DNA of 64,000 bases, from assembly GCA_031289615.1 (NCBI GenBank), contig JAITPD010000010.1, positions 1 through 64,000 on the forward strand, in the 5' to 3' direction. The notes under the pieces were generated by a model, which was given only the letters and a program-made list of their open reading frames with translations, was not told the origin of the DNA and did not search any database. The translations under genes were made by a program, and so were the position numbers. This document shows positions 1 through 64,000 of the stretch, piece by piece. Numbering within the stretch: position 1 is the stretch's first letter; each line of letters starts with the position of its first letter. Source of the stretch: Lactobacillaceae bacterium. Lineage in GTDB: Bacteria; Bacillota; Bacilli; Lactobacillales; Lactobacillaceae.

Positions 1-1
1 A

Positions 2-82
2 CGATTCAACAATGTCCGTATTTCACGCAAAAGCAAAGGCTTAACTCCGGTTGAAATCCGAAATCAAGCCCTTGCGGTATAA
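2..82 (+). mobile_element. 3' end of an IS3-family transposase (partial, cut by window edge)
   Basis: Frame 2 reads RFNNVRISRKSKGLTPVEIRNQALAV-stop, typical of the IS3/IS150 orfB C-terminus (N..R....KGL(T/S)PVE.R). A candidate right IR, rc TGAAGGGCTCCAAAAAAGTTAGACAAG, follows at 91..117. Confidence 0.75.
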
Positions 83-763
83 TTAATTAACTTGTCTAAC
101 TTTTTTGGAGCCCTTCACATCCTTGTGATTATATTTTTTCATAATATTCAACTCGTCAGCATAATCACTCGCTATGATCGCTTTATTTTTGGCAATTTGA
201 TTAAACAATCGTGCATAAATTTGCGTCGTCACATCAAAATCATGCCTCTCCATGATCCAGTTTAACTTTTCTACACATTTATTATAAAAAACAGCATGTG
301 TCTGCGGAATCAACCTTAAAATGCCGATCAGATATTGCCCCAACAATTTAGCTTTTTGCCCAGCACTAAACGGCAACCGAGCAATCCCTTTTTGAATGTT
401 TTTATCAAATAGTTGATAGTAATCTTGTGAAATTTTTTCGGTATTTTGAATATACAAAACGATTTCATACAAAGTCCAATATTCGCTATTTGTTAATCTT
501 GCAAGTATTTCAGCCTTTGAAAAATCTAAACTACTTTTACTCACGTGCTCCAACCAATCAATCTCACTTGAATCTGGTGATGTAAAAAACTCCGCTGGAT
601 GAACATTGATTTGTTGCAAATATAAACACAAATCATCAATTTTAACACTTCCAGTCCGTTCAAATCTTGAAATTGAGGATTGAGACCCCATACCATTAGC
701 CACTTCCCCTTGACTAACTTTTTTAATCCGCCTCAAATTAGCAAACTTCTCCCCATAGTGCAT
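83..763 (-). pseudogene. Rgg/GadR/MutR-like XRE-family transcriptional regulator, probably 3'-truncated by the IS
   Basis: 226 aa; N-terminal HTH MHYGEKFANLRRIKKVSQGEVANGMGSQSSISRFERTGSVKIDDLCLYLQQINVHPAEFF is Rgg-like. The last about 11 codons are encoded by the apparent IS3 inverted repeat. Family members are usually about 280 aa. Confidence 0.65.
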
Positions 764-827
764 TCATTTACCCACTTTCGCATATTTTGTTCAATTCACC
801 TCATTGCTTGTTACCATTAAGTATATC

Positions 828-845
828 AAACGGTGCGCACGGTTT
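828..845. promoter_or_regulatory. Near-perfect 18-bp palindrome between divergent rgg and peptide ORF; candidate operator
   Basis: AAACGGTGCGCACGGTTT: 8 of 9 pairs complementary, single G/G mismatch. Confidence 0.4.
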
Positions 846-883
846 GAAGTTGTGATGTTACGTTTTTACGATGGAGGGAAATT

Positions 884-949
884 ATGAAATATTCAAAAAT
901 AACAGTATTATTAAGTGGTATCAGTGGGGTTCGTAACGCATGCTTTTAA
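884..949 (+). CDS. 21-aa small peptide MKYSKITVLLSGISGVRNACF
   Basis: ATG preceded by GGAGGGAAATT (strong RBS with good spacing), ends TAA; below the ORF-track size cutoff; divergent from the rgg-like gene. Confidence 0.4.
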   Translation: MKYSKITVLLSGISGVRNACF

Positions 950-1185
950 ATTTAATTACACTTGCTTTAGTTATTTCGGTCATCTTGACCCAACTTAGAT
1001 TTTTTTATCAGCAAAGGGAGAATGCTAAAAAGCTTGCTAACCTTTTGGCAAACAAATCAATTGTGTCCGATATTGAGCAAATTTTCATGGATACTCCCAC
1101 TGATTTCATTCCCAAAGTTTGTGATAAATATAATCTTAGTCTAGATACCTCAATCAAATTGTACGAAATAATCAAACACAAATAG
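940..1185 (+). CDS. Small protein with N-terminal transmembrane segment, unknown function
   Basis: 81 aa, MLLNLITLALVISVILTQLRFFYQ...; the only sizeable plus-strand ORF not antisense to a gene; overlaps the end of the 884 peptide ORF out of frame. Confidence 0.45.
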   Translation: MLLNLITLALVISVILTQLRFFYQQRENAKKLANLLANKSIVSDIEQIFMDTPTDFIPKVCDKYNLSLDTSIKLYEIIKHK

Positions 1186-1289
1186 TCAATTCACAAAACA
1201 CTCCCTCAAATATATCCTCTATAAAATCATGCCGAAGAACTTTAACTTTCTAACGGGACTTTATGGAGGATATATTTATTGGCAAAAAA

Positions 1290-1319
1290 ATCACCACTTC
1301 TATTTCCAGAAGTAGTGAT
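1290..1319 (-). terminator. Rho-independent terminator of the dnaK operon
   Basis: ATCACCACTTCTATTTCCAGAAGTAGTGAT hairpin followed on the minus strand by TTTTTTTGCC. Confidence 0.8.
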
Positions 1320-1340
1320 CAATCAATAAATATTTACTTT

Positions 1341-2246
1341 TTAGCCAAAGAAACCTTTTTTCGGCTTGTCACCCATCGCTTGTTGGAACGCCTTCAACGC
1401 TTCTTGTTGGTCCTTTGAAAGCTTTGTTGGCACATCAATATAAACTACCACATATTGATCACCCATCCCATTTCCACGAATATAAGGGGCTCCCTTACCA
1501 CGCAAACGGAAACGCTTGCCATTGGCTGTCCCTGCTGGAATCTTTAATTTAGCATCCCCATGCACCGTCTTAACAACGATTTCGCCACCTAAAGTAGCTG
1601 TGGCAAAGTCAAGTGGTTGCTCCAGATAAATATCTGCTCCGTCACGTTCAAAGCCATCCTTTGAAGCAGCAACACGGAAGACAACGAACAAGTCACCAAA
1701 CGGTCCACCATTTGCCCCGACTTCACCATAGCCAGACATGCGCATCTGTTGACCATCTTCAACTCCGGCTGGCACTGTGACCTTCACCTTCTTGTGCTCA
1801 CTTTGCCCGTTCGCACCAGTTCGACTATACTCAATCTCTGATTCTTTACCAAAAACCGCTTCTTCAAACGTCAATGTCATCCGGTATTGCAAGTCTGAAC
1901 CCTTGCGTGGTCGGTTTGGATCAAAAGCACCACCAAACATTTGGCTAAAGATATCTCCAAAGTCTGAATACCCACCTTGTCCGCCAAAGCCACCGAATCC
2001 GCCTTGACCACCAAACCCTTGTTGTTGATCGCCAGTTGTTCCAAATTGATCATAAGCCGCGCGCTTTTGATCATCGCTTAGTGTTTCATAAGCCTCTTGA
2101 ACCTCTTTATATTTATCTTCTGCTCCGGATTCTTTATTAATATCAGGGTGATACTTTTTTGAGAGTTTGCGATATGCCTTTTTGATTTCATCTTGTGAAG
2201 CGTTTTTTTCGACCCCGAGTGTATTATAAAGTTCTGTATTGTTCAT
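1341..2246 (-). CDS. dnaJ: J-domain protein, DnaJ class B (no zinc-finger)
   Basis: 301 aa; J domain with YHPDIN, G/F-rich linker, DnaJ C-terminal domain; no cysteine in the whole ORF. Confidence 0.9.
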
Positions 2247-2414
2247 GAGGGAACAGCCTCCGTTTTATTTTTTTATTATTAGTAGCTGTAAATCCAAAAT
2301 CCGTGATGCAAAAAATCACGGATCAAGGTTGAAAGTTAGAATTTCATATCCAACCATCGCAGTCTACTTATATGTACGAAAACGAGAATCAAATTCCCGC
2401 TTTCATTTTTCAAA

Positions 2415-4241
2415 TTACTTGTTGTCATCAGAAACGTCTTCAAAGTCACCATCAACAGTATTGTCATCGTTTTGCTTTGCGTCAGCCCCTTCAGCACCCT
2501 CTTGTGGAGCTGCTTGTTGATACAACTTAACTGCCAATTCTTGAGCAACCTTCTCCAAAGCTTCCTTCTTTTCCTTCATAATGTCTAGGTTATCAGCTTC
2601 TTTAGCAGACTTCAACTCCGTCAATGCATCTTGCACTGGCTTCTTGTCGGCATCACCAAGCTTATCACCAACTTCTTCTAACGTCTTTTCTGATGAGAAG
2701 ATCAATTGGTCAACATCATTGCGCAAATCAACTTCTTCCTTGCGCTTCTTATCAGCTTCTTCATTGGCCTTGGCATCATTCATCATCTTTTCAATCTCTT
2801 CATCTGACAGAGATCCTGAGTTTTGAATGGTAATCTTTTGTTCCTTTTGTGTTCCCAAATCCTTAGCAGAAACAGTTACGATTCCGTTGCGATCAATGTC
2901 GAACTTAACTTCGATTTGTGGGATTCCACGTGGAGCAGCAGGAATATCAGTCAATTGGAAACGACCAAGCGTCTTATTGTCAGCAGCCATGGCACGTTCA
3001 CCTTGCAAGACGTGGATGTCAACGGCTGGTTGATTATCAGCAGCAGTTGAGAAGACTTGTGACTTTGAAGTTGGAATGGTTGTGTTACGATCAATCAACT
3101 TAGTGAAGACCCCACCCATTGTTTCAATTCCAAGCGTTAAAGGTGTAACGTCAAGCAAAACAACGTCCTTCACGTCACCAGTAATCACACCACCTTGAAT
3201 TGCAGCACCAAGGGCAACCGCTTCGTCAGGGTTAATTGAGTGATTTGGCTCTTTACCAGTAATATCTTTAACGAACTCTTGAACAGCAGGAATTCGAGTT
3301 GAACCACCATTCAAGATTACTTGATCAATTTCTGAACTTGAAAGCCCAGCATCCTTCAAAGCAGTCTCAACAGAAGCCTTTGTACGCTCAACCAAGTCAC
3401 GTGTCAATTGGTTAAACTTAGCACGCGTCAAAGTTGTTTGAATGTGCAAAGGTCCATTATCTGATGAAGCGATAAATGGCAAATCAATTTGTGCTTCTGT
3501 CGCTTGTGACAAAGTCTTCTTAGCAGTTTCAGCCGCATCCTTCAAACGTTGCAAAGCCAAAGTATCTTGCTTCAAATCAATGCCGTTTTCAGACTTGAAA
3601 TCATCTGCCAACCAGTCAATGACCTTTTGATCAAAGTCGTCACCACCAAGATGCGTATCACCTGATGTTGACAAAACTTCAAACACTCCATCACCCAACT
3701 CAAGGATTGAAACGTCAAATGTTCCTCCACCCAAGTCGTAAACCAAAATCTTTTCGTCTTTATTCAAGTCATCAAGACCATATGCCAAAGCTGCAGCAGT
3801 TGGCTCGTTGATGATTCGTTCAACTTCAAGACCAGCAATCTTACCAGCATTCTTAGTGGCTTGACGTTGCGCATCATTGAAGTAAGCAGGTACTGTGATG
3901 ACAGCCTTATCAACTGTTTCACCCAAGTAATCTTCAGCATACTTCTTGATGTATTGTAGAATCATTGCTGAGACTTCTTCAGGAGAATAATCTTTACCAG
4001 CAACATTTACCTTATATCCATCTTCACCCATGTGTGACTTGATTGACATCACTGTGTCTGGGTTAGTAATTGCTTGGCGCTTAGCAGTATCACCAACTTG
4101 CGTCTCACCATTCTTAAATGAAACAACAGATGGCGTTGTACGACCACCGTTTGGATTAGTGATAACCTTTGGAGTTCCACCTTCCATTACGGCAACAGCT
4201 GAGTTTGTAGTTCCTAAATCGATTCCGATAATCTTTGACAT
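2415..4241 (-). CDS. dnaK: Molecular chaperone DnaK (Hsp70)
   Basis: 608 aa [22 protein letters not shown]...; C-terminal EDVSDDNK. Confidence 0.98.
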
Positions 4242-4390
4242 TTTACTTACCTCTTATTTTTAAATTTTATTTATATTTTTTAAATGCTGTGGCTTAGATC
4301 AAGCCAGTTGCCAGCAAATAACTTCACTCCATTTGTTAATCAAGTAAACTTATTTGCCTACAACCACTCTACCTGCCACTTACGAATTTA

Positions 4391-4936
4391 TTAGTTATAT
4401 ACAACGACCATGGCAGGACGAATCACTCGATCTGCCAACACGTAACCCTTTTGAAGCACTTGGGCGATTGTGTCTGCTGGATGTTCATCATCAGCTGGTT
4501 GTGATTGAATTGATTGATGCCATTCTGGATTAAACGCCTCACCAACAGTTCCAACTTCTTGAATATCATTGTCTTTCAAGGCATTTCCCAACGTCTTGTA
4601 AACCATCTCAACCCCGGTTTTGATTTGCTTAGCGGCATCATCGTCTGCGTCAACCATTAGGGCTCGCTCGAGATTATCAACCGCTGGCAAAATTGATTTA
4701 GCCAGTTTTTGCGTGGCATATTTCAACGCAATCGTTTGTTCTTTAGCAAAGCGGGTTTGCATGTTTTGCATTTCTGCATTGGCCCGGAGATATTTGTCTT
4801 CCATCTCTGTATACTTTGCTTGCAGTTCAACTAATGGATCAACTACTTCTGCACCATCTTCAACTGCTTCAGGTGTTTCAGTTGGCTCAAGTTCAACCGC
4901 TTCTTGCTCATTTTCATGTTTTGCTTTCTTAGTCAT
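4391..4936 (-). CDS. grpE: Nucleotide exchange factor GrpE
   Basis: 181 aa; ALKYATQKLAKSILPAVDNLERAL..., VLQKGYVLADRVIRPAMVVVY. Confidence 0.97.
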   Translation of the reverse strand: MTKKAKHENEQEAVELEPTETPEAVEDGAEVVDPLVELQAKYTEMEDKYLRANAEMQNMQTRFAKEQTIALKYATQKLAKSILPAVDNLERALMVDADDDAAKQIKTGVEMVYKTLGNALKDNDIQEVGTVGEAFNPEWHQSIQSQPADDEHPADTIAQVLQKGYVLADRVIRPAMVVVYN

Positions 4937-4951
4937 GTAAACACCTCTTTT

Positions 4952-5974
4952 TTAATAATATTCTCTAAGTTCATCAACGACCGCATCCCGAATCGCAACC
5001 ATCAAGGCCACGACATCATCATACGGCATATTCGTTGGTCCCAAGATTGCTAATTCACCGTAGCCATGCATTGGAATTTGGTAAGTTGTTGAAACGATAC
5101 TATATGGAGCAAGCAACTGATTAGAATTTTCATCACCAATCTGAACAATTACTCCATCGTTCACGGTTCCAATTACTTTTCGAATCTCAACTGGATTTTC
5201 TAACAACTCATACAGTGCTTTAATATCTTTCAAGTTTGTATCAGTCGTGAAATCCATAACATTCAATCGACCACCGATAAAGACGCGATCTTGAATTGAA
5301 CGTGAGAGCATATCACCAAATAATTGCAGAAAAGCTTGTGGCGAACGAATCGTCCGTTCTAGATCAAGTGGCAAATCACCACTCAAGCTAGCCAAAGCTT
5401 CACGAATTGGGCGACCAACCAGCTGGCTGTTGATATAACTGACAATTGACTGTAACTCATCCACCAACGCACCTTTGGGCAAGCGGAAACTTTGACTCGT
5501 CGTTTGCCCGTCGCTGGTAACCATGATGGCCATATTTTGCTGTCCATCAATTGGAATCAACTGAAACCCTGATAAGCGAACATCAGCCGCTTCAGGCTTC
5601 AATGCCAACACCGTATAACCAGTCATCTCACTGACAACCTTCGTCAACTGTTCTAGTAAATCATCAACTTGTTGAAACCTGCGACTAAATACGCGTTTGA
5701 TCCTCCGTTGAATCTCATCGGCGAGTTGCTTGCGAGCCATCAGATAGTCAACATAATAACGATAACCTTGTTGAGAAGGAATTCGTCCAGAAGAAGTATG
5801 TTCCTTTTGAATTAACCCTTGCCCCTCAAGTTGCGCCATTTCATTTCGAATGGTTGCTGAACTTACTGGTAACTTAATATCAACCAGGAGCGCCTTTGAA
5901 CCGACTGCTTTTCCAAATCGCACATAGTCGGCAATGATCGCACCCAAAATTAATCTTTGTCGTTCTGTCAACAT
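4952..5974 (-). CDS. hrcA: Heat-inducible transcription repressor HrcA
   Basis: MLTERQRLILGAIIADYVRFGKAVGSKALL...; the ATG at 5974 with AAAGGAAG RBS is preferred over the TTG at 6013. Confidence 0.95.
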   Translation of the reverse strand: MLTERQRLILGAIIADYVRFGKAVGSKALLVDIKLPVSSATIRNEMAQLEGQGLIQKEHTSSGRIPSQQGYRYYVDYLMARKQLADEIQRRIKRVFSRRFQQVDDLLEQLTKVVSEMTGYTVLALKPEAADVRLSGFQLIPIDGQQNMAIMVTSDGQTTSQSFRLPKGALVDELQSIVSYINSQLVGRPIREALASLSGDLPLDLERTIRSPQAFLQLFGDMLSRSIQDRVFIGGRLNVMDFTTDTNLKDIKALYELLENPVEIRKVIGTVNDGVIVQIGDENSNQLLAPYSIVSTTYQIPMHGYGELAILGPTNMPYDDVVALMVAIRDAVVDELREYY

Positions 5975-5999
5975 CTGCAATTCTTCCTTTCGCCATTTT

Positions 6000-6026
6000 T
6001 TAGCACTCGACAACTCTATTTGCTAA
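6000..6026. promoter_or_regulatory. Degenerate second CIRCE element
   Basis: TTAGCACTC-N9-ATTTGCTAA: perfect left arm, 6/9 right arm, canonical N9 spacing. Confidence 0.6.
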
Positions 6027-6067
6027 CATATTCTATAATACACTCTTTATTTTCTATGTCAACTATT

Positions 6068-6094
6068 TTAGCACTTCTTTTCGCAGAGTGCTAA
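6068..6094. promoter_or_regulatory. CIRCE element (HrcA operator)
   Basis: TTAGCACTT-N9-GAGTGCTAA upstream of hrcA. Confidence 0.95.
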
Positions 6095-6178
6095 GTTAAA
6101 TGTATTTGTCTCCGCCCTACCATCTGACTTTCCAATTATTCTGCTGGTTTACCAATGAAAAAATTCTTCAAAACAAAA

Positions 6179-6198
6179 GAGACCAGTCGCCCGGTCTC
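6179..6198 (-). terminator. Intrinsic terminator after the DUF916 protein gene
   Basis: GAGACC..GGTCTC stem with minus-strand tail TTTTGTTTT. Confidence 0.8.
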
Positions 6199-6217
6199 AT
6201 CAGATTCAACTATTCAA

Positions 6218-7249
6218 TTAATCATCTTGTTCGTTTGAATTCTTCTTCAAATCAGGATTACCTTTGCGAGCATGGCGCTTTGGCAACAAGAAACGTCCTC
6301 CAAAGAATACAACCAAGAATGCAACCACTGGCCAGAAAATCATCCAGAACCAGTCCATTGCAGTATATCCACTTTGCGTCGCTGCTTTAGTTGATAATTG
6401 CTTTGCCAATGCCGCACTGATCTTAACATCACGCGTCGTCATCTGTTTATGCTTACCGTCATTCACAGTCACCTTCAACTTGTAAACGCCAGCTTTTAAG
6501 TTTACAAGGTTTGTCTTCAAATTAATATCGGCTTGAGCATTTGGCACCAAAGAAACTTTTTGGTTCTTCTTAGTGAAGACCGTCTTTCCTTCAGGTGATG
6601 TCAGCTTAGTCGTCAGCTTCAAATCATTAATAATCATTGATTCAGAGTTTGAAAGTTGCAATTGTAAAATTCGCTTAGTTGCTGGCAAATAAAATTTTGC
6701 ACCATCAACAGAAGCAACCGGCTTAACAACTTCATCAGTTTCAGCTACATACAAAGGAATTTGTGATGATTCCTTTGACTTCACATCAGTAAATGAAATT
6801 CCACCAATTAGTTGCCCATTAAATTCAGTCTCAGGAGTTGTAAGTGTAGCAGGCACGTCAACAGTGGCCTTGGCAGGAACCGTGACCAACTTATCAATCT
6901 TGATCATGTCACCAACCTTGGCTGGCAAAGTCGTTGAAACTGAAGATGCATCAGTCACATAATGAACTTTTCCATTGGTCAAAGTCGTTGCAGTTCCAGT
7001 CGCAATGCTAAAGACTAGTTCGTCAGCAGTGTTATTTGTAATGTGATAAGTCAAATTTTCAGTTTGACCGGGTGTCAGTTTTAAATTAATTTCTTTCAAA
7101 GTACTATTGGCAACTTGATCAGCAGGAATATCTGCTGTCACATCAAACCGAACAGCTGGAATATTGTCTGCTGCCAGTGCTGTTGCGCCAGTGCTAAACA
7201 TTCCAAAGAGAATTGACAATAATAGAATTGCTTTAATGCTTTTTTTCAT
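6218..7249 (-). CDS. DUF916/DUF3324 (WxL-associated, membrane-anchored) surface protein
   Basis: Signal peptide, DUF916-like N-terminus (VRFDVTADIPADQV..LKLTPGQTENLTYHITNNT), DUF3324-like middle (YLPATKRILQLQLSNSE), C-terminal TM then basic tail. Confidence 0.8.
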   Translation of the reverse strand: MKKSIKAILLLSILFGMFSTGATALAADNIPAVRFDVTADIPADQVANSTLKEINLKLTPGQTENLTYHITNNTADELVFSIATGTATTLTNGKVHYVTDASSVSTTLPAKVGDMIKIDKLVTVPAKATVDVPATLTTPETEFNGQLIGGISFTDVKSKESSQIPLYVAETDEVVKPVASVDGAKFYLPATKRILQLQLSNSESMIINDLKLTTKLTSPEGKTVFTKKNQKVSLVPNAQADINLKTNLVNLKAGVYKLKVTVNDGKHKQMTTRDVKISAALAKQLSTKAATQSGYTAMDWFWMIFWPVVAFLVVFFGGRFLLPKRHARKGNPDLKKNSNEQDD

Positions 7250-7282
7250 AGCTATGTCCACTTTCTGCTAGTTAATAATTAA

Positions 7283-8416
7283 TTAGTCCAGGAAATCACG
7301 AAGTTGCTTTGAACGAGATGGATGGCGTAACTTTCGCAGCGCCTTTGCTTCGATTTGACGAATTCGTTCACGAGTCACACCAAACACTTTTCCAACCTCT
7401 TCAAGCGTCCGGGTCCGCCCATCTTCTAGGCCAAACCGCAAACGCAAAACATTTTCTTCTCGATCAGTCAATGTATCCAAAACTGACTCAAGTTGTTCTT
7501 TTAACATTTGGTATGCCGCAGAATCAGCTGGCGAAACGGCTTCGTTGTCTTCAATGAAATCTCCAAGATGTGAATCATCCTCTTCACCAATTGGCGTCTC
7601 CAATGAAACAGGTTCTTGTGCAATCTTTAGAATATCACGAACCTTTTCAGTCGGAATATCCATTTCAGCACCAATTTCTTCAGGCGTTGGCTCACGACCT
7701 AAGTCAGAAAGCAGTTGCCGTTGAATCCGAATCAATTTGTTAATCGTTTCAACCATGTGCACCGGAATTCGAATAGTTCGCGCTTGGTCAGCAATGGCAC
7801 GCGTAATTGCTTGTCGAATCCACCAAGTTGCATACGTCGAAAACTTGAACCCTTTACGGTAATCAAACTTTTCAACAGCCTTCATCAAGCCCATATTTCC
7901 TTCTTGAATCAAATCCAAGAATTGCATTCCACGGCCAACATAACGCTTCGCAATCGAGACAACCAATCGCAAGTTCGCTTCAGCTAGTTCTTGCTTAGCT
8001 GATTCGTCACCCTCTTCAATTCGTTCGGCCAGGCTCACTTCTTCCTCACCACTTAAGAGATTAACTCGCCCAATTTCCTTCAGATACATCCGCACAGGGT
8101 CATTGATCTTCATCCCAGTTGGCGCATCCGCAGCTTGCTTCATCTCTTTATCTGACAAAGCTGTCTTTTTGTTGTTCAACGCACGAACAGATGGCTCTCC
8201 ACTCTCGTCGACGATTGAAATACCAGACGCTTCAACTTTGTCATACAGCTCATCAATTTGATCCGCATTTAGGTTCCAGCGCTTAACCAACATCTCTTGT
8301 AATTCGTCTTCTTTGATTTGGTTGGCAACTTTATATTCTTTAACCAAGGTTTTAATCGCTTTGTCAAAACCTTTCTGGTCAAATTCTTCAACTGTTTCTT
8401 CTTTTTTCTTTGCCAT
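7283..8416 (-). CDS. rpoD: RNA polymerase primary sigma factor
   Basis: 377 aa; [57 protein letters not shown]. Confidence 0.98.
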
Positions 8417-8433
8417 TCTAGTCTCCTCTATTT

Positions 8434-10305
8434 TTACCCTTGAGCGTTTTTGCTCGCTTGTTCCTCACGCAGTAACGCAATGAGTTCGAAGCTAATTTGA
8501 GCGGCCAAGGTGTCATTGTGCACTTGCTTTGCTTCAGACAAGTCCTTACGCTTTTGTTGAATCCGCATGCTCAAAGGTGCCTTTTGCAAAATCACATCAA
8601 TGTACTCTGGAACCTGTTCAATATTATTCATTAATTCATCTTGAATGTCATCCAAGCTTGCCAATATTCTGATTAACGCTGGCTCTTTAACAAAATCCAT
8701 GAAGCTAGCGAAATCATCAATCGTTGTCAGATGATTTTCGTCTTTAAACGCGCTCGCCAACATCAGCAATGTCTCAAATGGAACATCGATAAAATGAAAA
8801 TCAGGTCTGCTAGTTACCTTAAGCCAAACATCGTTATCTCGAAGCATCCAAGCTAGCAAGATTCGTTCAGCCTGCTCAGCTCGCGAATATTGTGGCTTAA
8901 CTGGAGGACTATCTTGAATCACACTGGGTCTAGTGTCATTGTTGCGTGGTCGATTTGAATTTTGCGTTGCTGGTCTTGAGCTAGCAACCTTTGCCAACAA
9001 CAGTGGTCGAATCTGCTCATTCAAGCCATCTAAACTCAATCCAAATTCATCAGCCAATTGTTGTAGATAAGTCTGTCGAATGACTGGCTCACCAACCTCA
9101 GCAATGGTCGGCAACACGTCACCAATGTATGAAAAGACCTCAGACTGATTTGTTAAATCATATTTGCCTTTGAGATAACGCAAATTAAACGCAATTGGAT
9201 CTTCCGTATTATGCAAGAACACATTTTGAAATCCTTCAACGCCATTACTTCGCAAAAATTCGTCTGGATCTTGATTATCCGGAATATGAATGACCTTTGC
9301 ACTCAGACTACTAAACTTCCCAATTAACGCTAAAGCCCGCTGTGTTGCAGCCTGCCCAGCTTGATCGGAATCATACGTCACGCTGATATTTTGCGCAATT
9401 CGATTTAAACGCTGAACCTGATCTTGAGTCAGACTAGTTCCCATCGAAGCGACCCCGTTGCGAATCCCGGCTTGGAATGCTGCAATGACATCCATAAACC
9501 CTTCAAATAAAATCACCGTTTTTGATTTAGTAATATCATTTTTGGCTAAGTCTAAATTAAATAACTCTTTTGATTTATCAAACAACGGGCTCTCAGGACT
9601 ATTCATATACTTTGCAATCGAATCATCGTTTGACATTCGACGCCCAGAAAAGGCAATCGGCGCACCAGTTTGATTACGAATGGTGAACAAAACTCGATCA
9701 GTAAAGCGATCGTGCAGCGTTCCATCATCCCATTCGACAAACAGCTCTGACTCACGTAAAACTTGGTAATCAATCATTTTTTCATTAAAATATTGAAATA
9801 AAACATCACCCTTAGGCGCATAACCCAACATATAAGCATCAATGGTGGCATCATCTAGCCCCCGCCCATGCAAATACTGCAACGCTCCATCCCCAACTTC
9901 AGTGTTGATCAGCAGATGGTGATAAAACTTCATCGCTTCATCATACAGAGCTAATAGTGCACGGTCATGTTCGGAAACACGAGTAGTTTGGGCCTCAGCA
10001 GTATAGGCTGTATCTAATGGAATCCCAGCCACTTGCGCAACTTTGGCCACCGCTTGTGGAAAAGAAAGGCTCTCTTTTTCCATTAAGAACACAAAGGCAT
10101 TACCACCACGGCCACAAGAAAAGCAATGAAAGATTTGTTTGTCTTCATTCACAGAAAATGAAGGTGTTCGTTCCTCGTGCCAAGGACATTTCCCAAAAAG
10201 ATTGCGTCCTTGTTTTTTCAGGGAAACATACGGGCTAACAACGTCAACAATATTTACGCTTTGTCGAATACTTTCGACTAATTCGTTTGGAATTGAAATT
10301 GCGAT
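8434..10305 (-). CDS. dnaG: DNA primase DnaG, probably starting at a non-canonical AUC (or AUU) codon
   Basis: Track ORF starts at an internal GTG (10152). The same frame extends upstream as (M)[63 protein letters not shown], restoring the CHC2 zinc motif. SD GGGAGG lies 7 nt before ATC at 10303-10305. Confidence 0.85.
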
Positions 10306-10449
10306 AAGAATGCCTCCCCATTTTTGAATAAATTAGCAACCTAAAGTATCACATTTTTAAGACAGATTGTCAAGCCCTAAGTACTAAGCTAAATCGGCGT
10401 AGCAATAGGGTTTTAAATTTTCGCTACAAGTATTATGTAAACTAGGTGC

Positions 10450-10595
10450 GGAAGGAGGATAATACTTCTCATTGTGGATGAAATTATAGCCTTAATCCAT
10501 CGCAAACAGCAGCCAAATATTCTATTCCGCCGCCCGTTCTCTGCTCAAAAAAATGGCTTAACTTCGACAAATCCGAAATCAAACCACCATTAACC
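10450..10595 (+). mobile_element. Degenerate remnant of an IS3-family transposase 3' end
   Basis: GGCTTAACTTCGACAAATCCGAAATCAAACC resembles the transposase end at the window start (GGCTTAACTCCGGTTGAAATCCGAAATCAAGCC) with a 2-nt deletion/frameshift. Confidence 0.45.
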
Positions 10596-10610
10596 AAAAT
10601 ATTTAAAAGT

Positions 10611-12587
10611 TTATTGACGTCCATAAAATGTATAAATTAACGAAGCTTTTCCCGGAACAGACTGATTACTGTGAACATAATATGGTGCTAGTTGATAATT
10701 TTCCAGGTTAACAACCCAGACCGGCTGTAGACTTGTAGTGTTATTAACGATTTTTATACGATATTTGCCAGCAGGGAACGCTTTTGAATTGATTAAAAAT
10801 TCTCCATTCCATTGTTTGTCATATTTCAGTGTAATTATTTTATGATTTTTTTCATTGATCAAAGTACCAGTAACTGTCGAATTCTCTGGCATTTGAATTG
10901 CTAAGTTGGAGATTCTTGTTTTCAAATCCACTGTTTGCTCGATAAACTGATTTGGCCTAAGTTGCAGTGGTCTTGCACCGTATTGAACCGAAAATTGACT
11001 CCTTTGCGCATTTACCACCACATCTTGCGGTTCCTTTTCAGGGGCACCAAATTGACTAATACCTATCCACAAGACTATGCCTACACTCAAAGCGCTGATG
11101 ATTCCACTCAAAATTGGTTTCAATGGTTGCTTCAAAGGCAACTCATCTTGATCACTTTGCTTAGCGATGAAAATAATCATCATCAACAGTGGCAGCATAA
11201 TCAATCCATACCGTGCCTCGGTCTCCCAAATAAATGTATGAAATGTGACATACCCGAGCAAAGTCAAACTCATGAGTAGTTGCAATCCACCCAGATGAGC
11301 ACTATTTTTTCTCCACAGGTTTTTCCAAATGGTCAAGAATGTAAAGAAATAAAAGGAGCTCCACAATATTTGTTGCAGAATCAGCGCAACATCAGATAAT
11401 TTTCGCTGGTTCTTTTGATACCAAGCTGGCGAATTTGTGTGCCCACCCGTATACGACTGTGGCAAAGTACTTCCATCAGTAAAAATGCTAAACTTACATG
11501 CAAAATGTTTTACTAATTCAACTGACTTATACCCATCTAGTCTTTTTGGAATTGCCTCTTTTAAATACTTTTCTCTCACAGCTTTATCTGGCATATTAAG
11601 AAGTTTTTTAACATCTGGTTCCGCATAAACACCACCATAATACCGATTTAACCCCATATTGATCCAAGAAGTTGGTGGTAGTTCATATTTTGCATTTGTC
11701 GTGTATTGTGCTGAATTCAAAATCGCACTCTTAACTGGAACAGAAAGGCCAAAACCAAGCATAACCAACAGAGCTGGAATTAAAACTACTTTTAGATTAT
11801 TCATTTTCCGGTTAATAAGCGTCCAGAGCACCCACAAGATGACCGCGACTGCAAAAACGACCAAGTTAGGCTTAATAATTTGCGCCATCATGACCAAAAT
11901 TACCAACAAAGCTCCTTGCCACAAACGCGTTTGTTTGTCATTGCTAGCCCAACGAATGATGAAATAGCTAATCCATGTCAACAAAAGTAAAACTGGAATA
12001 TCAGAATAAAAGACCTGAATTGCGTACGTATATGACAATGGTGCTAGAGCAAAGATGCTGATTAGGCCAAGCCGTAATACTGGTGTCTGCTTAAGTTTAC
12101 GAGCCATGTATAAAATTGAAGCCACAAACCCGTCATAAAACAACAATGCTAATCCATCAACCATAATGTTCAATGGTATGTGCACAAAATTAGTTAATTT
12201 AACAAACCAAGACAAGATAATTGCTAGCGGGGCATTGTTAGGATACCGCCAAAAATACGATAACGCTCCCCAATCATGATGTCCTAAAGCTAATTGTTCT
12301 GCTTGAAAATAGACACGCACAGGATCATGAAAAACGGAAGCAGGTGTGTAAATCAAGGCGAATAATTGGACGATAACCATGCCAATGAAGAGCAGCCAAA
12401 TGCCTGTATACATCAACTTAACAGAAACTTTTTTAAGCTCTGCCTTCCACAAATAAACATTTAAGAGGATCATCAAAAAGCCCATTAGTGGGATTATCGA
12501 GTTTTGAATGTTTAAATTAGCAAAAATTCCACCCAGCAAACATAAGAGCGTTAAAATGCTAATTAATTTTGAAATAACTCGCGCCAT
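10611..12587 (-). CDS. Integral-membrane glycosyltransferase (GT-C / ArnT-like) family protein
   Basis: 658 aa, many TM segments; HDPVRVYFQAEQLALGHHDWGALSYFWRYPNNAPLA and soluble C-terminal domain. Confidence 0.65.
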   Translation of the reverse strand: MARVISKLISILTLLCLLGGIFANLNIQNSIIPLMGFLMILLNVYLWKAELKKVSVKLMYTGIWLLFIGMVIVQLFALIYTPASVFHDPVRVYFQAEQLALGHHDWGALSYFWRYPNNAPLAIILSWFVKLTNFVHIPLNIMVDGLALLFYDGFVASILYMARKLKQTPVLRLGLISIFALAPLSYTYAIQVFYSDIPVLLLLTWISYFIIRWASNDKQTRLWQGALLVILVMMAQIIKPNLVVFAVAVILWVLWTLINRKMNNLKVVLIPALLVMLGFGLSVPVKSAILNSAQYTTNAKYELPPTSWINMGLNRYYGGVYAEPDVKKLLNMPDKAVREKYLKEAIPKRLDGYKSVELVKHFACKFSIFTDGSTLPQSYTGGHTNSPAWYQKNQRKLSDVALILQQILWSSFYFFTFLTIWKNLWRKNSAHLGGLQLLMSLTLLGYVTFHTFIWETEARYGLIMLPLLMMIIFIAKQSDQDELPLKQPLKPILSGIISALSVGIVLWIGISQFGAPEKEPQDVVVNAQRSQFSVQYGARPLQLRPNQFIEQTVDLKTRISNLAIQMPENSTVTGTLINEKNHKIITLKYDKQWNGEFLINSKAFPAGKYRIKIVNNTTSLQPVWVVNLENYQLAPYYVHSNQSVPGKASLIYTFYGRQ

Positions 12588-12700
12588 TTACTACTCCAAA
12601 AATTTCGCGTTAAAACACCGCGATTATTTGCTAATACCTTACTTTAAAACTTTAGCATATTTAAGGCCGACATCTTTAAATTCCATGAGCAACCACTATA

Positions 12701-13513
12701 TTACAACACATATGTTTCAAGTGCTTGTGCCACGCCCGAATCATTATTGCTAGCTGTTTGCACATTTGCAATATCCTTAATCCGGTCAATCGCGTTTTCC
12801 ATTGCGACCCCAACTCCGGCAACTTCAATCATAGTCAAATCATTTTCCTGATCTCCAATCGCCATCGTCTGGCTCATATCAACTCCAAGCTCGCGTGCCA
12901 ATGCAATCAAAGCGTTTCCTTTTGAAGCTTGCTTATTAATAAATTCGAGATTATTTGCTGTAGAACGAATCACAGAAACAGCGTCCGATATTAATGCGGG
13001 GATGCGCGCTTGGATTTCGTCTAGTTCGTTTACTTCCGCATTGGCAATTCCTTTGATGATTTCAACATCATGCAGTGCTTCATCATCTTCTAAAACATAC
13101 AAAGGTAAATTAACCAGTGAATTTTCAAAACTAGCCCATGGATGAACGCGATGATTAGTTGTATATGCCGAATCTTGGCTCTCCACTTGAATGTACGTAG
13201 AATTTGCTTGCATAAATTGATTAATCATTTTCCAATTTGTTAAGCTTAATGGCGTGGCAAATAAAATCTTAGATCCATCGGCCGTTTGCATTAAGCCACC
13301 GTTATGCGTAATTACATATTGGTCTGAGCCAGTGATGCCTAGCTCGTTTAAAATTGGCCGCACACCCGTCAAAGGCCTTCCAGTGGTAATCACAATCTTA
13401 ATACCCTGTTCGAGCGCCATAGTAATTGCTTGGTGCACAGCTGGCGTCACCTCGTGTTGATCATTTAACAGTGTTCCGTCAATATCAATTGAAACAATTT
13501 TAATATCACTCAT
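12701..13513 (-). CDS. Cof-type HAD-IIB family hydrolase
   Basis: MSDIKIVSIDIDGTLLNDQHEVTPAVHQAI...; C-terminal AIGDQENDLTMIEVAGVGVAMENA. Confidence 0.92.
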   Translation of the reverse strand: MSDIKIVSIDIDGTLLNDQHEVTPAVHQAITMALEQGIKIVITTGRPLTGVRPILNELGITGSDQYVITHNGGLMQTADGSKILFATPLSLTNWKMINQFMQANSTYIQVESQDSAYTTNHRVHPWASFENSLVNLPLYVLEDDEALHDVEIIKGIANAEVNELDEIQARIPALISDAVSVIRSTANNLEFINKQASKGNALIALARELGVDMSQTMAIGDQENDLTMIEVAGVGVAMENAIDRIKDIANVQTASNNDSGVAQALETYVL

Positions 13514-13561
13514 TGTAAACTTCCTCTTATTTTTTGCATATCTCAATTATGCTAATTATAT

Positions 13562-13762
13562 AATATTGGGATTTGGTTGATCAGCTTCGCTAAAGATTCT
13601 TTACGTTCGGATTTCCCTACACGAATCGAGGTTCAAGGCGAAATAATTCGCCAATTTAACTAACTGTTGGGACCTAGTGTTAGTTAAATGGTGCACCCCG
13701 ATTCGGCAGGAAAGCACATCCGACGACAGAATCGCTACACTGATCAAGAAAAGTCCAATATT
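13562..13762 (+). repeat. Structured intergenic element, copy A (201 bp)
   Basis: Starts AATATTGG, ends CCAATATT; long imperfect inverted repeat (TTGATCAGCTTCGCTAAAGATTCTTTACGTTCGGA ... TCCGACGACAGAATCGCTACACTGATCAA) enclosing two hairpins. Confidence 0.85.
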
Positions 13763-13896
13763 TTGATGGCAAAGGTACTACATATTAAGTACTATCCATT
13801 ATTTCAATTATAAAGCAAAAGGAGGCTGAACCGTTATCCGAATAGCTCCAGATTTATCGATTCATACCTCTTTTCTAAACTTCTAAATTTTTTAAA

Positions 13897-14862
13897 TTAT
13901 AACTTGCCCAGATTTGACATCATCACCCCACCGATGACCACTAAGATCGAACCGATGACTGCAAAGACCAGTTGACGCTTTGATTTCTTTTCGCCAAGAA
14001 TATAAATCCCACCAAAGACACCGACGATGATTCCCATCTGTGACAACGTAGCCGCAACGGCCTGTCCGACTTGAGGGTTAGCAGCAGAAATGAACATGAA
14101 GACATTTCCAGTTGCCCATACCAAACCAGTCAAGATATTGCGCCAAGTCCACTTTTCAAACATAATCTTGCGTTCCTTCAAGAAGAAAATCACAATAATC
14201 AATGCTCCCAAGACTTGTCCAATTGACTGAGGACCGACAATTGCCGTCATATAGTACAAACCAGTATCGTGTGGTGCGTTGTGCAATGCATTTGGAATAT
14301 AGCCAACCTTATTCAACAGATTTGGGAACACGAAGTACATCATGTAACCAATCGTTGAAATAATCACAGCAATCATTCCTGCTCCAAAATTGTGATCTGG
14401 ATTAGCAATCTTTGAGCCTCTTGAATCAGGCAATGACGTGAACACTGCTCCGATGACAACTGAAAGAATTGCCAATGAACCAAAGAGCCACATCTTACCA
14501 GTCTGCCATTCTCCTAATACAGCGGCAGCCATCAACGCGTTGGTGATGATTTGTCCAGCTGTAGAAAGCGGATTACCAACAGAAACACCCATCTTTTTGA
14601 AACCAATGAATTGGCCGGCAGTTCCAACAGCCCAAAAGAGGCCTGAAACAAATCCGACAACCCAAATTCTAGGATTAAAAGCAAATTCAGCTCCAGCGTT
14701 TGGTAAAACATACAACAACATGGTACCGATACCAAAAATCATTGCACCAAAAGTCATTCCTAGAGTTCCCTGTCCAGCAGAGCCCCCCATTTTAGTTGTG
14801 ACAATTCCCACAGCACCCCAGGCTAAAGCTGGGATCAACGCGATTAATAATGAAGCATGCAT
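13897..14862 (-). CDS. GRP-family sugar uptake transporter (RbsU/GlcU-like)
   Basis: 321 aa; LLIALIPALAWGAVGIVTTKMGGSAGQGTLGMTFGA..., GGIYILGEKKSKRQL. Confidence 0.88.
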   Translation of the reverse strand: MHASLLIALIPALAWGAVGIVTTKMGGSAGQGTLGMTFGAMIFGIGTMLLYVLPNAGAEFAFNPRIWVVGFVSGLFWAVGTAGQFIGFKKMGVSVGNPLSTAGQIITNALMAAAVLGEWQTGKMWLFGSLAILSVVIGAVFTSLPDSRGSKIANPDHNFGAGMIAVIISTIGYMMYFVFPNLLNKVGYIPNALHNAPHDTGLYYMTAIVGPQSIGQVLGALIIVIFFLKERKIMFEKWTWRNILTGLVWATGNVFMFISAANPQVGQAVAATLSQMGIIVGVFGGIYILGEKKSKRQLVFAVIGSILVVIGGVMMSNLGKL

Positions 14863-14932
14863 TGTTAGTTCCTCAATAATTTCTATAAAATACGTGAGCT
14901 TTTTTCTTCACTTGTAAAAGTTTACCACATTT

Positions 14933-14946
14933 TGTAAGCGTTTGCG
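14933..14946. promoter_or_regulatory. cre (CcpA) site
   Basis: TGTAAGCGTTTGCG matches TGWAARCGYTWNCW at 13/14, about 70 bp upstream of the sugar transporter. Confidence 0.65.
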
Positions 14947-15156
14947 TAAAAAAGTACCATTTTATTTAAATAAACAAAAAAACAAGCTCAAATGAACTTG
15001 TTTTCCAGATTCTCAATGCTTTTGAAACCAATCACTTGACTTCAAAACTACCTCAAGAATAATCTAACCCGTTAAATTAAAGAACGTTAATTACTGGCTA
15101 AATGTTTTAAACCTTTCGATCTGCATTATTTAGCACAGATAATTTAGCGAACTAAA

Positions 15157-15429
15157 TTACTTAACTGAATCCTTCAATCCCTTACCAGGCTTGAATGCTG
15201 GGATCTTTGATGCTGGGATATCAATTTCTTCGTTAGTTTGTGGGTTGCGGCCCTTACGGGCTGCACGTGTACGAACTTCGAAAGTACCGAATCCGATCAA
15301 TTGAACCTTTTCTCCAGCAGACAATTCTTCTTGAATTGCTGCGAAAGTTGCGTCAACTGCAGTAGTTGCATCTTTCTTTGAGAAACCTGCTTCTGCTACC
15401 TTGTTGATCAAGTCTTGCTTGTTAGCCAT
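15157..15429 (-). CDS. hup: HU family DNA-binding protein
   Basis: [29 protein letters not shown]...[20 protein letters not shown]; start corrected from 15519. Confidence 0.97.
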
Positions 15430-15636
15430 TAGACTATCCTCCTGATTTGTGAAAATCACATTATAAGTCCATAAAGCACAATACTTTATGTCGTAATTAA
15501 ATTTATCATAGTTCTGCATTTATCACAAGTGTTTTTATATGAAAAACGTTGTTATAATGCGTTTTGTAACCGATTTTACACAAAAATTCAATTTTTTCTT
15601 ACAAAAAAACAACAATTTATCCTTAAAATCGAACAA

Positions 15637-16947
15637 TTATGTCCGAGCTCGTTTGATGATATGCACAGGCGTTCCGGTAAAGTCAAACGCCTTTCGAATC
15701 TGGTTTTCCAAGAAACGTTCATACGAAAAGTGCATCAATTCTGGTTCATTCACAAACACTACAAATGTTGGTGGCTGAATTGAAACCTGGGTCGCATAAT
15801 AAACTCGGAGGCGCTTTCCATTTCGATTAGGAGCAGGATTTAGAGCCAAGGCATCCATAATGACTTCATTTAGAACTGAAGACTGGATCCGACGTTGATG
15901 ATTATCGTTAACTTGCTTAATGATCTCAGGAAGCTTATTTAAACGTTGCTTTGTCAATGCAGACACGAAAATAATTGGTGCATAAGACAAATATTGAAAC
16001 TCTGCGCGAATCGTTTCTTCAAATTCCTTCATTGTGTGGTCATCTTTTTCAAGCGTATCCCACTTATTGACCACGATAATCACTGCACGGCCAGCCTCAT
16101 GCGCATAACCGGCAACGTGCTTGTCCTGGTCGCGAATACCTTCTTCGGCATTTAGAACCATCAGCACAACGTTAGAATCATCAATTGCACGCATAGCACG
16201 CATAACAGAGTACTTTTCAGTATTCTCGTAGACTTTTCCACGCTTTCGAATCCCCGCAGTATCAACCATTGTAAATTCGTCGCCACTAGGGGTCGTAAAC
16301 TTCGTGTCAATGGCATCACGAGTTGTTCCTGCGATGTCTGACACAATGACCCGTTCTTCTCCAAGCATTGCGTTAACTAACGAAGACTTTCCAACATTAG
16401 GCCGCCCGATAAATGAGAAACGAATCGTATCATCATCAGGCACTCCATCATCAGAAGGGAAATGCTTCACCACTTCATCCAATAAATCGCCCAAACCGGT
16501 TCCGTGCGATCCTGAAATTGGGAAAGGTTCGCCAAGTCCAAGCGCATAGAAATCAAAAATATCATTGCGCATTTCAAAGTTGTCGACCTTATTTACGGCC
16601 AATACAACCGGCTTATTCGTCTTGTATAACATTTTAGCAACTTGTTCGTCGGCGTCTGTGAGCCCTTCACGTCCTGAAACCATAAAGACAATCACATCAG
16701 CTTCATCCATGGCTATTTCAGCCTGTTGCTTGATTTCTGTCATGAACGGCTCGTCGCTCATTTCAATTCCACCAGTATCAATCAAGTGGAATTCATGTGT
16801 CAACCATTCTGCACGGGTATAAATTCGATCACGTGTGACTCCCGGAGTGTCCTCAACGATCGAAATTCGATCGCCCGCAATTCGGTTGAAAATTGTCGAT
16901 TTACCAACATTTGGACGTCCGACAATGGCTACAACTGGATAGGCCAT
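15637..16947 (-). CDS. der: Ribosome biogenesis GTPase Der (EngA)
   Basis: 436 aa; two G domains ([18 protein letters not shown]). Confidence 0.98.
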
Positions 16948-17076
16948 AGCTACCTCTTTTCTGCTTCTTTCAAAGCTACTATCTAATAATTCACAATACT
17001 GTAATTATATCATCTTTTCATTATTCTACATTTTAACGAACTTAATTATTCTTTACTGCTCGTGATTAAAATGAAA

Positions 17077-17101
17077 AGGCAGAACCATGAAAGTTCTACC
17101 T
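17077..17101 (-). terminator. Intrinsic terminator of rpsA
   Basis: AGGTAGAAC-TTTCATG-GTTCTGCCT followed by TTTTC on the minus strand. Confidence 0.75.
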
Positions 17102-17165
17102 CTTCATCTTATTATTCAATTAGCTTTCTCAAACTAACCATCCCTCACCTAAATGAGTTTAATGA

Positions 17166-18428
17166 TTAATCGAAGTCCTTCAAGTTGAACAAGTCACCCA
17201 AAGTTGCATTTCCTTCTTCTTCAGAAGTTGAATAGTTCATTGGTGCTGATTCGCGTTGGTTATTGCGACGTCCGCCACCATTATTGCTGTTGTTATTGTT
17301 GCGACGTGGACGACGTTCTCCATCGTTGCTGCTTCCACCTTCGCGGGCAGGAGCTTCAGTCAATGCCTTGATTGACAATGACAAACGTTGCTTGTCAGGG
17401 TTAACTTCAAGTACCTTAACTTCAACCTTGTCTCCAGCCTTCAAAACATCTGAAGGGTTGTCAACGTGTTGGTGTGAAATTTGTGAAACGTGAACCAAAC
17501 CTTCAACTCCAGGGAACACTTCAACGAATGCTCCAAAGTCAACTACGCGCTTAACAGTTCCTTCAAGAACAGTTCCTTCAGGGGCCTTTTCAGCTGCAGC
17601 TTCCCAAGGTCCAGGTTGCGTTGCCTTGATCGACAATGAGATACGTTCCTTTTCGGCATCCAATCCCAAAACCTTAACCTTAACGTCTTCACCAACAGAC
17701 AATACATCTGAAGGTTGTGAAACGCGTTCGTGAGAGATTTCAGAAACGTGAACCAATCCGTCAACACCACCAAGGTCGATGAATGCTCCGAAGTTAGTCA
17801 TCCGAGCAACCTTACCTTCGACAATGTCCCCAACTGTCATCTCTTCAAAGACGCGCTTCAAAGCTTCTGAGCGTTCTTCGTTCAAAACAGCCTTACGTGA
17901 CAAAATCAAACGTGATTCTGCTGAATTAATTTCAATAATCTTTGCCTTGATTGTTTGACCCTTATATTGGTTCAAATCTTGGACAAAGCGATTTTCGATC
18001 ATTGAAGCTGGTACGAATCCGCGAACTCCAGCAACGTCAACAACCAAACCACCCTTAACAACTTGAGTTACAGGTGCTTCAACAATGTCGTCTTCGTTGT
18101 ACTTGCTTGCGATTTCATCCCATGCACGACGAGCTTCTAATTGGCGCTTTGAAAGGATCCATGAGTATCCCTCTTTTTCAGAAGTGATAGGCATCTTAAC
18201 TACCGCTTCAATCACGTCACCAACCTTGACCAAGTCATTGACGTCGGCATCACGGTCTGCAGTCAATTCACGCGCTGGAATTACACCTTCAACACCGGCA
18301 CCATCAATACCAACTACCACTTGGCGGGCATCATCAATAGCCAAGACTTCACCCTTAACGACATCACCGACTTTTACATCTGGTTGTGCGTCTAAGGCTG
18401 CCAATAGCTCGTTGTTTTCTTCGTTCAT
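17166..18428 (-). CDS. rpsA: 30S ribosomal protein S1
   Basis: 420 aa, four S1 repeats ([38 protein letters not shown]). Confidence 0.97.
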
Positions 18429-18555
18429 TACAATAAATCCTCCTGGTCACACGAATGTGATAATACACTAATTATAAAGTAAATCATTTTTAATTACTAG
18501 TGTTTTCGTGTGACATTTTATCATTTAATTTCGACTATGATAGTCGGCTTGTACG

Positions 18556-19230
18556 TTACTCCGCATTTTTAGTGGTAATCACATGCTTTACCGCATCGAC
18601 AACACCTTGAATTGATAGTCCCGTAGTATCTAATTGTACCGCATCTTCAGCCTTTTTTAAAGGACTAATCTCTCGATGTGAATCTAAATAGTCTCGATGC
18701 TCGACCGCTTGCTCGATTTCGGCGAGTGTTTCAGTCATTCCTTTGGCTTGATTTTCCTTGAAACGACGAACCGCCCGTTCATGAACTGACGCTACTAAGA
18801 AAATTTTAACTTCGGCGTTTGGAAGCACAGTCGTCCCAATATCACGGCCATCCATGACCACTCCACCATTACTGGCAATTTGTCTTTGTAACTCAGTCAT
18901 CGCTGTTCTAACGGCTCCATATGCTGAAACTGCTGAGACATTAGCCGTGACTTCCGAAGAACGAATCTCAGCTGTAACCTCTTGTCCATTGAGAAAAACT
19001 TTTTGGACTGGTTCGCCCGGAGCAAACGTAATTTTGAGCTCAGGCAACAATTGTTCAATCGCTGCTTCATTTTTTGGATCAAGTCCAGCTTGAAGAGCAG
19101 CCAAAGTAATCGCTCGGTACATTGCCCCAGTATCGACGTATACAAATTTTAAATCATTCGCTAAAATCTTGGCAATTGTTGATTTACCCGCCGAAGCAGG
19201 ACCATCAATTGCGATTTGGATGGGATTCAT
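18556..19230 (-). CDS. cmk: Cytidylate kinase
   Basis: [40 protein letters not shown]; start corrected from 19257. Confidence 0.97.
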
Positions 19231-19273
19231 AATATTCACCTTTCTCGTATTTTTCAATAAATAATCTTACCAT

Positions 19274-19318
19274 AAAAAAAGTGGCATGGGACAACTTTTA
19301 TCCCGATTACCACTTGTA
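19274..19318 (-). terminator. Intrinsic terminator after the LysM gene
   Basis: AAGTGG...CGGGA...TCCC...CCACTT followed by a minus-strand T-run. Confidence 0.7.
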
Positions 19319-19322
19319 ATTA

Positions 19323-19892
19323 CTATTTAATTTTAACGTCACGCCCAACCCACTGAGAATAATTGTCGGCAGTCAAGCCAGGGTTCAATGAATAAAGCTG
19401 TTCAACAGTGACATTGTTTTGAGCAGCAAAGCCATACAGAGTTGGTCGATCAGCTGGCAATTCCAACTTCACAGTACTTTGAGCAGCTTCAGATGAAGAC
19501 TTGGCTGCGGCTTCAGAAGATTCCTTAGCTGCTTGCTCGGACGCTGCTTTTTCTGAGGCAGCCTTTTTCGAAGCAACCTTCTCAGATGAAGCTTTTTTAG
19601 CAGAAGAACTTTTATTGACTACTTTTGAAGTTGAGGTCGTTGTTTTATTTTCAGAAGACAAAGATTCAACAGCAGTCGTTTGATTATTAGCATTAGGCTG
19701 ATTTAGTTCCTTTAAATAATTGTAAACCGGCACAAATGCCAACAATAAAATAACCGTCATCAATAATCCGACAACTAAGCTGACCCGTTTTGTTTTCTTT
19801 CGATTAGCAGTCCGCGAATACTTTTTAACGGCGTCCTCTTCTTCAAATGATGCGTCCCAAGGCTTTTGTTGATTTTGATCATTCTTGTCCAT
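19323..19892 (-). CDS. Membrane-anchored LysM-domain protein
   Basis: TM segment, Ser/Ala/Lys-rich linker, C-terminal LysM (LYGFAAQNNVTVEQLYSLNPGLTADNYSQWVGRDVKIK). Confidence 0.85.
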   Translation of the reverse strand: MDKNDQNQQKPWDASFEEEDAVKKYSRTANRKKTKRVSLVVGLLMTVILLLAFVPVYNYLKELNQPNANNQTTAVESLSSENKTTTSTSKVVNKSSSAKKASSEKVASKKAASEKAASEQAAKESSEAAAKSSSEAAQSTVKLELPADRPTLYGFAAQNNVTVEQLYSLNPGLTADNYSQWVGRDVKIK

Positions 19893-19974
19893 TTTAGGGA
19901 ACCCCCGTACTCGTTTTTTAGTACTTTAAAGGTATCACAAAAAACAGTTGAAACAAAACACTCACGGCTGGTCT

Positions 19975-21414
19975 TTACCTTAAATTAAAAAGTTTACCAA
20001 TTTGTTCATTCCATTGTGGTAAATCTGAATGAATTTTGATTGATTGGTCCTTTTTTTCAAGTCCAATTTCTTCAAGCGACCAATCACTTCCAACTGATTC
20101 AAATTCGTGGTCAAATGAATGACTATTCTCAAATGCGCTCAATAAAAATGCTCGTAAGCCCGATTTTAATTGCGCATATTCAACTAACTGCCGCAGCCCT
20201 GACAAACGTTGTCCGCGTCGTCGTTCAAACATTTCAGTAATCTGCCGTTTTGAATAACCCTTTTGCCGATAAAAATTAATTAAATCAAACTGTTGTTGCC
20301 CGATTTCATCTGCATCAGCATGCCCGTCAATCATTTTGATAATAGCTTGTTCTGTTGGCAATGTTAGATTTATCATAGCTGTTTGGAGAAATTCATCCCC
20401 CTGTGCATACAATAAAATCGCAGCTGAAGTTTGTCCATCACGGCCAGCTCGCCCAAATTCTTGCAGATAATTTGCTAAATCACTACTTAGTTGATAGTGG
20501 ATGACATAGCGGACATCGGCCTTATCCAGCCCCATTCCAAACGCAGAAGTCGCAGTCACTAAATCAATTTGTCCTAACATAAATTGGTGCTGAATTCGAT
20601 AACGATCCTGATTATCCAAGCCGGCGTGGTAGTCCATGACCCGAAGACCCGTTTCAGATGATAACCATTGAGCCATTTGCGTTGCTTTACGACGTGATGA
20701 AAAATAAATAATCCCGGGTCCTTGTAATTGCTGTACTAATGTTAACAAGCTTTTCTGTTTTTGTTGCTCATTTTCAAAACGCTCATTGTGCAAATAAATA
20801 TTGGCTCGATCAACAGATTGCTGATACAAAAACATTTGCTCTTTTGGTAAGTTAAATGGTGCAATGATTTTTTCAAGCACTGCATGCGTTGCCGTAGCTG
20901 TTAACATCAACAATTGTGGCCGACCGAGCTGCTGATGAATTTGAGGCAGATTTAAATATTCTGGTCGAAAATCCGGCCCCCAGCTTGCAATAATATGTGC
21001 TTCATCAACTACTAACAAATTCAGCTTAATTCGTTGCAATGCACTGATTACGGCTCTTTCGCCTAACATTTCTGGTGAGATAAATAAAAATTGATACTGA
21101 TGCAGTGTGTTTAAAATTGTTTCTCGTTCAGCACGGGTCAGATTTGAATTTAAGGCCACGACTCGCCGTTCGCCACTATAATTCAAGCGAGCGACTTGAT
21201 CTTGCATCAATGATAACAAAGGTGTCACGACGATCACCAATCCTTCGCGCATCTCACCTATCATCTGATAAATCAAACTTTTCCCGCCACCAGTCGGCAA
21301 CAACGCCACAGTATTTTTTCCAGCCAAAAGCGCTTCTATAATCTCTGATTGGCCTGGCTTGAAACTAGTAAAACCAAAATTATCAGCCAGGACTTGTTCT
21401 AATCTCTCGTTCAT
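19975..21414 (-). CDS. recQ: RecQ-family ATP-dependent DNA helicase
   Basis: 479 aa; LLPTGGGKSLIYQ, VDEAHIIASWGPDFRPEY, YLQEFGRAGRDGQ. Confidence 0.93.
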   Translation of the reverse strand: MNERLEQVLADNFGFTSFKPGQSEIIEALLAGKNTVALLPTGGGKSLIYQMIGEMREGLVIVVTPLLSLMQDQVARLNYSGERRVVALNSNLTRAERETILNTLHQYQFLFISPEMLGERAVISALQRIKLNLLVVDEAHIIASWGPDFRPEYLNLPQIHQQLGRPQLLMLTATATHAVLEKIIAPFNLPKEQMFLYQQSVDRANIYLHNERFENEQQKQKSLLTLVQQLQGPGIIYFSSRRKATQMAQWLSSETGLRVMDYHAGLDNQDRYRIQHQFMLGQIDLVTATSAFGMGLDKADVRYVIHYQLSSDLANYLQEFGRAGRDGQTSAAILLYAQGDEFLQTAMINLTLPTEQAIIKMIDGHADADEIGQQQFDLINFYRQKGYSKRQITEMFERRRGQRLSGLRQLVEYAQLKSGLRAFLLSAFENSHSFDHEFESVGSDWSLEEIGLEKKDQSIKIHSDLPQWNEQIGKLFNLR

Positions 21415-22457
21415 TGTCCCGCCTCCAATTTTGTTTGTTGAATGCTATAAAGCCGGAAATAGAAAAATTCTATCGGATCACTAGTTTGCCGGACCATTTC
21501 AAATTGCCATTCGTCAATTGAACCACTCAACTTGCTAGCTAAATCGTTTTTGATTGTATCGGTTAAAAAAAGATCATAATTAAAATCTGCCACTGGTAAC
21601 AAAATCGCAGCAGACAGAAGATGTTCTCTAAGAGTACCAAGCTTCAAATGCCGTTGATTAGCCATTTGCTCAAGTGATTGGCCAGCCATGAAGTCGTTGT
21701 AGGTTTGTCGCATTGAATTAGACATTAGATCCCGCCGTTCAAATACTGCCCAAAGCTGGCGTAAAGCAGTATTTTCAGAATCTCTTAGTTGCGTACTCCA
21801 CTTTGCATAACAATCTAGTTCCCATAAATAATAATCTTGTGCATCCCAAGTAGCTGGAAACTGGAGTTGAGTTGCTACTAATCCTGGTATCGCATGTCCA
21901 ATCCAAGTATTCGCAATTCGATTGGCATCTTCTTCAGAGATTTGACTAAGAAAATTTTGCAGAGATTTAGCCCATAAATATGGCAAATCTGTACTGTGAC
22001 TGAGCGCGTACCATTGCTTGATAGTTTGTTTTACTGCTGTTGAGGCAGGAACTGGATAATAGCGCGTATTATGATACGCCAGTTCTGAAACAACTTGGTT
22101 GGACAGCAAAAAAGCATCACGAAAATTCACAACATCTGCTTGGAAAATTTCTTTTCTTTGGCTTAAAACATAGTGTTCCTTGGCATATTGTTGGCGGTGT
22201 AGTTCGCCTTTTTCTGTTAATATCAATTGGCCGGGTTCAATTTCTGAAACTAATTCTTGCTTTGTTAATTCGGACAACAAGCCATCGAATTCAGCTTTGT
22301 CGATTTTAGGGAACAATCCGATTTGGTCTAAAATACCATACCTCAACCCGTTGTAACTGGTTGAAACTGTCAATTGATTCTTCAAAATGCCAAAAATAAC
22401 TCTTTGGCGCCGCGGTTGATCTGTCTTAAAAAATGTTAACAAATATTTAGCATTCAT
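21411..22457 (-). CDS. Helix-turn-helix domain protein (YpbB-like), coupled to recQ
   Basis: Overlaps recQ start by 4 nt; C-terminal NDFMAGQSLEQMANQRHLKLGTLREHLLSAAIL. Confidence 0.75.
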   Translation of the reverse strand: MNAKYLLTFFKTDQPRRQRVIFGILKNQLTVSTSYNGLRYGILDQIGLFPKIDKAEFDGLLSELTKQELVSEIEPGQLILTEKGELHRQQYAKEHYVLSQRKEIFQADVVNFRDAFLLSNQVVSELAYHNTRYYPVPASTAVKQTIKQWYALSHSTDLPYLWAKSLQNFLSQISEEDANRIANTWIGHAIPGLVATQLQFPATWDAQDYYLWELDCYAKWSTQLRDSENTALRQLWAVFERRDLMSNSMRQTYNDFMAGQSLEQMANQRHLKLGTLREHLLSAAILLPVADFNYDLFLTDTIKNDLASKLSGSIDEWQFEMVRQTSDPIEFFYFRLYSIQQTKLEAGQ

Positions 22458-22492
22458 CTTTGACGCCCCTCTCATTCCTACTATCATTTTAA

Positions 22493-22535
22493 CAAAAAAA
22501 TGGCCTAGCCAAAATACAAAATTTTAGCTAAACCA
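22493..22535 (-). terminator. Intrinsic terminator, downstream of ribU and repeat copy B
   Basis: TGGTTTAGC...GCTAGGCCA stem followed by TTTTTTTG on the minus strand. Confidence 0.75.
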
Positions 22536-22565
22536 ATTGTAAAGTTAATTAACGTGTTGCATTAA

Positions 22566-22764
22566 AATATTGTCTATTGGTTGATCAGTGTAGCGATTCT
22601 GTAGTCGGATGGTAGGTCCTGCCGAATCTGGATGAACCATAACACTAACACCAGACCAAACAGTTAGTGGAATTGGCGAATTATTTCGTCTTTCATTCAG
22701 ATTCGTGTAGGGCAATCCGAACGTAAAGAATCTTTAGCGAAGCTGAGCTACCTAACACAATATC
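22566..22764 (-). repeat. Structured intergenic element, copy B (199 bp, opposite orientation to A)
   Basis: Reverse complement aligns end to end with copies A and C; AATATT/GATATT termini. Confidence 0.85.
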
Positions 22765-22788
22765 ACACAATTACCATTACGCATTGGA

Positions 22789-23367
22789 TTATATTTTTTC
22801 GATTGCACGTGATTTCAAAGCACGTTGGACTGGAACCTGAATCAGCAGAGCCAGCACTGATAAAATCACACCTTCTAGCAAATTAAACGGCACTACTGCT
22901 GCAATTAAATAATTAAAAAGTCCAAACGACTTGGCAATATCAATATTTGCAAAAATTGCATACAACGGCACTGCATAAAAATAATTTAAGGCAACCATCA
23001 ACACCGTTAAGGCAGCTGTCCCGCCAACAACCGCAATAAGTGTCTTCACCCACGTTTCACCAGTCTTATGACGCAGAGCCAAAACCATGATTGTTAGCAG
23101 TACCGCAAATGCAACGATGTTCATTGGCAATCCAATATAATCATTGACACCACCATTATTTAGCAATAGTTTCAAAATCGAGCGCACCATTAAAATTGCA
23201 TACCCACTTTTTAGATCCATCATCATCGCCCCAATAAAAATCGGAAGAAATGACAGGTCAATCTTTAAAAATGGTACAGATGGGATTAATGGAAAAGATG
23301 CAAATACCATCAAAATAAAAGCAATTGCAGATAATAAGGCAATTGTTGTTAATTTACGTGTCCTCAT
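22789..23367 (-). CDS. ribU: ECF transporter S component, RibU-like
   Basis: 192 aa; FPLIPSVPFLKIDLSFLPIFIGAMMMDLKSGYAI..., LNNGGVNDYIGLPMN. Confidence 0.85.
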   Translation of the reverse strand: MRTRKLTTIALLSAIAFILMVFASFPLIPSVPFLKIDLSFLPIFIGAMMMDLKSGYAILMVRSILKLLLNNGGVNDYIGLPMNIVAFAVLLTIMVLALRHKTGETWVKTLIAVVGGTAALTVLMVALNYFYAVPLYAIFANIDIAKSFGLFNYLIAAVVPFNLLEGVILSVLALLIQVPVQRALKSRAIEKI

Positions 23368-23396
23368 GCTAGGTGTTCCTTTCTAACTTACCAATT

Positions 23397-24143
23397 TTAT
23401 AAACGCCCGGAACTCTTACGAATCTGCTTTCCTGACTTTAATTGTTGCACTTCTTCGTAACGCAATTCACGATATTCACCAGACAGCAAATCGTTGACCT
23501 CAAGCATCCCGTAACGTTCACGATGCAACTTAATCACGGGGTGTCCAACGGCTTTAAGCATCTCTTTAACTTGGTGATAACGGCCTTCATGAATCGTCAA
23601 TTGAACCGTTGCTGTCCCCTTACGCTTATCTGACTTAAGAATTTCTGCCCGGGCTTCCGCAGTCTTCTTGCCACCAACTTCAACCCCTAAACGCAATGCC
23701 TTGAGTTCATCATTGGTTGGAAGGCCTTTGACTTTAGCAATATACACCTTGTCAATTTTGTAACGCGGATGCATCAATTGGTTGGCAAGCTCTCCATCGT
23801 TGGTCAACAAAAGCGCTCCAGTAGTGTCATAATCTAAACGACCAACTGGATAAACTCGTTCCCGCACATCACTCAAAACATCAATAACCGTCTTGCGATC
23901 TTTATTATCAGAAGAAGTAGTCACAACTCCCCGTGGCTTGTTCAACAAATAATAGACCACCTTTTCAGCGCCCTCAATCGGTTCTCCATTCACTTCAATC
24001 TTATCGTGCGGTTCAACCTTGGTTCCTAATTCATGAATCGTCTCGCCGTTCACTGTCACGCGTCCCTTCAGAATTAGTTCTTCCGAAGCACGCCGCGAAG
24101 CAACCCCCGCCTGTGCCATCACCTTTTGTAGTCGTTCTGCCAT
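23397..24143 (-). CDS. rluB: Pseudouridine synthase RluB
   Basis: MAERLQKVMAQAGVASRRASEELI..., VYPVGRLDYDTTGALLLTNDGEL. Confidence 0.96.
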   Translation of the reverse strand: MAERLQKVMAQAGVASRRASEELILKGRVTVNGETIHELGTKVEPHDKIEVNGEPIEGAEKVVYYLLNKPRGVVTTSSDNKDRKTVIDVLSDVRERVYPVGRLDYDTTGALLLTNDGELANQLMHPRYKIDKVYIAKVKGLPTNDELKALRLGVEVGGKKTAEARAEILKSDKRKGTATVQLTIHEGRYHQVKEMLKAVGHPVIKLHRERYGMLEVNDLLSGEYRELRYEEVQQLKSGKQIRKSSGRL

Positions 24144-24144
24144 C

Positions 24145-24759
24145 TTATTCCTCTTCTTTTTCTAAGCTACTAGTATTTTCTAGCTCAACGACTTTCTCAC
24201 GCATCAACGGCATACTTTCATTTGCTTGAATACGCAATTCGTCTAATGTATCCCCATTCATCAATGGTGGTAACTCATCTATCTCTGTCAAACCAAAATA
24301 ATTCAAAAAATACTCGGTGGTTCCGTATAAGTTAGGTCGTCCGGGCTCATTTGCCTTGCCTTGACTAGTAACTAAATTACGCATCACAAGTTTTTGCAGA
24401 GTTGAGCTTGACTGCACGCCCCGGATTTCGTCAATTTCCATTCGCGTAATTGGTTGGCGATAAGCAATGATTGCCAAAACTTCAAGAGAAGCCTGGCTGA
24501 GTGCTGTCGTTAGTGGCGCTGTAAAATATTTTTGAATAATGTCAACTAATTCAGCCTTAGTCACCATTTGAAAGCGATCTTCTGTTTGCAAAAGGGCCAA
24601 TGCAGAATCTTCATTTTGTTGGTATTTCAGGGTCAATTCATCCAGCAGTCCTTGAACCGCAGAACGCGAATATTCTGTCGCGTTAACGAGCTCAGTGATT
24701 GTGACACCTTCGTCTCCCGCTACAAATAATAATCCTTCAATTTGTTGCAAACTTGTCAT
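24145..24759 (-). CDS. scpB: Segregation and condensation protein ScpB
   Basis: 204 aa; [31 protein letters not shown]. Confidence 0.96.
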
Positions 24760-25520
24760 TCCAGTATTTCCTCTGCCTTAAATTCTTTTGCTCCCGGTTC
24801 AATTTCAATCTCACCAAACCGATCACTTTGCTTCACATTCAAATGTTGATGACGTACCAATTCTAACAATGCTAAAAACGTTGTCACAAGTTTATCACGA
24901 TCAGCGTGTCTTTCAAATAAATCTTGAAAAGTCAGACTACCTGATTGAGTGACCCGTTCAACAATCGTCTGCATTTGCTGCTTAATGGACCACGTCTCGC
25001 CCGCCATTGTTCGTGGCCGGTGCTGATTTTTTTGCCGACGTGCCAACATGTCATTGAAAGCCAATTGCAAATCTAGTAGGACTAGTCCCTCTGGTAGTGG
25101 CGCAATCTGCGTATCAGGTGGAACGGGCATTGGTGCACGGCCAAATTGGAGCATGCGTCCTTCTTCTCGTTCACGAAGTTCGCCCGCTGCATTTTGATAC
25201 TTTTGATATTCTAACAACTGCTCCATCAAAGCATCACGCGGATCCTCTTCAAACGAAACATCTGCTAAGTCATCCTCAATTTCTGGTCGTGGAAGCAAAA
25301 AACGTGACTTAATTCGCATCAGACTTGCCGCCATTACCAAAAATTCACCCGCTACATCCAGGTTACGTTCTTCTTCACTGCGCAAAAAAGCCAGGTACTG
25401 CTCCGTGATTTCAACAATTGGGATATCTAAAATATCCATTTCGTTGATTTTAATCAAGTGTAGCAGCAAATCTAGTGGCCCATCAAAATCTTTTAAATGA
25501 TATGTGATTTCTTCGCTCAT
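24756..25520 (-). CDS. scpA: Segregation and condensation protein ScpA
   Basis: 254 aa; [35 protein letters not shown]. Confidence 0.97.
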
Positions 25521-25883
25521 TTAATCCTGTTTCCATTCGTTAACTAATTCCTGCGTCATAATGGTTCCCATGACAGTTGATTCCGGAAACCAATTTTCAA
25601 GTGCTTGATAGATTGCATGGCCGACTTTTTTTCGCTCATTCACAGAAGTTTCTGGACCAAATGCAACCAAGCGAACGAGAACAGATGTCGCAACCTTTTC
25701 AACTCCCAAAACCGTTGTAAAGTGTTTAGACTCAGGGTCCTTCCACAGCATCAGTGTGCGATCATCAGAAAATTGATACCATTTCACTTCCCGAGCGACT
25801 TCATTATAAGTTGGCAGATTTGGAATATACGACATTAGGCCCATCGCAATCTTGGGTTGATCTTCTGAAACAATTACTAACAT
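25521..25883 (-). CDS. Conserved hypothetical protein between scpA and xerD
   Basis: 120 aa co-directional ORF abutting scpA and xerD; no family recognised. Confidence 0.7.
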   Translation of the reverse strand: MLVIVSEDQPKIAMGLMSYIPNLPTYNEVAREVKWYQFSDDRTLMLWKDPESKHFTTVLGVEKVATSVLVRLVAFGPETSVNERKKVGHAIYQALENWFPESTVMGTIMTQELVNEWKQD

Positions 25884-25907
25884 CCTGTGGTCCTTTCCGT
25901 TTTGAGT

Positions 25908-26816
25908 TTATGCGCGGGGATGATTTTTTTCGTAAACTTCCCGTAAATGCTTATCTGAAACGTGTGTGTAAATCTGCGTTGTCGAAATATCAGCATGGCC
26001 AAGCAGTTCTTGCACAATTCGCAAGTCCGCACCATTTTCTAAAATGTGAGTCGCAAACGAATGCCGTAGTGTATGGGGTGAAACATCCTTAGTAATCCCT
26101 GCTTCTATCACCCACTGCTTAATTAATTTCCAAATTCCTTGGCGCGTCAACCCGTGTCCATGGCCATTCAAGAAAATAATTTGTTCATCTTGCTCCTTGC
26201 CCAATAGTGGCCGAACTTCGTGCAAATATTTAGTTAACCAATATGCAGCAATGTCGCCGATGGGAATGATGCGTTCCTTGTCACCTTTTCCAACTGTTTG
26301 AATTAAGCCGAGATCCAAATGTAGATTATCTAACTTTAGATTCACGAGCTCGCTAACCCGTAATCCCGTGGCATACATAACTTCTAAGATGGTCCGATTA
26401 CGAATTCCAAGCGTGGTACTTACATCTGGCACCTGCAACAAACGTTCAACTTCTGGCAACGTTAAAACTGCGGGAAGATGTGCTGCCTTTTTAGGTGGCT
26501 GAACTTGAGTCATTGGATCAATTGCGACCCACTTTTCTCGGGTGGCATATTGAAAAAATTTGCGCAATGCTGAAACCATGCGAATAACAGAATTACGGGC
26601 CTTGCCTTCTTCGCTCAACGTATTTAAAAAATTCATAATCGTATAACGATCAACCGCTTCTAACTTAACTTGTGGCTGAAGCTTTTTTAGAAACTCAAAG
26701 AATTGTTTTAAATCTTGTTGATAAGAAAGACGCGTATTAGCCGATAATCCCCGTTCCACAACGACATAGTGTAAATAATCTTGCAGATAATCTTCAAATA
26801 TATCGCGTTCTGTCAT
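25908..26816 (-). CDS. xerD: Tyrosine recombinase XerD
   Basis: 302 aa; ATGLRVSEL, HTLRHSFATHILENGADLRIVQELLGHADISTTQIYTHV. Confidence 0.96.
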   Translation of the reverse strand: MTERDIFEDYLQDYLHYVVVERGLSANTRLSYQQDLKQFFEFLKKLQPQVKLEAVDRYTIMNFLNTLSEEGKARNSVIRMVSALRKFFQYATREKWVAIDPMTQVQPPKKAAHLPAVLTLPEVERLLQVPDVSTTLGIRNRTILEVMYATGLRVSELVNLKLDNLHLDLGLIQTVGKGDKERIIPIGDIAAYWLTKYLHEVRPLLGKEQDEQIIFLNGHGHGLTRQGIWKLIKQWVIEAGITKDVSPHTLRHSFATHILENGADLRIVQELLGHADISTTQIYTHVSDKHLREVYEKNHPRA

Positions 26817-26819
26817 AGC

Positions 26820-27716
26820 TTACGCCTCGTCGTTTTGCTCAGTGACAAGATAAACGCCTTGCTCATCTTGAGTGATTAGCCGTTGCTTGTACAAGTTTCC
26901 AAGTGCGCGCTTAAATTGCCCCTTTGACATATTAAAGTAATCCTGAATAGCCTTTGGATCAGACTTGTCATTAAATGGGAGCGAATGTGACCTTGAGCGT
27001 TCTAACAAGGTCAAAATCATCTTAGCATCTTCGTCAATCGCCTTGTACGCCATTGGTTTAAGAGTCAAGTTCAAAAGGCCATCTTGACGCACACCAATCA
27101 CCCGGGCTGTAACTTGTTCACCCATTCGTGGCTCGTGGAAACGTTCGCTCGGATGAATAAAGCCAGGATGGAAATCGTCAGTCATCACAAGTGTTCCAAC
27201 CATTTTCAAGCGATACACGGTCGCCTTAATATCCTTTTGCCCCTTCATTTCAGGCTTAGCAGGAATACGCACCGCATTTAAAATCTCGTTTGTAGCTAAC
27301 TCGCCCCACAAACGATCTTTTTTATCAATCCGTAAAGTAATCATCAAGCGATCCCCTCGTTGCGGCCACAATTCCTTAATCGTTGGTAATTCGTCCAATG
27401 AAACAACCACATCCTTGTTGGGTAGTCCAATGTCAACGAAAACACCAAGATCACGTCGAACGTCCGTCACCGTTCCCCAAGAATAATGTCCCAAACGCAC
27501 CGCTGGAATATTTTTTGTAATCTGCAACACATTATTTTGATTTTCATATGCAAACCCACTCACCATTCCACCAATATGCAGGGGCTTCAATAGCTCGCTC
27601 TTATCAAGTTCGTAGGTTAATCCATCAACTTGTGCGTAATAATATTTATCATTTTCATCAGTGACTGTCGCCGTGATGATTTCACCAATTTTATGAGTCA
27701 TTTTAGATTCTTTCAT
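26820..27716 (-). CDS. cvfB: S1 RNA-binding protein CvfB family
   Basis: 298 aa; YSWGTVTDVRRDLGVFVDIGLPNKDVVVSLDELP; winged-helix C-terminus. An alternative ATG at 27701 is possible. Confidence 0.88.
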   Translation of the reverse strand: MKESKMTHKIGEIITATVTDENDKYYYAQVDGLTYELDKSELLKPLHIGGMVSGFAYENQNNVLQITKNIPAVRLGHYSWGTVTDVRRDLGVFVDIGLPNKDVVVSLDELPTIKELWPQRGDRLMITLRIDKKDRLWGELATNEILNAVRIPAKPEMKGQKDIKATVYRLKMVGTLVMTDDFHPGFIHPSERFHEPRMGEQVTARVIGVRQDGLLNLTLKPMAYKAIDEDAKMILTLLERSRSHSLPFNDKSDPKAIQDYFNMSKGQFKRALGNLYKQRLITQDEQGVYLVTEQNDEA

Positions 27717-27838
27717 TTTAATTTATTTACTGTGCTTAAATTTTATGTCAACTAGTTTTATTACTTATTAGAATAACAAAAAATCAGGATAAAAGCCATC
27801 TCAAATTGCTGATTTGCGAGTGAATATTATCTCTCAGC

Positions 27839-28789
27839 CTAAACTTTTTTCAATGCATAGCGCAGCAAAATTGGTGGCAAGACTGTTGAAATTAAAATAA
27901 TAATCACCATATCACTGAAAATAGCTGCATTAATGACACTGCCAGTAATTCCAATTTGAGCGATAATCAAAGCCATCTCACCGCGCGGAATCATTCCCAG
28001 CGCCACCACTTGTGAATCATTAGGATTAACTCCTGTCATTCGTGAACCAATTAGAGCACCATAATACTTTGTCCCCAATGCAAACACTGCAAACGCAATC
28101 ACCATCGGCCAATTTTTGACCAAGTTATCAAACGTTACAACCAATCCAAGTGATCCGAAAAAGAGTGGAATCAGCGTCCAGTTCCCGATTTTTTCAACCA
28201 TTTGAAAATTAATTTTGGTAAAGCGGTTGATCAAAATTCCCACCACGAAGAATACAATTGGAAGTAATGTGGTTGGTCCCAGACCTTGACCTGGCGTAAA
28301 GATCATAAAGAAACCGACTAATGCCATCGCCAAGACGTCATCTAAAACTGCAGCTCCTAAAATAATATTGCCTGCTCGAGAACCAAGTTTACCAAATTCA
28401 CCAAGAACCGCAATCGTAATCGAAATTGAGGTTGCTGAAAAGACGATTCCAAAGAACACAGCCGTCATTTGCGAATATCCAAAAAACAAAGCTGTGCCAT
28501 AAAAGACGATTAGCGGAACTACCACACCTAAAATAGCAACTCCGACTGCTGGCTTGGCGTTCTTTTGTAACCCAGCCATATCAGTTTCTAGTCCTGCCAT
28601 AAACATCAACAACCAGACTCCGAGTTCTGCCAACAAATGCACCCAATGCGTTGTTTGTACTATATTAAAGATTGCTGGTCCAATGACAATTCCAGTCAAT
28701 AATTGGCCAACGACAACAGGCAGACCAACCTTGCGAGCAAGTTGTCCACCGATGAGGCTTAATCCAATAATGATAATAATTGCTAGCAT
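27839..28789 (-). CDS. CPA2-type cation:proton antiporter
   Basis: About 316 aa; GLPVVVGQLLTGIVIGPAIF, FSATSISITIAVLGEFGKLGSRAGNIILGAAVLDDVLAM. Confidence 0.9.
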   Translation of the reverse strand: MLAIIIIIGLSLIGGQLARKVGLPVVVGQLLTGIVIGPAIFNIVQTTHWVHLLAELGVWLLMFMAGLETDMAGLQKNAKPAVGVAILGVVVPLIVFYGTALFFGYSQMTAVFFGIVFSATSISITIAVLGEFGKLGSRAGNIILGAAVLDDVLAMALVGFFMIFTPGQGLGPTTLLPIVFFVVGILINRFTKINFQMVEKIGNWTLIPLFFGSLGLVVTFDNLVKNWPMVIAFAVFALGTKYYGALIGSRMTGVNPNDSQVVALGMIPRGEMALIIAQIGITGSVINAAIFSDMVIIILISTVLPPILLRYALKKV

Positions 28790-28836
28790 TCCACATGCCT
28801 CCAAATAATTTTATATCCTAGTTCATTAAAACAAAG

Positions 28837-28895
28837 AGCAGACGTTTCAAGTGCTGATTGGGTTCCCTCCCAACCAAAAACTTGAAGCATCTGCT
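28837..28895 (-). terminator. Long hairpin (terminator/attenuator) between antitoxin and antiporter genes
   Basis: Minus strand AGCAGATGCTTCAAGT...ACTTGAAACGTCTGCT 16-nt arms plus inner TGGTTGGG/CCCAATCA, then CTTTGTTTT. Confidence 0.65.
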
Positions 28896-28933
28896 CAACC
28901 AAATTTTTATTTAACTGATGTTGCAATGATACC

Positions 28934-29107
28934 TTAGTTAAACTTCTTTGTAAATAAATTAGTGAAAGGTGAATCACCAGTATTTGCAACCTGGGTCAAA
29001 AAGATCTTAATTGCAGTTTGAGTAGTCAAGCCTTGTGCCTTAAAAATCTCGTCTGCTGAATCTTTCACATTCTCTTCTACGCGTAACTGAATCAACTTCT
29101 CTGCCAT
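28934..29107 (-). CDS. RelB/DinJ family type II antitoxin (orphan)
   Basis: MAEKLIQLRVEENVKDSADEIFKAQGLTTQTAIKIFLTQVANTGDSPF: RHH DinJ signature; RBS GAGG. Confidence 0.85.
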   Translation of the reverse strand: MAEKLIQLRVEENVKDSADEIFKAQGLTTQTAIKIFLTQVANTGDSPFTNLFTKKFN

Positions 29108-29232
29108 ATCTTTGTCCTCTTTCATTTAACTTAAATTATGATTTTAGAATAGCATGTTCATACTTAGTTAGTCAAAGGAAAGCCCTCGAAAAAAATACTT
29201 CTTGATAAGATTAACCATATATTAGTATACAG

Positions 29233-29679
29233 TTATAACTTTTCACTATCAAACCAGATTGTTACCGGCCCATCATTGACAAGTGAAATTTGCATATCAG
29301 CACCAAATTGTCCTGTATTTACGATATTACCAGCTTCTATTAGGCTATCATTAAATTGATTATACATTTTTTCCGCAAACTGTGGCTCTGCTGCTTTTGT
29401 GAAACTAGGTCGATTCCCTTTTTTAGTATCTGCATACAAAGTAAATTGTGAAACGGATAAAATCTGACCATCAATTTGTTGCAAATTTAAATTCATTTGT
29501 CCATTTTCGTCAGTAAAAACTCGTAGACCCGTTATCTTACGAACAAGATAATCTAGATCGTCCTGTGTATCCGTCGCTTGAATGGCAACTAGCAGCAAAT
29601 AACCTTGTTCAATTGAACTAATCATTTGGTCAGCAATTTTTACACTTGCAGAACTAACTCGTTGCAATAGAATTCGCAT
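29233..29679 (-). CDS. dtd: D-aminoacyl-tRNA deacylase
   Basis: 148 aa; [43 protein letters not shown]. Confidence 0.97.
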
Positions 29680-29706
29680 CTTGACTTACCTTCTCTCAAA
29701 ATAAAA

Positions 29707-29754
29707 TCAGGTTCTCAATTATTCAAGTCAACTAACTGAACAATATGAACCTGA
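29707..29754 (-). terminator. Intrinsic terminator downstream of relA and repeat copy C
   Basis: TCAGGTTC...GAACCTGA stem followed on the minus strand by TTTTATTTTG. Confidence 0.65.
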
Positions 29755-29773
29755 CATGTTGTGGTGGTTGTGT

Positions 29774-29974
29774 AATATTCCCTTTGTTTAATCAGCTTCG
29801 CTAAAGATTCTTTACGTTCGGACGGACCTACACGAATCTGAATGAAAGACGAAATAATTCGTCAATTCCACTAACTGGTGGGTCCTGGTGTTAGTGTGAT
29901 GGTTCATCCAGATTCGGCAGGGTCTATCCATCCGACGACAGAATCGCTTCATTGATCAACCAAAGTTCAATATT
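29774..29974 (+). repeat. Structured intergenic element, copy C (201 bp)
   Basis: AATATTCC...CAATATT termini; same length, orientation and architecture as copy A. Confidence 0.87.
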
Positions 29975-30070
29975 GCATAATTAACACATTGCGTTAACCT
30001 GATTTTTTTGACAAACTTATTAATTTTTTCATCACGTTAAGACTAGTTATATGAAAAAAATCATCATCTG

Positions 30071-32308
30071 TTACTTAAACGCTCGCTTCACTTCATCAAT
30101 GTCCTTCACATTTTTAACCGAATCCATCACTCGTTCAAGTTGATCAAGATCTTTAACACCAACAGTCATCGAAACAACCGCGTGATTATTGTGATCAACG
30201 CGCCCATTGATTGAACTAACTGTTTTAGTTTGATTGCCAACAATTCGAATAATGTCGTTCAAGAACTTTGACCGGTTTTCACCAGTAATAATCAAATCAG
30301 CATTATATTCACGCTTTGAATTACCTTGTGGCTCTTCCCACGCAACATCAACAAGCCGTTCGCCCAGTTCATTCGCAGCTGCTAAGTTCGGGCACCCAAC
30401 TCGATGAACTGAAACGCCCCGGCCCTTTGTAATGTAACCCACGACCTCATCACCAGGCACTGGCGTACAACATTGACCAAGACGCACCAACATTGAGTCA
30501 ATTCCTTGAATCAAAATTGGATCATCACCCTTTTTACGGCGGGTTCCTTTATTTTGCGGATTTGTATTTCCAACCGTTTCGTGACCTTCAAAGATCGACT
30601 TCTGTTCCTCAGCTAATCGCAGCTCTTCCATCTTGGCACGAATTTCTTCTGTGAATTTATTAGAAACTCCTTGCGCTGACAATTCACCAAAACCAATTGA
30701 CGCATACAAGTCATCAACTGAATGATAGTGCAATTTATCCATCGCCCGTTCAGCATTAGCAGGAGCCATCAATACTTCTGCATCAAATCCCTGCGCATTG
30801 AGGTAACTGGCCAATTCTTGCTTTCCGGCACTAATATTTTCATCACGATCTTGCTTTCTAAAATACTGCTTAATTTTATTTCTGGCTCGCCGCGTTTTAA
30901 CTAATTTCAACCAATCACGGTTAGGCTTAGCAGATGAACTGGTGAGAATTTCAACAATATCACCAGTTTTAATCTCGTAGTCCAGAGGTACAATTTTGTC
31001 ATTGATCTTGGCACCTGTCGTCATGTTACCGACATTCGTATGAATACTATATGCCATGTCTAACGGCCCAGCACCTTGCGAAAGCTCAAACACATCACCC
31101 TTAGGCGTAAATGCATAAACCCGATCGACGAATAAATCACTCTTGACCGATTCCATAAAGTCGCCTGAATCACTCGACTCACTTTGCAATTCTAAAATTC
31201 CCTGAATCACATTTAGCGTTTGCTGGTCAGTATTTTGAACATCTGCACCCTTGAAGTTACCTTCTTTATACGCCCAATGTGCAGCGACTCCAAATTCGGC
31301 AATCTCATGCATTTCGTGCGTTCGAATTTGTACTTCTAATGGACGGCCACCAGGACCAATCACAGAAGTGTGCAAAGATTGGTACCCGTTGGCTTTTGGT
31401 AGCGCAATGTAGTCTTTAAACCGGCCCGGCATCGGAGTCCAGTGTGAATGGATCGCTCCTAAGACCGCATAACAGTCACCAACTGTGTTAACAAGCACAC
31501 GAATGGCTAGCAAGTCATAAATTTCATCGAATTCTTTATGCTTGTCGTGCATCTTGCGATAAATTGAGTAAATATGCTTAGGTCGGCCATACACATTTAC
31601 ATTATGCAAATTTAAATCAATAATTGTTTTTTCAATATCGCTAACTGCAGTATCAACAATTTCCAATCGCTCATTGCGTCGTAACTGCATCGACTTTGCA
31701 ATCATGTGATATGCATCATAATCAAGATAACGCAGAGACGTGTCTTCTAGTTCCCACTTGATTGTCATGATTCCTAGACGATCTGCTAGCGGTGCGTATA
31801 TTTCTAATGTTTCCCCCGCAATCCGCTTTTGCTTTTCAGGACTCAATGCTGAAAGCGTACGAATATTGTGCAGGCGATCGGCAAGCTTAACAAAAATCAC
31901 TCGAATATCGTGTGACATCGCAAGCAACAACTTCCGATGATTTTCAGCAAGTCTTTCGGTATCTGACTTGTATTCGATTTTTGAAATCTTTGAAACACCA
32001 TCAACAATCGCCGCGACATCTTTACCAAATTCGCGTTCGACATCGTCAATTTCAGCTGCAGTATCTTCGACGACATCGTGCAGATAACCAGCGATGACGG
32101 TATCTGGATCCATTTTCAAATCCGCTAAAATCCCCGCAACTTGAATTGGATGAACAATGTATGGCTCCCCCGACTTGCGCTTTTGTTCCTGATGTAAATC
32201 ACAGGCGTATTTATAGGCCCGATCTACTTCTGCAATATGCTCATCATTCATGTATGATGCATATAAATCACGTACTTCCGCTTGAGAAAGAACTTTCGCT
32301 TCTGCCAT
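30071..32308 (-). CDS. relA: Bifunctional (p)ppGpp synthetase/hydrolase (RSH)
   Basis: 745 aa; HD domain HDVVEDT, synthetase, TGS and ACT domains. Confidence 0.97.
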   Translation of the reverse strand: MAEAKVLSQAEVRDLYASYMNDEHIAEVDRAYKYACDLHQEQKRKSGEPYIVHPIQVAGILADLKMDPDTVIAGYLHDVVEDTAAEIDDVEREFGKDVAAIVDGVSKISKIEYKSDTERLAENHRKLLLAMSHDIRVIFVKLADRLHNIRTLSALSPEKQKRIAGETLEIYAPLADRLGIMTIKWELEDTSLRYLDYDAYHMIAKSMQLRRNERLEIVDTAVSDIEKTIIDLNLHNVNVYGRPKHIYSIYRKMHDKHKEFDEIYDLLAIRVLVNTVGDCYAVLGAIHSHWTPMPGRFKDYIALPKANGYQSLHTSVIGPGGRPLEVQIRTHEMHEIAEFGVAAHWAYKEGNFKGADVQNTDQQTLNVIQGILELQSESSDSGDFMESVKSDLFVDRVYAFTPKGDVFELSQGAGPLDMAYSIHTNVGNMTTGAKINDKIVPLDYEIKTGDIVEILTSSSAKPNRDWLKLVKTRRARNKIKQYFRKQDRDENISAGKQELASYLNAQGFDAEVLMAPANAERAMDKLHYHSVDDLYASIGFGELSAQGVSNKFTEEIRAKMEELRLAEEQKSIFEGHETVGNTNPQNKGTRRKKGDDPILIQGIDSMLVRLGQCCTPVPGDEVVGYITKGRGVSVHRVGCPNLAAANELGERLVDVAWEEPQGNSKREYNADLIITGENRSKFLNDIIRIVGNQTKTVSSINGRVDHNNHAVVSMTVGVKDLDQLERVMDSVKNVKDIDEVKRAFK

Positions 32309-32462
32309 TTTATAATCCTTAGTTTATCGATATAGTGCCGATTGGGATTTTCACCCGCAGCGCATTACCGGATTTATCCAGATGGACATTTGTTTTAATT
32401 GTACCTTAAAAACCATGATTTACAAAGAGAATCGCCGTGTAATTCAGGGTTTAATGCTAAAT

Positions 32463-35400
32463 TCAATTAATTTTTTTTAAAACGACATTATTAACTCCAA
32501 AAACGGCGCGTAATGCTTCCATAGTTGCATCATCGGCTTTGAGCCACTGTTCACGTGGAAGAGCAACTTTTCTATCATCCTGCTCATAGACAACTAACAC
32601 TGGGTTATCTCCATGATGGACTTGGAAAATCGCTGTCATTTCAGTGTTTACAACATCATTGAATGCAGCCTGTGGCACGCGTAAATACCATTGCCCAACC
32701 TGTTTAGTTGTTGAAACATCATCAGCTTGTTCGACTGGTGCTGGTTTATTTTGTAATAACTGTTGCGCTGAAATAATCTGTTCACTGACAATCTGCAAAT
32801 CTTCACGATCTCGTTGCTGTTCGACATTTCCATAAACGGCAATAATACCTTCGTTTTTAAGTAAATCCTTCACTTGCATATACAACTGTGGGAAAATCGT
32901 CAACGAAATTTTACCAGTTAGGTCAATCGCATCAACAAACGCCATCTGATCACCTTTTTTAGTACGAATCACCTTGACATTATCAATATACAAGATTGTT
33001 TTAACGCGCTTTTGACCTGCTAAAAGATTGGCAACATTGGTATATGAAGATTGGTCGATTGCTTCTAAGACGGTTTCTAAAGGATGACCGCTCAAATAAA
33101 TACCAAGATATTGTCTTTCAAATTCTAAGCGTTCAACTTGCGAAAAATCATCAACCATTCTTATCTTTGGGGTCAAAGACTTAAACAGCGACATTGATTC
33201 ACCTGCCAAGCCAATTGCATCAATGAAGCCCTGCAACGACTCAATAATTGCGCGACGGTTGTTGTTAAATTGATCAAACGCCCCAACATAAGCTAGCGGT
33301 TGCAGTGTATCTACATTTCTAAATTTATTGTCAATACGGCTAATGAAATCACCCAAGTCTTGAAACGCACCATCTGCTTGGCGAGCGGTGATAATATTTT
33401 CACGAAAATCTTTTCGCAGTCCTCGAATGCTGGCCAAGCCCATTTGAATTGCATTTTTAGTAACAGAATAACCTGCCCAACTTGTATTAATGTTTGGGCC
33501 TTTGACCAACACTTGCGCTGCCTTAGCCTCAGAGACGTAACTGCGCACCTTATCTTGATTACTAATTTCAGCATTTAAAACAGCTTTAAAGAAAGCCAAT
33601 GGATAATGGACCTTTAAAAAGGCTAACTGAAAGGCTAATTTTGAGTATGCAACTGAATGTGACCGATTAAACCCATATTCTGCAAATGTTTCAATGTAGC
33701 CATACACCCGTTCTGCTAATCCCTGCGTGTGTCCATTCGCTACTGCACCAGCAATGAACTCAGTCTTGATAGCTGCAATTTTTGTGGCATCTTTTTTTGA
33801 CATGGCCCGGCGCAGCAAATCTGCATCGCCCAAAGAAAAATTAGCAAAACGTTGCGCAACCCGCATTACTTGTTCTTGATAAACAATAATGCCATAAGTT
33901 GGTGCTAAAATATCAGCTACACTTGGATCCAAAATCGTTTGTTCTTCTTGCCCATGTTTACGCGCAATAAACGTTGGAATATTTTGCATTGGTCCTGGAC
34001 GGAAAAGTGCATTGGCTGCTACTAAGTCTTCAAAACGATCCGGTTGCAAACGCCGCAACATATTTTTCATGCCGGCTGATTCAAACTGAAAAACACCATT
34101 TGTTTGACCATCTCGAAACAATTGCAAAGTTGATTGGTCGTCCAAATCAATTTGATTGATATTAAACCCTTCAGTTTCCTTTGCCACTTCATTTAGTGCA
34201 ATATCTAAAATATTTAGATTTGACAGCGCCAAAAAATCCATCTTCAAAAGACCAAGCTCTTCAACCGGGTTCTTAGTGAGCTGAGTCACCAATCTGCCAT
34301 CGTCGCCTAATTGAACTGGAATTGTTTGAACAAGTGGTTCTGCTGATATGACAACACCCGCTGCGTGCAATGAATGATTTCTAGGTAAGCCTTCCAGCTT
34401 TTGGGCCGTTTGTAATAAAATTTTCCCATCGACGGGTAAGTCAATTAACGCATTTTTAAAACGCTGAGACGTTTCAAACGCATCAGCTAAATCTTTGGCA
34501 TCACTAGGAATCGCCTTAGCCAAGGTATCCATCTCGCTCGGCTTCAACCCAAACACACGCGCAACATCCCGAATACTCTGTTTCATTGCCAGTGTTGAAA
34601 ATGTAATAATTTGAGCAACTTGTTCATGACCGTATTTAGTATGCAAATAGTCCAAAACAATTTCGCGTTTGTTGTCAGGAATATCAATATCAATATCAGG
34701 CATCTGAGCTCGTTCAGGATTCAAAAAACGCTCAAACAACAAATCGTATTGAATCGGATCAACATCTGTAATTTGTAAGGCGAAAGCAACTAGTGATCCA
34801 GCGGCAGAACCCCGTCCCGGACCTGTCCGAATGGCGTTACGATGTGCAAAATCAATCACATCCCACACAATCAAAAAGTATTCATTAAAGCCTAGCTCGT
34901 CAATAATCTGCAATTCTTCAGCAAGTCTGCTTTGATAATTTTCAAAAGTCTGAGCCCCGTCATGTAGGCGAATCCTCAACCCTTTTTCAGCCAACTGGTG
35001 TAGATAATCTTTGGCAGATAATCCCTGTGAATTGGTAAAAGGTGGCAAGGCAATCGCTGTTTTTACCACTTCAAATTGCGAATGTTTTGCTAGCCAGTCA
35101 GTATTTTGAGCAGCCTCAGATAATCCCTTTGCATTATAAGCATTAGCCCATAAATCGTTTTGTTGCAGGTAACTCAGCCCCGGTTCGCGCATTGAAAGAC
35201 CTAAATTAACAATCGTCTCCCCTTGTGCAATCTTTTGCAGAACCCTTTGTGCAAACTGATCTTCTGGGTCAAGATAACTAACTTCGTCAAAGGCAATTAA
35301 TTTAGTTCCAGTTTGCACACTGAGCTGTTTTAAATTTTGTAAGGTAGCGTCATTCATCTGCAAATTCACACCCAAAAGAGTATGATCAGAAGAAATATAT

Positions 35401-35849
35401 TGGTGTAATTCTTGTAAGAATTGCGCACCATTTTCCGCATTGCTCATCATAATCAGTGATAATTCACTCACTGGCGGAATCACCAAATAAAGCCCGCCCA
35501 GAAGCTCCTTCAAATCCGCAAATTCAAGTAAATCTGCAGCCTGAGTTGTTTTAATCAAGCTCGAAATTTTTAATAAATGATGATAACCTTGTTGATTTTC
35601 GACATACAAAGCAACCGGAAAATCCATGGCGTGGTTCAAGAGTCCTTTTAAATGAATCGTCAATCCCAAAACTGGCTTAATTTCGTTTTTTAGCGCAAAT
35701 CGATTAAACTCATCCATCGCATACAAAACAGATTCATCCGCAATCCCGACTGCTTGATACCCACGTTCTTTCGCCTTACTTACAAGATTTTGGGGAAGCA
35801 TCGGGCTTTGCAATAAACTATATGCACTACGAACGTTTAATGGAACCAT
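32463..35849 (-). CDS. dnaE: DNA polymerase III subunit alpha
   Basis: 1128 aa; GPGRGSAAGSLVAFALQITDVDPIQYDLLFERFLNPERAQMPDIDID. Confidence 0.98.
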   Translation of the reverse strand: MVPLNVRSAYSLLQSPMLPQNLVSKAKERGYQAVGIADESVLYAMDEFNRFALKNEIKPVLGLTIHLKGLLNHAMDFPVALYVENQQGYHHLLKISSLIKTTQAADLLEFADLKELLGGLYLVIPPVSELSLIMMSNAENGAQFLQELHQYISSDHTLLGVNLQMNDATLQNLKQLSVQTGTKLIAFDEVSYLDPEDQFAQRVLQKIAQGETIVNLGLSMREPGLSYLQQNDLWANAYNAKGLSEAAQNTDWLAKHSQFEVVKTAIALPPFTNSQGLSAKDYLHQLAEKGLRIRLHDGAQTFENYQSRLAEELQIIDELGFNEYFLIVWDVIDFAHRNAIRTGPGRGSAAGSLVAFALQITDVDPIQYDLLFERFLNPERAQMPDIDIDIPDNKREIVLDYLHTKYGHEQVAQIITFSTLAMKQSIRDVARVFGLKPSEMDTLAKAIPSDAKDLADAFETSQRFKNALIDLPVDGKILLQTAQKLEGLPRNHSLHAAGVVISAEPLVQTIPVQLGDDGRLVTQLTKNPVEELGLLKMDFLALSNLNILDIALNEVAKETEGFNINQIDLDDQSTLQLFRDGQTNGVFQFESAGMKNMLRRLQPDRFEDLVAANALFRPGPMQNIPTFIARKHGQEEQTILDPSVADILAPTYGIIVYQEQVMRVAQRFANFSLGDADLLRRAMSKKDATKIAAIKTEFIAGAVANGHTQGLAERVYGYIETFAEYGFNRSHSVAYSKLAFQLAFLKVHYPLAFFKAVLNAEISNQDKVRSYVSEAKAAQVLVKGPNINTSWAGYSVTKNAIQMGLASIRGLRKDFRENIITARQADGAFQDLGDFISRIDNKFRNVDTLQPLAYVGAFDQFNNNRRAIIESLQGFIDAIGLAGESMSLFKSLTPKIRMVDDFSQVERLEFERQYLGIYLSGHPLETVLEAIDQSSYTNVANLLAGQKRVKTILYIDNVKVIRTKKGDQMAFVDAIDLTGKISLTIFPQLYMQVKDLLKNEGIIAVYGNVEQQRDREDLQIVSEQIISAQQLLQNKPAPVEQADDVSTTKQVGQWYLRVPQAAFNDVVNTEMTAIFQVHHGDNPVLVVYEQDDRKVALPREQWLKADDATMEALRAVFGVNNVVLKKIN

Positions 35850-35988
35850 CAGACTTCTCCTTTCTTGTAAATTAGTTTTAACTTAATTATATTATACCGT
35901 ACTTTGCTGAATTTAGCCTAGCATTTTTGGCAAAAAGAAAACCAAGAAAAATTACAGCAATCTTTGCAATTTTTCTTAGCCTTAATGT

Positions 35989-36195
35989 TTAATCTTCTTC
36001 ATCTTCTGTGACAGTCACTTTAGGTGCATTTGATTTTGAAATAAAGTATGCTCCAATTGCCCCTAGTGAGCCTGCAAATAAGGCCACAACAACAGTCTGT
36101 GTGTAATCGGCTTGTACGTTTTGCAAGGCACTACCGATGTATCCAATCACTGCTCCAAGAACAGCGGTCCAAAAGAACGTTACAATGTATCGCAT
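35989..36195 (-). CDS. DUF2929 family small membrane protein
   Basis: MRYIVTFFWTAVLGAVIGYIGSALQ...; start corrected from 36231. Confidence 0.8.
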   Translation of the reverse strand: MRYIVTFFWTAVLGAVIGYIGSALQNVQADYTQTVVVALFAGSLGAIGAYFISKSNAPKVTVTEDEED

Positions 36196-36280
36196 GATTA
36201 ATATCTCCACTGGTTTAATATATAATTCCATTTTACGCCTTTAAAAGCTATCTGTCACATCTCAGTTCACCAAAATAATT

Positions 36281-36781
36281 TTAACGGCGCGTAAATTTAA
36301 CCACTTCATAGTCAAAATCGTTGTCATCATCGGCACTTCCTGTTGCAAAACTAGTGCCTTCCCAGATAGTTTTATCAATTGGCTCCATCAAAACATCACC
36401 GTGAAAATCAGTATCTAAATATGTGACATATAAAATATCAGCATCCGTTAAATATGATTGATAAATTCCCTTTCCACCAATAACTGCCAATTTTTTACCA
36501 GCATCATCCGCGATTTTCTCAGCTTCAGCCTTGCTATAAACCTTTTGGAAACCCTCTGGCACAACCAAATCTTTGTCATGCGTCAAAACCAAGTTAATCC
36601 GGTTTGGCAAAGCATGCCCATGAAAGGCAATCATTGTATTGCGGCCCATTACAACTACTTGCTGAGTTGTTTGTTGGCGAAAGAATTTCATGTCAGCCTT
36701 TTCTTGCCAAGGAATTTCACCGTTATTTGCAATTGTACCGTTATTGGTTTGCGCCCAAATTAAAATCTTCTCTGCCATCAT
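36281..36781 (-). CDS. dfrA: Dihydrofolate reductase
   Basis: 166 aa; IWAQTNNGTIANNGEIPWQEKADMKFFRQQT, VVMGRNT. Confidence 0.95.
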   Translation of the reverse strand: MMAEKILIWAQTNNGTIANNGEIPWQEKADMKFFRQQTTQQVVVMGRNTMIAFHGHALPNRINLVLTHDKDLVVPEGFQKVYSKAEAEKIADDAGKKLAVIGGKGIYQSYLTDADILYVTYLDTDFHGDVLMEPIDKTIWEGTSFATGSADDDNDFDYEVVKFTRR

Positions 36782-36825
36782 TTTCTCCTAAATATTGTGA
36801 AATGGTGTCTAAGCTATAAAATCTG

Positions 36826-38727
36826 TTATGCTCGCTCTGACAATTCTGCCCACCGATCCATCTTGTTTTCTAGTTGCAAATTCGTTTGATCAAGTTGAAC
36901 CTGCAAATCAGCCAATTTACCAAAATCAGCCCCATTCTCATTCATCTCATCCGTAATCTGCTCAACTTGATTCTCTAATTGAGCAATCTCGTCCTCAATA
37001 CCAGCAAATTCTTTTTGTTCTGCATAAGTTAGCTTCTTTTTAGCAGTATCGTCTTTTGCAGGGGTCGGCTGGCTTTGTTCAGCCTTGGTCGCATGAACTT
37101 GCTTTTCCTGATTATCAATTAATGTTGGTGCTCCATGTTGCTCCAAATAACCAGAAAACAGTCCTTCGTAGCGCTCAATCTTTCCTTGGCCATGGAAAAT
37201 CAACAAATGATTCGCCACCTTGTCCAAGAAATAACGATCGTGGGAAACCGTGATTACTGTGCCAGCAAAGTGTTTCAGATAATCTTCTAACACTGTCAAA
37301 GTCCCAATATCTAAATCATTTGTCGGCTCATCTAGCAGTAAAACGTTTGGCTGTTGTAGCAAAAGTTTCAACAAGAACAGACGGCGCTTTTCGCCACCAG
37401 ACAGTTTACGAATGAGCGTGCCATGCATAAAACTTGGAAACAAAAATTGTTCTAATAGCTCAGCCACTGAAACCTTTGCACCGTCTTTATTCGTCACTTC
37501 TTCTGCAACTTCTGACAGATACGCAATGACCCGTTGATCTTCTGGAATTGGCTCGGTCTGTTGCGTGTAATAAGCCATCCGCACTGTTTCGCCAACCTCT
37601 AATTCACCGGCATCAAGTTTAATTTTTCCAGCAATCGCGTTTAGCAGAGTTGACTTACCAGTTCCATTTGGTCCGGTGATTCCAATCCGTTGATTAGCTT
37701 GAATTAATTCATTAAAATGATCCAGAATTACACGGTTCTCAAATTTCAGGTCAGCGTCAATAATGTTAATCACCTTTTTACCAAGTCGCGCTTGTCCTAG
37801 ATTAACTTCAACATCACTATCGACTTGTAGCGTTCCTTGCTTGGCTTCAACCTCAGCGAAACGATTCTCACGCGCCTTTTGTTTCGTCGAACGAGCCCGT
37901 GCAGATGTTCGCATCCAAGCTAATTCTTGCTTGTAGAGTTGTGCGCTTTTATGATCGGCAATCTTGGCAGCTTCAACTCGTTCGGCCTTGGCAAGAACGT
38001 ATTCTTGATAGTTTCCTGTATACTCATACAGTTTTCCAAATGACAACTCAAACACGCGATTGGCGACATTGTCCAAGAAATAACGATCATGCGTCACCGT
38101 CATCACAGCTCCGCGATAATTGGACAAATATTTTTCAAGCCATTCAATTGAATCAAAATCCAAATGATTGGTCGGCTCATCTAGGAGCAATAAATCTGGC
38201 GCCTGAATCAAAACTTGCGCCAACCCCACGCGTTTCCGTTGACCACCAGACAGTGCTGAAACTGGCAAATTTAAGTTGGGCAAATGCAGTTGCGTCAAAA
38301 TTGTCTTAACTTCTGACTCTGCCAGCCACGCGTCTTCTTGCGTCATTTTCTCCTCTAACTTGGTATAGCGATTTAAAATTTTGTCATCTGTAGGATTATT
38401 TGCATATTCATCCAGTGCCGCTTCATAATCACGAATCAACTGAAAAACTGGTTGAGCACCGGCAAAAATGGCATCCATCACTAACTTGTCTTCGTCTAGA
38501 ACTGGGTTTTGAGTCAGATGCCCGATCGTATAATCATTGGGTGTCTCAAGAGATCCTGAATCAGCTGGATTAATTCCAGAAATTGCGTTTAATAACGTGG
38601 TCTTTCCCGCACCATTGACTCCAACAATTCCAACGCGATCGCCCGTTTCGATCAAAAAAGAAACTCCATCCAAAAGCGTTTTTTCACCATAGATACTTTT
38701 TAAATTTGTTGCACGAAATTGCTTCAT
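36826..38727 (-). CDS. ABC-F family ATPase (Uup-like)
   Basis: 633 aa with two ABC domains (GVNGAGKTT, GPNGTGKST, LSGGQRKR, LSGGEKRR) and C-terminal coiled coil. Confidence 0.95.
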   Translation of the reverse strand: MKQFRATNLKSIYGEKTLLDGVSFLIETGDRVGIVGVNGAGKTTLLNAISGINPADSGSLETPNDYTIGHLTQNPVLDEDKLVMDAIFAGAQPVFQLIRDYEAALDEYANNPTDDKILNRYTKLEEKMTQEDAWLAESEVKTILTQLHLPNLNLPVSALSGGQRKRVGLAQVLIQAPDLLLLDEPTNHLDFDSIEWLEKYLSNYRGAVMTVTHDRYFLDNVANRVFELSFGKLYEYTGNYQEYVLAKAERVEAAKIADHKSAQLYKQELAWMRTSARARSTKQKARENRFAEVEAKQGTLQVDSDVEVNLGQARLGKKVINIIDADLKFENRVILDHFNELIQANQRIGITGPNGTGKSTLLNAIAGKIKLDAGELEVGETVRMAYYTQQTEPIPEDQRVIAYLSEVAEEVTNKDGAKVSVAELLEQFLFPSFMHGTLIRKLSGGEKRRLFLLKLLLQQPNVLLLDEPTNDLDIGTLTVLEDYLKHFAGTVITVSHDRYFLDKVANHLLIFHGQGKIERYEGLFSGYLEQHGAPTLIDNQEKQVHATKAEQSQPTPAKDDTAKKKLTYAEQKEFAGIEDEIAQLENQVEQITDEMNENGADFGKLADLQVQLDQTNLQLENKMDRWAELSERA

Positions 38728-38728
38728 T

Positions 38729-39943
38729 TTATTTCTCTTTTTCTGATAGGTCTTTAGCCTTCTCTAACAACAGATCTGCGTTATTTTCAAGCTTCCCATC
38801 AACAACAAGCGCTTCTATTTTTCCAATAATCTTGCCAAAAAGTGGACCTGGCTTTAACCCAAGCTGACTCTGCAGGTCTCTACCGCTGATTTTCAAATCT
38901 TCGCGCCGATGAATTGCTAACTGAGCATAACGTTGCTCTAAATCATTCACATCAACCGTTAACTGGCTCAAGCGCACAACTGCCATAGCATTTTCAAAGG
39001 CGGTTCCAACAGCATATAATTGTGCATTCGTGGCATCTGCTTTACGAAGTTCATTTAAAAATGCGATCGAAGTCTTTGCGACCTGCACTAATTCATTGGC
39101 CTGTTTCCACAGACGCAAGAAAGTTTCTGTATCGTTTGGCGTCAACCCTAGCTCAAAGGCCAACAACGTCCATGCTTCAGTGGCATTGTGCGGTTGATCC
39201 TTTGCTAAAAGTTCTGCATAGCCCCACAAATCAATCTCTACATTGTTCAAACCTGGCATGTACGAATTGAGATGGGTCGAAATTAACTCTAACAAACCAT
39301 ATTGTGCATTGATCCCTTGCAACATCTTTGTAAATTCAGTATTGACCCGTTCAATTGAAATTTTGGCCAGCAATTCTGCATTATCCAAAATCGCTTGCTT
39401 CGTATTTGATTCAATTTTGAAATTCAGTTGAGCTGCGAATCGTACCGCACGCATCATTCTCAAGGCATCTTCATGAAAACGTTCCTCAGGCTTACCAACT
39501 GCACGTAACGTTTTATTTTGCAAATCTGCTAACCCGTCAAAGATGTCAATGATCTCTCCATCACCTTTCAAAGCAAAAGCATTTATCGTAAAATCCCGGC
39601 GCTTCAAGTCTTCTGCCAAAGAACGCACGAATTTAACTTCATCCGGCCGTCGAAAATCTGTATAGGTTGATTCCGTTCGAAAGGTAGTCGTTTCATAACC
39701 ATTTCCATGATCTAAAATCATGACGGTCCCATGATCAATCCCCGTGTCTGCAGTCTTTTTAAAAAGCGCCTTAACTTCTTCGGGATAAGCTGATGTAGCA
39801 ATATCAACATCATGAATTGGTTTTTGCAAAAGGGTGTCACGCACAGATCCGCCCACGAAATAAGCCTCAAAACCAGCCGCCTCTAAAGTCGTAATAATCG
39901 GCAATGCTTCTTGAAATTTAATTGGCAATTTTTCTAATTTCAT
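38729..39943 (-). CDS. cca: CCA tRNA nucleotidyltransferase
   Basis: 404 aa; AYFVGGSVRDTLLQKPIHDVDIATSAYPEEV, RRDFTINAFAL. Confidence 0.97.
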   Translation of the reverse strand: MKLEKLPIKFQEALPIITTLEAAGFEAYFVGGSVRDTLLQKPIHDVDIATSAYPEEVKALFKKTADTGIDHGTVMILDHGNGYETTTFRTESTYTDFRRPDEVKFVRSLAEDLKRRDFTINAFALKGDGEIIDIFDGLADLQNKTLRAVGKPEERFHEDALRMMRAVRFAAQLNFKIESNTKQAILDNAELLAKISIERVNTEFTKMLQGINAQYGLLELISTHLNSYMPGLNNVEIDLWGYAELLAKDQPHNATEAWTLLAFELGLTPNDTETFLRLWKQANELVQVAKTSIAFLNELRKADATNAQLYAVGTAFENAMAVVRLSQLTVDVNDLEQRYAQLAIHRREDLKISGRDLQSQLGLKPGPLFGKIIGKIEALVVDGKLENNADLLLEKAKDLSEKEK

Positions 39944-40058
39944 GACTCTCCTCTATTCCGCTTTCTTCGCAAACAATTCTTCTACAACTATTATAACAAG
40001 TGGCACCAATAAAATTTTATACAACCAGTTTCTTTTCCGTGAAACTTTTCCTTCACTT

Positions 40059-42548
40059 TTAAAAATCATATGGTGTCTGCCCTTCCATTCCAATGTTCGG
40101 ATCAATCGTTTGCGCCCTTATTTTTTCAATGGTCAAAATAAATGGTTCCGTTGTTGCTGGCTCGTCTTGGATGACTTTATCATTTTCATGAATTTTTTCC
40201 TCAAGTTGCTGTGGTTCAAGATTTTTAATTTCCGTCACAGTTTCAGCTTTAGTTGGCATCTTTGGCAAAACACCAACAATGGCTTCTTCCAAACGGGCTT
40301 GCAACATTGTTTGGCGAGCGGCCCCCTCAGTTTGAGCGGCTTGTTGATACGCTTCTGGCTCACCGATTAAAACGAGTGAGTCCCGGGCACGCGTCAATCC
40401 TGTGTACAACAGGTTTCGTTGCAACATGCGACTAAATTGCCGGACCAATGGTAATATCACGAGCGAATATTCGCCCCCTTGCGCCTTATGAATCGTTGTC
40501 GCATACGCAAGTGTCAAATTCATAAATTCAGAACGTTGATAACTGACCACATTACCATCAAAATTAACCTCAATTATGTCAGCCTTTTCAGTGTTTTCAC
40601 GATCTTTAGCAAACATGATCACCGTAATATAGCCAATGTCACCGTTAAATACATTGTTCTCAGGGTCATTTGCCTTTTGCATCACCTTGTCACCGACACG
40701 GAAACCAAATTCAAATTCGCCTTCCTTCCAACGAAGCTCACGTTTTTTCTTGGTCAGCGGATTAAATAAATTCTGTGCCAATAAATTAAGATTATTAACA
40801 CCAGCAACTGTTCGATACATTGGAGCCAAGATTTGCATATCAGCAACGCTATTACCTCGTTCGATCCAACTCTCAACGATTTTAGCAATCGCCTCTGGCA
40901 CCTGATTCAGATGACCCGGGAAAAATGAGCGGTCATTTTGGCGTTCCATAAAGTTTGCTGGCAAACCACCGTGTTTAACTTCGCTAGCCAGTTCAATAAT
41001 ACTTGAACCTTTTCCTTGGCGATGAATCACTTCCAACTCACGATAATTCAACTTTCCACTGGCCAACAAATCATAAAATACCCGGCCAGGTCCAACTGAT
41101 GGCAACTGATCCTTATCGCCAACAAGAATGACTTGCATATTTTGCGGTGTCGCACTTAAAAGCAGGCTAAATAATTCTGTATCAACCATCGACATCTCAT
41201 CAATAATTAAGAGCTGTCCATTAATGTTATCAATGTCTAAATCCGCAATCTTTTCACGCCCTGTAATTCCGAGCAAGCGATGAATCGTGGATGCTGGCAT
41301 ATTGGTTGCTTCTGACAAACGTTTAGCAGCGCGCCCAGTTGGAGCGACTAACTTGATTGAATCATTAATCTTTTTTTCTTCCATGCCAGTTAGTGCCATT
41401 AAATTTTGATATGCTGCAACCACGCCATTGATGATGGTGGTTTTACCGGTTCCTGGTCCACCAGTCAAAATAAATAATTTGTTTGTCAAAGCCGCTAACA
41501 TTGCATCTTGTTGTTCTTCTGAATATGGAAATGGATTTTCTTTTTCTGCTTTTTGCAATGCCTTTGTGACTTCTGCGCGCTTAAACATTCCTTTTTGTGT
41601 GTTAAGTTCAACAATTCGCTGAGCAATTTGCAATTCTGCCACATAAACATCGGCGATAAATAAGCGATCTTCATCTGCAACAACCACGCCATCTTCAGTC
41701 AATGTTAAAATGGCGCGCTTAACGAGTTCGTGATCGATTGCAACATTTTGCGTACCTTCCAGCAAACGAGTCGCCTCGACGAACAAAGCTTGCAGTTGAA
41801 TAAACGTATCACCCCGGTCAAAGGTCGCTCGGTTAATCGAAGCAACAACTCCCGCTTGAATTCGACGTGCATCTAGCGGGTCCATTCCTTGCTGCACCGC
41901 TAACCGGTCTACACGGGCAAATGCAACACCTTCAATATCTAATACGAGCTGATATGGATTTTCCTTTAACACATGCAATGTTTCATTGGCGTATTTACCA
42001 TAAATTATCGTTGCCAATGCTGACCCAAAGCCATAATCGTTCAACGCAATAATCGCTCGTTCCATTCCATCAGCTTGCTGAAGTTGATTGACAATTACTT
42101 CACGTTGCTTGGCTGACAGACCAACCTGCTTTAGAACTTCCGGTTGTTCCAAAATTAAATCAATTGCTTCAACGCCTAATTCATCAACGATTTTTTCAGC
42201 CGTCTTCTCACCAATTCCTTCAAATTCAGCGCTCGAAAAATATTTCACTAATCCAGAACTCGAACTAACAGATAACCGCTTGTACTGGGTGCCAGCAAAT
42301 TGCTCTCCAAACTTTGCATGACTCGTCACGCGCCCACTGAATTCATAAGCTGCCCCGATTTGAATCTCGCCAAAAGAACCGGTGACTGTAATCTCATCAT
42401 CGGCATAGTCAAAATTCTTATCGTCAATGGAAACCGCCAAGACTTTATAAAAACTGTCTTGGGCCGCAAAAATAATATTTTGCACCTGCCCCGTCATCTG
42501 CGCTTGTTGCTGATCACCATTGAATAAATTTGATTGCTCATTATTCAT
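40059..42548 (-). CDS. recD2: SF1B DNA helicase RecD2
   Basis: LTGGPGTGKTTIINGVV, LIIDEMSMVDTELF, YATTIHKAQGGEYSLVILPL, LTRARDSLVLIG. Confidence 0.96.
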   Translation of the reverse strand: MNNEQSNLFNGDQQQAQMTGQVQNIIFAAQDSFYKVLAVSIDDKNFDYADDEITVTGSFGEIQIGAAYEFSGRVTSHAKFGEQFAGTQYKRLSVSSSSGLVKYFSSAEFEGIGEKTAEKIVDELGVEAIDLILEQPEVLKQVGLSAKQREVIVNQLQQADGMERAIIALNDYGFGSALATIIYGKYANETLHVLKENPYQLVLDIEGVAFARVDRLAVQQGMDPLDARRIQAGVVASINRATFDRGDTFIQLQALFVEATRLLEGTQNVAIDHELVKRAILTLTEDGVVVADEDRLFIADVYVAELQIAQRIVELNTQKGMFKRAEVTKALQKAEKENPFPYSEEQQDAMLAALTNKLFILTGGPGTGKTTIINGVVAAYQNLMALTGMEEKKINDSIKLVAPTGRAAKRLSEATNMPASTIHRLLGITGREKIADLDIDNINGQLLIIDEMSMVDTELFSLLLSATPQNMQVILVGDKDQLPSVGPGRVFYDLLASGKLNYRELEVIHRQGKGSSIIELASEVKHGGLPANFMERQNDRSFFPGHLNQVPEAIAKIVESWIERGNSVADMQILAPMYRTVAGVNNLNLLAQNLFNPLTKKKRELRWKEGEFEFGFRVGDKVMQKANDPENNVFNGDIGYITVIMFAKDRENTEKADIIEVNFDGNVVSYQRSEFMNLTLAYATTIHKAQGGEYSLVILPLVRQFSRMLQRNLLYTGLTRARDSLVLIGEPEAYQQAAQTEGAARQTMLQARLEEAIVGVLPKMPTKAETVTEIKNLEPQQLEEKIHENDKVIQDEPATTEPFILTIEKIRAQTIDPNIGMEGQTPYDF

Positions 42549-43200
42549 CAATTCTTCCATTCAAAAGTTGAGTTAAATCATCTAGTTGTTGTGCTTGTTG
42601 TTGATATTTTTCGTGATTAATTTCTTTGGCGTTGTCTAACCATTCATTTTCAAGTTGTCCTTCAACTGCAGCAATCAATCCGCGCCCAAAGTTGGCATCG
42701 AAATTTTTTTCATTGACTACTAAAGCTTGATTAAATGCACCCTTAGCATGCTCTAAATCATTAAGACTCAGCCAAATGTTGCCTAGCATGATTTGGGCAG
42801 CTTCGTCTTTTGGTACCTGTTCAACACCTGTCAACCCATAAACTAGCGCTTGATTAAAGTTTTTTTGGTTATACCAACTTTGCGCCTGCATCATCGTTGC
42901 ATCGTGTTGCAGATGATGATTCGTCACTTCTTTGAAAAAACGATTGGCATTATTAAAATCACCCGCCAGATAATACACATTTCCAGTGGCATACAAAAGG
43001 TGTTCATGTGCCTCATCATTTTGCTCAAATAAGTTCAAGCTTTTCAAGGCCAACTCTTCTGCTTCAATCAAATTTTCTGTCGCCGCTAAAACATTGACGA
43101 GATCAACATACGCACGCCAGTTGTCAGCATCTTGTTCGATCGCAGTGACCAATGCTTTTATATCATTTTGTGCTAAATTTTCATCTACCATGGTCACCAC
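42541..43200 (-). CDS. TPR repeat protein
   Basis: 219 aa with several TPR-like repeats (AEELALKSLNLFEQNDEAHEHLLYATGNVYYLAGDFNNANRFF). Confidence 0.8.
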   Translation of the reverse strand: MVTMVDENLAQNDIKALVTAIEQDADNWRAYVDLVNVLAATENLIEAEELALKSLNLFEQNDEAHEHLLYATGNVYYLAGDFNNANRFFKEVTNHHLQHDATMMQAQSWYNQKNFNQALVYGLTGVEQVPKDEAAQIMLGNIWLSLNDLEHAKGAFNQALVVNEKNFDANFGRGLIAAVEGQLENEWLDNAKEINHEKYQQQAQQLDDLTQLLNGRIDE

Positions 43201-43208
43201 ACCTCGCT

Positions 43209-43871
43209 TTAAATTGTATTACTTGAATCCGCAACCACGTTCAAATAAGACGTATCGTTGCGAATGATTTCTGTATAATTTTCTCCGTCATGTGTTTCCA
43301 AAATTGATGTCGACGTGTTTCCCAAACCACCTTGCGCCCGTGATTCAGCCAACGGAATTCCCAATAATTTAGCCATTCCAATTGTCAAAACCATACCGTG
43401 AGCAAAGAATACCAAGTTAACATCTTCACCACCATATGCTTGAACGGCTTCTTTCACGGCAACTACAAATCGTCTTTGAACTTCTTCAAATGTTTCAGCA
43501 CCAAGAACTAGCTCGGCTTGGAAATTTTCTGGATGATGTCGCCATGCCTCATATTGCTTTGGATCTTGTTCTTGGACATCGGCAAACATTTGTCCTTCCC
43601 ATGCTCCGACGCTAAATTCGATTAATCCTGAATTCAATGTCAAAGCTGGCTGATGTGCTAATAATTCAAGAGTTGCTGTAGCTGTATTCCGCGCCCTTTT
43701 CAGCGGTGAAGCCCAAGCATGAGTAAAATTGACATCGTGCAGAAATGCACCTAGTTGCGCAATTTGCTGATATGAACCAGGTAGTAGCGACGAATCACCA
43801 TTTGCGCCTTGAAAGCGCCCTTCATTGTTCCATTCCGTCTTACCGTGCCTGATAAAGTATAATTTCGTCAT
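43209..43871 (-). CDS. Histidine phosphatase / phosphoglycerate mutase family protein
   Basis: 220 aa; LYFIRHGKTEWNNEGRFQGANGDSSL. Confidence 0.93.
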   Translation of the reverse strand: MTKLYFIRHGKTEWNNEGRFQGANGDSSLLPGSYQQIAQLGAFLHDVNFTHAWASPLKRARNTATATLELLAHQPALTLNSGLIEFSVGAWEGQMFADVQEQDPKQYEAWRHHPENFQAELVLGAETFEEVQRRFVVAVKEAVQAYGGEDVNLVFFAHGMVLTIGMAKLLGIPLAESRAQGGLGNTSTSILETHDGENYTEIIRNDTSYLNVVADSSNTI

Positions 43872-43960
43872 GCTATTGCTCCTTCGTAGATACTTATCTA
43901 TTTATTATATAACGAATTGGGCCGTGAAATATGTTGTTTTTAAGATAAAGGGTAAATCAA

Positions 43961-43988
43961 AAGCCGTGGGAGTCAAATTCCACGACTT
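43961..43988 (-). terminator. Intrinsic terminator
   Basis: AAGTCGTGG-AATTTGACTCC-CACGGCTT followed by TTGATTT on the minus strand. Confidence 0.65.
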
Positions 43989-44000
43989 AGTTAAATTAAT

Positions 44001-44618
44001 TTATGATGAACGAACTTTTTGATATCCAATAATGCGCAATGTAATCACGATTGCCGTAGTTATCGTTGCATAGATCAGGATGACTACTAGTATAATGTAC
44101 GAAATCAAGATTGGTATGCTCACCGTAGCTGAAATTACCACGAATATAAGGATAATAGTTGAAAGTCGGTTAATAATTTCTTCCATTCGATTCCAAGCGA
44201 GATTTTGCACTAAACAACTCGGCAGTTTTAGGAATCTCTTTCTTGGAATAATTTTATAATCCTTAATATCAGCCATTGCTAGTCCAATGCTCAACAACAA
44301 AACAAATGCCATGACTAAGCCTAGATTAATTCGTACACCAAATACAACAAGCATGACAGCAGCTTGAATGATACAACTATCGATCGGCATAATCCATCGC
44401 TCGTATTTACCAATTAAAGGCCATCTTGAACGATTATTTGCAATCAAATTACAAACGACCAAAAGTACTGGCACGTAAAATATTCCTACACCTCTAGACA
44501 ATACAGTAATATTTAAACCCAATCCACTAGGCCATACTTTTGGCAATTGGTTCCAAAGTAATATGCCTAACAAAATTGGTACTAATCCTAATAGCGTGGG
44601 CCAAAACATTTTTTTCAT
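44001..44618 (-). CDS. Multi-pass membrane protein, possibly SdpI/DUF1648-like
   Basis: About 205 aa; WPTLLGLVPILLGILLWNQLPKVWPSGLGL resembles the DUF1648 N-terminus; several TM segments. Confidence 0.5.
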   Translation of the reverse strand: MKKMFWPTLLGLVPILLGILLWNQLPKVWPSGLGLNITVLSRGVGIFYVPVLLVVCNLIANNRSRWPLIGKYERWIMPIDSCIIQAAVMLVVFGVRINLGLVMAFVLLLSIGLAMADIKDYKIIPRKRFLKLPSCLVQNLAWNRMEEIINRLSTIILIFVVISATVSIPILISYIILVVILIYATITTAIVITLRIIGYQKVRSS

Positions 44619-44676
44619 AAAAATCTCCATGTATGTAATTAAAGCAACGAAATGTGCGAGTTATGCAATATCTTCG

Positions 44677-44730
44677 TCATTTTTCACTTGCGTGGTGGTT
44701 TTTCGATAATAATAGTAAGTTGCGACACGG
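44677..44730 (+). repeat. Short repeat, copy 1, abutting element D
   Basis: TCATTTTTCACTTGCGTGGTGGTTTTTCGATAATAATAGTAAGTTGCGA, near-identical to 46598..46646. Confidence 0.75.
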
Positions 44731-44930
44731 TCCCATTCGGCTTTGTTGATCTGCGAAGTGATTCTGTCGTCGGATGATAGGTCCTGCCGAATCTGGATGA
44801 ACCATAACACTAACACCAGACCAAACAGTTAGTGGAATTGGCGAATTATTTCGTCTTTCATTCAGATTCGTGTAGGGTCATCCGAACGTAAAGAATCTTT
44901 AGCGGAGCTGATCAAACAAAGAGGAATATC
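44731..44930 (-). repeat. Structured intergenic element, copy D (about 200 bp)
   Basis: Reverse complement aligns with copies A-C; GATATTCC terminus retained on one side, other terminus degenerate. Confidence 0.85.
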
Positions 44931-45065
44931 AAACAACCAGCACTACACATCTCAAAGTAAGCCTCCTAGTCAGATTACTATAAAATTGTGAATTTTTTTA
45001 AACTCAGCTAAATTTGCTTAGTGAATCACATAATTTTTTTTGTAATTCAAACTCTGTCGATCGAA

Positions 45066-45095
45066 ACAAAAAAGCCGAACCTAGTCAGTCCAGCT
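45066..45095 (-). terminator. Intrinsic terminator of purB
   Basis: AGCTGGAC-TGACTAG-GTTCGGCT followed by TTTTTTG on the minus strand. Confidence 0.75.
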
Positions 45096-45107
45096 CCATT
45101 ATTGTTA

Positions 45108-46433
45108 TTAAATTAATCCAACCCGCTTGAACACATCATCAACGTGGCGCAAGTGCCAGTGATAATCAAAGGCATCATCAATCTGTGCCTTAGTCAACAC
45201 GCCAGTAATCGTTGCATCGGCGTCAACCAAATCCCGGAATTGCAGTTGATTATCCCATGACTTGGCAGTCAAAGGTTGCACGGCGTCATATGCTTGTTCA
45301 CGTGACCAGTTTGCATCATCCATCAACGCATACATTAACCGTTGTGAATAAACCAAGCCATACGTTCGCTTCATGTTAGCCTGCATTGTTTCAGGGAAGA
45401 CCTGCAAGTTCTCAACGATCTTTGTCAAACGGTGCAACATGTAGTCCAAAGTTGCTGTTGCATCAGGCAAAATCATTCGTTCAGCTGATGAATGCGAAAT
45501 ATCACGTTCATGCCAAAGCGGAACGTTTTCAAAGCCAGTCACTGCAAAGCCACGCAAGACCCGTGACAATCCAACCACGTTCTCAGATCCAATTGGATTA
45601 CGCTTATGAGGCATTGATGATGAACCCTTTTGACCACCAGCAAATCCTTCTTCAACTTCATGAATTTCTGAACGTTGCAATCCACGAATTTCAACTGCCA
45701 ATTCTTCCAAAGTTGTTCCAATCAACGCAATCGTTGAAAGATAGTCAGCATGCAAATCCCGTGGCAAAACTTGTGAGCCAATTGGTTGAGGCTCCAAACC
45801 AAGTTCCTTCATCGCAAACTCTTCAACTTCAGGCGCAATGTTAGCAAATGTTCCAACCGATCCAGAAAGCTTTCCAGTCTCAACCGCTGCTGCAACTCGA
45901 TCAAAGCGTGCAACATCTCGAACTGCCGCTTGGTAATAACGTGCAATCACTAATCCAAATGTGGTTGGTTCAGCATGAACACCATGCGTCCGCCCCATCA
46001 TTACAGTATCCTTGTATTGTAAAGCTAATTTCGCAAGCGCATCACGATACTCAATCAAATCTGACTTAATGATTTCATTGGCTTGTCGGAGGCGCAAAGC
46101 TTGGGCCGTATCAACAACGTCAGTACTAGTCAAACCGTAATGAATCCACTTTCGTTCATCACCCAAAGACTTTGAAACGTCACGAGTAAAGGCCACCATA
46201 TCATGACGCGTCGTTAATTCAATCTCAGCAATTTCATCTTCATCAAACTTTGCATTTTGCCGAATCTTAGCAAGTTCATCTGCAGTTGGACGTTCTTTTG
46301 CTAATTCAGGATGTTCAATTCCCTCGTTTACTAATCCAGCCGTCACTGCAATTTCCACATCCAACCATGCTTGATATTGATTCTTTAGTGCCCAGATGTC
46401 AGCCATTTCTGGCCGAGTATAACGTTCAATCAT
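45108..46433 (-). CDS. purB: Adenylosuccinate lyase
   Basis: MIERYTRPEMADIWALKNQYQAWLDVEIAV..., GSSSMPHKRNPIGSENV; start corrected from 46451. Confidence 0.98.
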   Translation of the reverse strand: MIERYTRPEMADIWALKNQYQAWLDVEIAVTAGLVNEGIEHPELAKERPTADELAKIRQNAKFDEDEIAEIELTTRHDMVAFTRDVSKSLGDERKWIHYGLTSTDVVDTAQALRLRQANEIIKSDLIEYRDALAKLALQYKDTVMMGRTHGVHAEPTTFGLVIARYYQAAVRDVARFDRVAAAVETGKLSGSVGTFANIAPEVEEFAMKELGLEPQPIGSQVLPRDLHADYLSTIALIGTTLEELAVEIRGLQRSEIHEVEEGFAGGQKGSSSMPHKRNPIGSENVVGLSRVLRGFAVTGFENVPLWHERDISHSSAERMILPDATATLDYMLHRLTKIVENLQVFPETMQANMKRTYGLVYSQRLMYALMDDANWSREQAYDAVQPLTAKSWDNQLQFRDLVDADATITGVLTKAQIDDAFDYHWHLRHVDDVFKRVGLI

Positions 46434-46597
46434 TGCTTTAGGTCCTCTCACTTTACAAAATTAAATTTAATTTACTGATTCATTGTCTTTACCAATTTTA
46501 CCGCAATTCACTAACAAAACAAAGCCACTGAAGCAAAAGAATCCTAAAATCCGAACATCTCTTTTACATGGGGTGCTAATGTTATTAAACACTTTGG

Positions 46598-46646
46598 TCA
46601 TTTTTCACTTGCGTGGTGGCTTTTCAATAAAGATAGTAAGTGGCGA
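46598..46646 (+). repeat. Short repeat, copy 2, abutting element E
   Basis: TCATTTTTCACTTGCGTGGTGGCTTTTCAATAAAGATAGTAAGTGGCGA. Confidence 0.75.
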
Positions 46647-46813
46647 AGCGATTCTGTCGTCGGATGGTCAGCTCTTGCCGAATCTAGGCGAACCTTTTCA
46701 CGCGTACTTTAGCGCCGTGAAAATAGCAAATTATTTTGCTATTCGCCGCGACTCGTGCAGGGCAAATCCGAAACGTAGAGAATCTTTAGCGAAGCTGTTC
46801 TCCGCACCACCAC
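46612..46813 (-). repeat. Structured intergenic element, divergent copy E
   Basis: Retains AGCTTCGCTAAAGATTCT..ACGT..CGGAT and ATCCGACGACAGAATCGCTTCGCC arms; interior sequence replaced but still foldable; GTGGTGG/CCACCAC near both ends. Confidence 0.75.
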
Positions 46814-46847
46814 ATATATATTACACAACTATCGCCAATAATTATTT

Positions 46848-47447
46848 CTAGATTTCATCATACTCATCCGCCCATAAAACAACTTCACCCTGCTTTAGAG
46901 ATGCTGGCACATCAATCACGCGTTGGTTTGATGAACCCCGAAAACGCAAAGTTAAATCCATCAACGCTTGAACAAAACGTCCATCAACAACGACATCAAG
47001 CTCATTTAGTAATGCTAATTTATCATCCGTCTCAGTGATTAACTCATCCCAAGTGTAGCCTGTCCAAGCCCAAATATCCTTGGTGTTGCCAAATTTTGCT
47101 CGCACACGACGGGCTAATTTTAAGGTCACATCCGTGTTTAAAAATGGTTCACCACCAAGCAAAGTTAATCCTTGAACGTATGAATGCGACAGATCACTAA
47201 TAATATGATCTTCTAATTCTTGCGTATATTCTGTCCCATATTGGAAATTTTGAGCTGCCACATTATAACAACCAGGACATAAAAATTTACATCCAGAAAC
47301 ATACAACGAACAGCGCACTCCCGGACCATCAACCATGATATATGGCTTGTAATCCGCCACATGGTTTAAAGTCCAGTCCTCACTTTTCCACTCTTTATTC
47401 TTCGGGACCGTAATTCCATTCGAAAGTTTCGTTGACATCTTCTCCAT
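46848..47447 (-). CDS. nrdG: Anaerobic ribonucleotide reductase activating protein
   Basis: Radical-SAM CKFLCPGC motif; DGPGVRCSLYVSGC. Confidence 0.96.
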   Translation of the reverse strand: MEKMSTKLSNGITVPKNKEWKSEDWTLNHVADYKPYIMVDGPGVRCSLYVSGCKFLCPGCYNVAAQNFQYGTEYTQELEDHIISDLSHSYVQGLTLLGGEPFLNTDVTLKLARRVRAKFGNTKDIWAWTGYTWDELITETDDKLALLNELDVVVDGRFVQALMDLTLRFRGSSNQRVIDVPASLKQGEVVLWADEYDEI

Positions 47448-49569
47448 CGACCTCCGTTTGTGAAATATGCTTTACTCGTGATGAGATTTCCACATGGCGT
47501 CCGTGAATCATTGGCCGGGCTTGCGGGTTACCAAGGTAGCCACACGTTCGCTTAACCACGTCACACGTCTGCGGATCGCGATTACCACATTCTGGGCAAC
47601 GGAATCCACGCGCAGTTGGTTGGAAGTCTCCTTCAAAGCCACACTTAAAGCACTTATCGATTGGCGTATTCGTTCCCAAATAACCAACATGATCATATGC
47701 GAAATCCCAGACGGCTTCCAATGCTGCCGGATTTTGGCGAATGTTTGGATACTCACAATAATGAATGAAGCCACCAGCAGCGTACTTTGGATATGCTTCT
47801 TCAAATAAAATCTTTTCAAACGGATTTGGATGCTTACGAACATCATAGTGGAATGAGTTTGTGTAATAATCCTTATCCGTAATGTCAGCAATCAAGCCAA
47901 AACGAGCCTTATCAAGCTCACAGAAACGATCCGTCAAAGATTCTGCCGGTGTTGAATAAACTGAATAATGGTAGCCATCTTCTGCTTCCCACGCCTGACA
48001 TGCTTCGTTTAAGCGCCGTACAATCGAAACTGTAAATTCATGCGCAATTTCATTTTGTTCCCAATCAGGACCAAAGAAATGCGTTCCTACTTCATACAAA
48101 CCGATGTAACCAAGTGACAAAGTTGCCCGCCCATTTCTAAACAATGAGTCAACATCTTCGCCATCTTTAAGCTTTTTACCAAAGACTCCATTCTTATACA
48201 AAATAGGAGCATTCTCTGGCACAGCTTCCTTTGTCCGAGCCAACTTGAACTTTAACGCTTTCTTGGCCAAGTCCAAACGCTCATCCAAAATTTCCCAAAA
48301 GAGTTCTTGATCATCACGGGCCTGGATTGCGATTCGCGGAATATTAAGCGTCACAACACCCAAGTTCATTCGACCTTCGTTGACCTCAACCCCATTTTCA
48401 TCGCGCCATCCTTGCAAGAATGAACGACATCCCATGGGCGCTTTAAATGAACCAGTCAGTTCAACAATTTTTTCATAATTCAAAACGTCAGGATACATCC
48501 GCTTTGATGAACATTCAATCGCCAACTTTTTCAAATCATAGTTTGGATCTTCTGGATTTAAATTCACCCCACGCTTCAATGCAAAGACCAACTTAGGGAA
48601 GATTGCAGTCCGGTGGTCAGGTCCAATTCCTTTGATTCGAATTTCAAAAATCGCTTTTTGAATTTCACGCTCAATCCAATCCGTTCCCAAACCGAATCCT
48701 AGCGTAGTAAATGGTGTTTGCCCTTGTGCTGAAGCGAGCGTATTAATCTCATACTCCAACGCTTGCATTGCATCGTAAATATCTTTCTTTGTGCAATCCA
48801 TTGCGTAGTCAGCTCTTTGATCAGCACCGACATACTTTTCAGCTGCCTTGAGATGCTTTTCGTAATTCATTGCTGCATAAGGTGCCAACAATTCGTCTAC
48901 AGCATTGACAGAAGTTCCGCCATATTGAGATGATGCAACGTTAGCAATAATTTGTGCCATCTGTGCTGTTGCCGTTCCGATTGACTTAGGAGGCTCAACT
49001 TGCGCGTTTCCCATCACATAGCCAGTACTAAACATATACTTAAAGTCCACTAAACAACAATTTGACATTGGACCAAGCGGCGTATAGTCAAGGTCGTGCC
49101 AGTGCAAATCACCGCGTAAATGCCCTTTTGCAACGGTTTCTGGAAGCATCCGCAATCCCATCGACTTACCAATCATTCCCGCCATTAAATCACGGAAAGT
49201 ATTGAAAACACGCGAATCTTTATTGGCGTTTTCATGCATCGTCTTATCATCACGATTAACAAGCGATTCCAACTTAGTCTCAGGATCAATTGCACGTGAC
49301 CAAATTTTTTCGTTTTGTAGATGAACCTCTTGAAAATCACGAGCAGCATCTGGAGCTAGTTCTTGCAACCGCAGCAAAACAGCTTCGTATATCATGGCCG
49401 TATTCAAATATGGTTGTTCGGCCGTAGTAACGACGTCTTCCATAATGATTTCACGAAGTTCCGGTTCAATTCCTAAGAGATCTAAAATCAGTTCAATCTT
49501 AAAAGGGTGAAAATCAACCTTTTCGCCTGAACGTTTTGTAATCATCAATGTTGTCTTTGTTTGCTCCAT
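47395..49569 (-). CDS. nrdD: Anaerobic ribonucleoside-triphosphate reductase
   Basis: Cone domain, C-terminal Zn cysteines and glycyl-radical RTCGYLGNP; start corrected from 49584. Confidence 0.97.
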   Translation of the reverse strand: MEQTKTTLMITKRSGEKVDFHPFKIELILDLLGIEPELREIIMEDVVTTAEQPYLNTAMIYEAVLLRLQELAPDAARDFQEVHLQNEKIWSRAIDPETKLESLVNRDDKTMHENANKDSRVFNTFRDLMAGMIGKSMGLRMLPETVAKGHLRGDLHWHDLDYTPLGPMSNCCLVDFKYMFSTGYVMGNAQVEPPKSIGTATAQMAQIIANVASSQYGGTSVNAVDELLAPYAAMNYEKHLKAAEKYVGADQRADYAMDCTKKDIYDAMQALEYEINTLASAQGQTPFTTLGFGLGTDWIEREIQKAIFEIRIKGIGPDHRTAIFPKLVFALKRGVNLNPEDPNYDLKKLAIECSSKRMYPDVLNYEKIVELTGSFKAPMGCRSFLQGWRDENGVEVNEGRMNLGVVTLNIPRIAIQARDDQELFWEILDERLDLAKKALKFKLARTKEAVPENAPILYKNGVFGKKLKDGEDVDSLFRNGRATLSLGYIGLYEVGTHFFGPDWEQNEIAHEFTVSIVRRLNEACQAWEAEDGYHYSVYSTPAESLTDRFCELDKARFGLIADITDKDYYTNSFHYDVRKHPNPFEKILFEEAYPKYAAGGFIHYCEYPNIRQNPAALEAVWDFAYDHVGYLGTNTPIDKCFKCGFEGDFQPTARGFRCPECGNRDPQTCDVVKRTCGYLGNPQARPMIHGRHVEISSRVKHISQTEVDGEDVNETFEWNYGPEE

Positions 49570-49617
49570 GCTGCCTGCCTCCATCTGTTCATATGTAGTT
49601 TTATAATTTTTATTCCG

Positions 49618-49630
49618 TAACAGAATGTTA
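49618..49630. promoter_or_regulatory. Palindrome TAACA-GAA-TGTTA upstream of nrdD
   Basis: Perfect 5-bp arms; second variant at 49824..49836. Confidence 0.4.
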
Positions 49631-49823
49631 TTTTAGTTTAATAATAATCTACTGTAATAAGCATTATGCACGTTTTTCTACTTGGATGTCAAAGTACACG
49701 ATTTAGCATAAATATACAGCTTCTTTTACGAGTATACAAAGAAAAGCGCTTATATTCAAGCACTTTTTATAATTTTGCTTTAATTTATAACTTAATATTT
49801 ATTCCTTATTAAGAGTAAGAATG

Positions 49824-49836
49824 TAACGGAACGTTA
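49824..49836. promoter_or_regulatory. Palindrome TAACG-GAA-CGTTA upstream of nrdD
   Basis: Same spacer and flank (..TTTTA) as 49618..49630, with a symmetric A/T to G/C change. Confidence 0.4.
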
Positions 49837-49936
49837 TTTTATCAAGGCTTTCACAAGTTATTTTCATTTTGACATCTGCATAACTGTAAATGTATCTTTT
49901 TGTTTACAATTTAACATCAATTAAATTATTCACATT

Positions 49937-50281
49937 TTAGGCATTTTCGGTCGTCACGATTTCACGATCTACTAGCTCATTTAAATAGAAACGGAATAGC
50001 TCAACTAACTCAGTTTTGTCGCCAGTAAAAATGTTGACAGTATCGTTTCCAGAAGGATTGACCGTCTTGATTTTGATACCTGTCAAATCCTTATCAACTG
50101 AAACTTTTAGCTTGATTGACTTTTCCAAGCCCTTACTAGGTTCCAATGCTCGTTGCATCACATATGCACCTGCGTTGTTTTGGACAAAACCAGTGTCCCC
50201 CAATGCATAACGCTTTAATTCAGGATTAAAAATATACTTCACTGTATCACCAGCGACTTGAACTACTTTTTCAAATGCCAT
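49937..50281 (-). CDS. DUF1831-like hypothetical protein
   Basis: 114 aa; MAFEKVVQVAGDTVKYIFNPELKRYALGDTGF. Confidence 0.65.
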   Translation of the reverse strand: MAFEKVVQVAGDTVKYIFNPELKRYALGDTGFVQNNAGAYVMQRALEPSKGLEKSIKLKVSVDKDLTGIKIKTVNPSGNDTVNIFTGDKTELVELFRFYLNELVDREIVTTENA

Positions 50282-50368
50282 CTAATTGCTCCTCTATCAC
50301 TTTATGATTGTATAACCAATATTTTAACTGTAATCCGTGTTTGCTTCAATCAAATTCACAAAATCTTC

Positions 50369-50896
50369 TTAACGCCGAATTCGTGAAAATGAAAAATTAA
50401 GACTTGGAACTGGTTGCAATTCGCGAGTATAGAACTGAACCTTGAACTCATTTGGCTCAACACTCAAAATTGCGTACGTGCCATGGAGGTATGCAAACTG
50501 GCCCTTTGGAAGCGAAATTGAACCCGGATTGATAAACAACTTGCCATCAATCATTTCTGCACCCAATTGATGAGTATGCCCCAAAGTTATCACGTCCGCA
50601 TCCAGTTGCGTTGCTTTGGTCCGAATCTGGTTTAAATCACGCTCAGTATGGTACAAATGACCGTGCGTTTGATAAATCTTGATGTCGCTGTCTACATAAT
50701 TGCGATCGTCTGGAAACATTGAATCAAAGTCCATATTTCCAATCACTGGCAACAACGTGTGAAAAAGTTCATCATCCGCTGCCAACTCAGAATCACCATT
50801 GTAAAACATCGCACGAATTTTACCTTGATATGCCTGCACGATTTTTTCAAGAATGTCTCGATCGCCATGTGTGTCAGATACGATTAAATAATCCAT
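50369..50896 (-). CDS. YfcE-family metallophosphoesterase
   Basis: MDYLIVSDTHGDRDILEKIV..., YNGDSEL, LGHTHQLG; start corrected from 50926. Confidence 0.93.
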   Translation of the reverse strand: MDYLIVSDTHGDRDILEKIVQAYQGKIRAMFYNGDSELAADDELFHTLLPVIGNMDFDSMFPDDRNYVDSDIKIYQTHGHLYHTERDLNQIRTKATQLDADVITLGHTHQLGAEMIDGKLFINPGSISLPKGQFAYLHGTYAILSVEPNEFKVQFYTRELQPVPSLNFSFSRIRR

Positions 50897-50897
50897 T

Positions 50898-51494
50898 TTA
50901 AGCCTCCCACCATGCGTTAAAGTCACGCATAAATTGTTTTAAAGCCTGTCCTCGATGCGAGATTTCATTTTTCTCTGCTGCCGTCATCTCTGCCATCGTC
51001 TTATTGTATGGCGGATAGAAAAAGAGTGGATCATACCCAAAGCCATTATCTCCTTGCAGATGGTCCAGAATTTGGCCATGCACTGAACCTTTAGCAACTA
51101 GTTTATTACCATCTGGCTTTAGAGCAACAATCACCGTTTGAAAATTTGCTGTCCGCTTCTCTGGAGCGAAACCCGTCAAACGTTCCAACACTTTGGCATT
51201 ATTGGCAGCATCATCATGATCCGCAGCATAACGCGCAGAATGCACACCCGGTTCACCATTTAACGCATCAATTACTAAGCCAGAATCCTCGGCGACTACC
51301 GGCTGATTTAAAAATTCAGCAATAGTTTGCGCCTTAATCAGGGCATTTTCTTCAAATGTTTGACCATTTTCAACGATTTCTGGCAAATCTTCCAACTCTG
51401 TTAAATCACGGACTTGGATTCCAAGCGGTGCCAAAAATTCGCGAAACTCACGCACTTTACCAGCGTTTTTAGTTGCAAAAATCAACTCTTGCAT
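50898..51494 (-). CDS. rdgB: XTP/dITP diphosphatase
   Basis: 198 aa; FATKNAGKVREFREFL, AEDSGLVIDALNGEPGVHSARYA. Confidence 0.96.
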   Translation of the reverse strand: MQELIFATKNAGKVREFREFLAPLGIQVRDLTELEDLPEIVENGQTFEENALIKAQTIAEFLNQPVVAEDSGLVIDALNGEPGVHSARYAADHDDAANNAKVLERLTGFAPEKRTANFQTVIVALKPDGNKLVAKGSVHGQILDHLQGDNGFGYDPLFFYPPYNKTMAEMTAAEKNEISHRGQALKQFMRDFNAWWEA

Positions 51495-51524
51495 ATCGTG
51501 CTCCTACTTTCAAATATTTTAAAA

Positions 51525-52355
51525 TTAAAGCGCTACACTTAGCCCAGTTGTGTTAATTTCAAGATGCGTCACGTTTAGCTTAAGATTGTCTAGCCAACGT
51601 TCGCCAATGGCCTCAAATCGCTCAACATCACCAGTTGTATAATAACGATCCTGATTATGATCAACACTTTGGCTATCATGCTCGATTTGTTGCTCTTGTA
51701 TATTTTTAATTACCAAATCCACGGCTTCTGCTCCAGAATTAATCAGCCTAACTTGCGGCCCCATGGCTTCTTTGATATACGGTGCCAACAATGGAAAATG
51801 CGTGCAGCCCAAAATCAACGTATCAACTTGATGCTTGTTAAAATATGCCAGCTTATCAATCACGACTTGTCGCGCATAATCAGAAGTATAATCATAGTTT
51901 TCCACCACATCGACAAATTCAGGTGCTGCTAATTGCGTAATGTTGGCCGTCTGATTCCCAGCTAATAAAGCATTGTAGTAACTCATTGACTTAACTGTCC
52001 CAGCCGTTGCAATCACTCCAATTTCAGCATTTTTAGTCGCTTTAAGAGCAGCATCAACCCCAGGACGAATCACTCCAATCACTGGAATTTCTAACTCATC
52101 TTGCAAAATTGGCAAAGCTGCTGCCGTCGCCGTATTACAAGCAATCACCAACAACTTAATGTCTTTCTCCAATAAAAATTGCGCCATTTGTCGGGTGAAT
52201 TCAACTACTTCTGCTTGCGGCCGTGGACCATAAGGCATGCGAGCAGTATCTCCAACGTAATAGATTTGTTCATTTGGCAATTGTAGCAATGCTTGCTTTA
52301 CAACCGTTAACCCGCCAACTCCCGAATCAATATAGCCAATTGCTCGATTATCCAT
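51525..52355 (-). CDS. murI: Glutamate racemase
   Basis: 276 aa; IGYIDSGVGGLTVVK, VIACNTATA, LGCTHFPLL. Confidence 0.97.
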   Translation of the reverse strand: MDNRAIGYIDSGVGGLTVVKQALLQLPNEQIYYVGDTARMPYGPRPQAEVVEFTRQMAQFLLEKDIKLLVIACNTATAAALPILQDELEIPVIGVIRPGVDAALKATKNAEIGVIATAGTVKSMSYYNALLAGNQTANITQLAAPEFVDVVENYDYTSDYARQVVIDKLAYFNKHQVDTLILGCTHFPLLAPYIKEAMGPQVRLINSGAEAVDLVIKNIQEQQIEHDSQSVDHNQDRYYTTGDVERFEAIGERWLDNLKLNVTHLEINTTGLSVAL

Positions 52356-52369
52356 TCTTTACACACTTT

Positions 52370-52999
52370 CTAGTTTAGTTGCACCCATTCTAATAAATCT
52401 TTGGGTGTTGCAAACACAACGTCCGCTTGATTTTCAAAGACTTCTTGATTTGGCACGCCCCACGCTGCCATTCCAAACTTGATGCCAGCATTATGCGCAG
52501 CACCCATATCATGAACTGAATCGCCAATGTAAATTGCTTCATTTGGATTGACCTTGAGATTTTGCATTGCCAATAGAATTGGATCAGCAAATGGCTTCAT
52601 ATTGGGCGTCATCCCCGCAAAGACGAAATCTGAAAAAAATTGTTCGATCTTGTATTGATCGTGGTGAATCGCAAATTCATCTGGCGTATTTGACGTGACA
52701 ATCCCTAGCGTTTGTCCGTTGTCTTTCAACCCGCTGAGCATTTCAAAAATTCCATTATACAAATGAATCCCATCTGCAAAGTCATTCACATTGCTTTTCC
52801 ACTCCACAAGGACCGCATCAGGATTTGGCACCTTTAAATGAATAAGTGATTCATAACCTGGCAAGCCAAAAACGCTCCTAATTTCGGCATATGGTTTTTC
52901 AATACCGTGCTGACGTAAAGTATAGTCTAAAGATTTCATATACATGTCTTCAGTTGAAATCAACGTTCCATCGACATCAAATATGATTGTTTGCATCAT
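52370..52999 (-). CDS. HAD-IA family hydrolase
   Basis: MMQTIIFDVDGTLISTEDMYMKSL..., YIGDSVHDMGAAHNAG. Confidence 0.92.
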   Translation of the reverse strand: MMQTIIFDVDGTLISTEDMYMKSLDYTLRQHGIEKPYAEIRSVFGLPGYESLIHLKVPNPDAVLVEWKSNVNDFADGIHLYNGIFEMLSGLKDNGQTLGIVTSNTPDEFAIHHDQYKIEQFFSDFVFAGMTPNMKPFADPILLAMQNLKVNPNEAIYIGDSVHDMGAAHNAGIKFGMAAWGVPNQEVFENQADVVFATPKDLLEWVQLN

Positions 53000-53092
53000 G
53001 GTCTCCTTCAATCTCATCGCTACGTATTTTGTTGGACTAAAATCATCCAACGCCCATTCCTTTATTTTACCATGTTTAGCAACTGCACCAAA

Positions 53093-53127
53093 TTAAAAAT
53101 TCGGCTGAACCCTAAAAGTCCAACCGA
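53093..53127 (-). terminator. Terminator of the hexuronate operon
   Basis: TTCGGTTGGAC-TTTTAGG-GTTCAGCCGAA then TTTTT on the minus strand. Confidence 0.75.
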
Positions 53128-53141
53128 AATTAATAATCTTC

Positions 53142-54161
53142 TTAATCTAATTTAAAAACTGAATCCCGCACAATAATCTCTGGATCAATGATCACCTGCT
53201 CAATGTCTGATTGTTCCGCCGTTTTGATGATGTCAATCAAGCGCACCACCCCGCGGCTCACCAACACAGACGTCGGCTTGCGAATCGTCGTGAGCGGTGG
53301 TATTAGATATTTAGAATAGCCCATATCGTCAAATCCGACAAACGAAATATCATCGGGCACGCGATAACCAAGATCGACACACGCATTAATTGCTCCAACC
53401 GCCATATCATCATTTTCACAAATCACGCACGTAGGAATATTCCCACTCGACAAAATTTGACGCATCGCTGTGTTACCACTTTTAGGGCGATAATCTCCTT
53501 GCTTAATTAGCATCGGATCAACTTCGATTTGATGGGCTTGCATCGCATTCATAAAGCCTTGCGTTCGTTGACCAGTTGATTCAAAGGTCTCAACACCTTT
53601 GATTAGTCCAAAGTTCACATGACCCATCCGAATGGCATACTCAGTCGCAATATAACTTCCTTGTTGATCGCCAAAAGCATAATTATCAATATCATCACGC
53701 TCAATTGCACGATTCAAAACAACCAATGGCAAACCAGTCTTTTGCAGATAATTAATAAATTCATCATCTGAGGTGGACTGGCTAATGACAATCACTCCAT
53801 CGAAATTGTTGATGGCAATATTTTCGCCATCCATAGCGTTGTCAATGCTATTGATCGACAACGTATAATTTCTTGGAAAAAACGCTTGAGCCTGTTCGAT
53901 TACATCATTTAGAAAACTGGCAGATGTCCCAGTCCGTAAATTTGTGAAGAACACACCAATCATATACGACTGCTTGGTCACCAAGCCTTTCGCATTCAAA
54001 TTAGGAACATAGCCAATCTCGTTAGCAATTTCGTTAATCTTTGCACGAGTCGTTGGCTTAACTAAATTACTGCCATTTAGCGCACGCGAGACAGTCGTGT
54101 GTGAAACATTGGCCAACTTCGCAATCGTCAATATTGTCGCAGATTTTTTACTTTTTCCCAT
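53142..54161 (-). CDS. LacI-family transcriptional regulator
   Basis: 339 aa; TILTIAKLANVSHTTVSRALNGSNLVKPTTRAKI. Confidence 0.95.
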   Translation of the reverse strand: MGKSKKSATILTIAKLANVSHTTVSRALNGSNLVKPTTRAKINEIANEIGYVPNLNAKGLVTKQSYMIGVFFTNLRTGTSASFLNDVIEQAQAFFPRNYTLSINSIDNAMDGENIAINNFDGVIVISQSTSDDEFINYLQKTGLPLVVLNRAIERDDIDNYAFGDQQGSYIATEYAIRMGHVNFGLIKGVETFESTGQRTQGFMNAMQAHQIEVDPMLIKQGDYRPKSGNTAMRQILSSGNIPTCVICENDDMAVGAINACVDLGYRVPDDISFVGFDDMGYSKYLIPPLTTIRKPTSVLVSRGVVRLIDIIKTAEQSDIEQVIIDPEIIVRDSVFKLD

Positions 54162-54184
54162 TTTGCCACCCCCTCTTAGAGTTC

Positions 54185-56110
54185 TTAAAAATTAATTGTC
54201 CGCACATTTTCACAAACTACCTTATCAGGAAAATCAGTTGCAAGTCGCGCCATTGCCAACAACAGTCCACCATTTCCCGGCAAATACTGTGGCAAATCTT
54301 GATTTTGGTAATTATGCCCATTTACTAGATAATTATTTTTTTCATCATCCGCTAACAAAATCTGAAGTGCTTCATCATAATCACCAAGTCGCGATGCAAC
54401 CATTGCTAACATTGGATAATCCCAGCCCCACAAACTTGGCAGATCCCAATTTTCCAGAACTTGCTTGAGGGTTTTAGCAACTTTTTCTTGTTCCATCCGC
54501 GTTGGAATCAAACCATAAATCCCTACAAATGACGGATGATCATTTAATACATCAGCAAACTGACTTCCAGTAACTGCAACGTACGTGTCTTGCGTTTCAT
54601 CCACTTGCGCCATCTTTTCAGCATAGTCATCCCAATCAGTTTCAATCTCCAAGCGCTCAGCCCACAGACTCGCAATTTGCAAACCAGCGTGCCAATATTC
54701 AATCTCAAACGTTGGATCAAGAACATTATTTGGTCCAAAACGTTCCTGTGATGGAAGCAAAGGACTTTCAAGATGATATTTTCCATCCTGTTGTGCCAAA
54801 AAGCTTGTCATAAATTCAGCAGTCTCTTGGACCAGCTCCCAATGTGTTTCAAGAAATGGCTTTGCTGGATTAGCTTGATACATTAATTCAAGCAACACCA
54901 ACACATTAGGTTGCTGCCACACAATTAGCGGTGAAATCGGGCTAGGACTTTCGACCAAATCGGGGCCAATCTGTTTTAACCAGCGTGCTCCTTGGTAGCC
55001 ATTCTTTTGTGCATTTTTTCGAGCACTTGGCAAGGCGGAATGATACCAATCCATCAATGGTTCCAGCGCCTCAGTTTGATTATACAATGCTAACCATGCT
55101 TCATGCCATGGTACCATCTCTAAATGGAATTTTCCACTCCATGAATTAACTGTCAGACCCGTTTCTTGTGGCGGAAGATTACCGCTACACTGGGCCTTGA
55201 GCAAATATTGACTCAAGATAATCCGGCGTTGTAATTCGGACTCTGTCACTTGAAAGAACCCAACTTCTTTCCAAAAATTTTCCCACCGTTGCTGATTAGC
55301 CTTTTCGCTAGTTGCAAAATTTAATTGCTCAGTTTGATTAAATTGCACCAACAAATCACTATTATCCTGATTTGTGATGGCAAAAACCAAGCGATGTTCT
55401 GCCTGCTGAACTAACTCAAGATTGGTCGAGGCAACGTCAACTTGATAATCAAGCGTATCCAAATGCCGTTGAATGTGAATCTGGTCAGCCACTTGCACCT
55501 GCGTTTGATGCTTAGTTGGTTGATTCCAGTCACTCGCTCCCATTTTGGGGCTACTATATGGAAAACGTAACTCAATTTCAAGATTCGCGCTACCACTAAC
55601 ACTAATTCCAATCACGTCAGCATCCGAGACAAAAGTTTTAACCTTAATTGTCTCGCCGTCGATCGTAAATTGTGAGAAAATTTCGCCCGTTGCTACATGC
55701 AAAGTTTGCGTAATATTTGTTAACCGGTCCGGCGTAATTGGTTCACCATCTTTCAAAAATCGAATCTGCACCAAGTTCAACCGATGTGGATTTTCACGCA
55801 AAGCCGCATAAAGATGTGCTTGGTTCTCGGGCACATCAGTTGGATATGCGACTTCTTTTTTTGTGATGCCCGTGGTGTAAATCGTTTCCTTCAAATCGCT
55901 CAACTGATTTTGCTCAGTAGCATTCCAGCCCCAATTACTCAGGGTACAAAGCGGCACACCATTGACATCGTAATCTTCTGCCAATGTTTGAACTCCCGTC
56001 GGATCAACCGTGAAAGCAATTGACGAATTTCCAACAGTTAGAGGCGCCTTGTAGTCAATTTCATGCAATTCAGGATTACATGACGTTAATATTTCTGCTC
56101 GATTGATCAC
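54185..56110 (-). CDS. Six-hairpin (alpha/alpha)6-type glycoside hydrolase-like protein
   Basis: About 641 aa; GTG start with AGGAG RBS; NSWSGKFHLEMVPWHEAWLALYNQTEAL, LPGNGGLLLAMARL; no signal peptide; in the hexuronate operon. Confidence 0.6.
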   Translation of the reverse strand: MINRAEILTSCNPELHEIDYKAPLTVGNSSIAFTVDPTGVQTLAEDYDVNGVPLCTLSNWGWNATEQNQLSDLKETIYTTGITKKEVAYPTDVPENQAHLYAALRENPHRLNLVQIRFLKDGEPITPDRLTNITQTLHVATGEIFSQFTIDGETIKVKTFVSDADVIGISVSGSANLEIELRFPYSSPKMGASDWNQPTKHQTQVQVADQIHIQRHLDTLDYQVDVASTNLELVQQAEHRLVFAITNQDNSDLLVQFNQTEQLNFATSEKANQQRWENFWKEVGFFQVTESELQRRIILSQYLLKAQCSGNLPPQETGLTVNSWSGKFHLEMVPWHEAWLALYNQTEALEPLMDWYHSALPSARKNAQKNGYQGARWLKQIGPDLVESPSPISPLIVWQQPNVLVLLELMYQANPAKPFLETHWELVQETAEFMTSFLAQQDGKYHLESPLLPSQERFGPNNVLDPTFEIEYWHAGLQIASLWAERLEIETDWDDYAEKMAQVDETQDTYVAVTGSQFADVLNDHPSFVGIYGLIPTRMEQEKVAKTLKQVLENWDLPSLWGWDYPMLAMVASRLGDYDEALQILLADDEKNNYLVNGHNYQNQDLPQYLPGNGGLLLAMARLATDFPDKVVCENVRTINF

Positions 56111-56143
56111 GTGTCTAACTCCTGTTCTAAAACATAGCATTGA

Positions 56144-57685
56144 TTAATTTTTAACGTTCCAAATTTGATCCCATGAATAACCTGTCAAATCTTCGGCGAC
56201 CTTCTTGGTTTCTGGATCAACATCTTCTTTAGCCCCACCAGTTGACAATCGATCAATTTCGGCCTTAACAATCTTGTGAGTATTTTGATTCAAGTTGAAG
56301 CCCTTCACAAGATAACCAGCGTACCAGATACAAAGCAATGGAATTCCGATGAATAAAATCATAATCGCATCTTTAGCAGTTCCACTTTGGTGAGTTGCCC
56401 CAGCCACGAATCCACTTGCTGACAAACCAACACCAATTAACGCATTTCCTAAAGCACCAGTCGTTTGACGGGTAAATGTTTGAACCGCTGCAAATGAACC
56501 AGCTCGCAATTGCGTTGAAGCCAGCGTATCAACATCTGGAACCAACGGAATAACTTGCCAAGCTGTATATTCCAAGAACTGACGACCAACTTGCCAAACA
56601 ACAGCCAAGACCATTAACGTAATCAAGGCAGATGCTCCAGTTAATTGCACCTTTGAAAGATACAAGACACCATATGCGAGCAAAACAAGCGTAACAAGAG
56701 TAAAACTAGTTCCCCAAGTTACCTTAGGATTCTTAGTCTTCATCAACATCCAAGCAGCAATTGGCACAACGATCATTCCGATAAATGACAATGACGCTAC
56801 TGACTGTCCCAAAGCTTGATCAAGTCCCAACACGAACACAATATAATACAAGAACGCCGTTGAATAACAGTCCTTTGCAAAGTAACTCACAAAATAAATG
56901 ACAACCATGCGTCGAGCTGACTTATTCTTCCACACTTTCCAATATTGGTTCACACCACGCTTCATCCGCTCTAACAAGCTCGAATCTTCGTCTTTAACCT
57001 TGTTAGGAGCTTCAAACTTTTCAACATATTCTGGGCTAAATTCCCAAGTTGAACGGTATGTGATCAAAGTTGCAATCGTAAAGACCACTCCAAAGACCAC
57101 CCCTGAAATCGTGTAGGCAATTGCAGTTTCAGAACCAAGAATTGACAACAACAAGGCTGGCAATGCTGATACCGCAAACGTTGCAAAGGCTGAGACAAAT
57201 AGTCGGACAGACCCCATCTTAACTCGGTCATTGGCGTCTGGCGTCATTTCAGCTGGCAATGTTTCGTATGCGATTCCAATGGTCATGTTGGCAGTATTAA
57301 TCATCAAATACGCAACAAAGTACCAAATAATTGACCCTGGCACAACTACGAACAACATTGGGAAGAAAATCAAGATAGTAACTGCACCGATTAACAAGTA
57401 CAGATGCCGTCGCCCAAATTTACGACCAATTTTTGTATTAAATAGATTATCTGAAGTAGTTCCCAAAAGCATCGCAAACGCTGTATCAAAAAGCTTTGCA
57501 AATAAGAACATAAACCCGACCGAAGCAGGTGACAACTTAGCATAAGTGGTCAAGAAGAACATCAGGTATGAACCAATTAACGTCCCCCAGGCTCCTCCAT
57601 TCATGTCGTTCATTGCGTATCCTAAAGAACGCAACCAGGTGATTTTCTTTGGTGTATAGACCCATTTTTTGTGTGGATTTTCCAT
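56144..57685 (-). CDS. GPH-family (glycoside-pentoside-hexuronide):cation symporter / MFS transporter
   Basis: 513 aa; RSLGYAMNDMNGGAWGTLIGSYLMFFLTTYAKLSPASVGFMFLFAKLFDTAFAMLLGTTSDN. Confidence 0.9.
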   Translation of the reverse strand: MENPHKKWVYTPKKITWLRSLGYAMNDMNGGAWGTLIGSYLMFFLTTYAKLSPASVGFMFLFAKLFDTAFAMLLGTTSDNLFNTKIGRKFGRRHLYLLIGAVTILIFFPMLFVVVPGSIIWYFVAYLMINTANMTIGIAYETLPAEMTPDANDRVKMGSVRLFVSAFATFAVSALPALLLSILGSETAIAYTISGVVFGVVFTIATLITYRSTWEFSPEYVEKFEAPNKVKDEDSSLLERMKRGVNQYWKVWKNKSARRMVVIYFVSYFAKDCYSTAFLYYIVFVLGLDQALGQSVASLSFIGMIVVPIAAWMLMKTKNPKVTWGTSFTLVTLVLLAYGVLYLSKVQLTGASALITLMVLAVVWQVGRQFLEYTAWQVIPLVPDVDTLASTQLRAGSFAAVQTFTRQTTGALGNALIGVGLSASGFVAGATHQSGTAKDAIMILFIGIPLLCIWYAGYLVKGFNLNQNTHKIVKAEIDRLSTGGAKEDVDPETKKVAEDLTGYSWDQIWNVKN

Positions 57686-57688
57686 GAT

Positions 57689-59017
57689 TTATTTCTCCGT
57701 GATTGATTTGATGTTTGCACCATTGATCTGCAAATGTTCGACATTAACTGTTTTAATTCCGCGGTCATCATCGTGAAAACGACCACCAGTTTCTTCAGCA
57801 CGCTCAGTTGGCAACAAGTTCTCTTCTGATGCCAGTGACCAGTCGAAGTTTTCGATTGTCACATTTTCGATTGGTGCTTCTGGCAAGCCAACAATAAAGG
57901 CCGCAGTTGCACGAACATTTGTCGCATTCACATTCGTAATCTTGACATCGCGAATGTGCGGTGTCGCTGGTGTAACTGGTTGCTCATCCATCGAAAGCAC
58001 CGTTGCTTCTTCATCTGGCAAGACACCTGGCGCAAAGTACATTTCTAGCGTGATTGGGCACCAGCAACTATCCATCTGCAAATTATCGAGCTGAATATTT
58101 TGAATGGTTCCGCCCCGTGTTCGACGAGACTTCAAACGAATTCCACGACGGGTTCCTTCAAACGCACAATTTTTAACAAAGACGTCCTTGATTCCCGCTG
58201 CCGTCTCCGAACCAATCGCAATTCCACCATGACTCGCTAAAATTTTACAATTATCAACCGTCACATTTTCTGTTGGAATCCCAATTTTAAGCCCATCTTC
58301 ACCAGAACCAGACTTCAGCGTTACACCATCATCACCCACATCTAACAAGCAATTTGTAACTTTGACATTCTGTGATGAATCAATATCCATCGCGTCAGTG
58401 TTAATAGCATCAGCTGGGTTTCTAAACGTCATGTTATTAATTACAATGTCGCTTGAATACAATAAATGTAACGTCCAAAATGGCGAGTTTTCAATTGTGA
58501 AATCCTGTAAATTAATATTTTGACACTTCCAAAATTGCACAAGCGGCGGACGCAAGAATTGTGTTGAAGGTCGCCCACCACCACCTGTTCGCGTTTTGTA
58601 ATCCGGGTTTAATTCCGCCAAACGCAATTCATAGTCTTCACGCGGCAATGTCCGATCTTCTGCTTCGATTTGGCGAAACTTCTCCCACCAACCCTGCCCA
58701 GATCCGTCAATCCGTCCATTTCCACGAATCGTAATATTACTCTGGCCTGCCGCATAAAGAAGTGGGTGCATTGCGTAACATTCGATCCCTTCCCAGCGCG
58801 TCCAAATTGGTTGATACAAACTAGGATCATCGTCAAATTGCAAAACTCCATCGTCTTCAAACGTAATCGTCAAATTTGACCGTAAATCAATCGGCCCAGT
58901 TTTATGAACACCAGTTGTCACAATCACTTCGAGTTGCTCAGCGTGATTATTCATATCCAATGCTTGTTGAAAATTTTGATAATCATCAATGCTAACTGTC
59001 AATTGCATTTTATTCAC
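57689..59017 (-). CDS. Glycoside hydrolase family 28 (polygalacturonase-like), cytoplasmic
   Basis: 442 aa; NTDAMDIDSSQNVKVTNCLLDVGDDGVTLKSG, HGGIAIGSE, RGIRLKSRRTRGG; no signal peptide. Confidence 0.9.
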   Translation of the reverse strand: MNKMQLTVSIDDYQNFQQALDMNNHAEQLEVIVTTGVHKTGPIDLRSNLTITFEDDGVLQFDDDPSLYQPIWTRWEGIECYAMHPLLYAAGQSNITIRGNGRIDGSGQGWWEKFRQIEAEDRTLPREDYELRLAELNPDYKTRTGGGGRPSTQFLRPPLVQFWKCQNINLQDFTIENSPFWTLHLLYSSDIVINNMTFRNPADAINTDAMDIDSSQNVKVTNCLLDVGDDGVTLKSGSGEDGLKIGIPTENVTVDNCKILASHGGIAIGSETAAGIKDVFVKNCAFEGTRRGIRLKSRRTRGGTIQNIQLDNLQMDSCWCPITLEMYFAPGVLPDEEATVLSMDEQPVTPATPHIRDVKITNVNATNVRATAAFIVGLPEAPIENVTIENFDWSLASEENLLPTERAEETGGRFHDDDRGIKTVNVEHLQINGANIKSITEK

Positions 59018-59036
59018 CTTTAATTTCTATAATATT

Positions 59037-60455
59037 TTAGTCAAAGAATCCGAGATTGTTCTTAGCATTATGGTATGCAATATTTTGCACAATCCGTCCT
59101 AATTTTGCCAAATCGTTTGGAACCCGGCCCTGCTCTGCCAGATTACCGTAGAAGTTACACAACACCCGGCGGAAATATTCATGTCGTGGATATGACAAGA
59201 AGCTCCGTGAATCTGTTAACATGCCCACAAAATGCGGTAACAAACTCTGCTGGGCAAAGATTCGTAACTGTTGATCCATCAATTCGGCCGTATCATTAAA
59301 CCACCAACCAGCGCCAAGTTGCAGCTTTTGGACCACTTCACCTTGGAATGCACCCATCATCGTAGCCAGTTCAATCCAATCATTTTGATTTAATGAATAG
59401 AAGATTGTCTTAGGAACAGCATTTTGACTTTGCATGGCCGTGTACAACTCTGTGATATGGGCAACAATGTCTCCTTGCGTACCAACGGCATCATATCCTG
59501 TGTCAGGTCCAATTAGATCAAACATTGGTCGATTTAAATCACGATTAGAATTGATGTGGAATTGCATGGTCCAACCAAACTCGGTATTGAGTTGCATCAG
59601 GTTTTCTAGCAACATTGTTAGATACTGATCAATTTCAGTTTGACTCAGTTGTTCATTGGCAATTCCCTTTTGAACAATTTGATCAAGTTCAGCAGGTGTC
59701 GCTGTTTTAAAATGATACGTTAGCAACGACTGATCCGATAAACGTCCACCAATTGCATGAAAAAATTCAAACCGTTGATGCAGCGCCTTTGTAATGTCTG
59801 CAAAATTTTGGATTTCAACGCCAGCAATCGTTCCAAGTTGGTGCAAATATTCACCATAGCCATCCCGATCAACTTGAAACAACTTGTCTGGTCGCATCGT
59901 TGGTAGCGTCTTAAAGCCATTTTCTTGCTCAGTTTCTTGCAATAGTTTGTGATACTTCAAATCATCAGCTGGATCATCTGTTGTACAAACGACTTGCACA
60001 TTTGAATTCTTAATCAGATTCCGTGGCTTAAATTCATCCGTTTGTAGCAACTCATTTGTTTTCGCCCAAATTTTTGGCGCAGATGCTTCTGTTAATTCTG
60101 CTTCAATCTGGAAAAAGCGCCGTAACTCAAGATGCGTCCATTCATAAACCGGGTTACCATAAGCATTCTCTAACGTCTTTGCCCATTCCACAAACTTCGT
60201 ATAATCATCACCGTCACCAGTAATATTTTTTTCATCAACTCCATTGGCCCGCATCAAACGCCACTTGTAATGATCCCCATACGTTCCAGAATTCAACCAG
60301 AGCTTAGTAATATTTTCATAATTCTGATTTTCATAAATCTCTTGTGGGTTCAAATGACAATGGAAATCAATAATTGGCATTTCTTTTGCGTAATGATGAA
60401 ATAATTCATCAGCTGTTTTATTAGTTAAGAGAAAATCGTCTTGCAGTAAAGTCAT
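59037..60455 (-). CDS. uxaC: Glucuronate isomerase
   Basis: 472 aa; MPIIDFHCHLNPQEIYENQNYENITKLWL, MLTDSRSFLSYPRHEYFRRVLC. Confidence 0.96.
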   Translation of the reverse strand: MTLLQDDFLLTNKTADELFHHYAKEMPIIDFHCHLNPQEIYENQNYENITKLWLNSGTYGDHYKWRLMRANGVDEKNITGDGDDYTKFVEWAKTLENAYGNPVYEWTHLELRRFFQIEAELTEASAPKIWAKTNELLQTDEFKPRNLIKNSNVQVVCTTDDPADDLKYHKLLQETEQENGFKTLPTMRPDKLFQVDRDGYGEYLHQLGTIAGVEIQNFADITKALHQRFEFFHAIGGRLSDQSLLTYHFKTATPAELDQIVQKGIANEQLSQTEIDQYLTMLLENLMQLNTEFGWTMQFHINSNRDLNRPMFDLIGPDTGYDAVGTQGDIVAHITELYTAMQSQNAVPKTIFYSLNQNDWIELATMMGAFQGEVVQKLQLGAGWWFNDTAELMDQQLRIFAQQSLLPHFVGMLTDSRSFLSYPRHEYFRRVLCNFYGNLAEQGRVPNDLAKLGRIVQNIAYHNAKNNLGFFD

Positions 60456-60467
60456 TGTCCGGACCTC

Positions 60468-62045
60468 TTATCCTTGTGGCTCATACTTTGCGAGCGCTTC
60501 TGCTTTTGTCTTCACAAGCCCTTCAAGCAAGTCGAGATGTTCTGCAATATGAATGTTGAGATATTGATCATACAAGTCCTGATTACTTAACAGAATCTCC
60601 CAGAACTTATCACGATACACATACTTGAAATTATTCTTCAAATTCAAAATCGAACCATACATAGTGTGCAAGATTTGACGCGCATCGTCATTATCGATCA
60701 ACGTCAAAACGTTTTCTTGATTCATCTCTGCTGGCTTAGGTGCTGTTCCGTTGGTTTGCGCATTGAAATGATAAAAGGCTTTCACATCATCCAAATTTTC
60801 ATACGCAAATTGATAAAGTTCCAACATAAATTTTGGATCCTTGTGCGCAATCACACGTAATGCTTCCAACCAGTTCGTTCCAGCGGTTTTAACATGCCAA
60901 CCATGCTTACCTGACAAACGACCGATGATTTCGTATACTGAGAGCTTATCAGAGCCAGAATGGATGCTGAGCTTATAACCAAAATGTTGCGCAATTGCTT
61001 CGTGCACCACATATTCGCGTTCAAAACGTTCAACATCGCCAATATAATCAATCGCCTTTTGGAATTCTCCATAGAAACGGGGAGCCATCGTAACCGGCTT
61101 AACACCTTTTTTCACAACTTCATTAGCAAAGAAGAAATGATTTTCAGGAGTTGTTTGATAAGGCGTTTCATCCATTGAAATTTCAAAGTCCAAGTTATAC
61201 GGCACGATAAAGCGTTCGTAAATATCGGTCGCAAACAAGATTGCATCGTAGAACGTCAATACTGATTCTTGCAACGCTTGTGTGTCAAAATGAACTTGCA
61301 CTCCATCACCAACTTCAAATGTCTGATCCAAGTATTTCGTGTTAAAATATTCAATTTGATCAGCATCCAGAGCGTTAAAACGTTGTGCCAAAGCATCTGG
61401 ATCAAGATTTACAACATCGCTATGAATCTCTTCCGTACAATCCAACGTAATCATTGAGCAACCACTTTTGATTGCATAATCAATTTCATACGGCGCCTTC
61501 ACGTGATCTCCATCCGCACCCCAGCCAGCAGTGTAACCTTCTTCAAAGACTGACCATGAGGCTGCTTGGAAAACATCTGTCACCGTGCGACCTGTCAACG
61601 CATACTCACGAATTGATTGTTGCGCTAAGACTGGCATAATATTGTGTTGCTTGAACAACCGTAAATGAGCATTCGAAGCAACTCCCAAACGATCGCCCAA
61701 CCCAAATGAGTTTTTATAATGGCGCCGAGACGTTGGACGAATCCACTTAAACCTTTTCGCCAAAACATTATTATTATGTTCATTCAACTCAGCAACTAAC
61801 AATGTCGAATCCACATCTGTTAACTGATCAAGTGCAATAAATTCGTCCGCAGTCAAACGATTCTCATAGACAACCAAATATTTTTCAATTTGGTTATCGT
61901 CATTTTGATGCTTGAGAATAAAATAGATATTACGGCGATCAACTTGGATTGATGGCGAGTAAATTTCAGAATTGGTCAATCCTTCGTACGCACCATTCGC
62001 GTCAAAAATTGCTTGCACGTCAGTTAATAAATCAGCTAAAATCAT
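60468..62045 (-). CDS. uxaE: Tagaturonate epimerase family protein
   Basis: About 525 aa; FGLGDRLGVASNAHLRLFKQHNIMPVLAQQSIRE; directly upstream of uxaC; start ATG 62045 with GGAGGAATTT RBS. Confidence 0.7.
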   Translation of the reverse strand: MILADLLTDVQAIFDANGAYEGLTNSEIYSPSIQVDRRNIYFILKHQNDDNQIEKYLVVYENRLTADEFIALDQLTDVDSTLLVAELNEHNNNVLAKRFKWIRPTSRRHYKNSFGLGDRLGVASNAHLRLFKQHNIMPVLAQQSIREYALTGRTVTDVFQAASWSVFEEGYTAGWGADGDHVKAPYEIDYAIKSGCSMITLDCTEEIHSDVVNLDPDALAQRFNALDADQIEYFNTKYLDQTFEVGDGVQVHFDTQALQESVLTFYDAILFATDIYERFIVPYNLDFEISMDETPYQTTPENHFFFANEVVKKGVKPVTMAPRFYGEFQKAIDYIGDVERFEREYVVHEAIAQHFGYKLSIHSGSDKLSVYEIIGRLSGKHGWHVKTAGTNWLEALRVIAHKDPKFMLELYQFAYENLDDVKAFYHFNAQTNGTAPKPAEMNQENVLTLIDNDDARQILHTMYGSILNLKNNFKYVYRDKFWEILLSNQDLYDQYLNIHIAEHLDLLEGLVKTKAEALAKYEPQG

Positions 62046-62077
62046 AAATTCCTCCAAAAGTGGGTAATTGTCTAATT

Positions 62078-62095
62078 AATGTTCACGTGAACATT
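62078..62095. promoter_or_regulatory. 18-bp perfect palindrome, candidate LacI-family operator
   Basis: AATGTTCACGTGAACATT, 33 bp upstream of the uxaE start. Confidence 0.7.
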
Positions 62096-62148
62096 TTGTA
62101 AGTTTATAACACCATCAAGGCTTTACTAGGCATAACATCGCCATAACT

Positions 62149-62162
62149 TGTAAGCGATTTCA
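62149..62162. promoter_or_regulatory. cre-like (CcpA) site
   Basis: TGTAAGCGATTTCA, 13/14 to TGWAARCGYTWNCW. Confidence 0.5.
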
Positions 62163-62310
62163 GTATATCATATTTGTTTTATGCACACGTACACATTTCC
62201 AACAAAAATCTTATTCTTCATAGAATCTCCTAAAAACCGGAGTATTTTGTGGCCGCAACAAAAAAATGATTAATCCCAATTAAGAAATTAATCATCAGCT
62301 TTGAAATATT

Positions 62311-62955
62311 TTATTTTCCTTCGATCTCAAGCTCTTGCAGGCGTTCATCAATCAACGACAACACCCTTGCTCGATTATCAGCATCTTCAAGGTCATACTC
62401 TTGCAAATTAATGCGCATCTTAGGAGACGCATCGTATTCTTCATACCACTTGCGATATGCGTTCCACATCTTCAAATAATAAGCGCGCAACTCAGCATTA
62501 TCATCAAACTGTTCATAATCACGTCCACGCTTTTTGATCCGATACAAGATCGTTTCAAAATCAGCATCTGCAAATACCATCAAGTCAGGACGTCCCTTTT
62601 TCGTAACGGAAATTTCTTCCATCATGTTGTTTAGCAGGTTCATATAAACATCTAACTCTGCGTCAGAAATATTTCCAGAGCTGTGATTTTCCTTGGTAAA
62701 TAAGGCATCCTCATAAATTGAACGGTCCAAAACATTGTTGTCATCCGCCAAAGCCTTTTTAATCATGGCAAAACGCTTATTCAAAAAATAAATCTGTAGC
62801 AAAAATCCGTATTGCTTTGGATCAGCGTAATACAGTGGTAGCACAGGGTTCTCCCCGACTGGTTCAAAGAAAGCCTTTGTCCCTTTGTGCGTTGCAATTA
62901 AATCCGTTAAGGTTGTCTTACCAACCCCAATCATGCCTGCTGTGATTATCACCAT
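62311..62955 (-). CDS. Deoxynucleoside kinase
   Basis: MVIITAGMIGVGKTTLTDLIATHKGTKAFFEPV..., NVLDRSIYEDALF; start corrected from 62991. Confidence 0.93.
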   Translation of the reverse strand: MVIITAGMIGVGKTTLTDLIATHKGTKAFFEPVGENPVLPLYYADPKQYGFLLQIYFLNKRFAMIKKALADDNNVLDRSIYEDALFTKENHSSGNISDAELDVYMNLLNNMMEEISVTKKGRPDLMVFADADFETILYRIKKRGRDYEQFDDNAELRAYYLKMWNAYRKWYEEYDASPKMRINLQEYDLEDADNRARVLSLIDERLQELEIEGK

Positions 62956-63087
62956 GATTGTCCTTCTTTCGTTAATTTTTATCTTCATCATCAGCTAACA
63001 AAACGTTAGGAATATGCTATATCCATATTAACGAAATCAGGCGAGAAAAACAACTACAAGGGGTGTAATATTTGTCTTAATTTTGTT

Positions 63088-63822
63088 TTAATTTAAAAAT
63101 CGGCCATATGAATCAAGCATTACGTCTGGCATATGGTTGCGGTATGGCGATAAAGTTTCCTGGCTATTGTGCAGAATAATAACATTTCCAGGCAACCGCA
63201 CACCCAGAAAGTGAACAATATCCCCTGGTTGATCAAGGTACTCAATTTTTGCTTGGTTTGCATCAATTCTAGCACGATGTTTGACGATGAATTCAGCCGA
63301 AAATCCTGGCGTATTAACTGCCACAGCCTGTTCAATCCGTGGGCAAACAATCGCAGTGTAAACAGCAAACTTACCGCCTCGTGAATGCCCACTCACCAGC
63401 AAGTCGCCGTATTCTTCAGGCAACTCATTAACAAAATCACGCACTTTTTCATACACTTCCGTTGAAATAACCATGCTCTTTAAATTATCCCACCATTCCA
63501 CCAAGTTAACGGTACCGCGGAAAATCAAGGTATAATTCGTCTGTGTTGGGCTCTCGAGCACAAATGCAGTAGCCAATTCGTCATGATAGACAGCGACAAT
63601 GCGATGCGCACAGAGCCAATAGTTCGGTTGAATTGCATTTAGTAAGCTAGCCCACCCGCTTTGCCCGATCATAATCGGCAGTTGGTTCGCCTTTAACTTT
63701 TTTTTGGCCATTTCTAAAATAGTTTGAATGGTTTGTTCTTTGATACTTAGAAATTCGGCGTCAGAGATTGCGTAGATTAACGCGTCTAACAGAATTAAAT
63801 TTTCGTTGCTTAGTTTACGCAT
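63088..63822 (-). CDS. DUF2974 (Mbeg1-like) alpha/beta-hydrolase
   Basis: LIFRGTVNLVEWWDNLKSMV, DLLVSGHSRGGKFAVYTA nucleophile elbow GHSRG; start corrected from 63876. Confidence 0.8.
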   Translation of the reverse strand: MRKLSNENLILLDALIYAISDAEFLSIKEQTIQTILEMAKKKLKANQLPIMIGQSGWASLLNAIQPNYWLCAHRIVAVYHDELATAFVLESPTQTNYTLIFRGTVNLVEWWDNLKSMVISTEVYEKVRDFVNELPEEYGDLLVSGHSRGGKFAVYTAIVCPRIEQAVAVNTPGFSAEFIVKHRARIDANQAKIEYLDQPGDIVHFLGVRLPGNVIILHNSQETLSPYRNHMPDVMLDSYGRFLN

Positions 63823-64000
63823 CTGAGCTCCGCCTTTCTGTTTTCCATTTGTAATGGCATTAATTGTGGATCGCATTGATTCTTACCAATATTATGCTGG
63901 AGTTGATCAGCTTCAGCATAATGTTGTAATGAAACATCTTGGCCATTTTATTTAATGCGTGGTGGTTTGAAATGATGATAGTAGGTGATAACGCGAGGTA

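Follow-up and report, generated by a model that had tools for sequence, protein, structure and literature searches.

The closest known kind of element to the repeats described here is the pneumococcal BOX. BOX elements of Streptococcus pneumoniae and S. suis are modular, hairpin-forming repeats of 67-637 bp with inverted ends and target duplications; they follow the plan boxA-boxB(n)-boxC, with boxB in tandem, and ISSpn2 has been proposed as their candidate partner insertion sequence (IS) (PMC3049150). The bcr1-bcr18 repeats of the Bacillus cereus group are intergenic, group-restricted and MITE-like or structured, and one of them, bcr1, is about 150-167 bp long, has a conserved structure and is transcribed together with neighbouring genes in about half of its copies (PMC3446304, PMC2267715). 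The literature on such repeats in the likely genus of our host yielded nothing relevant.

Here we examine a stretch of 64,000 nucleotides from a Lactobacillaceae bacterium, called the window throughout, in which a first-pass annotation made from the letters alone had noticed five intergenic repeats of about 200 bp (copies A to E). These repeats form a MITE family that is real, mobile and modular, and one of its arms contains a structural core that extends through the genus. We hold it to be highly probable that they are modular non-autonomous DNA transposons (MITEs), in which terminal inverted repeats surround one or two hairpin arms, with others nested inside, and which would depend on a DDE-type transposase acting in trans.

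Modular architecture and copy number

A covariance model (R1) built from 31 copies of the repeat unit, which we call M1, recovers exactly the five reported copies as strong matches in the window (130-211 bits, E 1e-33 to 1e-54; Table 1), and the remaining window matches are four to the opposite strand of these copies and one at E 0.33. The five copies are therefore real, and the positions first given for them were accurate to about 15 bp. Copies A and C had been placed in one direction and B and D in the other, as we also find; to this our analysis adds copy E, which gives no alignment with the other copies in the forward direction and has the orientation of B and D.

Table 1. Positions in the window of the five M1 arms and of the larger elements to which they belong (TIR, terminal inverted repeat)
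Feature	Position	Strand	Basis
M1 arm, copy A	13572..13759	-	R1, 211 bits
M1 arm, copy B	22569..22755	+	R1, 206 bits
M1 arm, copy C	29783..29971	- (strand of RNA model)	R1, 207 bits
M1 arm, copy D	44734..44920	+	R1, 207 bits
M1 arm, copy E, divergent subtype (CACGCGT..GCCGTG inner hairpin)	46626..46807	+	R1, 130 bits
Copy C, complete element, M1 arm only, TIR to TIR	29755..29993	-	Paired inverted ends and flank match
Copy C terminal inverted repeat, low-coordinate end	29755..29772	+	3 mismatches to CGYGTTGTGCTAGTTRTG
Copy C terminal inverted repeat, high-coordinate end	29976..29993	-	4 mismatches to consensus
Copy C target duplication, first copy GAACCTGA	29747..29754	.	7/8 match to TAACCTGA
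Copy C target duplication, second copy TAACCTGA	29995..30002	.	Pairs with GAACCTGA
Copy D, complete element, left half of M2 fused to M1	44648..44949	+	Paired inverted ends, 4 mismatches each
Copy E, left half of M2 fused to M1	46591..46644 (bounds by eye)	+	Sequence compared with M2
M2 core part, cut by window end, continues to contig position 64072	63974..64000	-	Covariance model R2

When the copies are aligned with wide flanks, conservation runs past 200 bp. The unit of about 200 bp, real as it is, is not the whole element that it had been taken for; it is a single arm of a larger modular unit, whose inverted ends (CGCGTTGTGCTAGTTRTG) flank M1 and, frequently, another hairpin arm, M2, as well. 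Nor does the element end at AATATT, as had been proposed: in copy C the terminal inverted repeats sit outside AATATT, and the target duplication lies beyond them. These terminal repeats are about 18-24 bp long (TAACGCGTTGTGCTAGTTRTGnAA), and their pattern occurs at 86 sites, compared with 1 for a reversed control pattern. M2 precedes M1 where both share an orientation and is present in full, as a short hairpin or as a half fused to M1 (copies D and E), while further arms can be nested, M3 inside M2 and M4 inside M1. Among 45 elements with paired ends, 15 consist of M2-M1 and 10 of M1 alone; M4 lies within M1 in 8 (4 of them with M2) and M3 within M2 in 5, with no recognised module in 5 and another make-up in 2.

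Covariance models place at least 148 M1 arms and at least 109 M2 cores in the 2.01-Mb genome, and genome-wide blastn gives at least 41 matches. The family has no fewer than about 150 members in this genome of 2 Mb, of which it probably takes up a few percent, and none of the relatives of copy C found in this way forms part of a known Rfam family. Several contigs break off inside M1 arms, for example at C17:1-70, C27:1-70, C54:1-74, C58:14008-14081 and C62:1-87; it is therefore probable that the repeat breaks the assembly and that more copies exist than were counted. At the sites with terminal repeats, most of which were inspected, we found no transposase gene between the repeats and no coding gene between paired ends. 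A profile search for PF00872, the sole transposase family searched, found it absent from the genome, and an IS256-type partner was rejected on that ground. As several contigs end inside elements, the draft assembly may lack an autonomous element.

Target duplications and the rel-dtd site

The flanks of the paired ends carry the signature of insertion. At least 7 of 8 bases match in 17 of the 45 elements, against 0.96 expected from mispaired flanks (5000 permutations; permutation maximum 6), and 7 of the 45 have a perfect duplication, against 0.065 expected; the test was made first on a set of 27 elements and then on the 45. The duplicated target is 8-9 bp long and AT-rich. A clear duplication is missing in 28 of the 45 elements, which age and rearrangement may explain.

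Copy C, the only site covered by our comparison of empty and occupied sites, lies between rel (30071-32308) and dtd (29233-29679). The gap between these genes is 391 bp here, with copy C inside it, versus -1 to 60 bp in all 21 of the 21 congeners checked, where the junction is usually an overlapping TAATG; the short gap in these congeners indicates that the insertion of copy C is specific to this lineage. Together with the target duplications, it identifies a mobile element of MITE type that inserted in this lineage. The suggestion of a MITE-like nature in the first-pass annotation is thus borne out: the elements are short (36-756 bp) and without coding content, have inverted ends (45 paired elements), duplicate their target, occur in both orientations and, in copy C, occupy a site that is empty in relatives.

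The same junction has further features. Between rel and dtd there is also a terminator-like inverted repeat (AATAAAATCAGGTT/AACCTGATTTTTTT), at 29700-29713 / 29996-30009; copy C adjoins one of its arms, and one arm overlaps the target duplication of copy C. The gene dtd, which encodes D-aminoacyl-tRNA deacylase, has an in-frame stop in congener G025 (L178) and was not found in congeners G002, G004, G015 and G024.

Distribution, structure and alternative explanations

The two main arms differ in their distribution. M1 was found in none of 301 genomes of the family beyond this one; three matches to its core in GTDB, single ones in unrelated phyla, were not accepted as relatives. The M2 core is present in multiple copies in 7 of 28 genomes of the genus, namely this genome and congener G022, by pattern, and G005, G006, G007, G008 and G011, by covariance model. 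A model of all groups, applied to 401 genomes of the family with the best 8 candidates taken per genome, found no M2 core in other genera, a search that weak relatives could escape. In G022 (L041, L047, L049, L059 and other loci), many of the multi-copy M2-core elements stand just downstream of a gene, with a short variable hairpin and then T-rich sequence ahead of them, and some form inverted pairs a few hundred bp apart. The loci of the other five congeners (L129-L157) hold a third form of the core, which carries on its left a small hairpin that covaries, GTCGNCGC..GCGNCGA, and some of these sites look orthologous across species yet hold different core variants (L129, L156). The window has no match in Rfam (release 15) at gathering score, and relaxed searches, also with long and related elements, gave nothing convincing, the matches near copy C being sub-threshold ones to snoRNAs.

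Both arms covary. Across the 31 copies of M1, 96.8% of cells are paired and 15 pairs have changed on both sides, with 48 double-changed cells versus 11.9 in shuffles. The M2 core (33 sequences, three species groups) has 144 double-changed cells versus 46.9 in shuffles, controls that do not account for the relatedness of the sequences, and its covariation score is 0.457 versus 0.129 when shuffled and at most 0.109 when slid, a slide control that favours the M2 score because the structure was written by hand on the same alignment. The branched interior seen at first reading is accordingly real, and the covariation among aligned copies stands above both the shuffle and the slide controls. In the M2 core a change is one-sided in 1 cell only, against the 144 two-sided, and the covariation is almost free of wobble pairs; the stems of the core therefore change as full Watson-Crick pairs. 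Copy C folds better than its dinucleotide shuffles on both strands (z of -7.6 for the minus and -3.4 for the plus strand). M1 prefers one strand and M2 the opposite one, and complete elements show no consistent preference, both strands folding comparably. A simple ORF rule supplied the gene calls for the elements lying between scored genes: relative to a codirectional gene pair, 22 of these elements are in the sense direction and 21 in the antisense direction, and a further 7 sit in other contexts.

These data fit a mobile element with structure in both strands, and they bear on a quite different and, in our judgement, improbable account, by which the copies are a dispersed structured RNA that is transcribed, acts through its fold as a cis-regulatory leader or small RNA, and has been spread by transposition. 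The better folding of M1 on one strand and the covarying pairs would suit such an RNA, as would the several copies that lie directly upstream of a ribosome-binding site and start codon. It was these last that led us to consider a 5' leader of the downstream gene; however, antisense copies are equally common, and a consistent orientation upstream of a regulated gene is not seen. The random orientation and the opposite strand preferences of the two arms argue against one conserved regulatory RNA, and for these reasons we rejected a single functional RNA strand as the main reading; the lack of a strand preference in complete elements and of an Rfam match points the same way. An origin from the ends of phage, plasmid or viral DNA, left behind as relics, or as parts of a larger known element, would account for high copy number and dispersal, but we regard it as extremely unlikely and rejected it for lack of matches: plasmid or phage records match neither the composite element nor the M2 core nor the elements of relatives, the core has no exact match in viral contigs, and the inspected sites hold no coding gene between paired ends. 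The 17-base terminal pattern does have 79 matches in viral contigs, a number put down to chance in a collection of that size.

What produced the covariation is a closer call. Gene conversion between copies, or correction of one hairpin arm templated by the other, could account for the covariation of M2 as well as selection does, and the chance that such DNA processes, and not selection on a folded molecule, made it seems to us only somewhat below even. The near absence of one-sided changes in the core is what conversion would favour, as is the comparable folding of both strands; moreover, L129 (in G007) and L156 (in G011), at a site judged orthologous by eye, hold variants of the core set apart by several changes of a whole pair, which is what replacement of a whole copy would give. 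Against this stands the internal loop, which reads GCGACA / CTACCTCGC in two species and has close variants in the five others: it stays nearly fixed while its flanking stems differ between species groups, which suggests selection on the core too. The structural core also weighs against the MITE reading that we prefer, since a simple MITE needs no structurally conserved core across species, as does the absence of an autonomous copy or transposase at the inspected terminal-repeat sites. A bolder proposal, which we rate as rather unlikely, is that the elements belong to a genus-wide mobile lineage conserved by the structural, base-paired M2 core with its nearly fixed internal loop and not by terminal sequence, in which species exchange ends, arms and nested hairpins and the core serves as a recognition site for a host or transposition factor.

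Outlook and comparison with known repeats

If the elements are MITEs as we propose, a DDE-type transposase supplied in trans would insert them into AT-rich intergenic DNA, generating the 8-9 bp duplications, and their hairpin-rich interiors may aid amplification or may merely be tolerated. An arm that is co-transcribed with a neighbouring gene would form a very stable hairpin and could affect termination or mRNA decay. More speculatively, a protein might recognise the M2 core, in which the asymmetric internal loop is nearly fixed. The family offers a natural experiment on the gain, nesting and exchange of hairpin modules in small mobile elements. Its core, in which whole pairs have changed across the seven species that share it, provides a test of selection on a folded nucleic acid versus DNA conversion in palindromic repeats, and insertions inside gene clusters, such as that at rel-dtd, are places to measure effects on expression.

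Like BOX elements, the repeats described here are intergenic, modular and hairpin-forming, are bounded by terminal inverted repeats and target duplications, cover a similar range of lengths (36-756 bp here versus 67-637 bp), reach high copy number in a genome of about 2 Mb and contain modules that may be absent or multiple. They depart from BOX in that different hairpin arms (M2, M1, M3 and M4) stand side by side and nested, in place of a tandem array like that of boxB, in that the ends are unrelated and in that no partner IS was found here; it is the plan, not a comparison of module sequences, that sets the two apart. With the bcr repeats they share a structured, intergenic and group-restricted character, whereas bcr1-bcr18, by their description, are separate families that do not form one modular set in which ends are shared and arms nested. 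Finally, ERIC, RUP and similar MITEs are short simple palindromes that duplicate TA. The present family resembles them as a high-copy, non-coding, hairpin-forming repeat found between genes in both orientations, and is distinguished from them by its 8-9 bp duplication and its branched, modular interior.
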